Source: Methanogenium organophilum (lineage in GTDB: Archaea > Halobacteriota > Methanomicrobia > Methanomicrobiales > Methanomicrobiaceae). From it: a DNA stretch of 64,000 nucleotides. Position 1 is the stretch's first letter; the number at the start of each line of letters is the position of its first letter. This document shows, piece by piece, positions 1-64,000 of this stretch. Both the position numbers and the translations under genes were made by a program. A model generated the notes under the pieces. It had not been told where the DNA came from, did not search any database, and worked only from the letters and a program-made list of their open reading frames with translations. The stretch covers positions 1,488,001 through 1,552,000 of the forward strand of contig NZ_CP113361.1 in the NCBI RefSeq assembly GCF_026684035.1, written 5' to 3'.

Positions 1-2
1 GT

Positions 3-767
3 CTCATCACCTCCACCTACTACCGTACTCTCCGGACGGACGGTACGAGTCACGATGATTTCTGGCGTGGGTTCGGGGATTATGATGCATGGAGTGCCCT
101 GACCGGATATCCCGGCCGGATGGGAAACCGAATCTGTGAGTGCATCCCTTCCGGGGCGTCAGTTCTTGATATCGGGGCGGGGACAGGGGCACTCTCGCTT
201 CCGCTCGCCCGACGTGGCTGTAGGGTGACTGCTCTCGATCCGTCCTCCTATCATCTGGACATGCTGCGCCGGAAGGCAACCGCAGACGGGTGTACCGGCA
301 TCCGGTACATCGAAGATGTATGGGGTCCGTCCGCTGCCGCCACTGCGGGTCCGGTCGACTACGCGATTGCCGCATACTCGATGATCGATCCCGACCTCAG
401 GGGTTTTCTCCAGGCAATGATCGACTGTACCGGTGTGGGGATATTTCTCGCGTACCGGGCGCGAGCCTCCGACCCCCTTGACTGTTTCGTAAGAGGGGAC
501 GGCCCCCGGCCGGGCTCCCATTATATCACCAGCCTGCTGGATGTCATGGGATATGGCTACCGGGTTGAGTTTTTTGTGCGGGAGTTCTCCCTCCCCCTCG
601 ATACGCTTCTCAGGAAATATCATGACGGGGAACGAACCCCGGATGAGATCCTGACCTTCCTGGATATGGAAGGAAGGGTCGTCCGGACACAGGACTCCGT
701 AGCGGTGCGCTGCAGCGTCACCGATGCACTGATATCCGTTGCGACGAACGGCCGGACGGAGATGTGA
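3..767 (+). CDS. class I SAM-dependent methyltransferase (5' partial)
   Basis: The reading frame is open from the left edge, so the gene starts outside the window; the first in-frame ATG at 120 falls inside the fold, just before the SAM-binding loop VLDIGAGTGALSLPLA (motif I). An acidic residue ends the next strand (VTALDPS), as in class I methyltransferases. The methyl acceptor cannot be told from sequence. The stop overlaps the GTG start of the following ABC permease by 4 bp, so it is probably translationally coupled to the transporter operon and may modify the imported ligand or a chelator. That role is inference; the methyltransferase family call is firm. Confidence 0.8.
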   Translation, partial: LITSTYYRTLRTDGTSHDDFWRGFGDYDAWSALTGYPGRMGNRICECIPSGASVLDIGAGTGALSLPLARRGCRVTALDPSSYHLDMLRRKATADGCTGIRYIEDVWGPSAAATAGPVDYAIAAYSMIDPDLRGFLQAMIDCTGVGIFLAYRARASDPLDCFVRGDGPRPGSHYITSLLDVMGYGYRVEFFVREFSLPLDTLLRKYHDGERTPDEILTFLDMEGRVVRTQDSVAVRCSVTDALISVATNGRTEM

Positions 768-1723
768 ACGGAATGGGGTTTATTGGTGCCCGCTGCATCC
801 GATATGCCGTCTCGTTGTTCTTTATCGTTATTCTTAACTTCCTTCTGCCGAGAGCGATGCCCGGTGATCCGGTGATGAATCTCATCGGAGAAGATACCAT
901 GGTGACAGAGGCGACACTGGCGGCACTCAGGGCGAAACTGGGACTCGATCTCCCCATCGGTGCGCAGTTCTGGTCATATATCTCCTCTCTCTGCCACGGT
1001 GATCTGGGATATTCCTACCACCTCAATGGGCAGGTACTGGACCTCCTTCTGCCACGGATGGGCTGGACCCTCCTCTTTACCGGCATCGCGGTCGTTGCAG
1101 GTGCAGCGATAGGACTGGGTATCGGTGCCTTTGCGGGCTGGCGTCCGGAGCGAACAGGGTCACGAGTGACCTCGGTTCTCTCGCTTGCCATATCCTGCAC
1201 GCCGCCGTACTTCCTCGCCCTGCTCTTTCTCTCCCTCTTCTCCTTCCGGCTGGGGCTCTTTCCGTTCAAAGGACTCTATGACGAGCCCACCATCGGAAGC
1301 ATTGCCTGGCACCTCTTTTTGCCGGTGCTCGTCCTCACGCTCTTTGCGGCATCCCGCAACATCCTGATCATGCGGGGCAGTGTCCTTCAGGAAGGTGGGA
1401 GCCTGTACGCCCTGTACGCCCGTGCAAAGGGTTGTTCTGACCGTTTTGTCCTCTTCGGGCATGTCCTGAAGAATGCCTCCCTTCCGCTCATCACCCAGGT
1501 CGCACTCGACTTCGGCTTCATCTTCTCGGGCGCGCTGTTCGTGGAAATCGTCTTCTCCCTCAATGGTATGGGAACCCTTATTTACGATGCCGTGATGGGC
1601 CGTGACTACCCGCTCCTCCAGGGCGCCCTCCTCATTATTGCAATCACTGTCATTGCCGCGAATCTCGCTGCAGACCTCATCTGCGCGCGTATCGATCCGC
1701 GGCTCAGGGAGGCGGGACGATGA
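764..1723 (+). CDS. ABC transporter permease, NikB/DppB type
   Basis: Inner permease of a nickel/oligopeptide-family (PepT) importer. The protein is 319 residues with an N-terminal membrane helix followed by the family-typical LPRAMPGDPV segment, five further hydrophobic stretches and the cytoplasmic coupling (EAA) loop near YARAKGCSDRFVLFGHVLKNA. The start is the GTG at 764, which overlaps the methyltransferase stop by 4 bp; an ATG at 773 is the alternative. It should pair with the NikC-type permease that begins inside its own stop codon. No substrate-binding protein is visible downstream; it may lie before the window. Nickel versus peptide cannot be settled from the permease alone. Confidence 0.88.
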   Translation: MNGMGFIGARCIRYAVSLFFIVILNFLLPRAMPGDPVMNLIGEDTMVTEATLAALRAKLGLDLPIGAQFWSYISSLCHGDLGYSYHLNGQVLDLLLPRMGWTLLFTGIAVVAGAAIGLGIGAFAGWRPERTGSRVTSVLSLAISCTPPYFLALLFLSLFSFRLGLFPFKGLYDEPTIGSIAWHLFLPVLVLTLFAASRNILIMRGSVLQEGGSLYALYARAKGCSDRFVLFGHVLKNASLPLITQVALDFGFIFSGALFVEIVFSLNGMGTLIYDAVMGRDYPLLQGALLIIAITVIAANLAADLICARIDPRLREAGR

Positions 1724-2523
1724 CCGGGGTAAACCGATGGGCGGTACTGCTCCTCGTCTGCTTCATCGTCATGGCGCTGATCCCCGGGGTTCTTGCCCCC
1801 TATGGACCGAAGGAGCGTTCCTATCCGTACCAGGACCCGTCTCCCGAACACCTCCTCGGAACAGATGACATCGGGACAGATATCCTGACCGAGGTGATCT
1901 ACAGCGCCCGCATCTCACTTTTTGTCGGCTTTGCCGCAGCGGCGCTTGCAACAGGAATTGGTCTTTGTATCGGGATCACGGCCGGGTACCTCAGGGGCGG
2001 CGTCGATGAGGTGCTGATGGGGGCGACCGATGTCGTCATGATCATTCCGAAGATCCCCCTAATCATCATTCTCGCGGCGTTTCTCAGGCCGGGGGTGTGG
2101 CTCCTCATCCTCGTCCTCGGCCTCCTCGGGTGGGAATCGATCGCCCGTGTCGTGCGCTCGAAGGTGTTGCAGGTGAGGGAGACGGGGTATGTGATGAGCG
2201 CCCGATGCATGGGTTTCTCCCCCTTCTGGATTATGGGATCGGAGGTGCTGCCCAACATCCTTCACGTGGTCGCCCCCAAGTTCATGCTTGCGACGGCTGC
2301 TGCAATGATCTCTGAAGCTTCCCTCTCATTTCTGGGGCTCGGGGACCCCACCATGCAGAGCTGGGGAATGATGATCTCCTACGCCTTTTCAAAGGGCGGA
2401 TTCATCCGGGAGATGTGGTGGTGGTATCTTCCTCCCGGCATCTGCATCACCCTCTGTGTCATTGCTGTTGCCGCCATCAGTTTCTCCTCCCGGGAGAAAC
2501 ACCGGGAGGTGTGGATGGAATGA
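1720..2523 (+). CDS. ABC transporter permease, NikC/DppC type
   Basis: Second permease of the importer, 267 residues, starting at an ATGA overlap with the upstream permease. It has the family's N-terminal helix, then the conserved HLLGTDDIGTDILTEVIYSAR segment followed by the permease core, an EAA loop (YVMSARCMGFSPFWIMGSEVLPN) and a late SFLGLGDPTMQSWGMM motif that is characteristic of DppC/NikC proteins. It would form a heterodimer in the cytoplasmic membrane with the product of the previous gene. It overlaps the next ATPase gene by 4 bp (ATGA), so the whole set is one operon. Confidence 0.9.
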   Translation: MTGVNRWAVLLLVCFIVMALIPGVLAPYGPKERSYPYQDPSPEHLLGTDDIGTDILTEVIYSARISLFVGFAAAALATGIGLCIGITAGYLRGGVDEVLMGATDVVMIIPKIPLIIILAAFLRPGVWLLILVLGLLGWESIARVVRSKVLQVRETGYVMSARCMGFSPFWIMGSEVLPNILHVVAPKFMLATAAAMISEASLSFLGLGDPTMQSWGMMISYAFSKGGFIREMWWWYLPPGICITLCVIAVAAISFSSREKHREVWME

Positions 2524-3458
2524 CCTCTCTCCTTGAGATCCGCGATCTGAATGTGACGTTCCGTGGGAACCAGACGGTCCGTGCGGTGAACGGCGTCTCC
2601 CTCTCCCTCGGGGAAGGAGAGGTTCTTGCGCTGGTCGGGGAGAGCGGGTGCGGCAAGTCGGTCGTTGCCCATGCCATCGCCCGTCTCCTGCCACCTTCAG
2701 CAGAGGTTGAGGGCAACATCCGGTTTCAGGATACGGATCTTCTGTCCCTTGATGAGCAGGCGATGGAGAAGATCCGCGGAGCGGGTATCGGCGTGATATT
2801 CCAGAACCCCTCCCTTGCCCTCAACCCTCTTCACCGGATCGGCAGGCAGGTGGCCGAACCCCTGCGCCTTCACCGGCGGGTGGGGAAAGAGGAAAGTCTT
2901 GGCACGGCATCCCGCGTTCTTTCCCGCCTGGGATTTCCAGACCCGGAAGCAGTAATGGCGCTCTATCCCTCCCAGAGTTCGGGCGGGATGAACCAGCGGT
3001 TCGTAACAGCGGCCTCAACGGTGCTCGATCCTCATCTCCTTATCGCCGATGAACCGACAAAGGGGCTTGACCGGGAGCGGGTGGACGGGGTCGTCGCCGA
3101 ACTTGGCGGTCGTCTGTCCGGTGCCGGGTCCGCTCTGCTCCTGATAACCCATGATCTTTCAGTGGCGCGTGCCATGGCCGACACCATTGCCGTCATGTAC
3201 GCAGGAGAGGTGGTGGAGGAGGGGTCGCCTGAAACGGTGCTCTCCTCTCCCCTGCACCCCTATACACGAGGGCTTGTGGGGAGCCTCCCGGAAAACGGGT
3301 TTGTCCCTGTACCGGGACTGGCCCCGTCGCCCGTTGCCCTTCCGGGAGGTTGCCGGTTCCACCCGCGCTGCCCGGACCGTCTGGAATGCTGCACCGGTGA
3401 ACATCCCCCGCTCTTCGTCTCCGGGGAACAGTCCGTGAGGTGCTGGCGATGCCGCTGA
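2520..3458 (+). CDS. ABC transporter ATPase, NikD/DppD type
   Basis: ATP-hydrolysing subunit of the importer. The start is the ATG at 2520 (ATGA overlap with the permease stop); reading further upstream in frame gives a non-homologous extension. Walker A is GESGCGKS, Walker B LLIADEP, and the H-loop is in LLLITHDLS. The signature reads SSGGMNQR, where family members usually have LSGGMxQR. The last 40 residues carry the oligopeptide/dipeptide-type C-terminal motif CRFHPRCPDR with clustered cysteines, which binds an Fe-S cluster in some relatives. It works with the second ATPase encoded immediately downstream. Confidence 0.9.
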   Translation: MTSLLEIRDLNVTFRGNQTVRAVNGVSLSLGEGEVLALVGESGCGKSVVAHAIARLLPPSAEVEGNIRFQDTDLLSLDEQAMEKIRGAGIGVIFQNPSLALNPLHRIGRQVAEPLRLHRRVGKEESLGTASRVLSRLGFPDPEAVMALYPSQSSGGMNQRFVTAASTVLDPHLLIADEPTKGLDRERVDGVVAELGGRLSGAGSALLLITHDLSVARAMADTIAVMYAGEVVEEGSPETVLSSPLHPYTRGLVGSLPENGFVPVPGLAPSPVALPGGCRFHPRCPDRLECCTGEHPPLFVSGEQSVRCWRCR

Positions 3459-4141
3459 AGGCCGAAGGAATTACTGTCTCCTATCGTCCCGGAATCCTCT
3501 CGCCTCCCGGCAGGCGGATCCTCGACGATGTTACCCTCGAACTCAGGCAGGGGGAGACCTACGGGCTGATGGGTGCATCCGGTTCGGGAAAATCGACCCT
3601 CTCACGTGTGATGGCAGGTCTGGAGACGCCCCGTGAGGGGCGAGTTGTCTATCAGGGTTCTCCGCTGAAAGGTATGGACCGATCTGCCTTCGCCGCTTTC
3701 CGGCGGGGGGTGCAGGTGATGTTCCAGGATCCGACCGCCGCCCTGAACCCGAAAAAACCGACCGCACGATCGCTATCCGATGTGCTCAGATTGATTCGTG
3801 TGCCCGCACGGGAGCATAGCGCGGTGATAAAAGATGCCCTCGATCAGGTGGGCCTCACCCCCGATGTCCTTGCACGGACGCCGACGCAGCTCTCCGGTGG
3901 ACAGAACCAGCGCCTCGTCCTTGCACGGATTCTTCTGCTCGAACCGGAGTACCTCCTCCTGGACGAGCCGACCTCGGCCCTGGATGTATCCGTGCAGGCA
4001 CAGATCCTGCGGCTACTCCGGGACCTTCGGGAAGACCGCGGGATGGGGTATCTCTTCATCTCCCACGATCGTGATGTGGTCGGATTTATGGCCGACCGGG
4101 TGGGCGTCCTGCGAGACGGACGGCTCTGTGAGAAGGAGTAG
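3449..4141 (+). CDS. ABC transporter ATPase, NikE/DppF type
   Basis: Second ATPase of the importer, 230 residues from the ATG at 3449, which overlaps the previous gene by 10 bp; a GTG at 3440 would add three residues. Walker A GASGSGKS, signature LSGGQNQR, Walker B YLLLDEPTSALD and H-loop FISHDRDV are intact. It is shorter than typical DppF proteins because the C-terminal CxxRC-type extension is absent, as in NikE. It is the last gene of the plus-strand operon and converges on a long minus-strand gene, with a perfect hairpin in between. Confidence 0.88.
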   Translation: MPLKAEGITVSYRPGILSPPGRRILDDVTLELRQGETYGLMGASGSGKSTLSRVMAGLETPREGRVVYQGSPLKGMDRSAFAAFRRGVQVMFQDPTAALNPKKPTARSLSDVLRLIRVPAREHSAVIKDALDQVGLTPDVLARTPTQLSGGQNQRLVLARILLLEPEYLLLDEPTSALDVSVQAQILRLLRDLREDRGMGYLFISHDRDVVGFMADRVGVLRDGRLCEKE

Positions 4142-4198
4142 AATCCTCTTTTCTTTTCAACGGGAACTGCTGGTCTGCAATTATCATAAATGATTTTT

Positions 4199-4220
4199 CC
4201 CGTCTGATTATTCAGACGGG
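4199..4220. terminator. perfect inverted repeat between convergent genes
   Basis: Arms CCCGTCTGA and TCAGACGGG (9 bp, perfect) surround the 4-nt loop TTAT. The repeat lies at the junction of two convergent genes, and the loop contains the TAA stop of the minus-strand gene. It could stop transcription in both directions or stabilise both 3' ends. Archaeal termination usually relies on T-runs rather than hairpins, so the terminator role is inference. Confidence 0.55.
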
Positions 4221-7200
4221 GTGATATTCACATGATATTTTGCGGTCTCATAGGGATTGATGATCGCATTTTCCACGGTTGCCGTTCCCTCGGCGGATAC
4301 CAGCCGCACCGGTATGCTGCCGATGTCCATGTACCGGAATTCCGCCGGGGTCTTCTTGCCGGTATACTTGTTGTAGAGATAGATCTTAGCCCCTTCCGGT
4401 TCGCTTGAGATGCTAAGGCTACCGTATGGATATGGCTCAAGGAGGAACGAAATTTCGGCATCTACTGGATGGATGTCGGGGACAAGGTGCAGCGTTTCTT
4501 CGTCAGGCAGGTGGCCGGGGAGTGAGACCGAGATGGTATGCCTTCCTTCTGAAAGGTTTGCAATCGTATAGGGGGTGTGCATGCCGGTAGGGAATCCGTC
4601 CACGAATATCTCAGCACCGAGAGGTTCGGAAGTGATCCGTGCGGTGCCGAATCTCATGTCCTCAGAGCTGATGCATATCGAATCCCCATCCCGCCAGATA
4701 TTGCCATCCTGTGTGATGTATGATCCGTTATGCCGAATGGTGATATATGGAAGCACACCGCTCACTTCCACCTCTGCCGGAAAGGTATACTGGGGATACC
4801 TGCCGTTAATGGTGAAATCCTCGTCCTGATAGAGATCCGATGAGAGCGTGATCGTGTGTGTTGTGATGTAGGCATGGTCAAACGTGACCCCGGTGATTGC
4901 GCCAGGATAGATCCAGACTTTCTTGATGTCGCACGGATACTCCGCCAAATCATTCCGGACCTTGATGGTATGCCGCCCCTCCTTGAGTCCCATGATGACC
5001 TCCGGGGTTGTAAGACCGGTGTTTCGCCCGTCCAGATAGATATCTGCACCATCCGGATGCGATGTCACATACACCCCTCCGATACCGTCTTCGTATCCGT
5101 ACGGTACAAACCCTTCGAATTTGAGGGTATTCAGTTTGGCGGATTCCGGGGTGAGATCAAATCGAACTTCACTGTTATCGGAGACGGCAAGTGTCTCTTC
5201 AGACTCCAGAAACCCCGTTCGAGAGACCGAGACAGAATGCATTCCTCCTCGTGTGTCCACAAGAATGCAGGGCGTTGTCTTTCCGGTATAGATGCCATCC
5301 AGCATCACGAGTGACCCCGGAGGATTGGAGAGGATCGTAAGGTCGTAGGTTCCGTTTCGATAGTCGATGAAGGTCTCTTCAGCTATTTGGATTTCAGTGG
5401 ATGGTGACTTCGGCGAACCGGATGCTACGGATGGGATATGGGCCGCTTCTTCCGGATCACCGGGTGACTCAGAGATATTCAGAACTCCCGAAATGCCGGT
5501 GAAACGAAGAATCGCGAAGAGAATGTCTGAGAGACCGGAGAGGATTCCTCCCCACGTTTTGTCCCCGGCGGACGGCTCTTTTGTAATGCAGACCGCCGTA
5601 TAGGTGCCGAGACGGTCGGTTGATAGTGTTGCAACCCCGTCTTCAACGGACGTACTTCCGGCATCATTCCATTCGCCGGAATCCGTATCGTACCGTTTCA
5701 GCATGACGGTGCCGCCGGAGGTGCAGATTTCGCCTTTTACTTCGAGGATAAGGGGGATGTCCGCCGTTGCGTCTGCCGGTGTGAGGGAATAGGTCCATAC
5801 CGGGTTTCCGCCGGGGAGGCTGCTTCTCTGCTGAATCGTAACCATACTGATGGTCGCCCCGTCGGCATCGACGAGACGTGTCCCTTCCCGGATATAGAGC
5901 GTGCATTGTCCGTCTCCCGACCTGAGTTCGGCCGCGTGGAGAAGGTCGCCTGCGGCGGGGAGCGTGAAGGTCTCTTTATCTGCTGAAGCCGTGCTGCCGG
6001 ATTTCTCCGATGTGCCGGTCTCCGGAGACGTGACTACCGAGACATTGGATGCCGTGGCGGCATGGGTGAGTACGAGGAGGGCATTGCGGTTTTCCAGGTA
6101 GTCTCCGGTTGTACCCATCAGTGCACTCTGTACCTGCGCTCCGTTGGCCGTGGTGCGGAGGAAGGGCGTCACGGACTCCGTCCACAGGCTGATGCCCGAT
6201 GATCCGCCGGTCAGGACATTGTAGTACTCCCAGTCATTGAAGAAGACCCGGTTTGCGTCATCGCCCTTTCCGGTGGCTGCCGTGCTGATGACGGTCAGGT
6301 CTGCGGCAGTGATGCCGTCCGTATCGATCTCACCAGGGAAGGAGATTGCCGTCGTTGCCGCATCCGGGGTAATCTCTGCCCCTTCATCAGCGATGATTGC
6401 ATCGCACCCTTCGGCAAGCCAGGCAGTACGTAAGGGGGCGGACACATTTTCATAAAAGAGAACGATGACCCCACCGTAAAGGGCGCAGACCTCCCCCGGA
6501 TTGCCGGTGTTTTTGACCGAGAGTTGATAGTCCCCGGCGCCCTTCTTCCGGACCGCATCCGTGACGTTGAAGCAGCGGGTCGAGAGGATATAGTCGTATA
6601 CGCCTTCTCCCTTTCTGTCCGTATATATGACATCCGGCGTGATTTTGGTATTGTCCAGCGAAGATATGAGATCCACTTCTGTCCCCGACTTCTCATCGGC
6701 GTGATGTCCCCAGGTGGTGTAGAGGAAGAGGCGTGCCAGTACCGGTTCTTCGGACGGCATGCGGGGGAGCTCCCAGGTGAACCGGGAGGTGGTGTCGCGT
6801 TCGATGAGACCGGTGTAGGTGCCGAAGGGGATGGTGACAACTTCTCCCCTGAATGTGATGGGGGTGCGTGTGGTGAGTTCTTTTCCTGTATACCCGGTGG
6901 CCTCCGTATCTTCGTCATCGTAATTGTTTCCCGTCCCTCCCGTTCCGCTCTCCGGAGTGAGGGTAAAGGAGACATCCGTGTTCTCCCCTTCACTGACCGT
7001 GACCGTCTCCCGTGCCTCAGCATACCCGTTGAGGCGCACGGAGACGGTATGGTCCCCGATGATCACGTCCTCGAGGAAGGCCTCCGTCGTCTGTCCCGAG
7101 TCTTCTCCGTCGATGAAGACCTGCGCCCCTAAGGGTTCGGAGGTGACGGAAAGACTGCCGGTCAGCGGCCTGAGATTGAAATGGGCCGTTGTCTCCGCGT

Positions 7201-8341
7201 CAGCAGTGATGTCGATCCACTGTTCGTCTGCCTCCTCATAGGACGGATACGCCACGCTTACGGCATATGACCCCACCGACATACCCGGGATGGTTGTGTT
7301 GGTGGTGTATTCCGTCTCTTCCCCGTCGATGAGGATCGTCGCACCCGGCGGAGAGGAGGTCACGGTGAGAGTGCCGGTCTCCTGTTCCGGATACCGGACA
7401 GAGAGGGCGGCGAGGAAGATCTTATAGAAGCTGTCGGTGCGGTCGCAGGAGAGCGTGGCGTCCTCCCATGGCGTGATGATGCCGGAGACATCCCATTTAT
7501 TGTAGCCGCAGTAACTACCTTTGGTGGAGGTGATGAGGTCCGTCGGTTCGTCCTCATTCAGGGTGTACGTGGCATCTTCACTCGCGAGATGGACATTCTG
7601 CAGCCGGGCTTCGGCCCATTCCTCTTCCGGATGAAGAACTCCCGTGGGGAAGGTGGCATGGATAACATAATCCTCCCCCAGTTCTTCCTCCGAGTGATAG
7701 GAATCGGTGTCCTGTCCGTCCATGATCCAGTATCGCACCGAATCACCGTCCCCGTCATCGTATGCCACCACGAGCGTAATGATCTTGATACGACCGTCGA
7801 ACTGCGCATCGGTATATGCTGTACTGACCCGTGCCCCCACTTCTTCTCCCGTGATCTGGTAGGTTACATCATACCACATCAGGTAGTCGCTCGTCACCCG
7901 GTCACAGTGGGCGTTCACTGCCACAGGCCCTGTCCCGCCCGTCCCGGGAAAGGTGTAGGGGACATTGAGGGATTCCGTGCCGATCTGTGAATATCCGGTT
8001 CCCCCGTCGAATTCGATCGTTGCCGCCCCTGCATAGTTATTTTCCATATTGCCGCAGTAAACGGTGACATACAGGCGTGCCCAGCGGATAGCAGAGTATT
8101 CGGGGAGAGAATACCGCTTTTCCACCGTCACCGGCGCGGTATTGCTCATCCCGTAGTACGAATCGATCCAGACGCCTCCCGATACCGTTCCCTCATCCAC
8201 GGTATCGAGGGGGATACCTCCGACGTAGTTGTCTGCCGAAACGGGGGTTGCTATGGAAACCATGAGAAGAAGGCCCAGGAATAACATGACTCCCGGGATA
8301 CCTGGAATCTGGTTTGTTGCGGATACGTGGTACTGATTCAT
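4208..8341 (-). CDS. large secreted DUF3344/PEGA repeat surface protein
   Basis: Residues 15-36 form a signal peptide ending near VSADN. Residues about 38-315 match the DUF3344 pattern (YVGGIPL, WARLYVTVYCG, DGRIKIITLVVAY). Two PEGA repeats follow (about 323-460; PPGATILIDG, PLGAQVFIDG), then a second DUF3344-like domain (about 485-765), a beta-rich stretch with a PGF-pre-PGF-like feel, and four more PEGA repeats to the C terminus (for example PDGADIYLDGRNTG, PLGAEIFVDGFPTG, PEGAKIYLYNKYTG). There is no C-terminal membrane anchor or obvious sorting signal. PEGA domains are extracellular beta domains common in methanogen surface proteins. It lies 91 bp downstream of the ABC-export operon and may be its substrate or partner, which is inference. 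Confidence 0.85.
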   Translation of the reverse strand: MNQYHVSATNQIPGIPGVMLFLGLLLMVSIATPVSADNYVGGIPLDTVDEGTVSGGVWIDSYYGMSNTAPVTVEKRYSLPEYSAIRWARLYVTVYCGNMENNYAGAATIEFDGGTGYSQIGTESLNVPYTFPGTGGTGPVAVNAHCDRVTSDYLMWYDVTYQITGEEVGARVSTAYTDAQFDGRIKIITLVVAYDDGDGDSVRYWIMDGQDTDSYHSEEELGEDYVIHATFPTGVLHPEEEWAEARLQNVHLASEDATYTLNEDEPTDLITSTKGSYCGYNKWDVSGIITPWEDATLSCDRTDSFYKIFLAALSVRYPEQETGTLTVTSSPPGATILIDGEETEYTTNTTIPGMSVGSYAVSVAYPSYEEADEQWIDITADAETTAHFNLRPLTGSLSVTSEPLGAQVFIDGEDSGQTTEAFLEDVIIGDHTVSVRLNGYAEARETVTVSEGENTDVSFTLTPESGTGGTGNNYDDEDTEATGYTGKELTTRTPITFRGEVVTIPFGTYTGLIERDTTSRFTWELPRMPSEEPVLARLFLYTTWGHHADEKSGTEVDLISSLDNTKITPDVIYTDRKGEGVYDYILSTRCFNVTDAVRKKGAGDYQLSVKNTGNPGEVCALYGGVIVLFYENVSAPLRTAWLAEGCDAIIADEGAEITPDAATTAISFPGEIDTDGITAADLTVISTAATGKGDDANRVFFNDWEYYNVLTGGSSGISLWTESVTPFLRTTANGAQVQSALMGTTGDYLENRNALLVLTHAATASNVSVVTSPETGTSEKSGSTASADKETFTLPAAGDLLHAAELRSGDGQCTLYIREGTRLVDADGATISMVTIQQRSSLPGGNPVWTYSLTPADATADIPLILEVKGEICTSGGTVMLKRYDTDSGEWNDAGSTSVEDGVATLSTDRLGTYTAVCITKEPSAGDKTWGGILSGLSDILFAILRFTGISGVLNISESPGDPEEAAHIPSVASGSPKSPSTEIQIAEETFIDYRNGTYDLTILSNPPGSLVMLDGIYTGKTTPCILVDTRGGMHSVSVSRTGFLESEETLAVSDNSEVRFDLTPESAKLNTLKFEGFVPYGYEDGIGGVYVTSHPDGADIYLDGRNTGLTTPEVIMGLKEGRHTIKVRNDLAEYPCDIKKVWIYPGAITGVTFDHAYITTHTITLSSDLYQDEDFTINGRYPQYTFPAEVEVSGVLPYITIRHNGSYITQDGNIWRDGDSICISSEDMRFGTARITSEPLGAEIFVDGFPTGMHTPYTIANLSEGRHTISVSLPGHLPDEETLHLVPDIHPVDAEISFLLEPYPYGSLSISSEPEGAKIYLYNKYTGKKTPAEFRYMDIGSIPVRLVSAEGTATVENAIINPYETAKYHVNITPSE

Positions 8342-8432
8342 GGCGTCACCGGTATTCTGAGTATCATACTGTTGGCGTAATACAAAAAAGTGTATTTCTA
8401 TTATTGTGTGTGATTGATTTTGGTTTGGTGTA

Positions 8433-9650
8433 TCATAATCCCCGGCGGATGGCGTCCACCGGATTGAGGCGGGCTGCCTTCAGTGCCGGATAGATGCCCG
8501 CCAGGAGGGAGAGCGTTACGGCAATGACAAGTCCTCCCGCAAGCAGGGCCGGCGTGACGAGCGTGATGTCGGCATCGGCGAATCCGGAAAATCCGGTGCC
8601 CAGCTGCGAAATAATGAAGGATTTACCGAGGGTATTGATCCCCACAGAGAGGAGAATGCCCAGGATATCTCCCGCAATGCCGCCGAGGATGCCGATGTAG
8701 AGGCATTCGAGGAGAATAAGGGTGAGCACATGCCGCTGCGACGCCCCCAGTGCCATCGTAATCCCGATCTCGCGCGTACGTTCATAGACCGTCACCATCA
8801 TCGTGTTGATGATCATCATCGCGCCGATGATCAGCGAGATCCCGGTGAAAAACGAGAGGATGATGATGACCGCGTCCATCAGCCGGTTGACCGCCTCAAT
8901 TTCTTCAAATGGTCCCTGTGCCTCCAGTCCCAATCCGCGGACATCTTCAGCAACGGCAAACACATGCCCTGGGGTATCCACGCGCAGGTAGATGACATCA
9001 TATGCCCCGTATCCCTCCCGCCATTCCTCCACACGTGCGGTGTCCGTTACGAGCAGGGTGTCGAACATATCGCCACGGGGACGGAGGGTGCCTGCAACAG
9101 GAAAGACCACCTCGGTGTCGACCGGTGCCCCGGATGCGTCATACTCCCGGATGCGGATGGTAAGGTCGTCGCCGACCCGGATACCTTCGTATTTCCGCAA
9201 TGATTCTGCAATTTCGCTTCCCAGGATTGCGCTGTCGGTCGTCTCATCGTAGCCCGTGCCTTTGCTGAATTCCGGCCCGAACACCGCGGAAAAATCCTCC
9301 CACGCAATCCCCGCGGCCCCCACATAAGTCTGATGGGGCGTTGCAAGGTCCGCTGTTATCACCGGTGCCGTCCCGTTCACATGCGCAATGTTCCTGAGGG
9401 CGGACGCCTTTGCGGCCGTTAGCGGGATGATCGCTCCGTCGCGCACGTCACCCGTTACGGTAATGAGAGTAAGATCCGACTGTTCGCTGATCATTTCGAT
9501 GGAATGCGCACGGATTCCCTCCCCCAGGGAGACGATGGCCACGACGGCCGCGACACCCACGGCGATGCCGAGGATCGTGAGGATGAGGCGGGTGCGTCTC
9601 CGGAGGATCTGACGGCCGGAGATGCGGGCGAAATCGATGCCCTGCCCCAT
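8433..9650 (-). CDS. MacB/FtsX-family ABC transporter permease
   Basis: 405 residues with one N-terminal membrane helix (LILTILGIAVGVAAVVAIVS), a large extracytoplasmic MacB-like periplasmic-core domain (about 45-265) and three C-terminal helices (about 270-400), the MacB/LolC topology. The start shares one base with the stop of the ATPase gene, so the two are translationally coupled. Such pairs act as mechanotransmission exporters or lipoprotein releasers rather than importers. In this operon the partners are secreted DUF3344 proteins, pointing to a role at the cell surface. Confidence 0.9.
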   Translation of the reverse strand: MGQGIDFARISGRQILRRRTRLILTILGIAVGVAAVVAIVSLGEGIRAHSIEMISEQSDLTLITVTGDVRDGAIIPLTAAKASALRNIAHVNGTAPVITADLATPHQTYVGAAGIAWEDFSAVFGPEFSKGTGYDETTDSAILGSEIAESLRKYEGIRVGDDLTIRIREYDASGAPVDTEVVFPVAGTLRPRGDMFDTLLVTDTARVEEWREGYGAYDVIYLRVDTPGHVFAVAEDVRGLGLEAQGPFEEIEAVNRLMDAVIIILSFFTGISLIIGAMMIINTMMVTVYERTREIGITMALGASQRHVLTLILLECLYIGILGGIAGDILGILLSVGINTLGKSFIISQLGTGFSGFADADITLVTPALLAGGLVIAVTLSLLAGIYPALKAARLNPVDAIRRGL

Positions 9651-10318
9651 CAGTCCACCACCCTGCCGTCGTGAATGGTGATCATCCGGTCGGCCCGCTT
9701 CCCAAGATCCGCGTCATGCGTGACGATCAGAAAGGTTGTTCCCTCCGTCCGGTTGATCTCGTAGATTAGATCGAGGATGTCGTCGCTCGTACGTGAGTCG
9801 AGGTTGCCGGTGGGTTCGTCTGCAAGGACCACCGCGGGCCCGTTGATGAGTGACCGGGCGATGGCAACCCGTTGCTGCTCTCCTCCCGAGAGTTCGCCGG
9901 GATAGTGGCTGCCCCGGTGCTCAAGCCCGACACGGGCAAGGAGTGCAGCAGCACTTTCCTGCCGCTCCTTCTCCGGGCGGTAGGAGAAGAGCAGAGGATA
10001 CTCGACATTCTCCTGTGCGCTCAGGTGGGGAATGAGGTTGAACTGCTGGAATACGAACCCGATTTCGTTGCGCCGCAGGTCGATGAGCCGGGCGGTATCC
10101 GTGTAATCCACCGGGATGCCGCGGATGCGAACTTCCCCGGATGTCGGGGCGTCAAGGCAGCCGATAATATTCATAAGTGTACTTTTACCGCTCCCGCTCT
10201 TTCCGACGATGGCGGTGCATTCGCCTTTCGGTACCCGGATGGAGACGCCATTCAGTGCCTGCACCCCGCCTCCATAGGTCCGGACAAGCCGGATTGTTTC
10301 CAGTATCGTTTCTCCCAT
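9650..10318 (-). CDS. MacB/LolD-type ABC transporter ATPase
   Basis: 222 residues, the standard length for the family. Walker [11 protein letters not shown]-loop [12 protein letters not shown], signature [15 protein letters not shown], Walker [14 protein letters not shown] and H-loop LIVTHDADL are all intact. It is sandwiched with 1-bp overlaps between a secreted DUF3344 protein gene upstream and its FtsX-type permease gene downstream. It should energise the permease from the cytoplasmic face. Confidence 0.93.
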
Positions 10319-11298
10319 CAGTCTGCCGTCCTTTCAATCCATAGAATGCCGTTCGTGAGCAGCAGGTAATCTCCGTTGTCCAGTACGGCGACGGTGTTGT
10401 CTTCCGCCTGCAGGTACGGGGTGATATCCCGGACATCTTCTCCTACCTGGTGTACCTCGTCGGAGGAGAATCCGTCCGACCACTCCCATCCGTTATATCC
10501 GGGGAAGAGCATGGAGAGAATTCTATCAAAGAATTCGGGCATGGTGCTTTTCGCCGGGCGGTTCACCATGATGGCATTTTTGTCCGGGGTGTTGGCGCTG
10601 GTGTACCCCGCTGACGGTGCGACGAGATGCAGGGTGGCGGATGCCGTCGTCCCCTTCTCCACCTCACCGGGGAAGATGATGGTGGCGGTGGCCATCTCCG
10701 GCGTAACGCCATAGCTGCTATAGAGCATATCGCACCCTTCGTTCACCCATATTGTACCGCTCGTACCGCTCCCCGCCTCATAGACGCAGAGGATGCCCGC
10801 CCCCTGCAGCACCACGGTGGCATTCGCCGGGTGGGTGTTCGTGACGGTGAGTGTCAGGGGATTATCCCCTCCTGTGAGGCCGGTGACGGTGTATGCGTCC
10901 ATGCCGGAGAAGAAGTCGTTTCTGCTGACAAATCCCTTGGTATCGGTGTAGCGGGTGAGAGAATCGCCCAGGATGTCCGCTCCCGTCAGTGCGGGAGTAA
11001 GGTTCGGGTACGTGGCAACCTGCCCGTCTTTGCTCCATGCCCAGTACAGGAAGAGCCGGGTATATACCGGGGCGGCGTCTTTGGGGAGGGTGACGTCCAT
11101 CTCCGCTGGCCATCTCTCTCCCGGGGCGAGTGTGCCGCTGTACGTGCTGTTTCCGGTAGTATAGATGTAGCCGCCGGTTATGTCCTCATGAAAGACATTC
11201 TCCAGCGGGCGGTCACCCGCATAGGTAGCCGTGGCCGGTGCAGTGAGGAGCACGGCCATGAGAATCATTATTGTCAGGTTCCGCCTATGGGAAGGCAA
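10318..11298 (-). CDS. secreted DUF3344-domain protein
   Basis: 326 residues with a signal peptide (MILMAVLLTAPATATYA) and a single DUF3344-like domain that resembles the second DUF3344 domain of the 1377-residue protein: VYTRLFLYWAWSKDG, YTDTKGF, VNEGCDMLY and a final LLLTNGILWIERTAD strand. It shares one base with the downstream ATPase gene and overlaps the upstream gene by 14 bp. No membrane anchor is seen after the signal peptide. Function is unknown; the tight coupling to an exporter suggests an extracytoplasmic partner. Confidence 0.8.
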   Translation of the reverse strand: MPSHRRNLTIMILMAVLLTAPATATYAGDRPLENVFHEDITGGYIYTTGNSTYSGTLAPGERWPAEMDVTLPKDAAPVYTRLFLYWAWSKDGQVATYPNLTPALTGADILGDSLTRYTDTKGFVSRNDFFSGMDAYTVTGLTGGDNPLTLTVTNTHPANATVVLQGAGILCVYEAGSGTSGTIWVNEGCDMLYSSYGVTPEMATATIIFPGEVEKGTTASATLHLVAPSAGYTSANTPDKNAIMVNRPAKSTMPEFFDRILSMLFPGYNGWEWSDGFSSDEVHQVGEDVRDITPYLQAEDNTVAVLDNGDYLLLTNGILWIERTAD

Positions 11299-13105
11299 AC
11301 GAATCCTCCTTGCGGTTGTTTGTATAGGAAGACTCTTTAATAGTCTGGTCTTCGTTGACCATGACAGTCACCTGGTGGGTGCCCGGTGTGGTGAAGAGCG
11401 GAATCCAGGTGGTGCGGCTTCCGTGTGCAGGAACGCCTTCATCCAGCAGGCGCACTGCCGCCTTCTCCCCGTCCAGGTATACGGTTATCATGCACTCCTG
11501 GACATCGCTCCCCCCGCCGTTGGTGACGGTCACCGGCAGGGTGTATTCGGCAAATGCAGCGGCAGATGCAGGGGTGGCAAGAATCTCTCCTGCAGGGATC
11601 ATGAGGAGACAGGCAATACAGAGGACGACGGCAATCGTGTTTTTGGTCCTGCCCCTGAGAAGGGCGGCCCCTGCACATCCGATTCCCAGGAGGGCAGACA
11701 GCAGAGGGGCGGGGGACGTGGTCGCTTCCGGCGCCGTCCCGGAAGCATCTGCCCGCACCGGTTGTGCTGCCTGCACCGAGAGGTCGGGGAGGGTGCCGAT
11801 GGTGAGCGTCTTCACCGGGGATGTGACAACAGATCCGCCTCCCTCCACGGTGGCCGAGAGGGCATAGGTTCCGGAGGACGCAGTCCAGGAGACCGATGCC
11901 TCGCCGATCCCGTCCGGCCCGATTGCTATCTCTTCTTCTCCGACGGGCGTACCGTCAAGGAGCACGGTGACCTGCACCGGGTCTGCAGAGAAGAACCCAT
12001 AGTTTCTGACGGTTACCCGTGCCATGGCCTCTTCCCCGTCATAGGCATTCTCTGCAACCGGCTCTTCTGCGACAAAGACCGGCCCCCCGGCCGTACCGTC
12101 CCGCTCCGCCGTGAGGATGGCACAGACCGGATGAATGTAGTCCTCCGCCTCGATTACGTCACCGGTGGTATCCATGGCACCGTCTCCGGTGAGGTCCCGT
12201 CCCCGCTCGAAGGTCACGGTGTTTGTTGTACCGAATGCGCCTGTGACATCGAATACCTCGCAGTCTACATAGCGTGATGGTGTGCCGTCGCCGCCGGTCG
12301 CGTCGAAGGAGATCTCGTTGCTGACGTCATACGGGGACGGACCGTCACCGCCGGATGACAGCGGGCTGCCCAGGTCTGCTCCGTTGAAGGAGATATAGTC
12401 CGGCTGCCCCTCGTTGGATGCGAGCATCAGGGTGGTCAGGGATGCCTCCGTTACGCCGCCGGTGCGGGCGTCGGTGAACGAACAGGAGGCACTGTCCTTC
12501 CGGGTCGGGTTCGTTCCGGCCCACCCTTCGCCGTGCAGGTTCTCATTCCCCTCGGCAACCCAGTACTGCGTGACATGGCCGTCCACCGTCGGAACCGCGG
12601 CCACCACCATGACGGCATATACCCGTCCGTCGAGGGAATTCCCTTCTTCTCCCCTGCTGGTCGTCACCCGGACGGTATTCTTCCCGGAATGGAGGAGATC
12701 GCTCGCGTCGGTGGCGATGAAATAGGTGCCGTGACTGGAGGAATAGACATTCTCCTGGATATCATCTTCGCCGTACAGGGTGAATTTGGTCTGTTTGATA
12801 TTGTTTATCGTGATCGCTGTCCACCCGGAGTACTGCTCCGTTCCGCCCCAGACGGCGGTGTACACCCGGGCCCACGTGGGGTCCGCGGGGAGGGTGAAGG
12901 TCACATCGACGGGTGGTTCGGAGAGCCCGTAGGTGCCGAAGGTCAGAATGTCGCCTTCCACTTCTCCCTGTGCGGTCACGGTGAGCGGAATTCCTTCAAA
13001 CGTATAGAGTGCGGATACCGCTGGTATGGTGCAGGCAAGGCATCCGATGATGAGAAGAACGAACATTGTCCGGGAAGGCTGCATACGTATAGTTGAATTT
13101 TTCAT
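11285..13105 (-). CDS. secreted DUF3344 and CARDB-domain protein with internal membrane hairpin
   Basis: Read from the ATG at 13105 (606 residues; an ATG 21 bp upstream is in frame). Residues 13-32 are a signal peptide. A DUF3344-type domain spans about 33-340 (ARVYTAVWGG, DGRVYAVMVVAAVP). A CARDB-like domain follows (about 345-435; ARVTVRNYGFFSADPVQVTVLLDG), then two membrane helices (about 466-484 and 489-509) split by RGRTKN, and a second CARDB-like domain (about 519-600; VTVTNGGGSDVQECMITVYLDG, PGTHQVTVMVN). It is the first gene of the exporter operon. The Pro/Ser/Thr linker, helix and basic patch near 456-488 look like a C-terminal sorting signal placed inside the protein. Confidence 0.8.
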   Translation of the reverse strand: MKNSTIRMQPSRTMFVLLIIGCLACTIPAVSALYTFEGIPLTVTAQGEVEGDILTFGTYGLSEPPVDVTFTLPADPTWARVYTAVWGGTEQYSGWTAITINNIKQTKFTLYGEDDIQENVYSSSHGTYFIATDASDLLHSGKNTVRVTTSRGEEGNSLDGRVYAVMVVAAVPTVDGHVTQYWVAEGNENLHGEGWAGTNPTRKDSASCSFTDARTGGVTEASLTTLMLASNEGQPDYISFNGADLGSPLSSGGDGPSPYDVSNEISFDATGGDGTPSRYVDCEVFDVTGAFGTTNTVTFERGRDLTGDGAMDTTGDVIEAEDYIHPVCAILTAERDGTAGGPVFVAEEPVAENAYDGEEAMARVTVRNYGFFSADPVQVTVLLDGTPVGEEEIAIGPDGIGEASVSWTASSGTYALSATVEGGGSVVTSPVKTLTIGTLPDLSVQAAQPVRADASGTAPEATTSPAPLLSALLGIGCAGAALLRGRTKNTIAVVLCIACLLMIPAGEILATPASAAAFAEYTLPVTVTNGGGSDVQECMITVYLDGEKAAVRLLDEGVPAHGSRTTWIPLFTTPGTHQVTVMVNEDQTIKESSYTNNRKEDSFAFP

Positions 13106-13280
13106 CAATATTAGGATTTTTATCATCGGTTATTGTACTAACCCCCAAAGATGGACATACCATATTCATACTGGCATATTTGTATGAATTATTGTCCGGA
13201 ATTGGATTGAATGGGGCGTTGTCGTTAGAATGGAGATATTGTCGTAATTTTCCACTGATATGTGGGATTGTCCCTGGCAT

Positions 13281-14384
13281 TCAGATCCGGTTGGAACCAC
13301 CGGAGAACATATCCAGTGTCATCTGCCCGGAACACGTGCGCTCAAGTCCGGAGACCGACACCCCGATTAGGCGGACCGGTGTCTTGGTGAGAAACGGAAG
13401 AAGAAGTGATTCTGCTGTATGGAGAATGGCATCCTCGCAATTGGTTGCATGAGCAAATGAGAACGCCTTCGTCCGGGTGGTAAAACCCCGGTAGCGGATT
13501 TTCACCGTGACGGTGCGGCACCGTCCTCCCTCCTTACGAAGGCGTCTGCAGACCTCTGCAGAGAGTATGGCAAGATTCCTGCAGAGTAGTTCCCTGTCTG
13601 TCACATCCTCAGGAAAGGTGTATTCCTTCCCGATGGATTTGCGCTCTCCCCTGCCGGAGACAGGAGTATTGTCGATACCATTTGCTTTCGCATGCATGAC
13701 ACCCCCCCATTTCCCGAGAACGTCTTTGAGGCGGAGGGGGTCTGCTTTTGCAAGTTCTCCTGCTGTGGCGATGCCCAGGGATGCAAGTCGTTCTTCCGCT
13801 TTTTTTCCTATACCGGGGATCTTTCTCACCGGAAGAGGTGCAAGGAATGCTGCGGCATCATCCGGGTGGACGATGGTCATCCCGTCCGGTTTGTTGAAAT
13901 CGGATGCAATCTTTGCGATGGTCTTATTCGGGCCGATGCCAACCGAACAGGTGATCCCCTGTCGCTCTTTGACAAGATGGCGGATCTCTGTTCCGATCTC
14001 TTCGGCAGCGGCATATGTGCCGCATGATGAGATGTCACAGTAGGCCTCATCGACACTCACCTGAGCAAAGGCATCCGCAAAAGGTCTGATGGCATCCATG
14101 ATGTCCCCGGAGACTTCCCGGTAGAGGTCATGGCTGACCGGCAGGTAGACCGCCTCCGGGCACCGGACGTATGCCTCACTGATGGGCATCGCACTCCGGA
14201 TGCCGTAGCGACGCGCTTCATATGAACAGGTGCAGACCACGCCACGCCCCGTCCCCCCTTTTGGGTCGGCACCGACGACGACCGGCAGACCTTTGAGAGC
14301 AGGATTTTCCCGGACTTCCACGGACGCAAAGAAACTGTCCATGTCCACATGGAGGATAATTCGTCGGGTCTCTGTTCTGCGCAT
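13281..14384 (-). CDS. dinB: DNA polymerase IV (Y-family)
   Basis: Translesion DNA polymerase. The metal-binding residues are in HVDMDSFFASVE (N terminus) and VSVDEAYCDIS, and helix-hairpin-helix sequence IPGIGKKAEERLASLGI follows; the little-finger domain closes with GVSVSGLE. The C-terminal QMTLDMFSGG resembles a PCNA-interacting peptide (Q-x-x-L-x-x-F). I chose the ATG at 14384 because a GGAGAGG ribosome-binding site precedes it; an ATG at 14426 would add 14 residues. It is divergent from the PARIS-like operon, with 200 bp between the starts. Confidence 0.92.
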   Translation of the reverse strand: MRRTETRRIILHVDMDSFFASVEVRENPALKGLPVVVGADPKGGTGRGVVCTCSYEARRYGIRSAMPISEAYVRCPEAVYLPVSHDLYREVSGDIMDAIRPFADAFAQVSVDEAYCDISSCGTYAAAEEIGTEIRHLVKERQGITCSVGIGPNKTIAKIASDFNKPDGMTIVHPDDAAAFLAPLPVRKIPGIGKKAEERLASLGIATAGELAKADPLRLKDVLGKWGGVMHAKANGIDNTPVSGRGERKSIGKEYTFPEDVTDRELLCRNLAILSAEVCRRLRKEGGRCRTVTVKIRYRGFTTRTKAFSFAHATNCEDAILHTAESLLLPFLTKTPVRLIGVSVSGLERTCSGQMTLDMFSGGSNRI

Positions 14385-14550
14385 ATCTGTTTTCCTCTCC
14401 CCGGGTGCTGGTATAGGTGTTTTCATAACGGGGTATTTGAACTATTGCGGTGCGGTGTGAAAATAAAACACGTGGGAGAAAGGAGGTGGTGCCGGTTGAT
14501 GGGAAAAACGGTTTTGAGTTTGGTCTGTTTTTCTCCACTCTCAGGCACAG

Positions 14551-14559
14551 CATAATATC
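14551..14559 (+). promoter_or_regulatory. TATA-like box for the PARIS-like operon
   Basis: CATAATATC lies about 30 bp before the ATG at 14586, which would place the transcript start a few bases before the start codon. A GGGGT at 14577-14581 could act as a short ribosome-binding site. Assignment is by position and base content only. Confidence 0.35.
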
Positions 14560-14585
14560 TCCTCAGGTCAAATATCGGGGTACCT

Positions 14586-16313
14586 ATGTCACTCAAGACC
14601 CTCCTCGTAACACCTGCAGGAAAGGAGAAAGTCTGGGATGTACCCGGCAGAAATCCCCCTGATGCCGTACGGGCGCGTGATGCCTTTACCGGTCGGTTTG
14701 CCCGCCGGTGTGCACAGTACGCCCGTACCCACTATCCAAAGGACTGGGCGATTCTCTCACCGAACTTTGGCTATCTCATGCCGGATGATGAAGTTCGCAA
14801 TTATCATAATGATGAATTTGGGGAATACAGCCTTGAATTTGATACCATCAGGGAAAACGCCGAGTATGATGGTCTTCTGGGATATGATTCCGTAATATTC
14901 CTTGGTAACCGTGAGGATTATGGTGGATATATCGATGCGGTCAGGCAGACATTTACCGGCAGCTGGGTAGAGGTGCCTCTGGAACATACGCCGTCAGGCG
15001 GTGAGATGCTGGGCCATATTGTCGATTCTCTCACACGGGGGACACCCTTACGCAGCAATATTATTCATCTCTCACGAATACGTGTCGAAGGCCTCTTTGG
15101 TGAACTGACCCACGATATCTCTTTATTCCCAAAAGATTCTCTCTCGATAATCACAGCGCCGAATGGGTATGGGAAGACGACTATCCTTCGGATACTCCGT
15201 GCTATCTTCATGGGCAATGTCGATGAACTCAGGATTCTGCCCTTTGGGTCAGTCGAACTTGAATTTATCCGGGATGACTGCACGATTCCTGATATCCATG
15301 ACACCCTTCATGTTGAAAAACAACAACGTTCACAGTTTCCGTTGAGAATAGACATATCGTTCACCTATACACAGGGTGTGGACGGAAAAGGACGGCACTT
15401 TGTGCTCAGGGATGGTGACTACGACAGCGAGACGGTATCTGCAGAACTTGCAGGAATAATCCCCCCTGTGCCGGTGAAATATATCTCTGCTCAGCGTCTC
15501 TGGCATGATCCAAACCATAGGAAAGGTATATGTGGTGATTTACTGGCCAGTTATGATCGCAACCACGAGGGTGCATATGAACTTACCATTCTTGCGTATA
15601 CGGATGATATCATACGGCGTATTCAGGCACTTCTCGCAGATTATGCCTCAATTGCGCAGGAACTTGATGCCACCTACCCCGCCCGATATCTGCAGGCACT
15701 GGGGGACGGCGAGTTAATTCCTTCGGCAGCAGAGATTGAGACCGATCTTCTCTCTCTACAGAAAGAGCGGGAATCATTTGAGACACTCGGGTTTCTGCCA
15801 TATACCCGGCTTGATGACGGGGATGTGATGATCACGCCCGGAAGAATTCCGGATGATCCTGGTATAAAAACAGCAATATATTTGTATATCGCAGATTCCC
15901 GCGAAAAATACCAGATATTCGGAGGGTTAAAACAAAAGATTGACCTGTTAGAGGAGATCATCAACACGCTCTTTTTAAATATCGACTTCACGGTTGACAT
16001 CGAGAGTGGGTTCCTCCTGAAGTTCATGGGGCGCGACCCGGTCCCTCCGGAAGCGCTCTCTTCCGGTGAACAAAATCAGCTGGTCATGTATTACGACCTT
16101 ATATTCAAGACTGACCCCGGCACGCTGGTGCTTATTGATGAACCGGAGATCTCTCTGCATGTGGTATGGCAGCGGCAGTTTCTGGACACCATCCTGGGTA
16201 TCATAGGCATCACTGGTTCGGATTTCATCCTTGCCACTCATTCGCCGCAGCTGATTCATACGCACTGGGACAATACCGTAGACCTATCAGGGAACTATCC
16301 GGATGAAGGGTAA
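14586..16313 (+). CDS. AriA-like AAA ATPase with N-terminal DUF6884-like domain
   Basis: 575 residues. Residues 1-150 resemble DUF6884 (ARDAFTGRFARRCAQYAR; DWAILSPNFGYLMPDDEV; VIFLGNREDYGGYI; VEVPLEH). Residues about 158-575 form an ABC/SMC-type ATPase: Walker A APNGYGKT (191-198), signature LSSGEQ (491-496), Walker B LVLIDEPE (514-521) and H-loop LATHSP (549-554), with a helical insertion between about 330 and 460. The stop overlaps the next gene by 11 bp; that gene encodes a DUF4435/TOPRIM protein. An ATPase (AriA) plus DUF4435 nuclease (AriB) is the PARIS anti-phage arrangement. The ATPase call is firm, the PARIS assignment likely, the DUF6884 assignment fairly good by eye. Confidence 0.8.
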   Translation: MSLKTLLVTPAGKEKVWDVPGRNPPDAVRARDAFTGRFARRCAQYARTHYPKDWAILSPNFGYLMPDDEVRNYHNDEFGEYSLEFDTIRENAEYDGLLGYDSVIFLGNREDYGGYIDAVRQTFTGSWVEVPLEHTPSGGEMLGHIVDSLTRGTPLRSNIIHLSRIRVEGLFGELTHDISLFPKDSLSIITAPNGYGKTTILRILRAIFMGNVDELRILPFGSVELEFIRDDCTIPDIHDTLHVEKQQRSQFPLRIDISFTYTQGVDGKGRHFVLRDGDYDSETVSAELAGIIPPVPVKYISAQRLWHDPNHRKGICGDLLASYDRNHEGAYELTILAYTDDIIRRIQALLADYASIAQELDATYPARYLQALGDGELIPSAAEIETDLLSLQKERESFETLGFLPYTRLDDGDVMITPGRIPDDPGIKTAIYLYIADSREKYQIFGGLKQKIDLLEEIINTLFLNIDFTVDIESGFLLKFMGRDPVPPEALSSGEQNQLVMYYDLIFKTDPGTLVLIDEPEISLHVVWQRQFLDTILGIIGITGSDFILATHSPQLIHTHWDNTVDLSGNYPDEG

Positions 16314-17328
16314 AAACCGCCGGTTCGCCGGTTATCGTCTTGAAGATATCTGGGCTGACCCCGAAGAGATCCGGGGCTCGATTGAGACGATGGAGATGAC
16401 GTATCCCGGAATGGGAGGGAAGGTATTTGTGATAACCGAAGGGCCCTATGATCTGGAGGTGTATGACCGGTGCTTTAACAGTGATGCCTGTATTCTGCGG
16501 ATTGCAAACTCAAAGGAGAATGTCTGCGAGGTTGTAAAAGGGGTCTGTATGGGTGATACACAGCCCGTTGCAGACGAAACGGGAGATGATGGAGGCGGGG
16601 GAGAACGACGTATCATTGGTATCATAGACAGCGATTATTCTCTCTTCGACCGTTCATCGGAGGTGAGAGAGAACATCTTTCGGACGGACACCCATGATCT
16701 GGAAACGATGCTCGTTGCATCCGGTGCGCTTGAGAACGTTATTGAACACATTGAGACAGTCGCATTGCCGCAGACCTTTGCCCAAAAGGCCTATGGATCA
16801 CTGCGCCAGGGAGACCTCCGGGCGGCACTGACACGGGCAGCCCGCTATCTGGGACTTGCGGTCTTTGTGAATAACGAGGCCGGTCTCAATATCACGTTTA
16901 AGCATATCAACTGCAAGAAACGCGATACCTTTTCCCGGTTTGTCAATGCTGAAACGCTTGAATGTGATATTGAAGCGATGAAACAGGTGATTCTTGAGAA
17001 AAATGCAGACCGGGGAGAAGAATTCATAGACATTTTTGAGGGTCTGGTACGTAATTCCGGAGGGTATTACTTTGAGTATCCGTGGCATATCTGCCGCGGT
17101 CATGACCTGATCTGTGTCCTTCTGCGCGATATCAACATGCGCTATTCGCTGCGCGATGGTGAGCAGATCAAAGGCCGTGATCTGGAACGCCTTCTGAGGC
17201 GACATTATCAGGCGGTGTACTTTGCAGATACAGACCTCTGCCGGCAGATCCGTCACTGGGAAGAAGAGATCTTTGGCAACGAGGTGTCCCGTATTTTTTC
17301 CCCTCAGATTTATCGTGCGTTGCTGTGA
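16303..17328 (+). CDS. AriB-like DUF4435 TOPRIM protein
   Basis: 341 residues. The TOPRIM core is visible: FVITEGPYD gives the catalytic glutamate E46, GIIDSD gives D109 and D111, and TDTHDLETM carries D132 and E134, the DUF4435 pattern. The rest is helical and unlike anything else I recognise. In PARIS, AriB is held by AriA and released as a nuclease when the ATPase senses a phage protein; release cleaves host tRNA. The 11-bp overlap with the ATPase gene and the intact acidic residues suggest an active pair. OLD-family or other AAA-plus-TOPRIM defence modules are the alternative reading. Confidence 0.78.
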   Translation: MKGKNRRFAGYRLEDIWADPEEIRGSIETMEMTYPGMGGKVFVITEGPYDLEVYDRCFNSDACILRIANSKENVCEVVKGVCMGDTQPVADETGDDGGGGERRIIGIIDSDYSLFDRSSEVRENIFRTDTHDLETMLVASGALENVIEHIETVALPQTFAQKAYGSLRQGDLRAALTRAARYLGLAVFVNNEAGLNITFKHINCKKRDTFSRFVNAETLECDIEAMKQVILEKNADRGEEFIDIFEGLVRNSGGYYFEYPWHICRGHDLICVLLRDINMRYSLRDGEQIKGRDLERLLRRHYQAVYFADTDLCRQIRHWEEEIFGNEVSRIFSPQIYRALL

Positions 17329-17339
17329 AAAAATGGATA

Positions 17340-17960
17340 TTACTGGATATTTGAGTAGTTTTCCTCAACCTCATTCTTCGCGGTGTGACGCAGATCCATA
17401 AGTTCCAGTATGACAGCATCTGAGAAGATCATCGCCGCAGTCTCGAAGAGTGAACCTGTGGGAGCCTTTGGGTTGTATGCTGCACCGGACCGGTGTTCGC
17501 CGGTTATCTGCCGGATGGCGAAGTCAGAGGAGAGTCCTTTGTCATCATACTGTCGGCTGTCAAGAACCACGGTCAGGTCTGCTGTCTTTGCCATGGACGA
17601 CTCCCCGCGTGATGTGACAAGGGCCAGAGTGCCGCCAACTGCCTTGGCGGTTTTACAGATGTCAGTGATGGAATGGGTCTCGCCCGACCCGGAGAAGGTT
17701 ACAAGCAGGTCACCCTTCTCCATTGCAGGAGTTATTGTCTCACCAACCACATAGCTCTCCATCCCAAGATGCATCAGCCGCATGGCAAATGCCTTGGCAA
17801 TAAGTCCTGAGCGTCCGGCTCCCGCAACATAGATTCGGTCGGAGGTCAGAAGTGCCTGCATAAACCGCTGTCCTTCCCTGTCAGACACTGTGTCTGCGAT
17901 TGAACCCGCAGCAGTGGCGATCATTCGCATCAATTCCTGAATACTGTAGCACGTGGCCAT
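17340..17960 (-). CDS. hxlB: 6-phospho-3-hexuloisomerase
   Basis: SIS-domain isomerase of 206 residues that interconverts hexulose-6-phosphate and fructose-6-phosphate. Typical motifs are GAGRSGLIAKAFAMRLMHLG, TFSGSGETHS and the C-terminal PLGS-like PTGSLFETAAMIF; the E and H residues near the end (ELMDLRHTA) match the family. No hexulose-6-phosphate synthase gene is adjacent; in methanogens that activity may be on a separate or Fae-fused protein. The gene is convergent with the PARIS-like operon (11 bp apart). Together with the phosphoribulokinase at about 38 kb it fits ribose or reductive hexulose-phosphate metabolism. Confidence 0.88.
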   Translation of the reverse strand: MATCYSIQELMRMIATAAGSIADTVSDREGQRFMQALLTSDRIYVAGAGRSGLIAKAFAMRLMHLGMESYVVGETITPAMEKGDLLVTFSGSGETHSITDICKTAKAVGGTLALVTSRGESSMAKTADLTVVLDSRQYDDKGLSSDFAIRQITGEHRSGAAYNPKAPTGSLFETAAMIFSDAVILELMDLRHTAKNEVEENYSNIQ

Positions 17961-18039
17961 GTTCCTATAAAAATATGAGGCAGAGTAGATGAAATATTCT
18001 TTGTATGATAACTCCTGTTGTAAAAATTAATGCAGGGTT

Positions 18040-19218
18040 TTATCTGTTGCTGTTACGGTATGCACGTGCCAGACGGGTCATTCCCACTCTGATTTCTTCT
18101 TCCGTAGCAGTGGAGAAATTCAGGCGGAATGTAGTGTGACCGCCGCCTTCCGCATAAAACGGCACACCCGGGAGCACTGCCACCTTCTCAGCAAGACAGG
18201 CATGGAAAAGGGCCATCGAGTCCTTTCCTTCCGGCATGGTGGCAAGCATGAACATACCGCCCTCCGGTGTTGTGTGGGTGATGTCCGTCAGGAGGTCATC
18301 TAAGAGATCGCACATCTGCCGGCAGTTTGTTTCATAGACCCGCCGCACCTGTCTGAGATGGCCATCATAGTCATGGGTGGTGAGGTAGCGATGCATTACT
18401 GCCTGTGAAAGTGCATTCGGGTGGAGGTCCGCTGCCTGTCGGACGGCATCGAATCTTTCAATGACGGGGCCCGGCGCATAGACCCAGCCGATACGCATCC
18501 CCGGTGAGACAGTCTTGGAAAATGATCCGCTCATCACCCCACATTCCGGGGCGTACTTCTTTACCGGCATCCGGGGGCGCCCGTCAAACGCAAGTTCACC
18601 GAAGGCATCGTCTTCGTAGAAGATGGTCTCTGTTTCCTGGCATATTTCCGCGCATGTTCTCCGGGCGGCATCGCTGTATGCGGTCCCGGACGGGTTCTGG
18701 AAGTTTGGTATGCCATAGAAGAAAACGGGTTTTTCTTCCCTGCAGAGGGTGGAAAAAGCCTTCATATCAGGACTCTCTTCGGTGACCTGCACTGTCTTTA
18801 TGCGGGGCTGGTAGTAACTAAAGGCCTCAATTGCCCCAAGATAGCCGGGTTGTTCCATCCCGACCACGGTGGAGGGGTCAACAAATATCTTTGCAATCAG
18901 ATCCAGACACTGCTGGGAGCCGTTTGTGATACGTATCTCACCTGCGGTGGCGGGAAGCCCCAGGCGTGAACGGTAACGTCCGGCGATATATTCCCGCAGG
19001 GGGAGGTAGCCGTCGGTGGTCGTATACTGGAGGGCCGCCTCCCCTTCATCTGCAAAGACGGCCGCTGCGGCATCGCGGATGCCTGCCACATCTATGAGGG
19101 AGGTCATCGGGAGGCCTCCTGCAAAGGAGATGATTTCCGGGTCCCGTGATACCGCAAAGAGCCGGTCAAGGAATGACTCCGGTGCAGCGTCAAGCCTGCG
19201 TGCAAACTGATAGTTCAT
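18040..19218 (-). CDS. PLP-dependent aminotransferase, class I/II (LysN/2-aminoadipate-like)
   Basis: Fold-type I aminotransferase of 392 residues from the ATG at 19218 (MNYQFARRLD); an ATG 18 bp upstream is in frame. The PLP lysine is in GSFSKTVSPGMRIGW; the domain opens with ISFAGGLP and has NGSQQCLDLIAK and the C-terminal RLNFS that binds the substrate carboxylate. This subgroup includes 2-aminoadipate and aromatic/branched-chain transaminases, and the exact substrate cannot be read from sequence. It stands between hexuloisomerase and fusA with gaps of about 80-105 bp. Confidence 0.85.
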   Translation of the reverse strand: MNYQFARRLDAAPESFLDRLFAVSRDPEIISFAGGLPMTSLIDVAGIRDAAAAVFADEGEAALQYTTTDGYLPLREYIAGRYRSRLGLPATAGEIRITNGSQQCLDLIAKIFVDPSTVVGMEQPGYLGAIEAFSYYQPRIKTVQVTEESPDMKAFSTLCREEKPVFFYGIPNFQNPSGTAYSDAARRTCAEICQETETIFYEDDAFGELAFDGRPRMPVKKYAPECGVMSGSFSKTVSPGMRIGWVYAPGPVIERFDAVRQAADLHPNALSQAVMHRYLTTHDYDGHLRQVRRVYETNCRQMCDLLDDLLTDITHTTPEGGMFMLATMPEGKDSMALFHACLAEKVAVLPGVPFYAEGGGHTTFRLNFSTATEEEIRVGMTRLARAYRNSNR

Positions 19219-19324
19219 AGATATCTCTCTATACATTCTTGGCGGGAGATATCAAAATCAATACGATCCTCGCCGATGGAAACAGATCCATTCCGATGTT
19301 ACGGGGTACTATCAGAAAAAAAGA

Positions 19325-21520
19325 TTATGCGAGGTAGTCTGCAGGTTCAGGAATCTGCTCTTTAAGGCCTTTGCGCTTCCTGATCTCCTTTACTACTTCC
19401 TTGAGCATGCCAGCGGGCACAGTCTCGAATCCGGCGAATTCTGTAGACCACATAGCACGTCCTTCTGTTGCGGATCGTACGTCGCCTGCGAACCCGAAGA
19501 GTTCGGCGACCGGTGCCTTTCCGACAACAGTGATCGTGTCACCCTCGGACTTCATGTCAAAGACCTGACCACGACGTCCCTGGATCTGTGCGGTTGCTGC
19601 GCCCATGTGGTCCTGTGGGACGGTGATCTGGATGATCTGCATGGGCTCGAGGAGTGAATCGCCGGCCATCAGAAGACCGCCTTTCACTGCACCACGAACA
19701 GCAGGGATGACCTGTGCCGGGCCACGGTGGATGGCGTCCTCGTGGAGCTTGACATCCACAAGGCGGATCTTCACGTTCTGGACCTGCTCATCTGCAAGAG
19801 GGCCGCCTGCAAGAGCTTCGCGCCATCCTTCGAGGACGAGTTCCATGGTCTCGTTCAGGTACTGGATACCCTTGGTCATGTCGAAGAACATGTTGGTTGC
19901 TTCAATTGCGACAAGGCTCTTTGCCTCGTCCTTGTCAAAGCCTGCCTCAAGCAGTGCGTCACGGCGTTCCAGTGCCGGGAGATTCATGGAGATATCTCCG
20001 TCTTTGATCTTCTGTACGACATCGTCGGGCAGAGGTTCAAATTCAAGATAGAACCGGTTGTGGCGGTTTGGTGACTTTCCTTCGACAGGACCTGCGGTGC
20101 TGGTGATCGTCTCACGGTATACCACAATTGGCGGGGTTGTCACAATCTCAACACCCTTGTCACGGTGGATACGGTGGGTGATGATCTCAAGGTGCAGTTC
20201 TCCCATACCGGAAATCAGGTGTTCTCCGGTCTCCTCGTTGATGTTCACGAGAACGGTCGGGTCTTCCTTTCCGACCTGGCGAAGCACGGTCACAAGCTTT
20301 GGGAGGTCCTTCATGTTCTTTGCTTCAACAGCAACGGTCATGACAGGCTCTGAGTAGTGCTTGAGATCCTCAAAGGTCTGCATCTCCATCATGGTTGAGA
20401 CGGTGGAACCGACAATTGCGTCTTTGAGGCCGGTGACAGCGGCGATATTTCCGGCATTGAGTGATTCGACCTCAATTCGCTCTGCACCCATGAAGATACC
20501 TACCTGGGTGAGGCGGTTGACACGCTTTGCGGTACCCATGACATACAACTCGGATCCGCGTCTCAGGGTGCCGGAGAAGAGACGTCCGGTTGCGACTTCA
20601 CCTGCGTGCGGGTCAAAGGAGATGTCTGTTACCATCAGGCAGGCAGGACCCTCAGGGTCACAGTTGAGCATTGACTGACCTTCTGTGGTTGACTGGTCTC
20701 CGTGCTGCCAGATGATCGGCACACGACGCTTCTGGGCATCGAGTGGGTCAGGCAGATGGTTTACCACCATATCAAGAACGACCTGACACAGTGGGCTTGA
20801 CTTCGCGAGTGTCTTCATATCTCCTGCCTTACAGCAGTCGTATACGTCTTTGAATGAGACACCGCTTTTCTTCATGTACGGGATGGAGATTGCCCAGTTG
20901 TAGAGAGCGGAACCAAATGCGACAGTACCCTCTGCTGCATCGAGTTTCCAGCCATTCTTGTAGGCCTCTTCGTTCATGCCCTTGATGAGCTTGTTGACTT
21001 TGTCGATGACTTTTCCGAGACGGATCTGCATCTCCATTTCGTCAACCTGCAATTCGTTTATAAGGCGGTCTACTTTGTTGACAAAGAGAACAGGTCTGAC
21101 ACCTTCTTTCAGGGCCTGGCGCAGGACAGTCTCTGTCTGGGGCATCGTGCCCTCAACAGCGTCCACAAGCACTACGGCGCCGTCAACCGCACGCATTGCA
21201 CGGGTGACGTCACCGCCGAAGTCAACGTGGCCTGGGGTATCAATCATGTTGATGAGGAATTCCTCTCCACCATACTCGTGGACCATCGAGACGTTTGAGG
21301 AATCGATGGTGATACCGCGTGCCTGCTCCTCCTCATCGGAGTCCATCCAGCATGCTTTTCCGGCAATCTCTTCGCTGATCATTCCTGCCCCGGCAAGGAG
21401 ATTGTCGGAGAGAGTTGTTTTACCGTGGTCAATGTGTGCGACAATACCGATGTTGCGGATATGCTCCGGCTGGCTCATCAGTGTTGTGACCCGCTCGACC
21501 ATTTTTCGCCTTCGCGTCAT
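19325..21520 (-). CDS. fusA: translation elongation factor EF-2
   Basis: 731 residues, full archaeal EF-2 length. The G1 motif is [10 protein letters not shown] (28-37), followed by DTPGHVDF and NKVDRL. The domain IV loop reads [16 protein letters not shown], containing the histidine that becomes diphthamide. The start [11 protein letters not shown] matches the usual archaeal N terminus. It is 27 bp downstream of rps7 and is the last gene of the rps12-rps7-fusA block. The EF-1 alpha and uS10 genes that follow it in many archaea are absent here. Confidence 0.97.
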
Positions 21521-21547
21521 AATGATTCTCTAAAATAGTATTGGGTT

Positions 21548-22192
21548 TTAGCGTGCAGACTTTGCCACACGTTCGCGTTCTTCTTTCTTTCCGACAGAGA
21601 AGCATCGGACATCGCCACCTGCTGCTGCAATGAGTTCGTCTGCAAGGACATTTGCGACCGGCTTCTTCTTCTTATGAGATGCCTGGCGCACACCACGTGC
21701 AATGAACATCAGTGCGGTGTCAACACGGCGCTGGGGAGCGGTATCGACCGACTTCGGGACGTTGATACCACCGTACTTCAGACGGACGGTCTCTTCACGG
21801 GGACCGGCATTTGCAATGGCATCAATGAGAACTTCCACAGGGTTCTTCTTTGTCTTCTGGTTGATGATGTCAAATGCATCCTTAACAATGCGGGTGGTGA
21901 GTTCCTTCTTGCCGGTGTTGTTCTCTGTCTGCATGAGCTTGTTAATCAGGCGTTCGACAATGAGCATGTGGCTCTTTGCAAACTGGGTGCCTGCAAGCTT
22001 TCCGCAGGAGTGCGGTACAATCATGGACTGGGTGCTGATATAGCGGACCAGGCCGGGGTCGTTGATCTGGACTTCTGAGAGGTCCCACTTGTTGAAGAGG
22101 AGGTGTCCGGGAATGACCGGTTTCTCTTCAGCCGGTGTGTCAACGACCGGTTCTTCGACAGCGACATCTGCCTGAATTTCTTCCTCTGCCAT
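21548..22192 (-). CDS. rps7: 30S ribosomal protein uS7
   Basis: Small-subunit head protein that nucleates assembly of the 3' domain of 16S rRNA. Recognisable stretches are KGLI-type [23 protein letters not shown]-like [20 protein letters not shown] and the C-terminal [17 protein letters not shown]. The ATG at 22192 is chosen because GGTGAT lies just upstream; a GTG at 22201 and an ATG at 22195 are in frame. The first 25 residues are an acidic extension. It begins 5 bp after the rps12 stop. Confidence 0.95.
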
Positions 22193-22197
22193 CATGA

Positions 22198-22626
22198 TCA
22201 CCTGCGTGGCTTCTCCTTCTTGCCAATGACCATTTCACGGAGACAGACATTGTTTACTTCAATGACCTGGTAGCGGACACCGGGGATATCTCCCTTTGAA
22301 CGGCCGAGACGTCCACCAATGCCCTCAATGGTGACTTCATCGTGTTCATCGATGAAGTTGATGGCACCATCGCCGACTGCAAATGCAGTAACCTGACGAC
22401 CGTTTTTGATCAGCTGAACACGGACACATTTCCGGATAGCTGAGTTTGGCTGTTTTGCTTCCACTCCGACCTTCTCAAGAACGATGCCCCTGCCCTGGGG
22501 TGCACCTTCAAGAGGGTCTGACTTAATGTCGAGACCGAGCTGGCGGCGTGCATAGTTAGTGTCGCGCCACCTGTTCTCCTTGGCAGTGCGCTTACATTTC
22601 CGCGCTGCAAATTTTCCATTTCCCAT
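22198..22626 (-). CDS. rps12: 30S ribosomal protein uS12
   Basis: 142 residues, the archaeal uS12 length. The decoding-site loop [15 protein letters not shown] and the [14 protein letters not shown] segment are present. The start at 22626 ([10 protein letters not shown]) has GAGGA about 7 bp upstream; the ATG 15 bp further upstream is less likely. It is the first gene of the str-type block. A strong hairpin lies in the leader 20 bp before the start codon and may be a control site. Confidence 0.96.
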
Positions 22627-22645
22627 TAGGTTTCCTCGCATTTCA

Positions 22646-22678
22646 GCATGAACGACAGGCTCACCTGAGGATTCATGC
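22646..22678 (-). promoter_or_regulatory. leader hairpin upstream of rps12
   Basis: Arms GCATGAA and TTCATGC pair perfectly (7 bp), and inside them CAGG and CCTG pair (4 bp) around a 4-nt loop, with small internal loops of 3-4 nt. The hairpin ends 20 bp before the rps12 ATG, so it would be in the leader of the rps12-rps7-fusA mRNA. The structure is seen in the sequence. A role as a binding site for an autoregulating ribosomal protein (uS7 does this in the bacterial str operon) is inference. Confidence 0.5.
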
Positions 22679-22998
22679 CCGGTTTCGAAATTGATATTCT
22701 ATTGTGACTGAGACGAATAGGATAAATCAATGGCAAAATTCCACCGAATTGTTGATTCACGTGTGTATTTGATTGATTCCCTATCCGTCTCCGCCGCTGT
22801 CACCTGACATACCAGATTTCTGCCTATATATTTACACAGGGTGAGTAATAAATACTGTCGTGCGTAGGCATATCATTTTGACCCCCGTGATGCGCGCCAT
22901 ATGGTGCGGGCGCATTCTGGTGTTGGACACTCTGCCATGTGGGGAGTCCCTCTAAGACAGCCATAAAATAGTATCCTCCCCCATTATGTTTCATAGTT
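22679..22998. other. intergenic region between divergent rps12 and queD operons
   Basis: This 320-bp gap holds AT-rich promoter sequence on both sides and a GC-rich core (22880-22950). Plus-strand TATA-like boxes are at 22825-22833 (TATATATTT) and 22962-22970 (ATAAAATAG); the second is about 30 bp before the queD ATG and would give a nearly leaderless mRNA. On the minus strand a 46-codon frame (22824-22964) begins 10 bp after GGGGGAGG, a good ribosome-binding site, but I do not recognise the peptide. Confidence 0.5.
22880..22948 (+). ncRNA. candidate structured RNA or leader upstream of queD
   Basis: By hand, 22880-22888 pairs with 22939-22948 (9 pairs with one bulged A and G-U pairs at the inner end), enclosing two hairpins: ATGCGC/GCGCAT (22890-22895 with 22910-22915) and GTGT/ACAC (22920-22923 with 22927-22930). 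This makes a three-way junction of about 69 nt, GC-rich in an AT-rich gap, and 25-55 bp after a TATA-like box at 22825. It could be a preQ0-operon leader, an independent small RNA, or chance pairing in a small minus-strand coding region. Confidence 0.3.
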
Positions 22999-23412
22999 AT
23001 GAGTATGACAATATACAAAGAAACCTATTTTGAGGCAAGTCACCGCCTTCTTAATTATACCGGCAAGTGCTACCGCCTGCATGGGCACCAGTGGCGTGTT
23101 GAGGTATGGATAACGGGGGATGTTGAACCTGAGTCGCAGATCCTTGTGGATTACAACTGTATCAAACAGGTGGTGAATCGGTTTGATCATCAGGTCATCC
23201 TCAATCTCAAAGATCCGATGGTTGAGTGTCTCTCCACATTTCAGGAAGTTATCACAACCGAGGGTGACCCGACGTCGGAGAACCTTGCCCGTATCATTGC
23301 AGGTATGATCGATGAATCCTGCACCGCTGATGGAATACCTGCCTCGGTCACAAAGATTCGTGTATGGGAATCTACATCCTGCTATGCCCAGCTTACCTTT
23401 GATGTTATATGA
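22999..23412 (+). CDS. queD: 6-carboxy-5,6,7,8-tetrahydropterin synthase
   Basis: Second step of preQ0 synthesis: converts dihydroneopterin triphosphate to 6-carboxytetrahydropterin. The protein is 137 residues with zinc ligands H15, H28 and H30 (FEASHRL, LHGHQW) and the catalytic cysteine C24 in GKCYRLHGH. The ATG at 23005 is a possible alternative start. It overlaps queE by 4 bp. In archaea the preQ0 made by this operon is inserted into tRNA position 15 and converted to archaeosine. Confidence 0.93.
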   Translation: MSMTIYKETYFEASHRLLNYTGKCYRLHGHQWRVEVWITGDVEPESQILVDYNCIKQVVNRFDHQVILNLKDPMVECLSTFQEVITTEGDPTSENLARIIAGMIDESCTADGIPASVTKIRVWESTSCYAQLTFDVI

Positions 23413-24017
23413 AAATAATCGAGATTTTCTCTTCCATATCCGGTGAGGGCCTCAGACAGGGTCTTCCGGCTACCTTTATCCGGTGTGCCGGTTGTAATCT
23501 TAACTGTGTCTGGTGTGATACCCCGGAGTCACACGGGGAGGGAACAGATATGACGATACGGGAGATTGTCTCAGCAGTTTCTACAGGGATGCCCCGCTAT
23601 GTCATTATAACCGGCGGGGAACCCCTGCTCCAGGAAGAGGAATTAAAAGAACTGCTGGTGGCACTCCGGGATGCCGGGTATCGCATAGAAATAGAGACAA
23701 ACGGGACACTCAGTTTTACGGAAGTGCAGGAATATGCCACCATAAGCATGGACATCAAGTGTCCGTCATCAGGAGAGGTGTCAGACCCAACATTACTCGC
23801 TGACATCCGGGAGGAGGATGCCGTGAAGTTTGTTGTCATGGACCGCACCGACTGCCTGTATGCACAGGGAGTAATTGAGTCCCATGATATTGCGGGCACG
23901 GTATTTATTTCGCCGGTATGGGGGGGTAATTACCGGGAGATTGCAGATTTTATTCTGGATGAGGGAATTGCAGCACGCTTTCAGCTGCAGCTGCACAAAT
24001 CAATTGGGATGAAGTGA
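23409..24017 (+). CDS. queE: 7-carboxy-7-deazaguanine synthase (radical SAM)
   Basis: Radical-SAM ring-contraction enzyme of preQ0 synthesis. The 4Fe-4S cysteines are C29, C33 and C36 (GCNLNCVWC), close to the N terminus as usual for QueE, and preceded by SISGEGLRQGLPATFIR, the family hallmark. GGEPLL marks the SAM-binding strand. At 202 residues it is of normal length. It overlaps queD and lies one base before queC. Confidence 0.93.
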   Translation: MKIIEIFSSISGEGLRQGLPATFIRCAGCNLNCVWCDTPESHGEGTDMTIREIVSAVSTGMPRYVIITGGEPLLQEEELKELLVALRDAGYRIEIETNGTLSFTEVQEYATISMDIKCPSSGEVSDPTLLADIREEDAVKFVVMDRTDCLYAQGVIESHDIAGTVFISPVWGGNYREIADFILDEGIAARFQLQLHKSIGMK

Positions 24018-24018
24018 T

Positions 24019-24690
24019 ATGAAAGCAGTATGCCTTCTTTCCGGTGGGATGGATTCATCTACGCTTGCCTATGTGGCGAGAGACATGGGCTATCGCATCA
24101 TCGCCCTGCACCTCCGCTATGGCCAGCCGACCGAAGATACCGAATACGATTGTGCCCGGAAAATTGCCACATCCCTGGATGCTGAGGAATTCTTTACGGT
24201 GAATATGGACTATCTCCGTCGTATCGGGGGGTCCAGCCTGACCGATGATTCACTGACCATAGGAGACCATACCGGGGGCGAGGATGGTATCCCGAATACC
24301 TATGTGCCATTCCGGAATGCGAATCTCATTGCAATTGCGACCTCACTTGCGGAGGCCCGTGGGGCTGAGGCAATCTTCATCGGTGTACAGGCTTCGGATT
24401 ATGCCGGGTATCCGGACTGCCGCCCGGAGTTCATCGAGGCATTTCAGCGGGTGATCGATACGGGAACTGCCGACTCCACGCACATCAGGTTGATGACACC
24501 GTTTGTGAATATGTCCAAGACAGAGATCCTGAAACAGGGATTTGCCCTCGGGGTGCCGTATGAGGACACCTGGTCGTGTTATCGTTCTGGCGCACCGGCC
24601 TGTGGCACCTGTGATTCCTGTTATTATCGCCTCGCAGCCTTCCGTGAGGTGGGCAGGGAAGATCCGATTCCCTATGAGGTGCGGAAATGA
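24019..24690 (+). CDS. queC: 7-cyano-7-deazaguanine synthase
   Basis: ATP-dependent enzyme that converts 7-carboxy-7-deazaguanine to preQ0. The PP-loop SGGMDSS is at residues 8-14, and four zinc cysteines are near the C terminus (CYRSGAPACGTCDSC). QASDYAGYPDCRPEF is a family-specific active-site stretch. The gene completes the queD-queE-queC set and overlaps the Nudix gene by 4 bp. Confidence 0.94.
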   Translation: MKAVCLLSGGMDSSTLAYVARDMGYRIIALHLRYGQPTEDTEYDCARKIATSLDAEEFFTVNMDYLRRIGGSSLTDDSLTIGDHTGGEDGIPNTYVPFRNANLIAIATSLAEARGAEAIFIGVQASDYAGYPDCRPEFIEAFQRVIDTGTADSTHIRLMTPFVNMSKTEILKQGFALGVPYEDTWSCYRSGAPACGTCDSCYYRLAAFREVGREDPIPYEVRK

Positions 24691-25205
24691 CCGGGAAACC
24701 GGTTCCCGGAAAAAAGAAGATCACGCTGGATACTATCACCGTAACTCTGCCGTCAGGCGTAGTGAAGGAGCGGCGTGTCGTCCGTCCCGGTCATGCGGTC
24801 GCAATGCTCCCCATTGAAGGAGACTGCTGTTATTTGGAACGGCAGTACCGCTTCGCCGTCGGTGAATGGATCTATGAGGCTCCCGCAGGTACGATTGACC
24901 CCGGTGAAACACCGGAAGAGACTGCCTTCCGGGAACTGATAGAAGAGACCGGGATGGCAGCAGACACGCTCATCTCCCGGGGGAAGATATACCCCGCACC
25001 GGGATACACCGATGAGGTTATTTATCTTTTTGAGGCCCGCGGCCTCTCTCCATCTGGTGCGTACGGGATGGACGAGGACGAGCAGATTGAAGTGGTCAAG
25101 GTCCCCCTCCGTGAGATGGAGGAGATGATTCTGGATGGCCGTATTATCGATGCGAAGACCATCTGTCTTGCCTATCATTACTTCAGGGGGCAGACCGGCC
25201 AATGA
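24687..25205 (+). CDS. Nudix hydrolase, ADP-ribose pyrophosphatase-like
   Basis: 172 residues with a complete Nudix box at about 67-90 (GTIDPGETPEETAFREL followed by IEETGM), giving the metal-binding REx2EE core. A proline-type residue pattern after the box (GKIYPAPGYTDE) is the ADP-ribose pyrophosphatase signature. The substrate is therefore probably ADP-ribose or a related nucleoside diphosphate sugar. It overlaps queC and the next lipoprotein gene by 4 bp each, so it is part of this operon, although no link to preQ0 chemistry is evident. Confidence 0.87.
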   Translation: MTGKPVPGKKKITLDTITVTLPSGVVKERRVVRPGHAVAMLPIEGDCCYLERQYRFAVGEWIYEAPAGTIDPGETPEETAFRELIEETGMAADTLISRGKIYPAPGYTDEVIYLFEARGLSPSGAYGMDEDEQIEVVKVPLREMEEMILDGRIIDAKTICLAYHYFRGQTGQ

Positions 25206-26080
25206 AGCGGATGGCGCTTGTTCTTTTTTTCTGCATGACTGCAGCGGTCATGGGGGCGGGATGCACCACCTCTGACACTGTGGCGGCAGCACCTGCCTAC
25301 TCCCTTGATGAGGAAGGAGCCCTCGTGATCATCGGCATCACGCCGGTATATACTGAGGCTGCCACCGTGGTCTCCGGGATCAATGATAGTATCGGGCTCT
25401 CGGACCTGACATTCTCCGGAAACAATGGTGATGTCCATGCACTCCTCGTCGCTCCCCCGGACCCGGTGGCGGCAGCGGTGCTGGTACCCGGTGCCGGTGT
25501 CGCAGCAGCAGCACATGAGGAGCGTGCGGTCTCCTATGCAGAGGAAGGAATTGCAACTCTCGTCCTTGATGTGCGAGGGAATGGCGGAGAAACGGCCGGG
25601 CATACCGGTGGCCTTGCAGAGGATCTTCGCTGGTTCGTCTCCGGTAAAACCCCGCAGTGGTATCTGACAATAGGAGACATCGTGGCCGCGAGAATGATGC
25701 TCACAGAACGGTTTGATGTGCCCGTGTACATCATCGGATCATCGAACGGTGGCATGACCGGTGCAGTTGCAGCAGCCATCGACTCCGGTGTTGCCGGATA
25801 CTTCGGTGTATCAACTTCAGAGATCTCTGTTGGGGATGATACCGACTCAGATGTTCGCGCATTCGTTCGCTCCGTTGACCCCGGTGCATATGTGGCGGAG
25901 ATATCGCCTGCACCTGTGTGGCTGTTTCACTCGCCCACGGATGCGGTGATTCCGTTCGAAAACGGGCTTTCTCTCTTCAACGCAGCGAAAGAACCAAAGA
26001 ATTTTGAGGCGTTCAATGGCACTCACGGGATCAACCCTGAGGTTGATTCCATGATCACCGGTGCTATACTCACCTTTTAA
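25202..26080 (+). CDS. putative lipoprotein alpha/beta-hydrolase
   Basis: 292 residues with a signal peptide and a lipobox-like MGAGC (C21), so it is probably lipid-anchored outside the membrane. The hydrolase fold shows the nucleophile elbow GSSNGG (S181), an acid candidate in HSPTDAVIPF, and a late histidine in NGTHGIN. The oxyanion region is VLVPGAG. The substrate is unknown; carboxylesterase or peptidase are both possible. It is the last gene of the queD operon. Confidence 0.72.
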   Translation: MKRMALVLFFCMTAAVMGAGCTTSDTVAAAPAYSLDEEGALVIIGITPVYTEAATVVSGINDSIGLSDLTFSGNNGDVHALLVAPPDPVAAAVLVPGAGVAAAAHEERAVSYAEEGIATLVLDVRGNGGETAGHTGGLAEDLRWFVSGKTPQWYLTIGDIVAARMMLTERFDVPVYIIGSSNGGMTGAVAAAIDSGVAGYFGVSTSEISVGDDTDSDVRAFVRSVDPGAYVAEISPAPVWLFHSPTDAVIPFENGLSLFNAAKEPKNFEAFNGTHGINPEVDSMITGAILTF

Positions 26081-26108
26081 TGTTCCTGAGAGAGAATTAT
26101 AATACCAA

Positions 26109-26127
26109 TTTGCCACCCGGAGGCAAA
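26109..26127 (+). promoter_or_regulatory. hairpin covering the prf1 ribosome-binding site
   Basis: TTTGCC and GGCAAA pair perfectly (6 bp) around the loop ACCCGGA. The Shine-Dalgarno sequence GGAGG (26119-26123) is half in the loop and half in the stem, 11 bp before the prf1 ATG. A TATA-like ATTATAATA at 26095-26103 would start transcripts near 26125, missing the hairpin, so it would act only in read-through mRNA. Functional role is inference. Confidence 0.3.
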
Positions 26128-26134
26128 ATCAAGC

Positions 26135-27406
26135 ATGGCAGACGAAGTGGAGATGGACAGCGCCCGAAAGCGCTATGAGTTTAAAAAGACCCTCGAACGG
26201 CTGAAGCAGAAAGAGGGCAGCGGCACCGAACTGATAACAATATACATACCGCCCGACAAGCAGATACATGATGTCACCGCCCAGCTGCGTGACGAATTCG
26301 GGCAGTGTTCCAATATTAAGAGCAAACAGACACGCACGAATGTTCAGAGTGCCATCTCCTCGATTCTTTCGCGTCTGAAATACTACAACAAGCCGCCAGA
26401 ACATGGTCTTGCCATCTTCTGCGGGGCGATCAAGATCGGCGGCGACCGCACGAATATGGACTGCACCATCATCGAACCTCCTGATGTTGTGCCGCTCTAT
26501 ATGTACCGGTGCTCCTCGCGCTTTGAACTCGAACCGATGGAGCAGATGCTCGTTGAAAAGGAGGTGTACGGGCTTCTGGTCATCGACCGTCGTGAGTCAT
26601 TCCTTGGATTCCTGCGCGGAAACCGCATTGAGCCAGCCTCCGGTGTGACATCTACGGTTCCCGGAAAACAGCGAAAAGGTGGTCAGTCAGCCATGCGTTT
26701 CCAGCGTCTCCGCCTGATTGCTATTAATGAATATTACAAAAAGGTCGCAGACCGCGCAACTGATGTCTTCATGGCAGAACCGGATTTCTACAATCGCTTC
26801 AAGGGTGTGTTGATCGGTGGCCCCACGCCCACAAAGGAAGAATTTGCAGACGGTGGATACCTCCACCACGAACTCCAGAAACGCCTCATTGGTCTTTTTG
26901 ACGTATCATACACCAATGAATCCGGTCTTGCAGAATTGGTCGACAATGCACAGGATGCCCTTCGTGGTGTTGAGGTGATGAAGGAGAAGACTGTCATGGA
27001 CCGGTTCTTAAAAGAACTGATCAAAGATGACAGCGCCTCTGCATATGGAGAGGAATCGGTGCGTAAGAACCTCGAAATAGGTGCAGTGGATACGCTGCTC
27101 CTCTCTGCGACTCTGCGCAAAGAACGACTCCATGTCAGGTGCCAGAGTTGTGATTATGCAAAGGATGAAACTGTGCAGGTAGAGCCGGGCAAGTCTGCAA
27201 ATGATATCGACCTTGGAAACTGCCCGAAGTGCACGGCACCGCTCTATATTGAAGAAGAGACAGACATCATCGATGAACTGACAGAACTCGCGGACGCAAG
27301 CGCAACGCGTGTGATGATCATATCTGACGATTTTGAAGAAGGAGCAATCCTTTACAATGCATTTGGCGGAATTGCTGCTATACTGCGATACAGGACAGGA
27401 TACTAA
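26135..27406 (+). CDS. prf1: peptide chain release factor aRF1
   Basis: 423 residues, archaeal/eukaryotic RF1 family. The stop-codon recognition motif NIKS is at 60-63 (CSNIKSKQTR) and the peptidyl-hydrolysis motif GGQ at 182-184 (KGGQSAMRF). The C-terminal domain contains two CxxC-type pairs (CQSCDY, CPKC), the usual archaeal zinc-ribbon insertion. It is followed directly by argS, which starts on the next base after the stop. Confidence 0.96.
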   Translation: MADEVEMDSARKRYEFKKTLERLKQKEGSGTELITIYIPPDKQIHDVTAQLRDEFGQCSNIKSKQTRTNVQSAISSILSRLKYYNKPPEHGLAIFCGAIKIGGDRTNMDCTIIEPPDVVPLYMYRCSSRFELEPMEQMLVEKEVYGLLVIDRRESFLGFLRGNRIEPASGVTSTVPGKQRKGGQSAMRFQRLRLIAINEYYKKVADRATDVFMAEPDFYNRFKGVLIGGPTPTKEEFADGGYLHHELQKRLIGLFDVSYTNESGLAELVDNAQDALRGVEVMKEKTVMDRFLKELIKDDSASAYGEESVRKNLEIGAVDTLLLSATLRKERLHVRCQSCDYAKDETVQVEPGKSANDIDLGNCPKCTAPLYIEEETDIIDELTELADASATRVMIISDDFEEGAILYNAFGGIAAILRYRTGY

Positions 27407-29071
27407 ATGTACCAGGATACATACCAGGCTGTGGAGACAGCCCTGAAAGATGCGACAGGAGCAGACGATGTGCTTCTTGGCGATGGCGGGGATCATGCGG
27501 ACCTTGCATCGACTATAGCTTTTGCGCTCGCAAAAAAAGAGAAGAAGAATCCTGCAGTGATTGCAGGAGAGATTACTGCAGCTATCGAGGAGACGCTCGC
27601 AGAAGCGGGCATTACGGTTGCAACCATCGGGCCGTACATCAACTTTGTCTTCGGCCCTTCATATGTCGCAGGTGTGGTTAAAGAGGCTATTCAGCCGGGC
27701 TATGGGCGTCTGCCCGATGTGCCGGGGCGGGTATGTCTTGAACACACATCGGCAAATCCCAACGGCCCCCTGCATGTGGGGCATATCAGAAATTCGGTCA
27801 TCGGTGACACCCTTGCACGGGTATTCCGGAAGGCCGGGTATGACATCGATGTTCAGTACTACCTGAACGATATGGGCCGTCAGATTGCAATCGTATCATG
27901 GGGATTTGATTATCTTGATATTCCGCAGAATGAAGGCGAAAAAGACGATCATTACATTGCTCGTGTCTATGTGGCGGCAAACCGTGCGATTGAGTCAGAT
28001 CCTGCAATAAAAGAAGAGATCGACCGGCGCATGGGTCTCATTGAACAGGGAGATCCTGAGATGGTGGAGAAGTTCCGCCGGGCGGTATCTCTCTGTGCAG
28101 AAGGGATTAAGGCCACCTTACATCTGCTCCATGCTACCCATGACCGGTTTGTCTGGGAGTCCGGATTTGTACAGGATGGTTCGATGGTTCGGATCCTCGA
28201 TCGGGTGGAGGCCCTGCCCGAAGCATCCCATGATGACATCCTTGCAGTAGATCTTACTGAAGCCGGGTTCGAGAAGGAGTATGTACTGCGCCGTTCAGAC
28301 GGGACGAGTGTGTATGCCGCCCGTGATCTTGCCTACCACGCGTGGAAGGGCGAGAACTTTGACCGCCTGATTGATGTGCTGGGAGCAGATCACAAGCTTA
28401 TCGGTGCACAACTGCAGGCGACGATGAAACTTCTGGGGGAGACGGCACCGGAGATCGTCTTCTTTGAGTTTGTGAGCCTTCCGGAAGGGTCCATGAGCAC
28501 CCGTGCCGGGAAGTTTATCTCCGCTGATGAACTCATCGATGAGGTGACAAAGAAGGCATTTGATGAAGTAACTGTTCGCCGTCCCGAGCTGCCTGAGGAG
28601 GAACGCCGGGCCATTGCTGCATCGGTAGCCATCGGTGCAGTCCGCTATGATATTGTCCGTGTTTCGCAGGAGAAGAGCACGGTCTTTGACTGGCGGCAGG
28701 CGCTGGACTTTGAACGCCAGAGTGCCCCATATATCCAGTATTCGCATGCACGTGCCTGTTCCATCCTTGCAAAGGCAGGGGAGTTCACCCCGGCATATGA
28801 GTTCACAACCGATGCCGAGATTGCACTCGCAAAGCACATCGGGCTCTTCCCGGTGGTGCTGCAGACGGTGGTGGATGAACTCCGCCCGCATCATCTTGCA
28901 ATCTATGCCCGTGACCTTGCGGATCTCTTCAATGCGTTTTACCACACCGACCCGGTCCTCAAGGCTGAGGCGGAGGTGCGGGATGCCCGGCTGACCCTCG
29001 TCCGAGCGGCACAGAATACCCTGAGCGAAGTGCTCGAAACCCTTGGTATCGATGCAGTCAGAAGCATGTAA
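27407..29071 (+). CDS. argS: arginyl-tRNA synthetase
   Basis: Class I aminoacyl-tRNA synthetase of 554 residues. The HIGH-type motif is HVGH at 123-126, preceded by EHTSANPNGPL, an ArgRS hallmark. The KMSKS counterpart is replaced by SMSTRAGKF, as is common in ArgRS. The C-terminal anticodon-binding helical domain (DALR type) includes YSHARACSILAK. It starts on the base after the prf1 stop and overlaps taw1 by 20 bp. Confidence 0.95.
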   Translation: MYQDTYQAVETALKDATGADDVLLGDGGDHADLASTIAFALAKKEKKNPAVIAGEITAAIEETLAEAGITVATIGPYINFVFGPSYVAGVVKEAIQPGYGRLPDVPGRVCLEHTSANPNGPLHVGHIRNSVIGDTLARVFRKAGYDIDVQYYLNDMGRQIAIVSWGFDYLDIPQNEGEKDDHYIARVYVAANRAIESDPAIKEEIDRRMGLIEQGDPEMVEKFRRAVSLCAEGIKATLHLLHATHDRFVWESGFVQDGSMVRILDRVEALPEASHDDILAVDLTEAGFEKEYVLRRSDGTSVYAARDLAYHAWKGENFDRLIDVLGADHKLIGAQLQATMKLLGETAPEIVFFEFVSLPEGSMSTRAGKFISADELIDEVTKKAFDEVTVRRPELPEEERRAIAASVAIGAVRYDIVRVSQEKSTVFDWRQALDFERQSAPYIQYSHARACSILAKAGEFTPAYEFTTDAEIALAKHIGLFPVVLQTVVDELRPHHLAIYARDLADLFNAFYHTDPVLKAEAEVRDARLTLVRAAQNTLSEVLETLGIDAVRSM

Positions 29072-29951
29072 GGCCCTCTTGAAACAGGGCTATCAGTTTT
29101 TTTCTCCCCGATCGTCTGCGGCCCTTAAGCCATGTATGTGGAATAAACGCACCCTCCGCGGCGGGGATATGTGTTATAAGGCACAGTTCTATGGCATTGA
29201 GAGCCACCGCTGTGTCCAGATGACCCCGACTTTGAAGTGCAACCAGCGTTGCCTCTTCTGCTGGCGGTCAATGGAGTATGAGGTGGTGGAAGAGGAGGAG
29301 TGCCCGCCGGAGGTCATCATGGAGCGTCTGCATCCTCTCCAGAAGAAGGCGCTTGCCGGTTACAATCCGGTTGCAAACAGTGTGGTCGACCGGAAACTCT
29401 GGGAAGAGGCACTTGCGCCGAATATGGCCGCCGTCTCCCTCTCCGGAGAGCCCACCCTCTACTCACAACTGCCTCGTCTTTTTGATCTCCTGAACGACGC
29501 CGGATTTACGACATTCCTTGTCACCAACGGCACCCGGCCGGATATGGTCCGGAAATGCAGTCCGTACCAGACCTATGTCTCTCTGGATGGCCCTGACGAG
29601 GAGACCTACCAGCGTGTCTGCCGCCCGATGGAGGACTCGTGGGAGCAGGTAACAGAGAGTCTCTCCCTTCTGGGAAGCAGGCGTTCAGCGATACGCATTA
29701 CGGTTGTCAAGGGGCTCAATGATATCAGTCCGGAGGGGTACGCCCGCCTCATTCAGGATGCGGGCCCCCTTTATGTCGAGGTGAAGGGATACATGTATCT
29801 TGGCTACTCGCGTAACAGGCTTACCCGTGCGCATATGCCGACCCATGAGTATGTAGCGGCATTTGCAAACGAAATTACGAAATACTGTGATTACGAAGTC
29901 TACGATGAAAGCCCGGTGTCCCGGGTGGTCTGTCTCACACGCGGTGAATAA
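29052..29951 (+). CDS. taw1: 4-demethylwyosine synthase (TYW1-like)
   Basis: Radical-SAM enzyme that makes the tricyclic imidazoline of wyosine bases at position 37 of tRNA-Phe. Radical-SAM cysteines are C63, C67 and C70 ([10 protein letters not shown]). A second set, C28, C41 and C54, has the 13-residue spacings of the second Fe-S cluster in TYW1. The protein is about 300 residues and lacks the flavodoxin domain of eukaryotic TYW1, as in archaea. The ATG at 29052 is chosen over the TTG at 29043. Confidence 0.94.
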
Positions 29952-29952
29952 T

Positions 29953-31539
29953 ATGAAATTTAGTCCAGATGAATACCGGGAATTAGCACGCAGTGACTTT
30001 GAACATGCCTGGAATAAAGGGCCGGAGATTATTGATCCGGTTGGGGCGGGTGAAAAATACCCCCGATTCCAGTATAAATCCGCCCGCCGGCATCCAATCG
30101 CAGAGACCACTGCACGGCTGCGGGAAGTCTATCTGTCTATCGGGTTTGACGAGGCACGGGTGCCGCTCTTTATCGATGAAAGTGATGTATACCGCCAGTT
30201 TGGGCCCGAGGCATCCGCGGTCCTTGATCGTGTCTTCTATCTTGGCGGCCTGCCGCGCCCGAACGTGGGAATCGGCAAGGAGCGAATTCTCCGCATTGAG
30301 GAGATTCTCGGGAAAAGTCTCGGTGAAGAGGGAGAAGCACATCTCCGTGAAACCCTCCATGCATACAAGAAGGCAGAGGTGGACGGTGATGAGCTCACCT
30401 ATGAACTCTCAAAGGTGCTGGTATGTGACGATGCTCTTGTCGTACGCATCATGGATGAGGTATTTCCGGAATTTCGTGCACTGACACCGGAGTCATCCCG
30501 TACGACCCTGCGCTCCCATATGACCTCCGGGTGGTTCCTTTCCCTTGGTGCGATGTGGGACCGTCTGCCCCTTCCCATCCGGCAGTTCTCCATCGACCGG
30601 TGTTTCCGCCGCGAACAGGAAGAGGGCCCGACCCGCCTGATGACTTATCACTCCGCCTCCTGTATCGTTGCAGGGGAGCATGTGACGGTGGAAGACGGCA
30701 AGGCGGTTGCAGCTGCCCTCCTGAAGGCATTCGGATTCGAGGACTTTGAGTTCCGACCGGATGAGAAGCGCTCGAAATATTATATTCCTGACACCCAGAC
30801 CGAAGTGTACGCCCGCCACCCGGTGCATGGCTGGGTGGAGGTCGCGACCTTTGGCATGTACTCGCCCTCTGCTCTGGCAGAATACGGGGTAGGTGTCCCG
30901 GTGATGAATCTGGGCCTCGGCGTGGAGCGCCTCGCTATGATCGAGTATCAGGCTGAAGATGTTCGCCAGCTCACCCATCCACAGTTCTTCCCACCGGTCT
31001 TTACGGATGCAGAGCTTGCCGGAGGCATCGATCTGCGGGAAGCCCCGCAGACACGGGAAGGCATCCTCATGGCAGAAGCAATTCAGAAGGTTGCAACCGC
31101 TCATGCCTCAGAAGAAAGTCCCTGTTCGTTTGAGGCATGGGACGGGGAGTGCTGTGGAACGCGTCTTCGTGTCTTTGTCGAGGAAGAAGAGGAAAATTCC
31201 CGTCTCTGTGGCCCGGCGGTCTTCAATGATGTCTATGTCGAAAACGGGAAGATTCTTGGGGTGCCGGACACGAAAAAGTTCGCAAAGGTGAGGGCCAACG
31301 GTGCGTCCGCGGGGATCTCATATCTGGAAGCAGTGGCGAACCTCGCCGCCGCACGCATAGAGGAGGCCGCCTGTGCCGGTGAAGGCACCCGTGTGCAGGT
31401 CAAGATGGCAAAAATTCCCTCCGATGTGAATCTGAAAATTGAGAACTATGTGATGCGCACCATCACGGACAACAATAAAAAAATTGATCTACGCGGCCCG
31501 GTCTTTGTCACGGTCCGTAGTGTGCTGGACGAAGAATAA
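29953..31539 (+). CDS. sepS: O-phosphoseryl-tRNA(Cys) synthetase
   Basis: Class II synthetase that charges tRNA-Cys with O-phosphoserine; a second enzyme (SepCysS, not in this window) then makes Cys-tRNA. The 528-residue protein begins [12 protein letters not shown] and has SepRS features: [53 protein letters not shown] and motif 3 [13 protein letters not shown]. The ATG at 29953 follows the taw1 stop by 1 bp. Reading further upstream in frame gives sequence that belongs to taw1. A T-run (31545-31551) after the stop could terminate the transcript. Confidence 0.96.
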
Positions 31540-31571
31540 CACATCTTTTTTGGGGCATGTGCCTCCCTTCT

Positions 31572-32462
31572 TCAGGAGCGGATTTCCGGCACTGGTATCA
31601 GAAGGGATGAATGATCCAGTGGATAGCGGAATATTTTCTCCTCCCTAAGGGGATCGTGGAGCAGAATCTGATCGCCCCGTCGTTCAGCTGTGACGATGTA
31701 TGAGTGGTAGTAAAGCCGTTTCACCTCTGGCAGCATCGCAATTCCTGCCAGTTCGTCGGGAGTGATATTCAGGTATTTTTGGTACACGGTTTCCCTGCCT
31801 GTTCCGTCCGGAATGGAGTATGGCCGGACAATAAAGGACTCGTCTGTTTCAACAATTGTGATCCAGCGTGTGGGATGTATGGTGGGAATGGCCTCCCCGT
31901 TGGTCTCTATATTGGCATATGCAGCAATTCCTCCATATACGAGTATGATTGCCAAAAATATCGCCAGGTATGCTGTGTAGTGCCGTTCTCCCGCTCGTCC
32001 GGTCAGGACGAGAACGAAAAGGGTCAGACTCAGAAACAGAATGGGAAGGGACGGACCCGGGAAAATACCCACTGTGAATTTCTCTGTTGAAAATGGCCAG
32101 AGAAGGGGGATGCCGGGATAGGCGAGGTAGTCGAGGAATATGTGCAACATAGCACCTGCAAATATTGCAGCACCAGCCATTAGGGTGACTTCTTGAGGAA
32201 AGAATTGCCCGAACCAGGAAATGCCGGAGAGGAAGTATAGAGCGCAGAATATCACCAGGGAGAGGAGTGTCGCACCAACAATGCTGTGGGTAACACCGCC
32301 ATGGGTGAAGATATACTGCGAGGGTTCGTCATCCGGGATGATAAAGAATGTTGCGTCAATATCCGGGATTACCGCACCAATAATGGCAAAGGGGACGAGG
32401 GCTGCGTTACCTGCAAGAAGCAGTGGGATTGCTATTGCAAATGCATGCGTGAATGAATCCAC
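31572..32462 (-). CDS. membrane-bound metal-dependent hydrolase (DUF457/YdjM-like)
   Basis: Polytopic membrane protein. The opening VDSFTHAFAIAIPLLL, then GAVIPDIDATFF and HGGVTHSIVGA, carries the histidine/aspartate pattern of the YdjM/DUF457 family, whose substrate is unknown. About six helices follow, then a soluble C-terminal domain of about 110 residues. I chose a GTG start at 32462 because family members begin at this point; an upstream ATG at 32588 adds 42 unrelated residues. It is convergent with sepS. Confidence 0.78.
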   Translation of the reverse strand: MDSFTHAFAIAIPLLLAGNAALVPFAIIGAVIPDIDATFFIIPDDEPSQYIFTHGGVTHSIVGATLLSLVIFCALYFLSGISWFGQFFPQEVTLMAGAAIFAGAMLHIFLDYLAYPGIPLLWPFSTEKFTVGIFPGPSLPILFLSLTLFVLVLTGRAGERHYTAYLAIFLAIILVYGGIAAYANIETNGEAIPTIHPTRWITIVETDESFIVRPYSIPDGTGRETVYQKYLNITPDELAGIAMLPEVKRLYYHSYIVTAERRGDQILLHDPLREEKIFRYPLDHSSLLIPVPEIRS

Positions 32463-32694
32463 AATGCGCTGTTTTGCTATTATGATACTAAATGGTATCC
32501 GATGCAGCAGATAAGCAGGAATCGCACTTTTGGCTGAGTATCCGGAATATGTCCCGGCCCGGTGTATTTCTCTCTCTTCAGGATACATTATGGATGAGGG
32601 GCAGGCGTCCTGATACTAAATCGTCACGTTTCTTATTCTGGAGAATGAAATAAACAAATAACATATGGGGACTGGAAGCGTCCGGGGTATCAAT

Positions 32695-33333
32695 ATGCAA
32701 AATATCAGCAAATTCACCAATATTCTTGAGAAAAATCGGATTGAAGCTCTGACGGATGGTATATACGCAATTGTACTCACTCTTTCAGTTCTGATGATTG
32801 GAACAGGCCTCTATTCGGGTTCGGTTGACAGCAGCACATTTTATTCATCCCTGCATGAAGCTGTCCCCCAAATATTCAATTACGCTCTCTCATTTGTCCT
32901 GTTGTCCATATTCTGGGTTGTCCACCACCGGCAGATGAACAGCATTGTCCATGTTGATAGTCTCTATATCTGGCTCAATATGGGGAGCCTTTTTTTCATC
33001 ACCCTTATCCCGTTCACCACAAACCTGAACTCTGACTTTTCAGAATATCCTCTGGCAGTCGCGATTTATGCGGCAAATATTATGGTGATCAGCCTGTCCT
33101 ATACCCTCAGCTGGTTTTATGCAGCGAGAGGCAGGCGTCTGGTTGCGGATGACCTGTCGGATTCAACCATACAAAACGGGATTTGGCGGGGACTGCTGAC
33201 AGCGGGAGTGTCAGTGATTGTAATCGTCGCCGCTTATTTCATTCATTCGGAATGGGCAACAATATTCTTTCTGCTGATCTTTGTCGGAGGGTTCTTTATC
33301 AAAAATCCGAAACCAACAAACGATCCCACATGA
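32695..33333 (+). CDS. TMEM175-like potassium channel (DUF1211)
   Basis: 212 residues from the ATG at 32695 (MQNISKF); an ATG at 32665 is in frame. The signature RIEALTDGIYAIVLTL (15-30) is the TMEM175/DUF1211 R-x-x-x-[FL]-[ST]-D first-helix motif, followed by five more helices. Prokaryotic members form tetrameric K+ channels. No close operon partner is visible; an MFS gene follows 213 bp later. Confidence 0.86.
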   Translation: MQNISKFTNILEKNRIEALTDGIYAIVLTLSVLMIGTGLYSGSVDSSTFYSSLHEAVPQIFNYALSFVLLSIFWVVHHRQMNSIVHVDSLYIWLNMGSLFFITLIPFTTNLNSDFSEYPLAVAIYAANIMVISLSYTLSWFYAARGRRLVADDLSDSTIQNGIWRGLLTAGVSVIVIVAAYFIHSEWATIFFLLIFVGGFFIKNPKPTNDPT

Positions 33334-33546
33334 TTCCTTTATCCGGGTATCGGACGACTGTCACATGTACCGGTGGGGCATGCAACAGACCCTTCATCCG
33401 TTTTATCTGTCGTTCCACCTGCGGAAGATGCAGATTCAGGTAAATCCCTGTATGTATGGTTCTGCTCTGATGGAATGCATTGGAGAATACGGCTATCATG
33501 CGTGACAACGATAGATTGAATCACATTTCGTACCTGAGAGATTTCC

Positions 33547-34851
33547 GTGAATAACCCTGCTCAACCCACGCCGTGTCCGGTAACCCCGCACACCAAAACC
33601 CGTATCCTTGTGGTGATATCGCTTTCCGTCTTTATTTCTCTCGTGGGTATTGGTATGGTTGTACCAATCCTCTCGGTCTATGCCGATACCCTCGGTGCAT
33701 CATCGTTCTGGATTGGTGTAGTATTTGCGGCATTCTCATTCTCACGCACTGTATGTATGCCCATCTTTGGCCGGTTGTCTGATCGGTATGAAAAAAAGCA
33801 CCTGATGGCGGGCGGACTCTTTTTTTATGCGATAATCTCTCTCGGGTATATCATCGCCCCCACGGTTCTTCTGCTCACTATTGTCAGATTTATCCACGGG
33901 ATAGCCTCAGCGATGGTTGCACCGGTTGCAATGGCGTATCTGGCCGGGATTGCGGGCAAAGGGGAGGAAGCCCGCATCATGTCGCGGTTTCAGGCCTCGA
34001 TGCTCTTCGGATTTGGGGCCGGACCCCTGATGGGTGGCGTCATCTATGACCTCTTTGGATTCTCCGCGGCCTTCTATGCATTGATGGCATTCTCCGCCCT
34101 TTCCTGTCTGATCGTTGTCCTCTTTCTCCCTGAAGAACGGATATTTTTGTCCGCCGTGGGAAGCGTCAGAGATGCAGAGAATTGGGGCGGTGATGGTGAA
34201 GATCATGGGAACTGTAGACCTGAACCGAAACGTCGGGGGGGTCGGGAAACCCTTCGCGGGCTTCTCCTCCATCCGCTCTATGGCGGCACCATGATGCTGT
34301 CGTTTGCGAGTGAATTCGGCATGATAGGTATCCTTGTCTTCATCCCGTTATTTGTACCATTTTTTGGAATCACGCCCGCAGGCGCAGGAATTATCATATC
34401 ACTGAATGTGTTTGTGGCGGGTATTCTTCAGATGGTATTCGGTCGTATTGGCGACCGTGCCAACCGGTGTGTGCTCATCATTCCGGGAGCCCTGATCTTT
34501 GCCGCGACCGTTGCAGTATTTCCGTTCTGCACCACACTCACCAGTTTCCTACTGGTGTCATTTGTGAATGCTGTGGGGGCTCTCTTCTTCTTCCCTGCGG
34601 TGAGTGCCACGATGGTGGAGGCCGGCCGGGAATTTGGCATGGGATCAACCATGGGTATCTACAACTCCGTTCGTGGTGCAAGCGGTATAATTGCCCCTCT
34701 TGCAGGAGGCCTTGTTGCCGATGCCTTTGGACTGGAGGCAGTCTTCTTCCTCATCGGAGTGTTCATTGCCGCCTGTGTCGGTATATTCTTCCTGCTTGCA
34801 GCCTCGTCTGTCTACGGATATCGACAATCCGGAAAAAAAGAGAATATGTGA
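33547..34851 (+). CDS. MFS transporter
   Basis: 434 residues with twelve predicted membrane segments. The loop-2 motif GRLSDRYEKKH (MFS motif A) follows helix 2, and its counterpart in the second half is GRIGDRANRC. A 35-residue basic/polar loop (about 200-236) separates the halves. The start is GTG at 33547. It resembles multidrug/sugar-type exporters, but the substrate cannot be inferred. Downstream 34852-34987 is a short convergent gap. Confidence 0.85.
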   Translation: MNNPAQPTPCPVTPHTKTRILVVISLSVFISLVGIGMVVPILSVYADTLGASSFWIGVVFAAFSFSRTVCMPIFGRLSDRYEKKHLMAGGLFFYAIISLGYIIAPTVLLLTIVRFIHGIASAMVAPVAMAYLAGIAGKGEEARIMSRFQASMLFGFGAGPLMGGVIYDLFGFSAAFYALMAFSALSCLIVVLFLPEERIFLSAVGSVRDAENWGGDGEDHGNCRPEPKRRGGRETLRGLLLHPLYGGTMMLSFASEFGMIGILVFIPLFVPFFGITPAGAGIIISLNVFVAGILQMVFGRIGDRANRCVLIIPGALIFAATVAVFPFCTTLTSFLLVSFVNAVGALFFFPAVSATMVEAGREFGMGSTMGIYNSVRGASGIIAPLAGGLVADAFGLEAVFFLIGVFIAACVGIFFLLAASSVYGYRQSGKKENM

Positions 34852-34987
34852 AAATGTGCTGAATTTTAACGTTTCAGGTATTGACGAATGGATAAATACC
34901 GGAGTGGACGCTCTGTCCGTATTTTCATCCGGAATCTTTGACCGGGCATGCGGTTGTATGCCTCTTTTGGGGGTGGTGAGTGGCAGC

Positions 34988-35176
34988 TTACTTTTTTTCA
35001 GCACGTTCCTCTTCTGCTGCCACAAGTACTGGTGCAATCGTCTTTGAATAGATACTTCTTTTTGCGAGTGTTGTAAGCCGCCGGGAGTAATGTATATGCG
35101 CAATCTGAATGCCTGCAAGGAGGCCGAAACAGAGCGATACGATTCCGAGGAGCCCCGCACTTAATAGTTCAACCAT
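34988..35176 (-). CDS. small membrane protein (62 residues)
   Basis: One N-terminal membrane helix (LLSAGLLGIVSLCFGLLAGIQIA) followed by a basic region and a charged C terminus ending EERAEKK. AGGAGGG lies 6-7 bp before the ATG, a strong ribosome-binding site that argues for a real gene. It follows another small membrane protein by 16 bp, and both are divergent from the DUF2070 gene. I do not recognise the family. Confidence 0.6.
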   Translation of the reverse strand: MVELLSAGLLGIVSLCFGLLAGIQIAHIHYSRRLTTLAKRSIYSKTIAPVLVAAEEERAEKK

Positions 35177-35192
35177 TTATCCCTCCTTTCAT

Positions 35193-35378
35193 TCAACTCT
35201 GCCGTTCCAGTTCATCGATGAGCGGTTCAATAGAATCAACATCCCTGCATTCATCCGCCACGGCGAGAAACCGTTTTTTAAAGTGAAGTGAGAAACCATA
35301 GTATCCTCCTGCACAGCCGATTGCAATGCATACGACCGCTATTCCCAAATATATCCAGAGATCCTCCATTGAGATCAT
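35193..35378 (-). CDS. small membrane protein (61 residues)
   Basis: One membrane helix (LWIYLGIAVVCIAIGCAGGYYGFSL) near the N terminus, then a basic KKRF step and an acidic cytosolic tail (VDSIEPLIDELERQS). An ATG three codons in (35369, MEDLW) is an alternative start. It heads a two-gene minus-strand unit with the 62-residue protein. The topology of the two proteins is alike, suggesting that they work together. Function unknown. Confidence 0.55.
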   Translation of the reverse strand: MISMEDLWIYLGIAVVCIAIGCAGGYYGFSLHFKKRFLAVADECRDVDSIEPLIDELERQS

Positions 35379-35495
35379 GCAAATCTTACGGTTGACGACG
35401 CTTAATGGTATCCATGCATTCTTTAACCCTTGTTCCTTTGGTAAACTCTGGTTCGAAAGCTATTTGGTGATGTATGTGCCACGTTCGCATACTTT

Positions 35496-37250
35496 ATGGT
35501 TGCTGACTCGTCGTCTCAGCTGGAAGGCCTCTCTGCATTGATCATGCAGGCCCCTTCCTGGCGCCGTTCTGTCCTTCTCATCCTTCTTCTTGGCGGGGCT
35601 ATTGAGCTGATGCTGGTCCTCGCCGGTACCAGACACTCGGAGATCGTTGCCTATGCGGGCATTCTGCTCTTTACGGTACCAGCCCTTGTGGCCACATGTG
35701 TGACACCCCCTCTTGTGCGAAGGGGTGGAAATGACATCACGCCTGACTGGTCGGCCCTCATTGCGCTGGGCAGCTGTATTGTGACAATTCTCATCACTCT
35801 CTCTCCGGTGCTGCTTCTTGCAACAGACTTTGTCATTCTCTTCTTTGCCGCATCACAGGGGATTGTCTTTTTCCTTAGAATCCTTATTCTCGCAGCAATT
35901 GTTGATCATCATTTCCGACAGATCCTGATCCCTGCGCTGACACAAACAGCCGTTGCCTCTTTCTTTGGATGGCTTCTGTTGGGAGATTTATTTGCTCTCT
36001 TTGTCATTCCGCTGCACATCTTCTTCTGCCTCGCGACATGGGCTTTCATCTGGATCCTGGAACGGCCGATGAAACAGGCGCTTGGCCTCTCCCCCCTTGG
36101 GTTTGCCAATGCATTTATGGCCCATATGATTGAGGGTTCAACCGCATTGGAGGATTTCTTCAGGCAGATGGGAGACTCTGTGACAGTCGTCTTCGGAACG
36201 CTTCTCTTCCGTCGAAATGGGCGTGAAGCGATGACAGTGACCGCCCCTAATCTGCATCCGGGGCCGCTCGGGGAAATTGGTGGTTCTGCACTGCCCCGCA
36301 TCCTGACAGAAAGTATGAACGGTCGGGCGCTGGTATTCCATGGGATGGCCACCCATGACTTTAACCCGGTCTCTGCATCTGAAGTGGAGACGATTGCGGA
36401 ATCCATCCGGGATGCACAGAAGGAGCCGCTGGACTGGTGTGCAACTGCTACCCATGCACAGCGGTATGAAGCCGGTTCTGTCTCTGTCCTTGCTCAGGCG
36501 TTTGGCGACACGATCTTCATTGCTGCTACACGGTCACCCAATATCACCGATGATGTGGAGTATGCAGTCGGTCTTGCGATTATCGAGGAGGGTAAACGCT
36601 GGTTCCGGCATGTCGTCCTTGCAGATGCCCATAACAGCTTCATCGACCTCCCCCCACCTGTACTCCTGGGAAGCCGTATCGCAGAAGATTACCGGGAGGC
36701 GGCGGCGACGGCCTGTAAGGCGCTTGTGGGGGAGCCCCAGTACCCCTATTCCATCGGATTTTCGCAATTGGATGTGCCGTTTACTCATGAGGAGGGATTT
36801 GGTGACCTGGGAGTGATGGCAATGGTGACAGTGGTTGAGGGAAAAGAGACTATCTGGCTTGTCTTTGACGGAAACAATCTTCATTTCGGTATCCGTGAGG
36901 AACTTCGGGATCTGTTCATTCAGGAATCTGATGAATGCGAAATAAGCACCAGTGACACCCATGTGGTTAATATGGCGTCCGGAAAAAATCCGGTCGGGTG
37001 GAAAGTCCCGCTTGCGCTTTTTCTGCCGTTTGTGCGTGAAGCGGTGGACTGTGCCCGGGAGGATTTGGCCCCTGCAGAGAGTGCCGGCGGGACTGCCTGC
37101 TGTGCGGATATCGTGGTCTTTGGATCCCAACGTATTACGCAGCTTGCAGGGATTGTCACCGGGAGTGTTGGCATTGTATGGCCGGTGGCCCTTATTATCA
37201 CAATTATGGCGTTTGTCTCAACCGGTGTGGTCTATTTTCTTTTAACGTGA
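35496..37250 (+). CDS. DUF2070 family membrane protein
   Basis: 584 residues. The first 210 contain about six membrane helices; residues about 210-550 are a soluble domain with the DUF2070 hallmark APNLHPGPLGEIGGSALP and histidines in ADAHNS and ATHAQRYEAG that could bind metal; a final helix closes the protein. The family is archaea-specific and of unknown function. Sequence just before the ATG (ATACTTTATGG) also looks like a TATA box, so an internal ATG at 35544 cannot be excluded. Confidence 0.85.
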   Translation: MVADSSSQLEGLSALIMQAPSWRRSVLLILLLGGAIELMLVLAGTRHSEIVAYAGILLFTVPALVATCVTPPLVRRGGNDITPDWSALIALGSCIVTILITLSPVLLLATDFVILFFAASQGIVFFLRILILAAIVDHHFRQILIPALTQTAVASFFGWLLLGDLFALFVIPLHIFFCLATWAFIWILERPMKQALGLSPLGFANAFMAHMIEGSTALEDFFRQMGDSVTVVFGTLLFRRNGREAMTVTAPNLHPGPLGEIGGSALPRILTESMNGRALVFHGMATHDFNPVSASEVETIAESIRDAQKEPLDWCATATHAQRYEAGSVSVLAQAFGDTIFIAATRSPNITDDVEYAVGLAIIEEGKRWFRHVVLADAHNSFIDLPPPVLLGSRIAEDYREAAATACKALVGEPQYPYSIGFSQLDVPFTHEEGFGDLGVMAMVTVVEGKETIWLVFDGNNLHFGIREELRDLFIQESDECEISTSDTHVVNMASGKNPVGWKVPLALFLPFVREAVDCAREDLAPAESAGGTACCADIVVFGSQRITQLAGIVTGSVGIVWPVALIITIMAFVSTGVVYFLLT

Positions 37251-37378
37251 ACAGCGGGGGGATGTCATACCAAACATCAGGATCTGTTCTTTTTAGATAT
37301 AGGGGGCCTTATAGGTCCCTTGGGTGCCGGTGGTCAAAGACCCTGTCGACGGTTGAATAACATGGAAGGTTTGGTGCG

Positions 37379-37729
37379 TTATTCATAACTGCGATCGTGA
37401 TCCCCTTCTGATTCTTTTACCAATGCCTCAGTGTCTGCAAAGTCTATCTTCAGTCCACCGAATATTCCTGCCGCAAGGTTGTAGATGACGGCGACAATGG
37501 CACCTGTGATAAACCCGATAATGGCATAGACGACTGTCAGGACAAGGATCGCAACAATCGCCCAGACAAGGGTCGCCTCTCCTACGGGCAATGGATAGAA
37601 CGGAGCAGCAGCAACACCAAATATTGCGACCAGCACTGCCAGCACAGCCGCAATAAACCCAAGCACAAGGGATACTGCGGCAAAGATCTTTGCACATGAA
37701 AAAACGTTGATACTTCTGATTTCAGCCAT
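37379..37729 (-). CDS. DUF3566-like membrane protein
   Basis: 116 residues from the ATG at 37729 (MAEIRSI). Two long membrane segments (about 15-40 and 55-85) flank a Pro-rich loop; IYNLAAGIFGGLKIDF near the end is like DUF3566 proteins in other archaea. It is convergent with the DUF2070 gene and divergent from phosphoribulokinase. Function unknown. Confidence 0.65.
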   Translation of the reverse strand: MAEIRSINVFSCAKIFAAVSLVLGFIAAVLAVLVAIFGVAAAPFYPLPVGEATLVWAIVAILVLTVVYAIIGFITGAIVAVIYNLAAGIFGGLKIDFADTEALVKESEGDHDRSYE

Positions 37730-37905
37730 AATTCCTCTCAATATTGTTTTGCTTGTCTTTGATACGTAAAAAGATGATGGTTTCCTACGATGCGACCGGT
37801 GAATACTATCATTCTCACATGAATACTATTGTCGTTTGCCTGCCCGGATCGAATTATGGATGATGTGTTTTTCTCAGTTGCCGCTCATAATCTGTACCAG
37901 AGCCC

Positions 37906-37914
37906 TTTTTATCA
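37906..37914 (+). promoter_or_regulatory. TATA box for phosphoribulokinase
   Basis: TTTTTATCA is centred 26 bp before the ATG at 37936, the archaeal TATA-to-start spacing, so the transcript is likely leaderless or nearly so. Confidence 0.4.
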
Positions 37915-37935
37915 TCGGATGAAAAGGTAACATGG

Positions 37936-38919
37936 ATGGAAACCGGGAATTTCAGGGAGGGAATACGCACGTCTGCGTGTATCTACACCATCGGTGTTGC
38001 AGGGGATTCAGGGTCGGGAAAAACCACCTTTACCCAGGCCTTTCGTGCAATCTTCGGGCCTGATCTGGTCTGTTCGTTTTCGATGGATGATTACCATCTG
38101 CTCGACAGGGATGGCCGTGCAGAATGTGGCATCACACCACTCCACCCGGATGCAAATAATCTGTCTCTTTTTGAGGAGCATCTCGGCCTCCTGAAGGGGG
38201 GGCAGACGATAATGAAGCCTTCGTACAACCATACGACCGGCACCTTTGATCCACCTGCCCCGTTTACTCCCAAAAAAATTGTCATTGTGGAAGGTCTCCA
38301 TCCGTTTTCTACCGAAAATATGCGGAGATATTTTGATTTTACCTGTTATGTTGACCCGGATGATGCAGTGAAGTATGCGTGGAAGATTGCCCGCGATGTA
38401 GGGGACCGTGGCTATTCCCCGGAACAGGTGTCAGCGGAGATTAACGCACGTAAACCAGATTATGAGGCATATGTGGCGCCGCAGAAACAGTATGCCGATG
38501 CAATCCTAAGGATCACGCCGTCGGTCTTTGACCCGTCCGGGGAACGGGGGATATATGCGGTCAGTCTCCTGCAGGAACGGTTTGAAAAGACGGTTAAAAA
38601 CATTGTCATTCCTCTGGATCTCTTTGCGATGACATCACTTGCAGAGCGGGATTTCCTCATCGCGTTTCAGTCTGAAGAGCTGTATGGAAGAGAGATGGGC
38701 GCTGTCCACTTTGATGGTGATTTCCGCATTGAGGTGATCCGGCGTCTGGAGGAGGCGGTGGAGGAAGAGACAGGTGTGGGTCAGGTCTCTCTTTATGCCG
38801 GACGGGAGTATGTGAGTGCCACAGAAGCAATGGAGCTGATTCTTGCATGGCGCATCATCAACCGGCGTATCTTTATGGAGTACCGGATGCAGGATGGTGT
38901 CTGCATGCCGGTGCAGTGA
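37936..38919 (+). CDS. prk: archaeal phosphoribulokinase
   Basis: 327-residue P-loop kinase of the PRK/uridine kinase family that phosphorylates ribulose-5-phosphate to ribulose-1,5-bisphosphate. Walker A is GDSGSGKTT (23-31); SMDDYHLLDRDGRAECGITPLHPDANN is the substrate-binding stretch, and the Walker B-like strand is IVIVEGLHPF. It matches PRKs of Methanospirillum type, which work with form III RuBisCO in the reductive hexulose-phosphate pathway. RuBisCO is not in this window; hxlB is, 20 kb away. Uridine kinase is the less likely alternative because the Y-D-H-P pattern and length fit PRK. Confidence 0.87.
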   Translation: METGNFREGIRTSACIYTIGVAGDSGSGKTTFTQAFRAIFGPDLVCSFSMDDYHLLDRDGRAECGITPLHPDANNLSLFEEHLGLLKGGQTIMKPSYNHTTGTFDPPAPFTPKKIVIVEGLHPFSTENMRRYFDFTCYVDPDDAVKYAWKIARDVGDRGYSPEQVSAEINARKPDYEAYVAPQKQYADAILRITPSVFDPSGERGIYAVSLLQERFEKTVKNIVIPLDLFAMTSLAERDFLIAFQSEELYGREMGAVHFDGDFRIEVIRRLEEAVEEETGVGQVSLYAGREYVSATEAMELILAWRIINRRIFMEYRMQDGVCMPVQ

Positions 38920-38936
38920 TGGGAGGGCATCCCGTC

Positions 38937-41198
38937 TCATCGTGAGAGGGTGTTTTGCCCATCTCTATTGCACATATTCTGGAGGAGCATTGCAGCACCG
39001 GCCTTGTCAAGCGGTTGGTTCATTGACCCGCATTTGGGTGAAAAGATGCATGAAGGGCATCCATCCTCACAGGGACACTCAGATATCAGGTCCCGTGTCA
39101 TCCGGATCATCTCTGCAAACCGGGTGTACCCGGTGGCGGTCAGGCCTGCTCCGCCTTCATATCCGTCATAGACCATGATAGTGGGTAACCCTGTCTTCGG
39201 GGCGCAGAGAGTGGAAAACCCTCCCAAATCCTGTCGGTCGCAGAGGACTGCGGCAGGCATCATTGCGATGAGTGCATGTTCGATAGCATGCAGTGCACCC
39301 GCGGGGTCATGACCTGCGGTTTCAAGGGTTGTCATATCTTCCGGGGTGAAGGTGAACCAGAAAGCCTCGGTTGCAAATGTAAGAGAGGGCAAAGAGAGTG
39401 GTTCAGTAGATACCGGTCTGCCATACCGGGTCACCCGGTAAAAGGGATGGCTTTCGGTGATCATTACATGCCCAAATGAGAGCTTGCATCCCATCGTACG
39501 GGTAACGGTTTCTTCCTGTGCAGATTCAGGATATCCCGATGTGTGGACATTTGTCCGGTAATCAATATCTGCACGTTTTGCCTGTATGACACCTGCATCC
39601 GTGTCAAGAGAGGTGATAAGGTAGGTCTCTCCTGCATGCAAAAAGACCGCACCCGGGTGTGCCTCCCGAAAGGCCTGTCCGGTTTCAATCGTTTCAAGCA
39701 GTTTTCCGTTTGAAACGATCTTTAGTTGATTTCCACCGGTTCCTGAGAGATGCACGATCTCTGTGGGACGTGCTGATCCACTGTATACCGCACCAAGGGG
39801 GGTGCGAGTGAGCACCCCTTCCCGGGTGAGTTCATCAGTAATTTCTGATGCAGATAGGCCGAACCATACAGCGCACTCATCTGGGGTAAGTGGTAGTTCT
39901 GCTGCTGCGCAGAGTAGGTGACCAGCAAGGATGTAGGGATTTTCCGGACAGATTGCAACGTTCTCCGCCGCCTTGTCAAAGAATGCGTCCGGGTTGTGCA
40001 TATAATACTGGTCAAGAGGATTTTCCGATGCGACAAGGATTGAGAGTGCGTGCCGGGTTGTTCGTCCTGCTCTCCCGGAACGTTGCCAGGCAGCATTCCG
40101 GGTGCCGGGAAATCCTGCCATGATGACTGCATCGAGACTGCCGATGTCAATGCCGACTTCAAGGGCATCGGTTGAGACAATTCCCCGGAAATTTCCCTCC
40201 TTCAGGCCTTGTTCCAGTTTACGACGGTCATGAGGGAGATATCCCGCACGATATGTGGGTATTCTCTCCCTTTGATGCCGCTCTGTCATAGTGGCGAGTG
40301 TCTCGGCCCCTTTCCGGGAATTGGTAAATGTGAGCGTCTGCATGCCGTGTCCGACACAATATTTCATCAAAGACGCAGCAGCCTGATAGGTGGTATCCTT
40401 TCTCTCCGATATGAAATGGGGGTTGTAAAATAGGAAACTCCGGGGCCCTTCCGGTGCACCTGAGGCGTGTATCACAGAGACATCCCTTCCCGTGAGAGTG
40501 CGTGCAAAAGGGCCCGGGTTTCCGATAGTGGCACTGGCAAGGATGACTCGTGGGTGGCTTCCGTAATTGGCGGCCACCCTGAGCATTCGCCGGAAGAGGA
40601 GAGCAGCGTGTGACCCGGCCACACCACGATACCGATGTGCTTCATCGATGACAATATAGTGAAGATTTCCCCAGAATCGTTGCCAGAGAGAATGCCAGGA
40701 GAGGATATGGTGCAGCTCATGCAGATTTGAGAGGATGATCCGGGACGAATTGCGGATATCTTTTCTTCTGCTTTTTGGGGTGTCCCCATCATATACTGCA
40801 GGTCCTGCCGTCGGAACGATTTCCTCAGCGATGGTGGAGGCCGTTTTGAGCTGATCACGGGTCAGTGCCTTTGTCGGAAAGAGCAGAAGGGCACAAGCAT
40901 TGGGGTCTCTGCTCAACCCTTCGAGGATTGGTATCAGGTAGCTGAGTGTTTTTCCGGATGCTGTTGGGGTCGTGAGCATCACATCTCTGCCTTCGTGAAG
41001 AGCACTGCGTGCAGCAACCTGGTGTGCGTAGAGGCGCAGGTTTCTCTGTTTTATATAATGTTGGACAGTATCTGCAAGGGGGGGGTTGGGTTCAGCATAT
41101 TGTGCTGCCGCACCGGAAGATTCCTGCCGGTGCGTAATATGATCTCGATATTTTGGATCAGTGCAGATGGTGTCGGTCAGTGTTACGGGCACAGGCAT
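38937..41198 (-). CDS. mrfA: MrfA-like DEAD/DEAH helicase with C-terminal zinc site
   Basis: 753 residues. Walker A TTPTASGKT is at 76-84, the DEAH box in YIVIDEAHRYRG near 185, and motif VI in WQRSGRAGR. The C-terminal DUF1998 region ends with four cysteines (CPCEDGCPSC then PKCG). This architecture is that of Bacillus MrfA (YprA) and Hrq1. The gene overlaps by 16 bp the upstream gene for a YprB-like exonuclease, the same pair as MrfA-MrfB, which repairs mitomycin-type DNA lesions in Bacillus. Function in this archaeon is inferred from that. Confidence 0.88.
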   Translation of the reverse strand: MPVPVTLTDTICTDPKYRDHITHRQESSGAAAQYAEPNPPLADTVQHYIKQRNLRLYAHQVAARSALHEGRDVMLTTPTASGKTLSYLIPILEGLSRDPNACALLLFPTKALTRDQLKTASTIAEEIVPTAGPAVYDGDTPKSRRKDIRNSSRIILSNLHELHHILSWHSLWQRFWGNLHYIVIDEAHRYRGVAGSHAALLFRRMLRVAANYGSHPRVILASATIGNPGPFARTLTGRDVSVIHASGAPEGPRSFLFYNPHFISERKDTTYQAAASLMKYCVGHGMQTLTFTNSRKGAETLATMTERHQRERIPTYRAGYLPHDRRKLEQGLKEGNFRGIVSTDALEVGIDIGSLDAVIMAGFPGTRNAAWQRSGRAGRTTRHALSILVASENPLDQYYMHNPDAFFDKAAENVAICPENPYILAGHLLCAAAELPLTPDECAVWFGLSASEITDELTREGVLTRTPLGAVYSGSARPTEIVHLSGTGGNQLKIVSNGKLLETIETGQAFREAHPGAVFLHAGETYLITSLDTDAGVIQAKRADIDYRTNVHTSGYPESAQEETVTRTMGCKLSFGHVMITESHPFYRVTRYGRPVSTEPLSLPSLTFATEAFWFTFTPEDMTTLETAGHDPAGALHAIEHALIAMMPAAVLCDRQDLGGFSTLCAPKTGLPTIMVYDGYEGGAGLTATGYTRFAEMIRMTRDLISECPCEDGCPSCIFSPKCGSMNQPLDKAGAAMLLQNMCNRDGQNTLSR

Positions 41199-42250
41199 CC
41201 CTCCAGAAGACGTTCGTATATTCGGGGAAGATTCGCGATATCAATACGGTTATGTTCAGTAATCGGAACCAGTGGTCCGGGATTTCCTAAACGCTTGTAC
41301 GTCTGGTAATACCATGGCACCATACTTCCGGGCAGATCATCTTCCCGATACCGGCCCAGTATTTCCCCTTCCACCGTTCCGAGTCTGCAGTCGGGGAGTC
41401 GCCATTTCCACTGCCGGCGTACGTGATGGAGAAGATCGGTATGTGTTGGTTCGGCAGGTGCACGAATTCCATAATATCCTGCACGATCTCTGAGAAACGG
41501 GTAATCAAAGGCCCTTCCGTTATAGGTGACAAGACGCGTGGTTTCGGTGATTTCTCCCAGAATCGCAGAGATGGCGCTGGGTTCTTCCCCGATATCCCGA
41601 AGCAGGTACTGGGTGATTATCATCTCTTTTCCATGTATTCTACCGGTTCCGAGGAGTATCGCAGGCCGGGAAAAGAGTCCCAAAGTTTCGATATCAAAGA
41701 AGAGGAGTTCATGGATTGGGGTGGTGAGAGAGAAAAGCAGAAAGAGATTATCTGAGGATGATCGTCGTCTGCAGCAGTATGATTCAAGATATGCCCAGTC
41801 CTCTGCTGCCACCGCATCTGAAATGATATGTGCGTCAGCACTAAACCTGCTATGAGATTTAAGCTCTGAGATGCTCCTGATACCTTTTCTGCGCAGTTTA
41901 TCTGCTGTAATCTCACCGATGCCTGGAATGAGACAGAGATCCTGCATGATGGTGTCTGCAAGGGTGGTTATCTCAGGCCGGCTAATACTAATTTCCTCAG
42001 AACTTTCGATAGCATAGCAGGTTCCCTGTAAGGTATGGACTTCATGCCCGCCAAAGAGATCCTCTACCGTGCACCCTTCATATTCTGCCAGAAGACTACG
42101 TTGCATCAGGTGGGGGTTTATTGATGATGAGATGCCTGGAAACCATCCGGTCTGTTCTGGTAGGGGTGTGCATGATGCTACGTCATATGTAGCAGCTGTT
42201 TCACCAGCCCATCTCTCTGCAACACCGGTTATCAGTCTCCCGTCATACAT
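41183..42250 (-). CDS. mrfB: MrfB/YprB-like RNase H-fold exonuclease with HhH motif
   Basis: 355 residues. A helix-hairpin-helix is at 104-124 (DLCLIPGIGEITADKLRRKG), and the DEDDh-type exonuclease domain is at about 180-350: FFDIETLGL (D186, E188), VTYNGRAFDYPF (D249), and EHNRIDIANL (H333, D337). The order of catalytic acids and the histidine matches the DEDDh class. It overlaps the helicase gene and is likely co-translated. The N-terminal 100 residues are unassigned. Confidence 0.85.
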   Translation of the reverse strand: MYDGRLITGVAERWAGETAATYDVASCTPLPEQTGWFPGISSSINPHLMQRSLLAEYEGCTVEDLFGGHEVHTLQGTCYAIESSEEISISRPEITTLADTIMQDLCLIPGIGEITADKLRRKGIRSISELKSHSRFSADAHIISDAVAAEDWAYLESYCCRRRSSSDNLFLLFSLTTPIHELLFFDIETLGLFSRPAILLGTGRIHGKEMIITQYLLRDIGEEPSAISAILGEITETTRLVTYNGRAFDYPFLRDRAGYYGIRAPAEPTHTDLLHHVRRQWKWRLPDCRLGTVEGEILGRYREDDLPGSMVPWYYQTYKRLGNPGPLVPITEHNRIDIANLPRIYERLLEGCLCP

Positions 42251-42389
42251 CGTCTGTATGGGTTTTCAGAGTGTACATAGTAAAATGCATGCCGGGGAGG
42301 GCGAAAGTGAACCGGAGCGATAGATGATTCTGAACCGGCGGTAAACAGGATGGTGAACCTTTTCTGTATCCCTGACAGAATCGATACTA

Positions 42390-43520
42390 ATGAAACAGGT
42401 CCATTGGCGATATCTTCTTGTGGCGGGAATCCTTGTCGTCTGTGCTGCTACATGTGGGTGTACCACATCGTTTTTCAATCCCGGGCCGGCGGCAGAGTAT
42501 CCGGTGATTGGTCCCTATGAGGATGATGGAAGAATTGCTACCTCATCGATGGAATTTCCCTTTCAGGAGAGGACCGTATCCATATCCGTGAATGTGTCAA
42601 AGAGTCTGTATGATGCGGCATCAGGAGCTGACAAAAATGCGGTTCTTCTGGGTGAATGGAAAGAAGATGATGACTGGACAACCGGATACTATCTTTCTTT
42701 TACGAATTCTCCAGAGATGGAGCAAGTCTATTCTGTGACTGCAAAAACCCTGAAGGAGGAAGCATCAACCGTTGCTGAAGACAGTGATCAATATCTGGAA
42801 TACCTGACGGTCTATGTGCAGTCACTGGCATATGATGTGAGTCCGGATGCTGCCGGGCCAAAATTTCCAGTTGAGACGGTAATCGATACGGCGGGTGACT
42901 GCGATGACAAAAGCATTCTTCTGGCCGGTCTTCTTGCAAGAGAAGGGTTTAACGTTTCGCTCTTTTATTTCCCCGGTGATTCGCATATGGCAGTGGGGGT
43001 GGCTGCAGATGAACCTGGATACCGTGATAGTGGATATCTCTTTATTGAAACTACTAATCTGAGTCTGATTGGCATACCCACCAAGAACTTTGAGAACGGT
43101 GCCACACTCACAGCAGACCTCTTTGTGATCCCTGTCGGAAATGGCACAAAAGAATACGGAAGTGCAGATGAAACACGGAGGATTGACCGTGCAGCGGGCG
43201 TTGCACGGGCTCGTGCAGAAGAAGAGGAAGCAGCCCTGATCTTGATGGAAGAGGATCTTGATGCGATGAAACGTGCACTGGACAAAGAGAATTCCGCCCT
43301 TTTACAACTGAAGGATTCCGGTGATATCAGCGGATATAATGCTGCGGTTGCAGATTACAACCTGCATGCGACCGAATACAATCGCGCTCTGGATGATTAC
43401 CGTACCTGTTATGATGACTATCTCTCAGATGTGGAGTTTTTCAATTATGTCGCCACTCATCTCTACGATCGTCCCGGACTCTCGGAGAAAGTAGCTGACT
43501 GGGAACGTGGACGAGCCTGA
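42390..43520 (+). CDS. lipoprotein with transglutaminase-like domain and coiled coil
   Basis: 376 residues. The signal peptide ends in ATCGC, a lipobox-like site. A transglutaminase-like/cysteine-protease core is visible at about 160-215: the cysteine in TAGDCDDKSILLAGLL, the histidine in DSHMAVGV and an acidic residue in LFIETTN form the triad pattern. The last 110 residues are a charged coiled coil (ARAEEEEAALILMEEDLDAMKRA). Anchored outside the cell; the substrate is unknown. It stands alone on the plus strand, divergent from mrfB. Confidence 0.68.
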   Translation: MKQVHWRYLLVAGILVVCAATCGCTTSFFNPGPAAEYPVIGPYEDDGRIATSSMEFPFQERTVSISVNVSKSLYDAASGADKNAVLLGEWKEDDDWTTGYYLSFTNSPEMEQVYSVTAKTLKEEASTVAEDSDQYLEYLTVYVQSLAYDVSPDAAGPKFPVETVIDTAGDCDDKSILLAGLLAREGFNVSLFYFPGDSHMAVGVAADEPGYRDSGYLFIETTNLSLIGIPTKNFENGATLTADLFVIPVGNGTKEYGSADETRRIDRAAGVARARAEEEEAALILMEEDLDAMKRALDKENSALLQLKDSGDISGYNAAVADYNLHATEYNRALDDYRTCYDDYLSDVEFFNYVATHLYDRPGLSEKVADWERGRA

Positions 43521-43897
43521 CACTATCTGTTGTAATCTCCCTTCTCTTTTTTCCGGTGTTCCTCAGGCGAAGATAATGGGGTAGGATGTCCGGGGGGTTA
43601 GTGCGTAGGTGTATGTATTCCTCCTTTCACCTGTTGTCCTGCTGGAGAAAAACGCCTGTTTGGACATCTGACTTTTTCGGGTGATCTGCGGATATTCTTT
43701 TGCCCGGGTTGCAATGAACTGAAATGTTTCTGACATACTGGAGAATTTCGTCATTACCTATAAGAGAGTGAGCTGTGCGGGGGGTGAAAGTGAATTTGCA
43801 TTTCTGGTGTGGATGACCCATGTCCCCTATCATTTTTTGAGAGTAATGACGACACCCCTATATCCAATCCGGTCAGATATAGATGATAGATGGTGCT
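43521..43897. other. intergenic region before sufC, with a possible small gene
   Basis: About 375 bp without a clear gene. A minus-strand frame of 63 codons (43563-43754) has codon usage like real genes here but no recognised motif and only a weak AGG before its ATG. On the plus strand CTATATCC (43858-43865) looks like the sufC TATA box: it would start transcripts near 43888, 10 bp before the ATG at 43898. I see no tRNA or repeat. Confidence 0.5.
43563..43754 (-). CDS. possible small protein (63 residues)
   Basis: A basic, serine/threonine-rich frame (MTKFSSMSETFQFIATRAKEY at its start is hydrophilic). It lacks a strong ribosome-binding site and any known domain. It is listed because base use at codon third positions resembles coding sequence. 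It could equally be chance. Confidence 0.2.
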   Translation of the reverse strand: MTKFSSMSETFQFIATRAKEYPQITRKSQMSKQAFFSSRTTGERRNTYTYALTPRTSYPIIFA

Positions 43898-44629
43898 ATG
43901 TTAAAGATTGAAAATCTCCACGTTGAAGTGGGCGGAAAAGAGGTGATTCATGGGATTGATCTGCAGATTCCTGAGGGAGAAACCCACGTCCTGATGGGAC
44001 CAAACGGATCCGGAAAGACAACCCTTCTGCGTTCAATCATGGGTTTTAGTAATTATACTGTAACGGAAGGACGCATCCTCTTTCGTGGGCATGATGTCAC
44101 CGAACTCCCATTGCATGAGCGGGCACGCTATGGCATGGGCATGATGTTTCAGCGTCCGCCTACGATAGCGGGACTTAAACTTGGCAAATTGCTCGATGTC
44201 ATGTCAGGCGGCACCCCTGCAAAGGCATACGAATATGCAGAGACAATGAACATGAGCACATTTCTCGAACGTGACCTCAATGCCAATTTTTCAGGCGGGG
44301 AAATCAAACGCAGTGAAGTGCTTCAGCTGCTCGTGCAGCAGCCCGATTTTGTCATGCTGGATGAACCGGAGAGCGGTGTGGACCTTGAAAATATTGCTCT
44401 CATCGGGAAGGCCATCGCCCGGCTTGTCGATAAGGACCGCCATATTGTAAACCGCCAGAAATCCGGTCTGATTATTACCCACACCGGATTTATTATGGAT
44501 TATCTGGAGGCAGATGCCGGGCATATGCTCTGTGACGGTATGATCCGGTGCCATGGCAATCCGCGTGAGATACTGAAGGTAATTCAGGAAAGAGGATATC
44601 AGGAGTGTATTGAATGCGCAAAGGTGTAA
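43898..44629 (+). CDS. sufC: Fe-S cluster assembly ATPase SufC
   Basis: ABC-type ATPase (244 residues) that powers Fe-S cluster assembly with SufB. Walker A GPNGSGKTT, signature FSGGEIKRSEVLQL (the SufC form), Walker B VMLDEPESGVDLENI and H-loop LIITHTG are intact. The ATG at 43898 is preferred to the one at 43883 because it fits the TATA box spacing. The stop overlaps the sufB start by 16 bp. Archaea use the minimal SufBC system. Confidence 0.94.
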   Translation: MLKIENLHVEVGGKEVIHGIDLQIPEGETHVLMGPNGSGKTTLLRSIMGFSNYTVTEGRILFRGHDVTELPLHERARYGMGMMFQRPPTIAGLKLGKLLDVMSGGTPAKAYEYAETMNMSTFLERDLNANFSGGEIKRSEVLQLLVQQPDFVMLDEPESGVDLENIALIGKAIARLVDKDRHIVNRQKSGLIITHTGFIMDYLEADAGHMLCDGMIRCHGNPREILKVIQERGYQECIECAKV

Positions 44630-45723
44630 ATGGGTTTGCCGACCTCTCCCCTGAGGACCGGGAGCGGGTGGAACAGTCAGGAATTATGCTGACCTCAGAA
44701 AATCGGTGTGGAAGTTTCTTCCTGGAAGATCAGGAGGTCCGTCAGACGTCCTGTACCTATGAAGGGATTGAGATGCTTCCGACAGCAGAGGCATTAAAAA
44801 AATATGACTGGCTCAAGGATTATTACTGGAATCTTGTTGATAAGGACAAGGATGAATATACGCAGTATGTTGCAGGCCAGGAACCCCGTGGGTACACTAT
44901 CATAGCCAAAAAAGGAAGCAAGAATATCTTTCCCCTTCAGACCTGCCTGTTTATGGCAACGGATGATATCCAGACCGTACACAATATTATCATTGCTGAG
45001 GAAGGGGCTGAGCTGCACCTCATCACCGGGTGTGTTTCAAGCCACTCTGTGGGTCACGGTTCGCACTATGGAATCACTGAATTTTATGTTGGCAAAGATG
45101 CCCTCATCAGTACAACGATGATCCATACCTGGGGTGAAGATGTAACGGTTATCCCGCGGAGTGCCGCAAAACTGGAGGAAAACAGCACATTCCTCTCAAA
45201 TTATATCAGTATGAAACCGGTGAAGCGTGTCCAGATGTATCCTGAGGCCCGGTTAACCGGGAAAAATTCAGTGGCCCGGTTCAGTTCAGTAATCCTCGCA
45301 CCGGAGGGTTCGGATCTTGACCTTGGTCAGCGTGCCATTCTGGAAGCGAAGGGCACAAGTGCTGAACTCCTCTCCCGTGTGATCACCCGTGGGGGAAATG
45401 TGATGGCAAGAGCTCACATCATTGGCGGAGCAGAAGAGACTCGTGGCCATATCGAATGCAAAGGTCTCATTCTGGAAGATGGGATCATTCATGCGATTCC
45501 GGAAATTGAAGGAAGGCTGACAAATACTGAACTCTCGCATGAAGCGGCCGTGGGAAAGATCGCCCGTGATGAGATTGAATACCTGATGGCCCGTGGTCTT
45601 GACGAGGATGAGGCAACGGCGACGATCATCCGTGGGTTCCTTGATGTGAAGATACAGGGTCTCCCGGATTCACTCCAGCGGCAGATTGATGCTGCGATTG
45701 ACGCCGCTGAAGACGGGTTCTGA
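44614..45723 (+). CDS. sufB: Fe-S cluster scaffold SufB/D family protein
   Basis: 369-residue right-handed beta-helix protein of the SufBD family. Conserved stretches include the C-terminal GGAEETRGHIECKGLILEDG and SHEAAVGKIARDEIEYLMARGL, with HxxE-type residues. It forms the SufBC scaffold complex with the ATPase encoded immediately upstream. The ATG at 44614 lies in the sufC coding sequence. A cyclase-family gene starts 5 bp after the stop, so they may share a transcript. Confidence 0.94.
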   Translation: MRKGVNGFADLSPEDRERVEQSGIMLTSENRCGSFFLEDQEVRQTSCTYEGIEMLPTAEALKKYDWLKDYYWNLVDKDKDEYTQYVAGQEPRGYTIIAKKGSKNIFPLQTCLFMATDDIQTVHNIIIAEEGAELHLITGCVSSHSVGHGSHYGITEFYVGKDALISTTMIHTWGEDVTVIPRSAAKLEENSTFLSNYISMKPVKRVQMYPEARLTGKNSVARFSSVILAPEGSDLDLGQRAILEAKGTSAELLSRVITRGGNVMARAHIIGGAEETRGHIECKGLILEDGIIHAIPEIEGRLTNTELSHEAAVGKIARDEIEYLMARGLDEDEATATIIRGFLDVKIQGLPDSLQRQIDAAIDAAEDGF

Positions 45724-45728
45724 GGCCC

Positions 45729-46334
45729 ATGGCCTATATAGACCTCACCCGTTCCTTTCCGGAGCCCGCCTGCACGTATACCGGGGATTGTGTCCCGGAA
45801 TGCCGCAGGACAGAGCGGGATGGGTATCGGGTATCTGTTCTCGTTGCAAGCAGCCACAGTGGGACCCATATTGACCCGCCTGCTCATTATATCGAAGACG
45901 GGCTGACAATTGACAGAATCTCCCCGGAGACCTTTATCGGCCCGGTGACAATCATTGACCTGGGTCAGCGGTGTTCTGCTATCCGTCCGGAGGATATCCG
46001 GCCCTGGATGAAATCAGAGCGGCTCATCATCAAAACCGGATATTCAGAAAAAAGTGAATTTGACCCGGATTATGCATATCTCAGTCAGGATGCAGCAGCG
46101 CTTGTTGCCGCGTCAGGTATCCGTGTCATCGGCATTGACACACCGTCTATTGAGGAGTATATGGGAACGGGCGACGTGCACCGAAAAATTCTCGGGGCAG
46201 GTATCCCGGTGATTGAATATCTGGATCTCAGTGCGGTTAGTGCGGGAGACTATTATATGATTGCCCTGCCACTGAAGATTAGAGACGGTGACGGGGCGCC
46301 GGCCCGTGTCATTGTGCGAACGGAGGACATATGA
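45729..46334 (+). CDS. cyclase/arylformamidase family hydrolase
   Basis: 201 residues with the metal-binding motif SHSGTHIDPPAHY, the HxGTHxDxPxH signature of the cyclase/kynurenine formamidase family; DTPSIEEY is a second active-site stretch. Methanogens with no tryptophan degradation carry such genes, so the natural substrate is unclear. It is 5 bp after sufB and overlaps the next gene by 4 bp (ATGA). Confidence 0.8.
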   Translation: MAYIDLTRSFPEPACTYTGDCVPECRRTERDGYRVSVLVASSHSGTHIDPPAHYIEDGLTIDRISPETFIGPVTIIDLGQRCSAIRPEDIRPWMKSERLIIKTGYSEKSEFDPDYAYLSQDAAALVAASGIRVIGIDTPSIEEYMGTGDVHRKILGAGIPVIEYLDLSAVSAGDYYMIALPLKIRDGDGAPARVIVRTEDI

Positions 46335-46936
46335 GTATTGTAACCGAGGCAGTTGCCCAAATGGAGAAGGTAACCCATGGTACCGGGTGCCAGGACTGTA
46401 ATGTAAAGATTGAACGCCAGCCGGATGCACCCTCATGCCAATATGTGCGCGGCGTTAATCTGAGAATTGGATTTGGTGGTACGGCATCAGATGTGGTCAC
46501 ACGGTATCCGGTAGAGACAGTCACCCGGATTCCCTTTATGTTCGGCGCATCACTTGAATCGCCGGAACAGCGAACCGCTGCGTGCGGAATCATGAGTGTT
46601 GTGGCACGGTTCCTCTGTCTCTGCCGGAAAGCACAGGCATGTGCCCACGAAGACCATGCACGGTGCTTTGAAAATTTCCATTCGGTCTATGAGGGTGAAA
46701 AAATATTTGTGAACGGGGATATGCCTGATCTTGTTCGTCTTCTGGGGAAGAGTGTGGTCTCCTCTCCCGAAGAGGCGGATGTAATTGTGGTCGGGGGTGA
46801 CGGTCTCTTCTCGGCCGACTCTCTTGCAGTAACCGACGAGTACCGGGGGAAAAAACAGATGGTATTTATCGGGCCTTCCACCGCCGGGGTTGCTGCTTTC
46901 CTGAATGAAGAACACTGGTGCCCCTTTGCCCGATAA
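46331..46936 (+). CDS. conserved protein of unknown function
   Basis: 201 residues; I do not recognise the family. The N-terminal half contains cysteines in GTGCQDC, SCQY, FLCLCRKAQAC and CF, which could bind metal or an Fe-S cluster. The C-terminal half (about 130-195) reads like a Rossmann-type or DUF364-like fold: EEADVIVVGGDGLFSADSL then MVFIGPSTAGVAAFLNEEHW. Overlap by 4 bp with the cyclase gene and nearness to sufBC suggest an Fe-S or metal-related role, which is inference. Confidence 0.6.
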   Translation: MSIVTEAVAQMEKVTHGTGCQDCNVKIERQPDAPSCQYVRGVNLRIGFGGTASDVVTRYPVETVTRIPFMFGASLESPEQRTAACGIMSVVARFLCLCRKAQACAHEDHARCFENFHSVYEGEKIFVNGDMPDLVRLLGKSVVSSPEEADVIVVGGDGLFSADSLAVTDEYRGKKQMVFIGPSTAGVAAFLNEEHWCPFAR

Positions 46937-46985
46937 CCCGCAGCAAACAGATAGATTCAATACTCCTCTTTTTCATGGTACCTGT

Positions 46986-48239
46986 ATGCTCTTTGGTTCT
47001 TCAGGAATACGCCGTCCCTTCGGCCCTGAACTGATAAAAACAGCGCTTCAGGTCGGCGCCTGTGTCGGCGCCTCCTGCGGCTCGATCGTCACCGGTCGTG
47101 ACGCACGCACAACAGGCCCTCTGCTGGAAGCAGCGTTTACTGCAGGTGCTGCCGGGGCAGGATGTCGCGTGGTATCCGGCGGCGTTGCACCCACCCCTAC
47201 CGTTGCATATGCTGCACAGCAGTACGATGCCGGCTGTATGATCACCGCTTCCCATAACCCGGAAGAATATAACGGGCTGAAACTGGTGAACCCTGGTGGG
47301 TCTGCCTTCTCTCTGGCACATCAGCAGGAAATTGAGGACACGTATACATTGCCCCATATCGCTGACTGGAAAAATCAGGGAGAGACGGGTGAAGCTGATA
47401 TCATCCGTCCGTACCTGGATGCAATACTCGATGCTGTTGCCCTTCCTGAGGGTCTGCATATGGTGCTTGATTGCGGAAACGGGGCGGCATCACGGGTAAC
47501 GCCCGCTCTTCTCCGCCGTGCCGGAATACGATATACGGGCATAAACTGCACGGTGCAGGGGTTCTTTGCACGCCCCTCTGAACCCCTCAATGAGCACCTC
47601 CCATACATTCCTGCGATGGTGAGACAGACTGGTGCCGCAGGCGCTCTGATTCATGACGGAGACGCTGACCGGTTCATGGCATTTGATAATCAGGGGAATT
47701 ATATCAGTGGTGACCATCTTCTCATGCTTTTTGCGGAATGGACGGGTGCAAAGAGCGTGGTAACAACAGTAGATGCATCAATGGCCATTGAAGAAGTGGC
47801 GTCTGTTGCGAGAACACCGGTTGGAGATTCGTTTGTCTCTGAAGCGCTGGTATCCGGTGGTGATTTTGGCGGAGAACCGTCCGGAAGCTGGATCTTCCCT
47901 GCACACTCCCTCTGCCCGGACGGGCCGTATGCTGCGACCCTCTATTGTGCAATGGCAGCAGAGTGGGATGTCGCAGAGAAAGTTGCCGCCTATCCCCAGT
48001 ATCCCATCATCCGCCGTTCTTTCCTGCGTGAAGACGCTCATACGCTGGTTCGTGCTCTGGGTGTAGATAATCCAACCGATGGCATTCGTATCGAAGAGGA
48101 GGATGGCTGGTGTCTGATCCGGGCAAGCGGCACGGAACCAAAGGTTCGCATCACTGCAGAAGGACGCGATGCGGATAGTGCGGAAAGGATGGCAGTGAAG
48201 GGCGAAAAAATCCTCTTTTCAGGACAACCTATACATTAA
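46986..48239 (+). CDS. glmM: phosphoglucosamine/phosphomannose mutase
   Basis: 417-residue alpha-D-phosphohexomutase from the ATG at 46986 (MLFGSSGIRRPFGPE). The catalytic phosphoserine is S89 in TASHNPEEYNG, the metal loop is DGDADRFM, the sugar-binding loop GGDFGGEPSGSW, and the phosphate-binding loop RASGTEPKVRITAEG. Being next to two GlmU-like genes and glmS, it probably turns glucosamine-6-phosphate into glucosamine-1-phosphate (GlmM); phosphomannomutase is the alternative. Confidence 0.88.
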   Translation: MLFGSSGIRRPFGPELIKTALQVGACVGASCGSIVTGRDARTTGPLLEAAFTAGAAGAGCRVVSGGVAPTPTVAYAAQQYDAGCMITASHNPEEYNGLKLVNPGGSAFSLAHQQEIEDTYTLPHIADWKNQGETGEADIIRPYLDAILDAVALPEGLHMVLDCGNGAASRVTPALLRRAGIRYTGINCTVQGFFARPSEPLNEHLPYIPAMVRQTGAAGALIHDGDADRFMAFDNQGNYISGDHLLMLFAEWTGAKSVVTTVDASMAIEEVASVARTPVGDSFVSEALVSGGDFGGEPSGSWIFPAHSLCPDGPYAATLYCAMAAEWDVAEKVAAYPQYPIIRRSFLREDAHTLVRALGVDNPTDGIRIEEEDGWCLIRASGTEPKVRITAEGRDADSAERMAVKGEKILFSGQPIH

Positions 48240-48266
48240 TTAAGATCAAATATGCTTTGATTGACT

Positions 48267-49472
48267 ATGCTCTGTGTCCTGCTTGCAGCGGGAGAGGGGA
48301 AACGGATGGCTCCCCTCACCGCAACCCGCCCAAAAGTGATGCTTCCTGTCGCAAATCGTCCGATGATCGAACACCTGATCTGTGCGGTACGCGATGCGGG
48401 TATCGATACGTTTATATTGGTTGTCGGATATCGTGAGAAGAAGATCCGCGACTATTTTGGCAATGGAGAGAAGTGGGGTGTATCGATACGCTATACTGTC
48501 CAGCGGTCCCAGGCCGGTACCGGTGACGCTCTCCGGGCAGCAAAGGGACTGGTAAAGGGACAGTTCCTGCTCATGAACGGTGATATGATCGTGACAGCTG
48601 ATGATATCAGACGTATCTGTGCCTCCCCTGCACCGGCAGTTGGTGTCTTTGAGAGTAAGACCCCAGAACAGTATGGTGTGATCACAGAGACTGACGGAAA
48701 GGTTACCGGCATCTATGAGAAATCACAAAATCCCCCGGGAAATATGATAAATGCGGGAATTTACCTCTTTGATGATGATATCTTTGCAGAAGCAGACCGT
48801 CTTGTTCCCTCACCCCGGGGGGAGTATGAACTGACTGATGCACTGGTGCCTGCCATATCCCGTGGTAATCTGCATGCGGTGCCGCTTCTCTCATGGTGTG
48901 ATATCGGTGCGCCGTGGAATCTCCTAGAGGCAAATGAAAACGCTCTCGCTGATCTTACGTCAGATATTCGTGGGGATGTGGAAGAGGGTGTCATCCTGAA
49001 AGGTGCAGTGGTTCTGGCAGAAGGCAGTGTCCTCCGGTCAGGGACCTATATTGAAGGTCCCTGTGTGATCGGAAGCGGGTGTACTATCGGCCCGCATGTC
49101 TATATCAGGGGGCACACGGTCATTGGAAACGACTGCCACATCGGGCATGCAAGTGAGCTGAAGAATTCCGTGATTTTTCCCCGGACAAAGATACCACACT
49201 TCACGTATATTGGTGACAGTGTAGTGGGGTCAGACTGTAATTTTGGGGCAGGCACAAAGGTGGCAAACCTTCGCCATGACAAAAAGCATGTGAAAGTTGG
49301 TGGCGTCTCCACCGGCCGGAAAAAGTTTGGGGCTGTCATCGGTGACAACGTCCTTTTTGGCATCAACTGCTCAGTGAATGTGGGGGCGTCTGTCGGGAGA
49401 GATGTCCGTGTCGGCCCGCATACCGTGGTCAGCGGGACGATTGCCGATGAATCTGTAATCGGGAGGAACTGA
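48267..49472 (+). CDS. glmU: bifunctional sugar-1-phosphate uridylyltransferase/acetyltransferase (GlmU-like)
   Basis: 401 residues. An N-terminal nucleotidyltransferase domain (VLLAAGEGKRMAPLT, then TRPKVMLPVANRP) is followed from about 230 by a left-handed beta-helix of hexapeptide repeats with NFGAGTKVANLRHDKKHVKVG and FGAVIGDNVLFGINCSVNVGA. This is the archaeal GlmU architecture (MJ1101 type), making UDP-GlcNAc from glucosamine-1-phosphate. The ATG at 48267 fits the family; a TTG at 48261 is in frame. A second paralogue follows 4 bp after. Confidence 0.87.
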   Translation: MLCVLLAAGEGKRMAPLTATRPKVMLPVANRPMIEHLICAVRDAGIDTFILVVGYREKKIRDYFGNGEKWGVSIRYTVQRSQAGTGDALRAAKGLVKGQFLLMNGDMIVTADDIRRICASPAPAVGVFESKTPEQYGVITETDGKVTGIYEKSQNPPGNMINAGIYLFDDDIFAEADRLVPSPRGEYELTDALVPAISRGNLHAVPLLSWCDIGAPWNLLEANENALADLTSDIRGDVEEGVILKGAVVLAEGSVLRSGTYIEGPCVIGSGCTIGPHVYIRGHTVIGNDCHIGHASELKNSVIFPRTKIPHFTYIGDSVVGSDCNFGAGTKVANLRHDKKHVKVGGVSTGRKKFGAVIGDNVLFGINCSVNVGASVGRDVRVGPHTVVSGTIADESVIGRN

Positions 49473-49476
49473 TACC

Positions 49477-50637
49477 ATGCAGGCAGTAGTTCTTGCAGGC
49501 GGAGAAGGGTCACGGCTCCGGCCGTTGACGCGTAACCGTCCGAAGGCACTGATACCGGTGGCAAACCGGCCAACTATAGAGTACGTTATCGAAGCACTGA
49601 CTGAGGCAGGAGTGTGGGATATTACTGTTGTTGTTGGCTACCGCAAAGAACAGGTTATTCATTACCTTGCAAATCTTCCCGTGCAGGTGAATGTTGTAGT
49701 TCAGGAAAAACAACTTGGGGTGGCAGATGCCCTCAAAACGGCAGAAGAACATGTATCCGATAGGTTCCTTCTTCTCCCGGGTGATAATATCATCACGGCG
49801 TCAGCTCTCCGGCCGCTCTGTGAAGACGGGCCGGGTCTTATTACCACAACCCATTCATGGCCGACGGACTTCGGTGTTGTGGATGTTCAGGAGGGTTTGG
49901 TCAAAGAAATAATTGAAAAACCTGATGTTTCAGAATCGTTTATGGTTTCAACCGGGGTATTCTCACTGGACTCTTCGGTGTTTGACTATTATAAGGGCGG
50001 ACTTGAACTTCCTGGCATTATTAACCGGATGATTGATGCAGGCACGAAGGTTCGGGCACACCATATTTCCGGAGGTTGGTCTGATGCGGTCTTTGCGTGG
50101 GACCTTCTCGGCCTGAACCGGTCACTTCTGAAGAAGACTGTATCCTCCTCTGCAGGAATGATTTCGCGCCATGCGACAATTGAAGGGCGTGTCTCCATTG
50201 GCAGGGGGACAGAGATTCTCCCCGGCACGGTAATTACCGGACCTGCAGTAATCGGTACAAACTGTACCATTGGTCCGAATGCCTGTATTTCTGCCGGAAC
50301 GTCAATAGGAAACTGTGTGACGGTAGGTCCCTTCTCACATGTTTCACGGAGTATTCTGATGGATGATGTGACCGTTGGATCACATGTTAGTATCCGGGAT
50401 AGTGTGTTTGGGGAGGGGTGCAGACTTGCAGACCACACCGCAGCTGTCTGCGGAGAGTTTACCACAAATGTAAGGGGGCGGCATGTCTCGGGAATATTTG
50501 GGACAATTATGGGAGACCGGGTGGATACAGCACCCTTTACCGTTCTGAAAGGTGCTGTTGTCGGTAATAATGCGGTTATTGAAACAAGCGGACGGACAAT
50601 TGGCGGTACAATTCCCGATCACACGGTGGTGATGTAG
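49477..50637 (+). CDS. second GlmU-like nucleotidyltransferase/hexapeptide-repeat protein
   Basis: 386 residues with the same domain order as the preceding gene: VVLAGGEGSRLRPLTRNRPK at the N terminus, then a hexapeptide-repeat beta helix (SIGRGTEILPGTVITGP onward). The nucleotide-binding motif reads GGEGSRLRPLT instead of AGEGKRMAPLT. Tandem duplication with divergence could have given a different sugar (for example glucose-1-phosphate) or one split activity. It overlaps nothing; glmS follows directly on its stop. Confidence 0.82.
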   Translation: MQAVVLAGGEGSRLRPLTRNRPKALIPVANRPTIEYVIEALTEAGVWDITVVVGYRKEQVIHYLANLPVQVNVVVQEKQLGVADALKTAEEHVSDRFLLLPGDNIITASALRPLCEDGPGLITTTHSWPTDFGVVDVQEGLVKEIIEKPDVSESFMVSTGVFSLDSSVFDYYKGGLELPGIINRMIDAGTKVRAHHISGGWSDAVFAWDLLGLNRSLLKKTVSSSAGMISRHATIEGRVSIGRGTEILPGTVITGPAVIGTNCTIGPNACISAGTSIGNCVTVGPFSHVSRSILMDDVTVGSHVSIRDSVFGEGCRLADHTAAVCGEFTTNVRGRHVSGIFGTIMGDRVDTAPFTVLKGAVVGNNAVIETSGRTIGGTIPDHTVVM

Positions 50638-52380
50638 GTGTGCGGCATTGTCGGGTACATCGGCTGGCGTGACGCAGCACCGGTGATTGTCGAGGGTCTG
50701 AAAAATCTGGAGTACCGGGGATATGATTCATTCGGGGTTGCGACCGGCACGGATTCCATCACTGTGGCCAAAAGAAAGGGACGAATCTCGGAACAGGCGG
50801 AATGTGTGGCCGGGTGTTCCGGGACCCGCGGTATTGGACATACCCGCTGGGCGACGCATGGACTTCCCGATGATATCAATGCGCATCCGCACACAGACTG
50901 CACCGGCCAGTTTGCCATAGTTCATAATGGGATTATTGAAAATTATGCCGAACTCAGACGTGAACTTGAAGGCCGTGGACATCGCTTTTCCTCTCAGACC
51001 GACAGTGAAGTGATTGCCCATCTCATTGAGGAGTCATGGCAGGGTGATTTTTCTGCGGCTGTTCGTTCTATACTCCCTCAACTAGAGGGCTCCTACGCGA
51101 TTCTTGCACTCTGTGCCGGTTCTGATGAAATCATTGCCGCACGGGAGCGAAGCCCCCTTGTGATTGGTCTTGGTGATGATGAATTCTTTGCATCGTCTGA
51201 TGCCACACCCATTGTGTCGTATACCCGGGATATTCTGATCCTTGAAGATGGGGATATGGCCGTGATACGGCGGGGATCTCTTGAAGTGGAGAATGGGGGA
51301 GTGGCAACAGTCCGCCAGACCACATATGTCGATTATGATATTGAAGCGGCCAGAAAAGGCGGGTTTGAGCACTTTATGCTCAAGGAGATCTTTGAACAGC
51401 CCGACGTCTTCCAGCAGTCATTCCGATTGGCAAACGGCCATAACAGCACCAGCATGCTTCTCAGGCGTGCACGCGGTATTTCAGTGATCGCCTGCGGTAC
51501 ATCATATAATGCTTCTCTCCTCTTTCGCTATTTTGCCGAAAAGGAATGTGGTGTACCCGTCCGGGTGGATCTGGCCTCTGAGTACCGGTATCTTTCCACG
51601 CCGGAAGATGAGGTTGTGATTGCAGTCTCCCAGTCGGGAGAGACTGCCGATACTCTTTCAGCACTGAAAAAGGCAAAGGATTCAAACTGTCAGACCATTG
51701 CTATTACGAACGTTCAGGGGAGTTCTATCACCCGTATCGCGGATCACACGATATACACCGGTGCCGGGCCTGAAATGAGCGTAGCCGCAACAAAATCTTA
51801 CATTGCACAGGTTGCGGCATTTTCCGGTCTGCTTGCAGGAATGAGCTGTTCAGATACGTCTTCTGTGGAGTGCTCCGTCCGGCAGGCTATTGAGGAGTCC
51901 CTCTTGACAGATGTGAGTGAGGCTGTTAGTCTCTGTTCAAAGGTATCAACGCTCTTCTACGTCGGCAGAGGTATTTTTTATCCGGTTGCCCTGGAAGGGG
52001 CTCTCAAGATGAAGGAAATATCATATATTCACGCAGAGGGGTATGCAGCAGGTGAGATTAAGCACGGCCCATTTGCACTTCTGTCAAAAGAAACACCGGC
52101 TGTTGCGGTCTGCCTGCCCGGTGATGGATATCAGTCGATGTTGGCCAATCTCCGGGAGATGAAGGCACGGGGCACCCCACTCATCGGTATTGGGTATGGG
52201 GATGACATTGACCTTAAGGAAGTGGCCGATGTCTGCATCCCCGTTCCTAAAGGAGATGCATATGCACAGGTAGCTGCAGTAACGGTTGTCATGCAGCGGA
52301 TTGCATATTATACTGCACTTGCCCTTGGCAGGGATATTGATAAACCAAGAAATCTCGCGAAAAGTGTGACGGTTGAATGA
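50638..52380 (+). CDS. glmS: glutamine--fructose-6-phosphate aminotransferase
   Basis: 580 residues. The GTG start at 50638 is followed by Cys2, the Ntn-type catalytic nucleophile (MCGIVGYIG), so this start is fixed by chemistry. Conserved GTRGIGHTRWATHG and NGIIENY mark the glutaminase domain; two SIS domains follow (ACGTSYNASL and SQSGETADTL; GRGIFYPVALEGALKMKEI). It makes glucosamine-6-phosphate, the first committed step to UDP-GlcNAc. It starts on the base after the stop of the second GlmU-like gene. Confidence 0.95.
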   Translation: MCGIVGYIGWRDAAPVIVEGLKNLEYRGYDSFGVATGTDSITVAKRKGRISEQAECVAGCSGTRGIGHTRWATHGLPDDINAHPHTDCTGQFAIVHNGIIENYAELRRELEGRGHRFSSQTDSEVIAHLIEESWQGDFSAAVRSILPQLEGSYAILALCAGSDEIIAARERSPLVIGLGDDEFFASSDATPIVSYTRDILILEDGDMAVIRRGSLEVENGGVATVRQTTYVDYDIEAARKGGFEHFMLKEIFEQPDVFQQSFRLANGHNSTSMLLRRARGISVIACGTSYNASLLFRYFAEKECGVPVRVDLASEYRYLSTPEDEVVIAVSQSGETADTLSALKKAKDSNCQTIAITNVQGSSITRIADHTIYTGAGPEMSVAATKSYIAQVAAFSGLLAGMSCSDTSSVECSVRQAIEESLLTDVSEAVSLCSKVSTLFYVGRGIFYPVALEGALKMKEISYIHAEGYAAGEIKHGPFALLSKETPAVAVCLPGDGYQSMLANLREMKARGTPLIGIGYGDDIDLKEVADVCIPVPKGDAYAQVAAVTVVMQRIAYYTALALGRDIDKPRNLAKSVTVE

Positions 52381-52418
52381 ATAAATATTTATTTTGAATT
52401 TTTCGCATAATCTGCTGT

Positions 52419-53765
52419 TTATTCCACACGGTGGGGTTTGCCGATTCCCAGATACACCTTGCCGGATGGTACTTTTGGGAATATGTTTCTGCAATCGACG
52501 ATTACCTGAACTGATGAGGATTCGAGATCTCTGAAGGTCTCGGGTGTTTTGAACTCTTCATGATCTGTCAGAAAAACGGCGCATTCAGAACTATTTAAAG
52601 CAGTAGCAATGTCTATCTCTGAATTGATTTTTTGTCCATCTGCATATATTGCGGGTACGTGTGGATCATAGAGTTTTAATACCGCCCCTCTCCGAAGGAG
52701 CTCTTCAATTATTGGAATTGCAGGAGATTCACGTGTGTCATCAATATTTTTTTTGTACGCGAGGCCAAAAACGCAAATCGAGGCGTCGCTCATAGTGATT
52801 CCTGCTTTTTTCAACCCTTCATCAATGAGATTGACGACATGCATCAGCATAAAAGTGTTAATTTCTCCTGATGTTTCAATGAAACGGGGAATAAACCCAT
52901 ATCTCTTTGCCTGATATGAAAGATAGTATGGATCAAGGGGTATACAATGACCTCCAATTCCTGGTCCCGGGTAAAATGGCATGAACCCGTATGGCTTGGT
53001 CGCTGCAGCATCGATTGCCTGCCATGCATCAACCCCCATGTGTTCAAAGATAAGGGCAAGTTCGTTTGCAAGTGCAATGTTGACATTCCGGTAGATATTT
53101 TCGATCATCTTTACTGCCTCTGCGGTGCGTGTATCGATAACCGAAACTGTATCTTCAATAATGATATTGTATAGTGAAACAGCAGCCTTTGTATTTTCCG
53201 GTGTAAGACCTCCTATTACTTTTGGGATATCTGAAACTGTGTACTGTTTATTTCCGGGATCTATCCTTTCCGGAGAATAGGCAACCCCAAAATCAATACC
53301 TGCAGATAATCCGGACTTTTCAAGAATCGGGACGACTATTTCTTCGGTTGTACCCGGGTATGTAGTGCTTTCAAGAATTACCAGTTGCCCCTTTTTGAGG
53401 TTGGAACTGACATTCACACAGGCATCCTTCACATATGAAAGGTCTGGTATTTTGTTCGCAGTAAGGGGGGTAGGTACACAGATGATAATTACGTCACATC
53501 TTTCCATGTTGTGTGAATCACTGGTTACTGTAAACATTCCGGATGATATTCGTTCATGAATTGCCGCGTCAGAGACATCAAGAATATGTGAATGCCCGCT
53601 GTTTAGCGTATGAATTGTGTCATCATTTGTGTCAAACCCAATCACGTGTACTCTGTTGGCAAAGGCAATCGCAAGAGGAAGACCTACATATCCTAAACCA
53701 ATAATTCCAACTGTTATAGTTCCTGATTGAATTTTTTGCAGGAGTACTTCTGTTTTATTTTTCAT
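52419..53765 (-). CDS. wecC: UDP-N-acetyl-D-mannosamine dehydrogenase (UDP-sugar dehydrogenase)
   Basis: 448 residues from the ATG at 53765 (an in-frame start 21 bp upstream exists). The Rossmann motif GIIGLGYVGLPLA is at 20-32 and the catalytic cysteine in PGPGIGGHCIPLDP. Other family stretches are LAYKKNIDDTRESPA and EAVKMIENIYRNVNIALANE. It oxidises a UDP-N-acetylhexosamine to its uronic acid. The UDP-ManNAc assignment is by similarity to WecC/archaeal homologues; UDP-GlcNAc-type substrates are possible. It converges on glmS and is AT-rich. Confidence 0.87.
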   Translation of the reverse strand: MKNKTEVLLQKIQSGTITVGIIGLGYVGLPLAIAFANRVHVIGFDTNDDTIHTLNSGHSHILDVSDAAIHERISSGMFTVTSDSHNMERCDVIIICVPTPLTANKIPDLSYVKDACVNVSSNLKKGQLVILESTTYPGTTEEIVVPILEKSGLSAGIDFGVAYSPERIDPGNKQYTVSDIPKVIGGLTPENTKAAVSLYNIIIEDTVSVIDTRTAEAVKMIENIYRNVNIALANELALIFEHMGVDAWQAIDAAATKPYGFMPFYPGPGIGGHCIPLDPYYLSYQAKRYGFIPRFIETSGEINTFMLMHVVNLIDEGLKKAGITMSDASICVFGLAYKKNIDDTRESPAIPIIEELLRRGAVLKLYDPHVPAIYADGQKINSEIDIATALNSSECAVFLTDHEEFKTPETFRDLESSSVQVIVDCRNIFPKVPSGKVYLGIGKPHRVE

Positions 53766-53877
53766 GTCTGATATTAGATATAACATCAGTAAACTCCAAA
53801 TTCTTTTCTAATGAAATTTCAGGCAGGACATGATTAAAAGGAGTATATATTATGATATTTAGATCAATATCTGAGCA

Positions 53878-55002
53878 ATGTTACTATTTGTGGGGTGTAT
53901 TTTCCTTGCTGTTTCAGCATTTCCATATCTTGTATATGGATTTGGTATAATTTTTGGTAAAAAAACAGGGGTCCCTCCAACACTGAATAGACTTCCATTC
54001 GTCTCAATTATCATTTCTGCGTACAATGAAGCAAATGTAATCCAACGACGAGTGGATAATATCGCTTTGTCATCCTATCCGAAAGAGAAGTATGAGGTAA
54101 TTTTCATTGATGACTGTTCCGATGATGATTCCTTTTCCATCGCGGAAAAGGCCTTTTCTGACGCACATATGTCCTTTAAATTACTAAGAAATGAAAGACG
54201 GTGCGGCACAAACCGTTCATATAATCGTGGACTAAAGAGCGCGTCATATGATATTATTGTCACGACTGATGCTGATGTATTCTTTGAAAAGAATGCCTTA
54301 AAGTATCTTGTTTCCCGTCTTGTTTCTGACGATGCCATTGCTGCTGTCTGTTCCGACATGTTTCCTCTTCCTTCATCAGAGATTCACCGTACCGGGAAAT
54401 ATGAACAGAAGTATCGTTCAGTATATGGGGGGATGTGCGGATGGGAAAGTGCCCATGATTCTACGTACAACTTCAACGGTGGTCTTGTTGCGTTCAAGAA
54501 AGATATATTTTCAGAGATTCGTGAAGGAAAAGGTGCTGATGATGCGAATACTGCTTTTGAAGCGATTCGAAGGGGTTTTCGGGCATATTATGAAACATCT
54601 GCGGTTGTTTTTGAAGAGATCCCTGAAAATCTTAAAGGCCAGTCACGGCAAAAAATACGACGTGCAACACGTTTGATTGAAGCAACACTGGGGAATCTTG
54701 ACGTTCTTAGGATTTCCCGCCCCTTTTCCCGGATATTTTTTCCTTTGCGAATACTGATGTTCACTGTCTCGCCTCTCCTGTTCTTCCTGGGGATAGGAAT
54801 ATCGGTTGTTGGACTTCTCATCTCCTCTGTTTCTATCATCTATGTTGGGATTGGCATTGGTCTTATCCTTGGTATTCTTGGTCTCAGCAGGTTTGCCCAG
54901 AGCTTTGTTGTAAATCAATATTATCTTCTTCGGGGACTTTTGCGCCTTGGTTCTGATGTAAGTGTGTGGGAGAGTACATCAAAAAAAGGAGACAACATCT
55001 GA
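53878..55002 (+). CDS. family 2 glycosyltransferase with membrane helices
   Basis: 374 residues. One N-terminal helix, then a GT-A domain: VSIIISAYNEANVI, EVIFIDDCSDDDS and the DxD-type TTDADVFF. A catalytic Q-x-x-R-W-like QSRQKIRRATRL and three C-terminal helices (about 285-345) follow, the layout of processive or lipid-linked-sugar GT2 enzymes. It likely adds a sugar to the lipid-linked N-glycan used by AglB. Codon and base use is AT-rich like wecC, divergent from it. Confidence 0.85.
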   Translation: MLLFVGCIFLAVSAFPYLVYGFGIIFGKKTGVPPTLNRLPFVSIIISAYNEANVIQRRVDNIALSSYPKEKYEVIFIDDCSDDDSFSIAEKAFSDAHMSFKLLRNERRCGTNRSYNRGLKSASYDIIVTTDADVFFEKNALKYLVSRLVSDDAIAAVCSDMFPLPSSEIHRTGKYEQKYRSVYGGMCGWESAHDSTYNFNGGLVAFKKDIFSEIREGKGADDANTAFEAIRRGFRAYYETSAVVFEEIPENLKGQSRQKIRRATRLIEATLGNLDVLRISRPFSRIFFPLRILMFTVSPLLFFLGIGISVVGLLISSVSIIYVGIGIGLILGILGLSRFAQSFVVNQYYLLRGLLRLGSDVSVWESTSKKGDNI

Positions 55003-55094
55003 ATAATCTTCCCCGCGACCAGAATTTAAATAATAAAGTATTTTCTTTTAACGAATTAAGTTCCATTTGTTGGAATGACAGGACTTTTCTGAAA

Positions 55095-55132
55095 GGTATT
55101 TAATGACAAGTGTAACATTGTTTTATTGAGGT
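55095..55132 (+). promoter_or_regulatory. promoter and ribosome-binding site of aglB
   Basis: GGTATTTAAT (55095-55104) is a TATA-like box centred about 36 bp before the ATG at 55136. TGAGGT (55127-55132) is a ribosome-binding site 3 bp before the start codon, so the leader would be roughly 10 nt. Confidence 0.35.
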
Positions 55133-55135
55133 ACT

Positions 55136-57604
55136 ATGGATACTGTGACTATTTCAAAATATAAACCATATGTTATTATTGGTATTCTTCTTCTCCTCGC
55201 AATCCTTGCTCTCTGGCTCCGTATGCTGCCTGCTGCAGGACTTGTGACGGACGAGGGAGTGGATCTCCTGGGAAATGATCCCTGGTATAACCTGCGTCAG
55301 GTAGAGTCGATGGTGGAAAATTTCCCGTCCTATCTCTGGTTTGACACGATGACAGAATACCCGACAGGTAATGTGAACCATTGGGGGCCACTTTTCATTC
55401 AGGTTATTTCGGGACTCTGTATCCTGCTGGGGGCTGCAACCCGTCCTGAGATCATGTATGTCGCTTCATGGGTGCCGCCACTGATGGGGATGTTGACAGT
55501 TCCGGTTCTTTATCTCACAGGAGAGAGAATAGGTGACTGGAAATGCGGTCTTTTTGCCGCTATTTTTGGTGCGGTTGTGTCAGGACAGTTCTTTTACCGG
55601 TCGCTCTTTGGGTTTGTGGACCATCATATCGCAGAAAGTCTTTTTGGGCTGCTCTTTTGTCTCTGCTATATCATCACGTTAATGGAAATCCGAAAGAATC
55701 CTGTTCATTTCTCTGATATTGAAACCGTTAAGCGTCCGGCGTTATTTGCCCTTGGGACAGGAATCACTTTCATACTGGGTTTAGGGGTGATGCCGACAAT
55801 GATTCTCTTTGGAATGATTGTAGCAGTGTACACTCTCTTCCAGTATCTCTATGATTTTTGGAGAGAGTATGAGAATGACGGACTGCTGCTGGTAAATGGC
55901 ATCGTCTTTTTCTCTGCGATAGCAGGCATCCTTATAATCGGGTTTAATACAGCGTCCCTTTCACTGGCACGGTATTCACCGGCGCAGGTGATTGCCTACC
56001 TTGCCCTGATCATTGCAACGGCTGCCCTCTGGTATATCTCCCGTGCGCTGAAGGGGAAACCCTGGTATTACTATCCGGGAGTTCTTGCAGGGATTGGTGT
56101 CGCGATATCCGCTCTCCTGTATATCATTGCACCTGATTTTTATCAGATGCTGATTGGCAATTTCTTTGCCTTCTTTGGGCAGTCAGCAACAGTAATGACT
56201 GTCCTGGAAGCCCGGCCGTGGGAGGCCGCAAATGCATGGAGGTCATTTGGCTTTGGCCTCATTCTGATGTTTGGTGGGTTTGTGGCACTTATCTGGAATT
56301 TTATCCGGCAAGGACGTGCCGAACACCTTTTCGTGGTGGTCTGGTCTGCTGTGATTCTCTTATCAACCATTCAGCACGTGCGCTATGAATACTATATTGC
56401 AGTAAATATTGCGCTTCTCGCAGGATACTTCCTGTACTGGACATTTACAGCGGTAGAGGGCCGTTTTTTACAGATGGCCGGCATCCGCAGTGACGAAGCA
56501 GTAGTGGAAGAAGTTTCGTCTCCGTCTGAAAAGGCGAAGAAAGGAAAACAGCACGGTACAAAGAAAGCATCAAAAGAGGTAAAACATACAAATCATGATG
56601 GATCGTCATCGGCTGCTACTATCCCGTTTGCAGTTGGTGTGATCTTCTCCCTCCTCTTTATCGCTTCCTCTCTTGCGGTCGATATGGATATCGGAAACGG
56701 AATGGCATATGGGGGCATGCAGCCGGACTGGTATTCGTCTCTTGAATGGTTTGGCGAGAACTCTCCTGACCCGGGGGTTGACTATTATGAAATCTATGAC
56801 CAGGAGACCTTCACCTACCCTCCTGAGTCATATGGCGTAATGTCGTGGTGGGACTATGGTCACTACATCACATTTGTCTCCAAACGGATTCCCAATGCAA
56901 ATCCATTCCAACATGGTGTCGCAGGACCGGACGGTGCGGCTGCGTTCTTTTTGCAGGACACAGAAGAGAATGCAAATACAATACTGGATAATGTTGGGAC
57001 ACAGTATGTCATTACGGATATTGAGATGGATACCGGTAAATTCCCGGCAATGTCTACATGGTATAACCCTGATGTAGGAAGTACTCCGTATATGGGTGGA
57101 TACAGCGACCAGAACGGAAATCAGGGGTACATTTACAGTGAAAAATATTTCCAGACCATGGTTTCGCGTCTGCATAATTTCGACGGGTCAATGGCTGAGC
57201 CGGATGAGAATTATCTTCTGGTGAATAATGGGGAGACTTATAGTTATCTCGTTACTTCCCCGGTGAAACCGGTACCGGCCCTGCAGCATTATCGACTGGT
57301 CCATGAATCAGATACTAATGTCTTCAGCAATGCAGCGGTGGGTGACCTGAAGTATGTCAAGATATTTGAGTATGTCCCCGGTGCCGTAATCAAAGGGAAC
57401 GGCGTCATTGAGCTGCCACTGAAGACCAATACCGGCCGTGAGTTTACCTACCGGCAGGAAAGTGTAAATGGCTCATTTGTGGTGCCGTATCCAACGGATG
57501 GTTCTGTGCCTGGTATTACAACCCTTGGGCCATATACCATCGCAGGGACCGGGCAGACCTTCACGGTCACCGAATCTGACATACAGTCCGGAAATCAACT
57601 ATAG
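55136..57604 (+). CDS. aglB: oligosaccharyltransferase AglB (STT3 family)
   Basis: 822 residues with about 12 membrane helices, then a soluble C-terminal domain from about 530. The catalytic motif is WWDYG at 571-575 (SWWDYGHYITF), and the first-loop acidic site reads DLLGNDPWYNLRQVE. A Lys-rich stretch (about 465-485) and then a helix precede the soluble part. It transfers the lipid-linked glycan to Asn-X-Ser/Thr. It is next to nucleotide-sugar and glycosyltransferase genes. Confidence 0.94.
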   Translation: MDTVTISKYKPYVIIGILLLLAILALWLRMLPAAGLVTDEGVDLLGNDPWYNLRQVESMVENFPSYLWFDTMTEYPTGNVNHWGPLFIQVISGLCILLGAATRPEIMYVASWVPPLMGMLTVPVLYLTGERIGDWKCGLFAAIFGAVVSGQFFYRSLFGFVDHHIAESLFGLLFCLCYIITLMEIRKNPVHFSDIETVKRPALFALGTGITFILGLGVMPTMILFGMIVAVYTLFQYLYDFWREYENDGLLLVNGIVFFSAIAGILIIGFNTASLSLARYSPAQVIAYLALIIATAALWYISRALKGKPWYYYPGVLAGIGVAISALLYIIAPDFYQMLIGNFFAFFGQSATVMTVLEARPWEAANAWRSFGFGLILMFGGFVALIWNFIRQGRAEHLFVVVWSAVILLSTIQHVRYEYYIAVNIALLAGYFLYWTFTAVEGRFLQMAGIRSDEAVVEEVSSPSEKAKKGKQHGTKKASKEVKHTNHDGSSSAATIPFAVGVIFSLLFIASSLAVDMDIGNGMAYGGMQPDWYSSLEWFGENSPDPGVDYYEIYDQETFTYPPESYGVMSWWDYGHYITFVSKRIPNANPFQHGVAGPDGAAAFFLQDTEENANTILDNVGTQYVITDIEMDTGKFPAMSTWYNPDVGSTPYMGGYSDQNGNQGYIYSEKYFQTMVSRLHNFDGSMAEPDENYLLVNNGETYSYLVTSPVKPVPALQHYRLVHESDTNVFSNAAVGDLKYVKIFEYVPGAVIKGNGVIELPLKTNTGREFTYRQESVNGSFVVPYPTDGSVPGITTLGPYTIAGTGQTFTVTESDIQSGNQL

Positions 57605-57637
57605 AAACCCGATACAAAAATGATGGCGTCCTGTTCT

Positions 57638-58819
57638 TCAGGACAGTCTTCTCTTTTTTACCCGTGACGGGTCAATATACGATACCTCAAATCCGGGAAT
57701 AACAACCCGCCAGACAGGCAGGGCCGTCCGTGTGAGGTCTGCAATACAGATACGGTCGGTGTGCGGGGCAACGGCCGCAATCGCTGCGGTTAATTCTTCA
57801 TCAGTCGCCTCGTGGTTAGTTGTCGGAATTTCTTCGCATGAGATTTCTGGTGCATCTGCAAACCAGAGACGGTTTATCCGTTTGTATCGCTCATAGCCTG
57901 CCTTTTCGACCATCGCTGAGCGTCCGGCATGGATGCCAATCTCTTTTGTGAAGATCTGCAATGCACGGTTTCGCGCCAGTTTTAGCAGTGTGCATGCGGC
58001 TGCCACGTCAGGATTGGGATGGGTAGATGCGGCCATCATGATCATGAAGGGATCCCGTGTTATGGTGTCATCTGCAACAGCTGCGACAGTAGGAATGCCA
58101 TAGAGATCATCCAGAATCCACATGGTGACGTCGATGTTTTCTGCTGCAAAGGTTTCCATGAGCTTATCTGCAGGAGTTCCCGATTCAGGGACAAGGCGTC
58201 TTCCCAGAGACTGGTTTTTTTCCGCTCGGCTGAGTGCGTCCCGTTCAATTACTTCGTAGATGCCATGGATGATAGCTTCTTCCGGGGTGCTGCCTGCCCC
58301 CAGACCATTTGGATCACTTCGGAAGAGCTGATTTGCCATTCCCAGTGGATCATAGGGGTGATATATCGCATTTGCCGGGATGTACACCCGTTCGTCGTGC
58401 AGAATATCCTGTCCCGGAACCCAGTGAAGTTTCTCACCAATCTCCGGTTTTCGGGGAAGTATCAGTTCTTCAGGATCAACTGCCCGTGTCAGTCCCACTT
58501 CTTCATACGATGCAATATCCATGGAACCCCCGCAGTATGTTGCACTGAAGCGTTCTACGGTTCCCATCATGGCGGCGCACCGGGCGTCTAATGCTGTTGT
58601 TCCTGCACCGGCAGTTACTTTTCCCAGTTTCTCTCGTGGTCGGATGGTACACCAGACAGGAATACCGAGACGATCTTTTCCGGTAATTTCCAAAAAATCT
58701 GCAATCGCCATTTCTCCTGCAAGTGCCCCCGCAGTTTCGTATGTCTCTTCAGCGGTACGGGTGCGTGGGACACCGGATGTGGTGCTATATTCGTGGCGAC
58801 TGAGTTTGAACTGGTTCAT
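57638..58819 (-). CDS. YcaO-like protein, methyl-CoM reductase thioamidation type
   Basis: 393 residues from the ATG at 58819 (MNQFKLSRHEYSTTSGVPRTR). YcaO ATP-binding features include TAGAGTTALDARCAAMMGTVERFSA, GLGAGSTPEEAIIHGIYEVIERDA and the C-terminal VVIPGFEV. This is methanogenesis marker protein 1; in methanogens it helps install the thioglycine of McrA. The TfuA-like partner is not adjacent. The gene is convergent with aglB and divergent from the DUF2098 gene. Confidence 0.88.
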   Translation of the reverse strand: MNQFKLSRHEYSTTSGVPRTRTAEETYETAGALAGEMAIADFLEITGKDRLGIPVWCTIRPREKLGKVTAGAGTTALDARCAAMMGTVERFSATYCGGSMDIASYEEVGLTRAVDPEELILPRKPEIGEKLHWVPGQDILHDERVYIPANAIYHPYDPLGMANQLFRSDPNGLGAGSTPEEAIIHGIYEVIERDALSRAEKNQSLGRRLVPESGTPADKLMETFAAENIDVTMWILDDLYGIPTVAAVADDTITRDPFMIMMAASTHPNPDVAAACTLLKLARNRALQIFTKEIGIHAGRSAMVEKAGYERYKRINRLWFADAPEISCEEIPTTNHEATDEELTAAIAAVAPHTDRICIADLTRTALPVWRVVIPGFEVSYIDPSRVKKRRLS

Positions 58820-58876
58820 TATACCTATCATTTACGATCCAGTTTTTTTATATCTTGGCTCATCCTTTCTTTCTGT

Positions 58877-59167
58877 ATGGAAGATGTGGCCATACGTCCT
58901 GGGATGCGTGTCCGCTATCCGCGTACCGGGACCGCAGGCACGGTTGTGCGGATTGAGGAGATAGATGGCAACGAATTTGCTGAAGTTGATACAACGGAGC
59001 TCCTCTACCGGACTGATCAGCTGGTTCCCATTGAGGGCGAAATAGAAGAGCCGAAAAAAGTGCGGAAATCTTCCGATATATCAGATTATGAGCGTCTCAA
59101 AGAGATTGAATCATCAGAGGATATGCAGGAAAAATATGATCAGGTATCGGGTGTTGGTGCCGGATAA
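58877..59167 (+). CDS. DUF2098 family protein
   Basis: 96 residues from the ATG at 58877 (MEDVAIRPGMRVRYPRTGT). An SH3-like beta barrel is probable (about 1-55: GMRVRYPRTGTAGTVVRIEE), followed by an acidic helical tail. DUF2098 is a methanogen-specific family of unknown function. Its start region is only 57 bp from the divergent YcaO gene, so both are likely controlled from the same gap. Confidence 0.8.
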   Translation: MEDVAIRPGMRVRYPRTGTAGTVVRIEEIDGNEFAEVDTTELLYRTDQLVPIEGEIEEPKKVRKSSDISDYERLKEIESSEDMQEKYDQVSGVGAG

Positions 59168-59199
59168 CCTGAATGTATACGAACCGAAACTGCCTGATA

Positions 59200-59622
59200 C
59201 TACTCTTCAATCGGGATGGTTGTCAGTTTCACTGATTCAACCCCTTTCTGTGACATCAGCCGTTCGGCGATATTCTTAAGTTTTTCCCCATCTCCACGGA
59301 GAAGAATCACCTCTACACATTTATCATGGCTGACATGGGAATGGAGCGATGACTGAATGACGTCCAGATATTCGTGCTGGATTTCAGTAAGGACCTGCAG
59401 CAGACCGCGATGTTCATGATCATAGACCATGGTAATCACTCCCTGCCGTTCGCCAGTAACATCTGACATCCATTTGTAATAGGTGATATAATTGCGAATA
59501 GCATCGCGTATTCCTTCTGAGCGTGATGAATACCCGCGGTATTCAAGTATTTCATCAAATCTGTCCAGAAGATTTTTTGGAAGGGAGATTCCGATTCGTG
59601 AAAGGTCTGATTCGTGTGACAT
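59200..59622 (-). CDS. nikR: nickel-responsive transcriptional regulator NikR
   Basis: 140 residues: a ribbon-helix-helix DNA-binding domain (RIGISLPKNLLDRFDEIL, 9-26) and an ACT-like metal domain. Nickel ligands H83, H94, H96 and C102 have the 11/2/6 spacing of E. coli NikR (H76, H87, H89, C95). GAGGAG lies about 6 bp before the ATG. It probably represses nickel-uptake genes when nickel is plentiful; the ABC transporter at the left end of this window is a candidate target. Confidence 0.94.
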   Translation of the reverse strand: MSHESDLSRIGISLPKNLLDRFDEILEYRGYSSRSEGIRDAIRNYITYYKWMSDVTGERQGVITMVYDHEHRGLLQVLTEIQHEYLDVIQSSLHSHVSHDKCVEVILLRGDGEKLKNIAERLMSQKGVESVKLTTIPIEE

Positions 59623-59639
59623 ATCTGCTCCTCAAAAAT

Positions 59640-59673
59640 TGTCAAGTGTCCTATGTTGTACTTATTAGTGACA
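59640..59673. promoter_or_regulatory. candidate NikR operator
   Basis: TGTCA (59640-59644) and TGACA (59669-59673) are inverted with 24 bp between, just upstream of the nikR ATG. NikR sites in bacteria are inverted half-sites of 6 bp with about 16 bp between (28 bp overall); here the arms are shorter and the spacing wider. This is a weak candidate noted for checking. Confidence 0.2.
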
Positions 59674-59849
59674 TTGCTTATGTTTTTTCTTACTCTGTGT
59701 TAATTATTACTGTTATTTTTTGGAACCGCTTCTGATGTCTGAGACTTAACCCGTTCTATCCTCCTGTTGGGGTGTCAGCAATGATGAATCGGCACACCGA
59801 GTAGGTATAAGTAGAGCGGTTGTATATTAATAAGGAGGTTTGAAGTTCA

Positions 59850-61079
59850 TTGAGTGATCCATTGATTCCCAGTGTCAACATCGGCGTAGTCGGGCATGTT
59901 GACCATGGCAAGACTACGCTTGTGTCTGCACTTACCGGCTTATGGACGGACCGGCATAGTGAGGAGATCAAACGAGGGATCTCCATCAGGCTTGGATATG
60001 CGGACGTTACCTTTTACCAGTGTCCGTCGTGCGAAGGTCCGGAGGCATTTTCCACGTCTAATAAATGCGAATGTGGAGAAAACGGGGAGCCTGTGCGTAC
60101 CATATCCTTTGTGGACGCGCCTGGCCACGAGACGCTGATGGCAACCATGCTCTCAGGGTCTGCACTGATGGACGGCGCCATGCTCGTTATTGCAGCAAAT
60201 GAGCGCTGTCCACAGCCGCAGACGAAAGAACATCTGATGGCACTGGAGCTTGTGGGTATTAAAAACATCGTGATTGTCCAGAACAAGATTGATGTCGTCT
60301 CTCAGGCTGATGCAATGGAGAATTACCAGCAGATCCGTGAGTTTGTGAAGGGAACAATTGCAGAAAACGCGCCGGTGATCCCGGTATCTGCACAGAAAAA
60401 GATCAATTTCGGGGCACTTGTCCAGGCACTCAATGAGTATATACCTGAACCGGATCGTGACCCGGATGACGAACCCCTTCTTCTGATTGCCCGTTCCTTT
60501 GATATCAATAAACCCGGATGCAGCTGGCGTGAGGTAAAGGGAGGCGTGATCGGAGGATCCCTGACGCAGGGGCTTCTTCATGATGGCGATGAACTTGAGA
60601 TTCGCCCCGGGCTGAAGGTCCAGGTGGAAAATCAAACCATTTGGGAACCCATTCAGACAAAAGTGACGACAATCAACGCTGGTTCCAAACGGGTGCCCGA
60701 GGCAACGCCTGGAGGTCTTTTAGGGGTTGGCACAAAACTTGATCCGGCACTGACGAAAAGTGACGCACTCTCCGGTCAGGTGGCAGGGCACATAGGGCAC
60801 CTGCCTCCGGTGTGGAACAAACTTGCATTCAACGTTAAGCTGATGGAACGGGTTGTCGGTTCTGACGATGAGTTCACCATTGATCCGCTCCGCCACAAAG
60901 AACCTCTGATGCTTTCGGTTGGTACTGCAGTGACGGTCGGGGTAGTCGTAAATACCAAAAAAGACGTCGTTGAAGTCGTTCTGAAACGACCAGTATGTGC
61001 AGCTGTTGGATCACAGATTGCGATATCGCGGCAGGTCGGCGGACGCTGGCGTCTGATCGGTATGGGGACACTGGTCTGA
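59850..61079 (+). CDS. eif2g: translation initiation factor aIF2 gamma
   Basis: 409-residue GTPase that delivers initiator Met-tRNA. G1 is GHVDHGKT (15-22), G3 DAPGHE and G4 NKID; zinc ligands C58, C61, C73 and C75 form the archaeal/eukaryotic zinc knuckle between switch regions. The start is TTG at 59850, 10 bp after AAGGAGGT (59832-59839), since no in-frame ATG lies nearby. It heads a cluster of information-processing genes. Confidence 0.95.
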
Positions 61080-61460
61080 GTGCAGGTCCTCTTCGATGCA
61101 AATGCACTGATGATTCCGGTCCAGTTCGGTGTGGATGTCTTCACCGGGGTGGAGGAGCTCGTCGGTGCGTTTGAACCGGTGACGCTCGTGGGCGTGAATG
61201 ATGAACTTGTTGGGCTTTCTCATGGGCAGGGCCGCAATGCGGCTGCAGCCCGGGTGGGGGCCACACTTGCTTCACGGTGTAGTGTGGTGAGAAGTCCGTA
61301 TCAGACACTGCCGGTGGATGACCGGATTGTACGGTATGCAGAAGAAAATGGCTGCATAGTGGTGACAAACGACAGACACCTTCGTGAAGAACTGCTTCGC
61401 CGGCATATAGATGTGATATATCTGCGTGAGAAAAAGAGGCTCGATATTATTCGGGGATAG
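61080..61460 (+). CDS. PIN-domain protein (Fcf1/archaeal rRNA-processing type)
   Basis: 126 residues. The PIN-fold acidic residues are in VLFDANALMIP (D6), GVEELVG (acidic), PVDDRIV and VVTNDRHLRE. The GTG start at 61080 follows the aIF2-gamma stop directly. In archaea this conserved neighbour of aIF2-gamma is thought to act in rRNA processing rather than as a toxin: no antitoxin gene is adjacent. Confidence 0.82.
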   Translation: MQVLFDANALMIPVQFGVDVFTGVEELVGAFEPVTLVGVNDELVGLSHGQGRNAAAARVGATLASRCSVVRSPYQTLPVDDRIVRYAEENGCIVVTNDRHLREELLRRHIDVIYLREKKRLDIIRG

Positions 61461-61472
61461 ACGGGTGATGAC

Positions 61473-62084
61473 ATGTATTATAAGATGACACTTAAAGACA
61501 AGGTGCGGGTACCTCCCAGCCGTCTTTGGGATAAAGAGATAACAAACGAACAGGACAATGAAGATTATCTTGAACATATCAGGGTCGTTGTTCTGGACGT
61601 GCTGCAGGAGCAGCTTGAGGGGAGCATCGACAAGGCGATTGGTATTTTCATCGCCGTAACGAAGATCTGTGAAATTGGTGAGGGCGATATTATCCCCAGT
61701 GATGGTGGTGTATATTACTCCGTAACATTCGAAGCGCTTGTCCTGCGCCTGGCCCATCAGGAGGTCATTGAGGGTGTTGTGGTGGAGACCACCAGTTTCG
61801 GTGCGTTTGTCTCCCTGGGGCCAATAGATGCCATGTTGCATGTGAGTCAGATATCTGATGATTACATCAATTATGATGAGAAGAACAGCATGCTCATCTG
61901 CCAGGAGACAAAGCGCCAGATCCGCACTGGCGATGGACTGCGGGGACGTATTGTAGCACTTTCCCTCTCCGAGCGTGAACCACGCGAGTCAAAGATTGGC
62001 CTTACCATGCGCCAGTCGGGCCTGGGAACAACAACCTGGCTTGATGAAGAATTTGAAGCGGAGCAGGCTGAAAATGGCGCCTAA
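61473..62084 (+). CDS. rpoE: DNA-directed RNA polymerase subunit Rpo7 (RpoE')
   Basis: 203 residues. The N-terminal RNP-like domain (MYYKMTLKDKVRVPPSRLW) and C-terminal S1 domain (EVIEGVVVETTSFGAFVSLGPIDAMLHVSQI) form the stalk with Rpo4. The C-terminal tail is acidic. It overlaps the spt4 start by 11 bp. Gene order Rpo7-Spt4-DPCK-eS24-eS31 is common in archaea. Confidence 0.95.
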   Translation: MYYKMTLKDKVRVPPSRLWDKEITNEQDNEDYLEHIRVVVLDVLQEQLEGSIDKAIGIFIAVTKICEIGEGDIIPSDGGVYYSVTFEALVLRLAHQEVIEGVVVETTSFGAFVSLGPIDAMLHVSQISDDYINYDEKNSMLICQETKRQIRTGDGLRGRIVALSLSEREPRESKIGLTMRQSGLGTTTWLDEEFEAEQAENGA

Positions 62085-62271
62085 AAAGCAACCCTATGTT
62101 TGTCGCGGCTGCCACCGGGTGGTGGACGGGGAGTCATGTGTGATGTGTGGCTCTTCGAATCTTACACAGGACTGGGCTGGATATTTGGTTATTATTGATC
62201 CAAAGCATTCCGATATTGCAAAAAAGATGAATGTGGACACTCCCGGACGGGTAGCACTGAAGGTCCGGTAA
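62074..62271 (+). CDS. spt4: transcription elongation factor Spt4 (RpoE'')
   Basis: 65 residues. Zinc-ribbon cysteines are C10, C13, C22 and C25 (VCRGCHRVVDGESCVMC), followed by LTQDWAGYLVIIDP, the Spt4 signature. The ATG at 62074 lies within the Rpo7 gene. Spt4 binds Spt5 and increases processivity of RNA polymerase. Its stop shares one base with the next start. Confidence 0.94.
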   Translation: MAPKKQPYVCRGCHRVVDGESCVMCGSSNLTQDWAGYLVIIDPKHSDIAKKMNVDTPGRVALKVR

Positions 62272-62759
62272 TGGATTATACCCTTCCCGATGAATACCGG
62301 AAGTATTTCCGGGAACCATTTGGGCCTCTTTTTCAGGATATAATTGCCGCAAAGGACGAATTTGCGGACTGTATGATTATTGCAGTCGGTGATGTCGTTA
62401 CACATAATCTTGTAGAGGCGGGTATTCTACCTGATTTGGCGGTGATAGATGGCAGCACGATGCGTGAACCCTGCAACCGGGAGGTGGATCTTTCTATTCC
62501 GGAGGTAGGAGTATCAAATCCGGCGGGAATGATCACTGGGGCACTCATCAGGGCGATAGGGGATGCAATGCACGCAGGGCCGCGTCTTGTTCGTGTTGAC
62601 GGTGAGGAAGACCTCGCAGTGATTCCGGCTATACGCGCCGCACCTGATGGCGCCTGTGTGCTTTACGGGCAGCCGGGAGAGGGTGTGGTTGTGATAACGG
62701 TGGATGCCGATGCCCGGGATAAGGCTGATAAGCTCTTTCGCCTCTTTGTGGCGGTCTGA
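62271..62759 (+). CDS. GTP-dependent dephospho-CoA kinase (DUF359)
   Basis: 162 residues. The archaeal dephospho-CoA kinase family is marked by VGDVVTHNLVEAGILPDLAVIDGSTMR near the N terminus and by VRVDGEEDLAVIPAI and GQPGEGVVVI later. This family phosphorylates dephospho-CoA with GTP, the last step of CoA synthesis, and is not related to bacterial CoaE. It fits the usual position between spt4 and eS24. Confidence 0.9.
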   Translation: MDYTLPDEYRKYFREPFGPLFQDIIAAKDEFADCMIIAVGDVVTHNLVEAGILPDLAVIDGSTMREPCNREVDLSIPEVGVSNPAGMITGALIRAIGDAMHAGPRLVRVDGEEDLAVIPAIRAAPDGACVLYGQPGEGVVVITVDADARDKADKLFRLFVAV

Positions 62760-62822
62760 ACCGGTTATCGTTTTTGATCACGACTTTTAAGTAAGTATAT
62801 TTACAATATTGTAGGGATATCG

Positions 62823-63128
62823 ATGGATTTTGAATTTGCACGTGATGAATACAACGGGCTGTTAAAGAGGAGAGAACTTGAATTCCTCCTCACATTTGAG
62901 GGGGCAACTCCCTCAAGACGGCAGATTCTCGGAAAACTTTGCGCTCTGCAAAATGTTCCTGAGGACCGTGTGGTGCTTGACTCAATTAAGACAAGCTTTG
63001 GAAAGCAGGAACTGAACGGATACGCACGTATTTACGAAGATGTTGAGACTCTGAAGGCAACCGAGCCCGGGTATCTCGTTGAGCGCAGCAGCGCTCCTGA
63101 GACTGGTGAAGGTGCAGAGGAGGCATAA
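62823..63128 (+). CDS. rps24e: 30S ribosomal protein eS24
   Basis: 101 residues. The eS24 fold is seen in [26 protein letters not shown] and [23 protein letters not shown]-like GTATATTTA (62795-62803) is 24 bp before the start, so it may have its own promoter and a nearly leaderless transcript. A ribosome-binding GGGATATCG lies before the ATG. eS31 starts 1 bp after the stop. Confidence 0.93.
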
Positions 63129-63129
63129 T

Positions 63130-63285
63130 ATGGCTGTAAAACGCAGTGAATACTATACCATTGAAGGGAGCACCGCTGTTCCTCAGCGTAAGGCATGTCC
63201 GCGCTGTGGTCCGGGTGTCTTTATGGCAGAGCACAAGGACCGTGTTTCGTGCGGCAAGTGCGGATATACAGAATTCAAGCAATAG
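63130..63285 (+). CDS. rps27ae: 30S ribosomal protein eS31
   Basis: 51 residues. Zinc cysteines are C23, C26, C41 and C44 ([15 protein letters not shown]). The ATG at 63130 begins [13 protein letters not shown], the archaeal eS31 N terminus without the ubiquitin fusion of eukaryotes. It follows eS24 by 1 bp and precedes kae1 by 3 bp. Confidence 0.94.
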
Positions 63286-63288
63286 ACA

Positions 63289-64000
63289 ATGCCTGAAACG
63301 GGGCATATTCTTGGTATTGAGGGGACTGCATGGAACCTCAGTGCCGCTGTTTTTGGCGGTGATCGCATCATCGCACTTCATTCATCTCCATACAGGCCAC
63401 CCTCCGGTGGAATTCATCCACGCGAAGCGGCGCAGCATCATGCAGGTGAGATGAAGGCTGTCATTTCAGAGGTGCTGAAAGATCCATCGTCGATTGAAGC
63501 TGTTGCATTTTCGCAGGGTCCGGGTCTGGGCCCCTGTCTCCGAACGGTGGCAACTGCAGCGCGTGCAATTGCGTTCTCTCTGGGGGTGCCCCTGATCGGT
63601 GTGAACCATTGTGTGGCGCATGTGGAGATTGGCCGCTGGGCATGTGGGTGTGATGACCCGATTGTGCTCTATGCAAGCGGTGCCAATACGCAGGTGCTTG
63701 GGTACCTGGGTTCCCGTTACCGTATTTTTGGCGAGACGCTGGATATCGGTCTGGGTAACGGGCTTGACAAGTTTGCCCGGTCAAAGGGGATGACCCATCC
63801 CGGCGGGCCTCATATTGAGGCACTTGCACAGAAGGGTGAACCCATCCATCTGCCCTATACGGTCAAAGGTATGGATCTTGCCTTCTCCGGGCTTGTGAGT
63901 GCCGCTCAGGAGTCGCAGGCACCTCTTGAGGATGTCTGCGCGGGATTACAGGAAACGGCATTTTCGATGTGTGTGGAGGTGACTGAGCGTGCTCTCGCCC
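63289..64000 (+). CDS. kae1: tRNA threonylcarbamoyladenosine protein Kae1 (3' partial)
   Basis: The gene runs off the right edge with no stop. The ASKHA-fold enzyme of the KEOPS complex transfers the threonylcarbamoyl group to A37 of tRNA. Metal ligands H107 and H111 are in VNHCVAHVEIGR, and the N-terminal glycine-rich strand is ILGIEGTAWNLSAA. Whether a Bud32 kinase domain is fused at the C terminus, as in many methanogens, cannot be seen. Confidence 0.93.
   Translation, partial: MPETGHILGIEGTAWNLSAAVFGGDRIIALHSSPYRPPSGGIHPREAAQHHAGEMKAVISEVLKDPSSIEAVAFSQGPGLGPCLRTVATAARAIAFSLGVPLIGVNHCVAHVEIGRWACGCDDPIVLYASGANTQVLGYLGSRYRIFGETLDIGLGNGLDKFARSKGMTHPGGPHIEALAQKGEPIHLPYTVKGMDLAFSGLVSAAQESQAPLEDVCAGLQETAFSMCVEVTERALA

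Follow-up and report, generated by a model that had tools for sequence, protein, structure and literature searches.

A diverged DUF6884 domain fused to the AriA-type ATPase of a PARIS-like gene pair in the archaeal family Methanomicrobiaceae

PARIS (AriA/AriB, class 4 OLD) consists of adjacent genes for an ABC/OLD ATPase and a DUF4435/Toprim protein. In E. coli PARIS, hexamers of AriA hold AriB until binding of Ocr frees it, and the freed AriB dimerises and cuts tRNA-Lys (PMC11455837, PMC12409363). PARIS senses viral anti-restriction proteins, and positive residues of E. coli AriA are believed to let it recognize proteins of negative charge (PMC11455837). Rousset et al. recognized the system by adjacent genes scoring at least 32 bits for AAA_15 or at least 27 bits for AAA_21, together with at least 27 bits for DUF4435, and its occurrence in archaea has already been reported (Rousset 2022, PMC9122126). 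The open literature searched yielded no experimental study of archaeal PARIS. The archaeal OLD ATPase Cran1 apparently plays no part in antivirus defence (PMC12796447). DUF6884 is known from a different context, as a domain of DpdC, which is needed for dADG in Salmonella DNA (PMC11888242). The authors of the Pfam family described a CxxxK and an LSAxxG motif as a possible part of its active site, and the member YfjM was among the reported interactors of abasic/RNA-base lesions (PMC11701544).

The window analyzed here covered bases 1488001-1552000 (64,000 nucleotides) of the 2.65 Mb single-contig genome of Methanogenium organophilum. It harbored two genes on the plus strand, coding for an AriA-type ATPase (14586-16313, 575 aa) and a predicted AriB-type DUF4435/Toprim nuclease (16303-17328, 341 aa). 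The 11-bp overlap between them, noticed in the preliminary description, was found identically in relatives from both nearest genera. A dinB-type (Y-family) DNA polymerase gene (13281-14426, minus strand) was encoded divergently upstream and a SIS-domain gene (17340-17960, minus strand), the first of a SIS/AspAT/EF-2/rpsG/rpsL block, downstream; both are given as context and not as parts of the system. A few bases immediately 5' of the ATPase start, in the short intergenic stretch shared with dinB (14427-14585), were kept across the five relatives compared. The locus was indeed richer in AT than its flanks, though mildly, with a GC content of 0.49 for the ATPase gene and 0.51 for the AriB-type gene against 0.54 to 0.56 for the neighbours (0.526 for the window).

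The ATPase core (residues 159-575, 15060-16313) displayed all four motifs that had been described as intact, namely Walker A (191-199, APNGYGKTT), signature (491-496, LSSGEQ), Walker B (514-521, LVLIDEPE) and H-loop (550-554, ATHSP), and their residues were nearly all invariant in 14 family members. It matched Pfam AAA_21 with 61.5 bits (cut-off 27), AAA_15 with 46.5 bits (cut-off 32.1) and the PADLOC AriA model with 5.8e-22. The core could be aligned with bacterial AriA homologues, and the closest PDB structure by sequence, using a profile of the ATPase family, was AriA itself (8ux9, E 1.5e-16).

The second protein was likewise placed inside DUF4435/AriB by Pfam DUF4435 (29.0 bits, cut-off 27), by the PADLOC AriB model (E 2.6e-11) and by profile-profile comparison of the archaeal AriB-type proteins (probability 99.9, E 7e-37) with a DUF4435/AriB set that was mainly bacterial and included plasmid and phage partners as well as four order-mates from Methanomicrobiales. 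The acidic residues E46, D109, D111, D132 and E134, all present as first described, were invariant in 15 AriB-type sequences of the family and aligned with E35, D84, D86, D109 and E111 of the bacterial proteins. Compared with most of the bacterial homologues fetched, the archaeal protein was about 50 aa longer. A sequence search of the PDB with it gave no match, and its AlphaFold model (pLDDT 36, from a 5-sequence alignment) was too poor for a reading of the fold. With adjacent genes and scores of 61.5, 46.5 and 29.0 bits for AAA_21, AAA_15 and DUF4435, the pair lay within the Pfam rule for PARIS. A homologous ATPase gene followed directly by a DUF4435 gene, or by a like-placed gene of similar length, occurred in six records of bacterial plasmids and in two of P2-like phages. 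The Pfam rule, PADLOC and the PDB match thus supported the initial assignment as a PARIS-like pair, with the catalytic residues conserved.

The ATPase differed from that of PARIS by a DUF6884-derived N-terminal domain of about 158 residues (residues 1-158, 14586-15059), close to the 155 originally estimated. Residues 1-156 scored 24.8 bits against Pfam DUF6884 (PF21818), under the 30-bit cut-off, as did the best of the fused domains from relatives (26.2 bits). A profile of the fused domains retrieved standalone DUF6884 proteins of about 150 aa (E 1e-16 to 8e-29), several of which cleared the Pfam cut-off themselves (E 1e-13 to 1e-20). Through these intermediates, the assignment of the N-terminal region as a diverged DUF6884/YaaA-like domain appears secure at the level of sequence homology. 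The region did not belong to the ATPase family itself, as bacterial AriA homologues, from which it was absent, began at about residue 160 of the archaeal protein and unfused DUF6884 proteins occurred. Other archaeal ATPase-DUF4435 pairs, from the same order (L041, L043, L044), had the same two-gene layout without the N-terminal domain. The AlphaFold model of the domain (pLDDT 50, from a 6-sequence alignment) was too poor for a YaaA-like fold to be read; a Foldseek search with it returned no match below E 0.001, and its top row, the DNA glycosylase SMUG1 (E 0.07), was not used as evidence.

DUF6884 belongs to the chemistry by which bases are modified and repaired. In methanogens, it formed the C-terminal part of the DNA 7-deazaguanine transglycosylase DpdA at two loci (L100, 5011-6705; L097, 6681-8423), the former called by NCBIfam NF041059 (E 8e-90) and PADLOC (2e-81) and the latter with similar support. 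The first of these genes had transposase genes on one side and a large helicase gene on the other. At nine other loci (L082-L089, L095), DUF6884 was fused to, or encoded beside, an AGOG-type 8-oxoguanine DNA glycosylase; these loci belong to another archaeal family (f9) and likely represent a functional pair in base repair. The company of DpdA, AGOG and DpdC led us to propose that the fused domain binds a base that is modified or damaged. A canonical DUF6884 domain was also found in the C-terminal half of an 882-aa cysteine-rich protein (L092, 4451-7099). Among 20 further DUF6884 loci, none displayed a split form, in which a standalone DUF6884 gene would stand beside an ATPase gene and a DUF4435 gene.

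The fused domains were homologous to PF21818, DpdC and YaaA-like domains over their whole length and had several positions in common with them, including K15, S58 and G62, which were invariant across the fused family. Unlike these relatives, they lacked the cysteine of the CxxxK motif in 14 of 14 copies (alanine in 13, serine in one), with the lysine retained, and all 14 read LSPxxG instead of LSAxxG; in M. organophilum, A11 occupied the position of the family cysteine and P59 followed S58. The cysteine was present in all 11 other archaeal DUF6884 domains compared. The N-terminal domain is therefore probably non-enzymatic, of the dead-enzyme type, as far as its residues indicate, and because the key cysteine of the base-handling enzymes is missing it probably serves as a built-in sensor. 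The preliminary description had left the choice between a sensor for a virus product and an added effector. An effector enzyme with nucleic acid bases as its substrate, which the base modification and repair enzymes among, or fused to, its relatives could suggest, is made very improbable by the replacement of the putative catalytic cysteine in every copy and by the change of LSA to LSP.

The fused domains were also acidic, with net charges of -3 to -13 compared with -1 to +11 for other DUF6884 domains. The same genome encodes a standalone DUF6884 protein with a net charge of +5, so the acidity does not reflect a host-wide bias. This second DUF6884 gene of M. organophilum (L093, 6146-6604; G000:C1:72146-72604) has its cysteine intact and adjoins a gene for a GIY-YIG protein, with a phage-type integrase nearby. 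General binding of DNA or RNA by the N-terminal domain, which was initially favoured, is weakened by the negative charge, and the acidity makes a protein partner or a small ligand more plausible than broad nucleic-acid binding.

Within Methanogenium, the N-terminal domain showed the lowest dN/dS (0.043), followed by the ATPase core (0.067) and AriB (0.143), while the neighbouring genes gave 0.138 (dinB), 0.079 (SIS), 0.110 (AspAT) and 0.095 (EF-2); these Nei-Gojobori values are approximate, being drawn from at most five sequences with high dS. Such constraint would be easier to reconcile with a ligand that stays the same than with a viral protein that evolves fast. It bears on the idea of an integrated decoy, in which the dead domain would mimic a DUF6884/DpdC-type target of viral proteins and their binding would release AriB. 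The retention of a domain whose putative catalytic residue is gone, its acidic character and the sensing of viral anti-restriction proteins by PARIS (PMC11455837) are consistent with a decoy, which is nonetheless improbable as the N-terminal domain was the most conserved part of the pair within the genus, and arms races with viral proteins do not usually leave such a pattern. The same conservation and acidity could also befit a component of the ATPase assembly that has a structural or regulatory role and senses nothing itself, for instance an acidic plug in a positive trigger site like the one through which E. coli AriA is thought to recognize negative proteins (PMC11455837). The invariance of K15, S58 and G62 of the DUF6884 motifs argues against such a role, which we regard as unlikely.

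A PARIS variant, that is an AriA/AriB two-gene switch, with a pseudo-enzyme sensor as its N-terminal domain was the best explanation overall, and we give it an even chance of being correct. By analogy with PARIS, the ATPase would probably assemble and keep the Toprim ribonuclease inactive, and a trigger would cause it to let AriB go. The freed AriB dimer would then cut RNA and growth would stop in a manner resembling abortive infection, as with tRNA-Lys in E. coli PARIS. The non-catalytic domain would act as the sensor and its ligand would gate the ATPase; with its motif positions kept, its nucleophile lost and its evolution the slowest of the pair, it is a natural candidate for sensing the trigger. 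A modified or damaged, guanine-like base, or a nucleotide or nucleic acid containing it, could be a first guess for the ligand, and an antiviral function of the pair is presumed. The more specific proposal of a trigger consisting of a modified or damaged nucleobase, alone or within a nucleotide, that the dead DpdC/DUF6884 domain on AriA would read, is put forward tentatively, as a minority possibility. One genome of the family (G120) carried both the fused system and a DpdA-DUF6884 protein whose gene adjoined a helicase gene, which is awkward for DNA 7-deazaguanine as the trigger. No copy of the N-terminal domain was found in the viral contigs scanned.

The fusion bears on the question of which triggers, beyond anti-restriction proteins, a PARIS-type ATPase may adopt. 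Detection of an invader by an inactive enzyme domain that stems from the machinery of DNA base modification would be novel, and if the base proposal were true, immunity would be set off by invading DNA with modified bases, or by precursors of such DNA, and not by an anti-restriction protein. A recognizable, separately studied domain is here grafted on a sensor ATPase under very strong selection, and its removal or swap would directly test trigger sensing, making the fused pair a first handle on archaeal PARIS. The expectation that the fusion was undescribed in methanogens stood in part: no account of a DUF6884-AriA fusion was found in the open-access literature (a search that is no proof of absence and had two 2024 Nature papers on PARIS outside its scope), but archaeal PARIS itself had been reported before. 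New here are the fusion with its vertical history, the loss of the cysteine together with the LSP change and the acidity, the base-handling partners of DUF6884 elsewhere and the slow evolution of the N-terminal domain.

The DUF6884-ATPase fusion was found in Methanomicrobiaceae only, its absence from bacteria being based on records of phages and plasmids plus a single scan of genome contigs with a narrow pattern. Orthologues of the DUF4435 gene were present in 16 of 28 Methanomicrobiaceae genomes and six of nine genera, with a remnant in one further genome (G112), and the pair was not found in genera g2-g4 of the family. Every full-length ATPase recovered from the family carried the N-terminal domain; orthologues of the domain from M. 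organophilum with 93-94% identity occurred in several records of Methanogenium, M. marinum among them. The order dinB - pair - SIS - AspAT - EF-2 - rpsG - rpsL was displayed across Methanogenium, interrupted in some drafts by a single insert or a gap. Adjacency to dinB extended to the sister genus and was limited to these two, and in other genera of the family the pair occupied different loci.

In both the ATPase and the AriB trees the family divides in the same way as with EF-2, into (g1, g9) and (g5-g8), which together with the syntenic locus in Methanogenium indicates that the pair is old and vertically inherited. Judged from these sequences, the fusion arose before most of the Methanomicrobiaceae diverged and was later lost in places. 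Recent horizontal transfer is not supported, given the conserved position between dinB and the EF-2 block and the EF-2-like trees, and on this time scale the transferred defence genes at first suspected from the AT-richness were not borne out. The pair in this respect differs from PARIS in bacteria, whose homologues found here sit on phages and plasmids.

As the pair has long been inherited vertically at a housekeeping locus, and given the precedent of Cran1 (PMC12796447), there is room for a cellular rather than antiviral role, in which a family-ancestral DNA-damage or growth-control module would couple a base-damage-related domain to the ATPase-nuclease switch. Synteny, strong purifying selection, the dinB adjacency in two genera and the report of YfjM among interactors of abasic/RNA-base lesions (PMC11701544) would agree with such a role. 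Cran1, a class 5 OLD protein of Saccharolobus, is also a lineage-retained archaeal OLD-type ATPase with a Toprim nuclease; unlike the present pair, whose two genes set it apart from class 5, it is a single chain and has no DUF6884-derived domain. The patchy occurrence (16 of 28 genomes, the G112 remnant, none in g2-g4) is more like that of a dispensable defence system, the loci differ in other genera and the dinB adjacency stops at two sister genera, so that the cellular role appears rather unlikely.

In the draft genome of Methanogenium cariaci JCM 10550 (L030, G104:C13), many genes were frameshifted, seemingly by sequencing errors. The copy of the pair in this species was considered as a pseudogene and rejected as such, since three other genes of that contig (EF-2, AspAT and SIS) were broken likewise. 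Insertion of other genes beside the pair is exemplified by one Methanogenium MAG (L026), in which a transposase gene (3385-4743) separates dinB from the ATPase gene and a Schlafen/AlbA_2 protein is encoded downstream of AriB (7800-9488).
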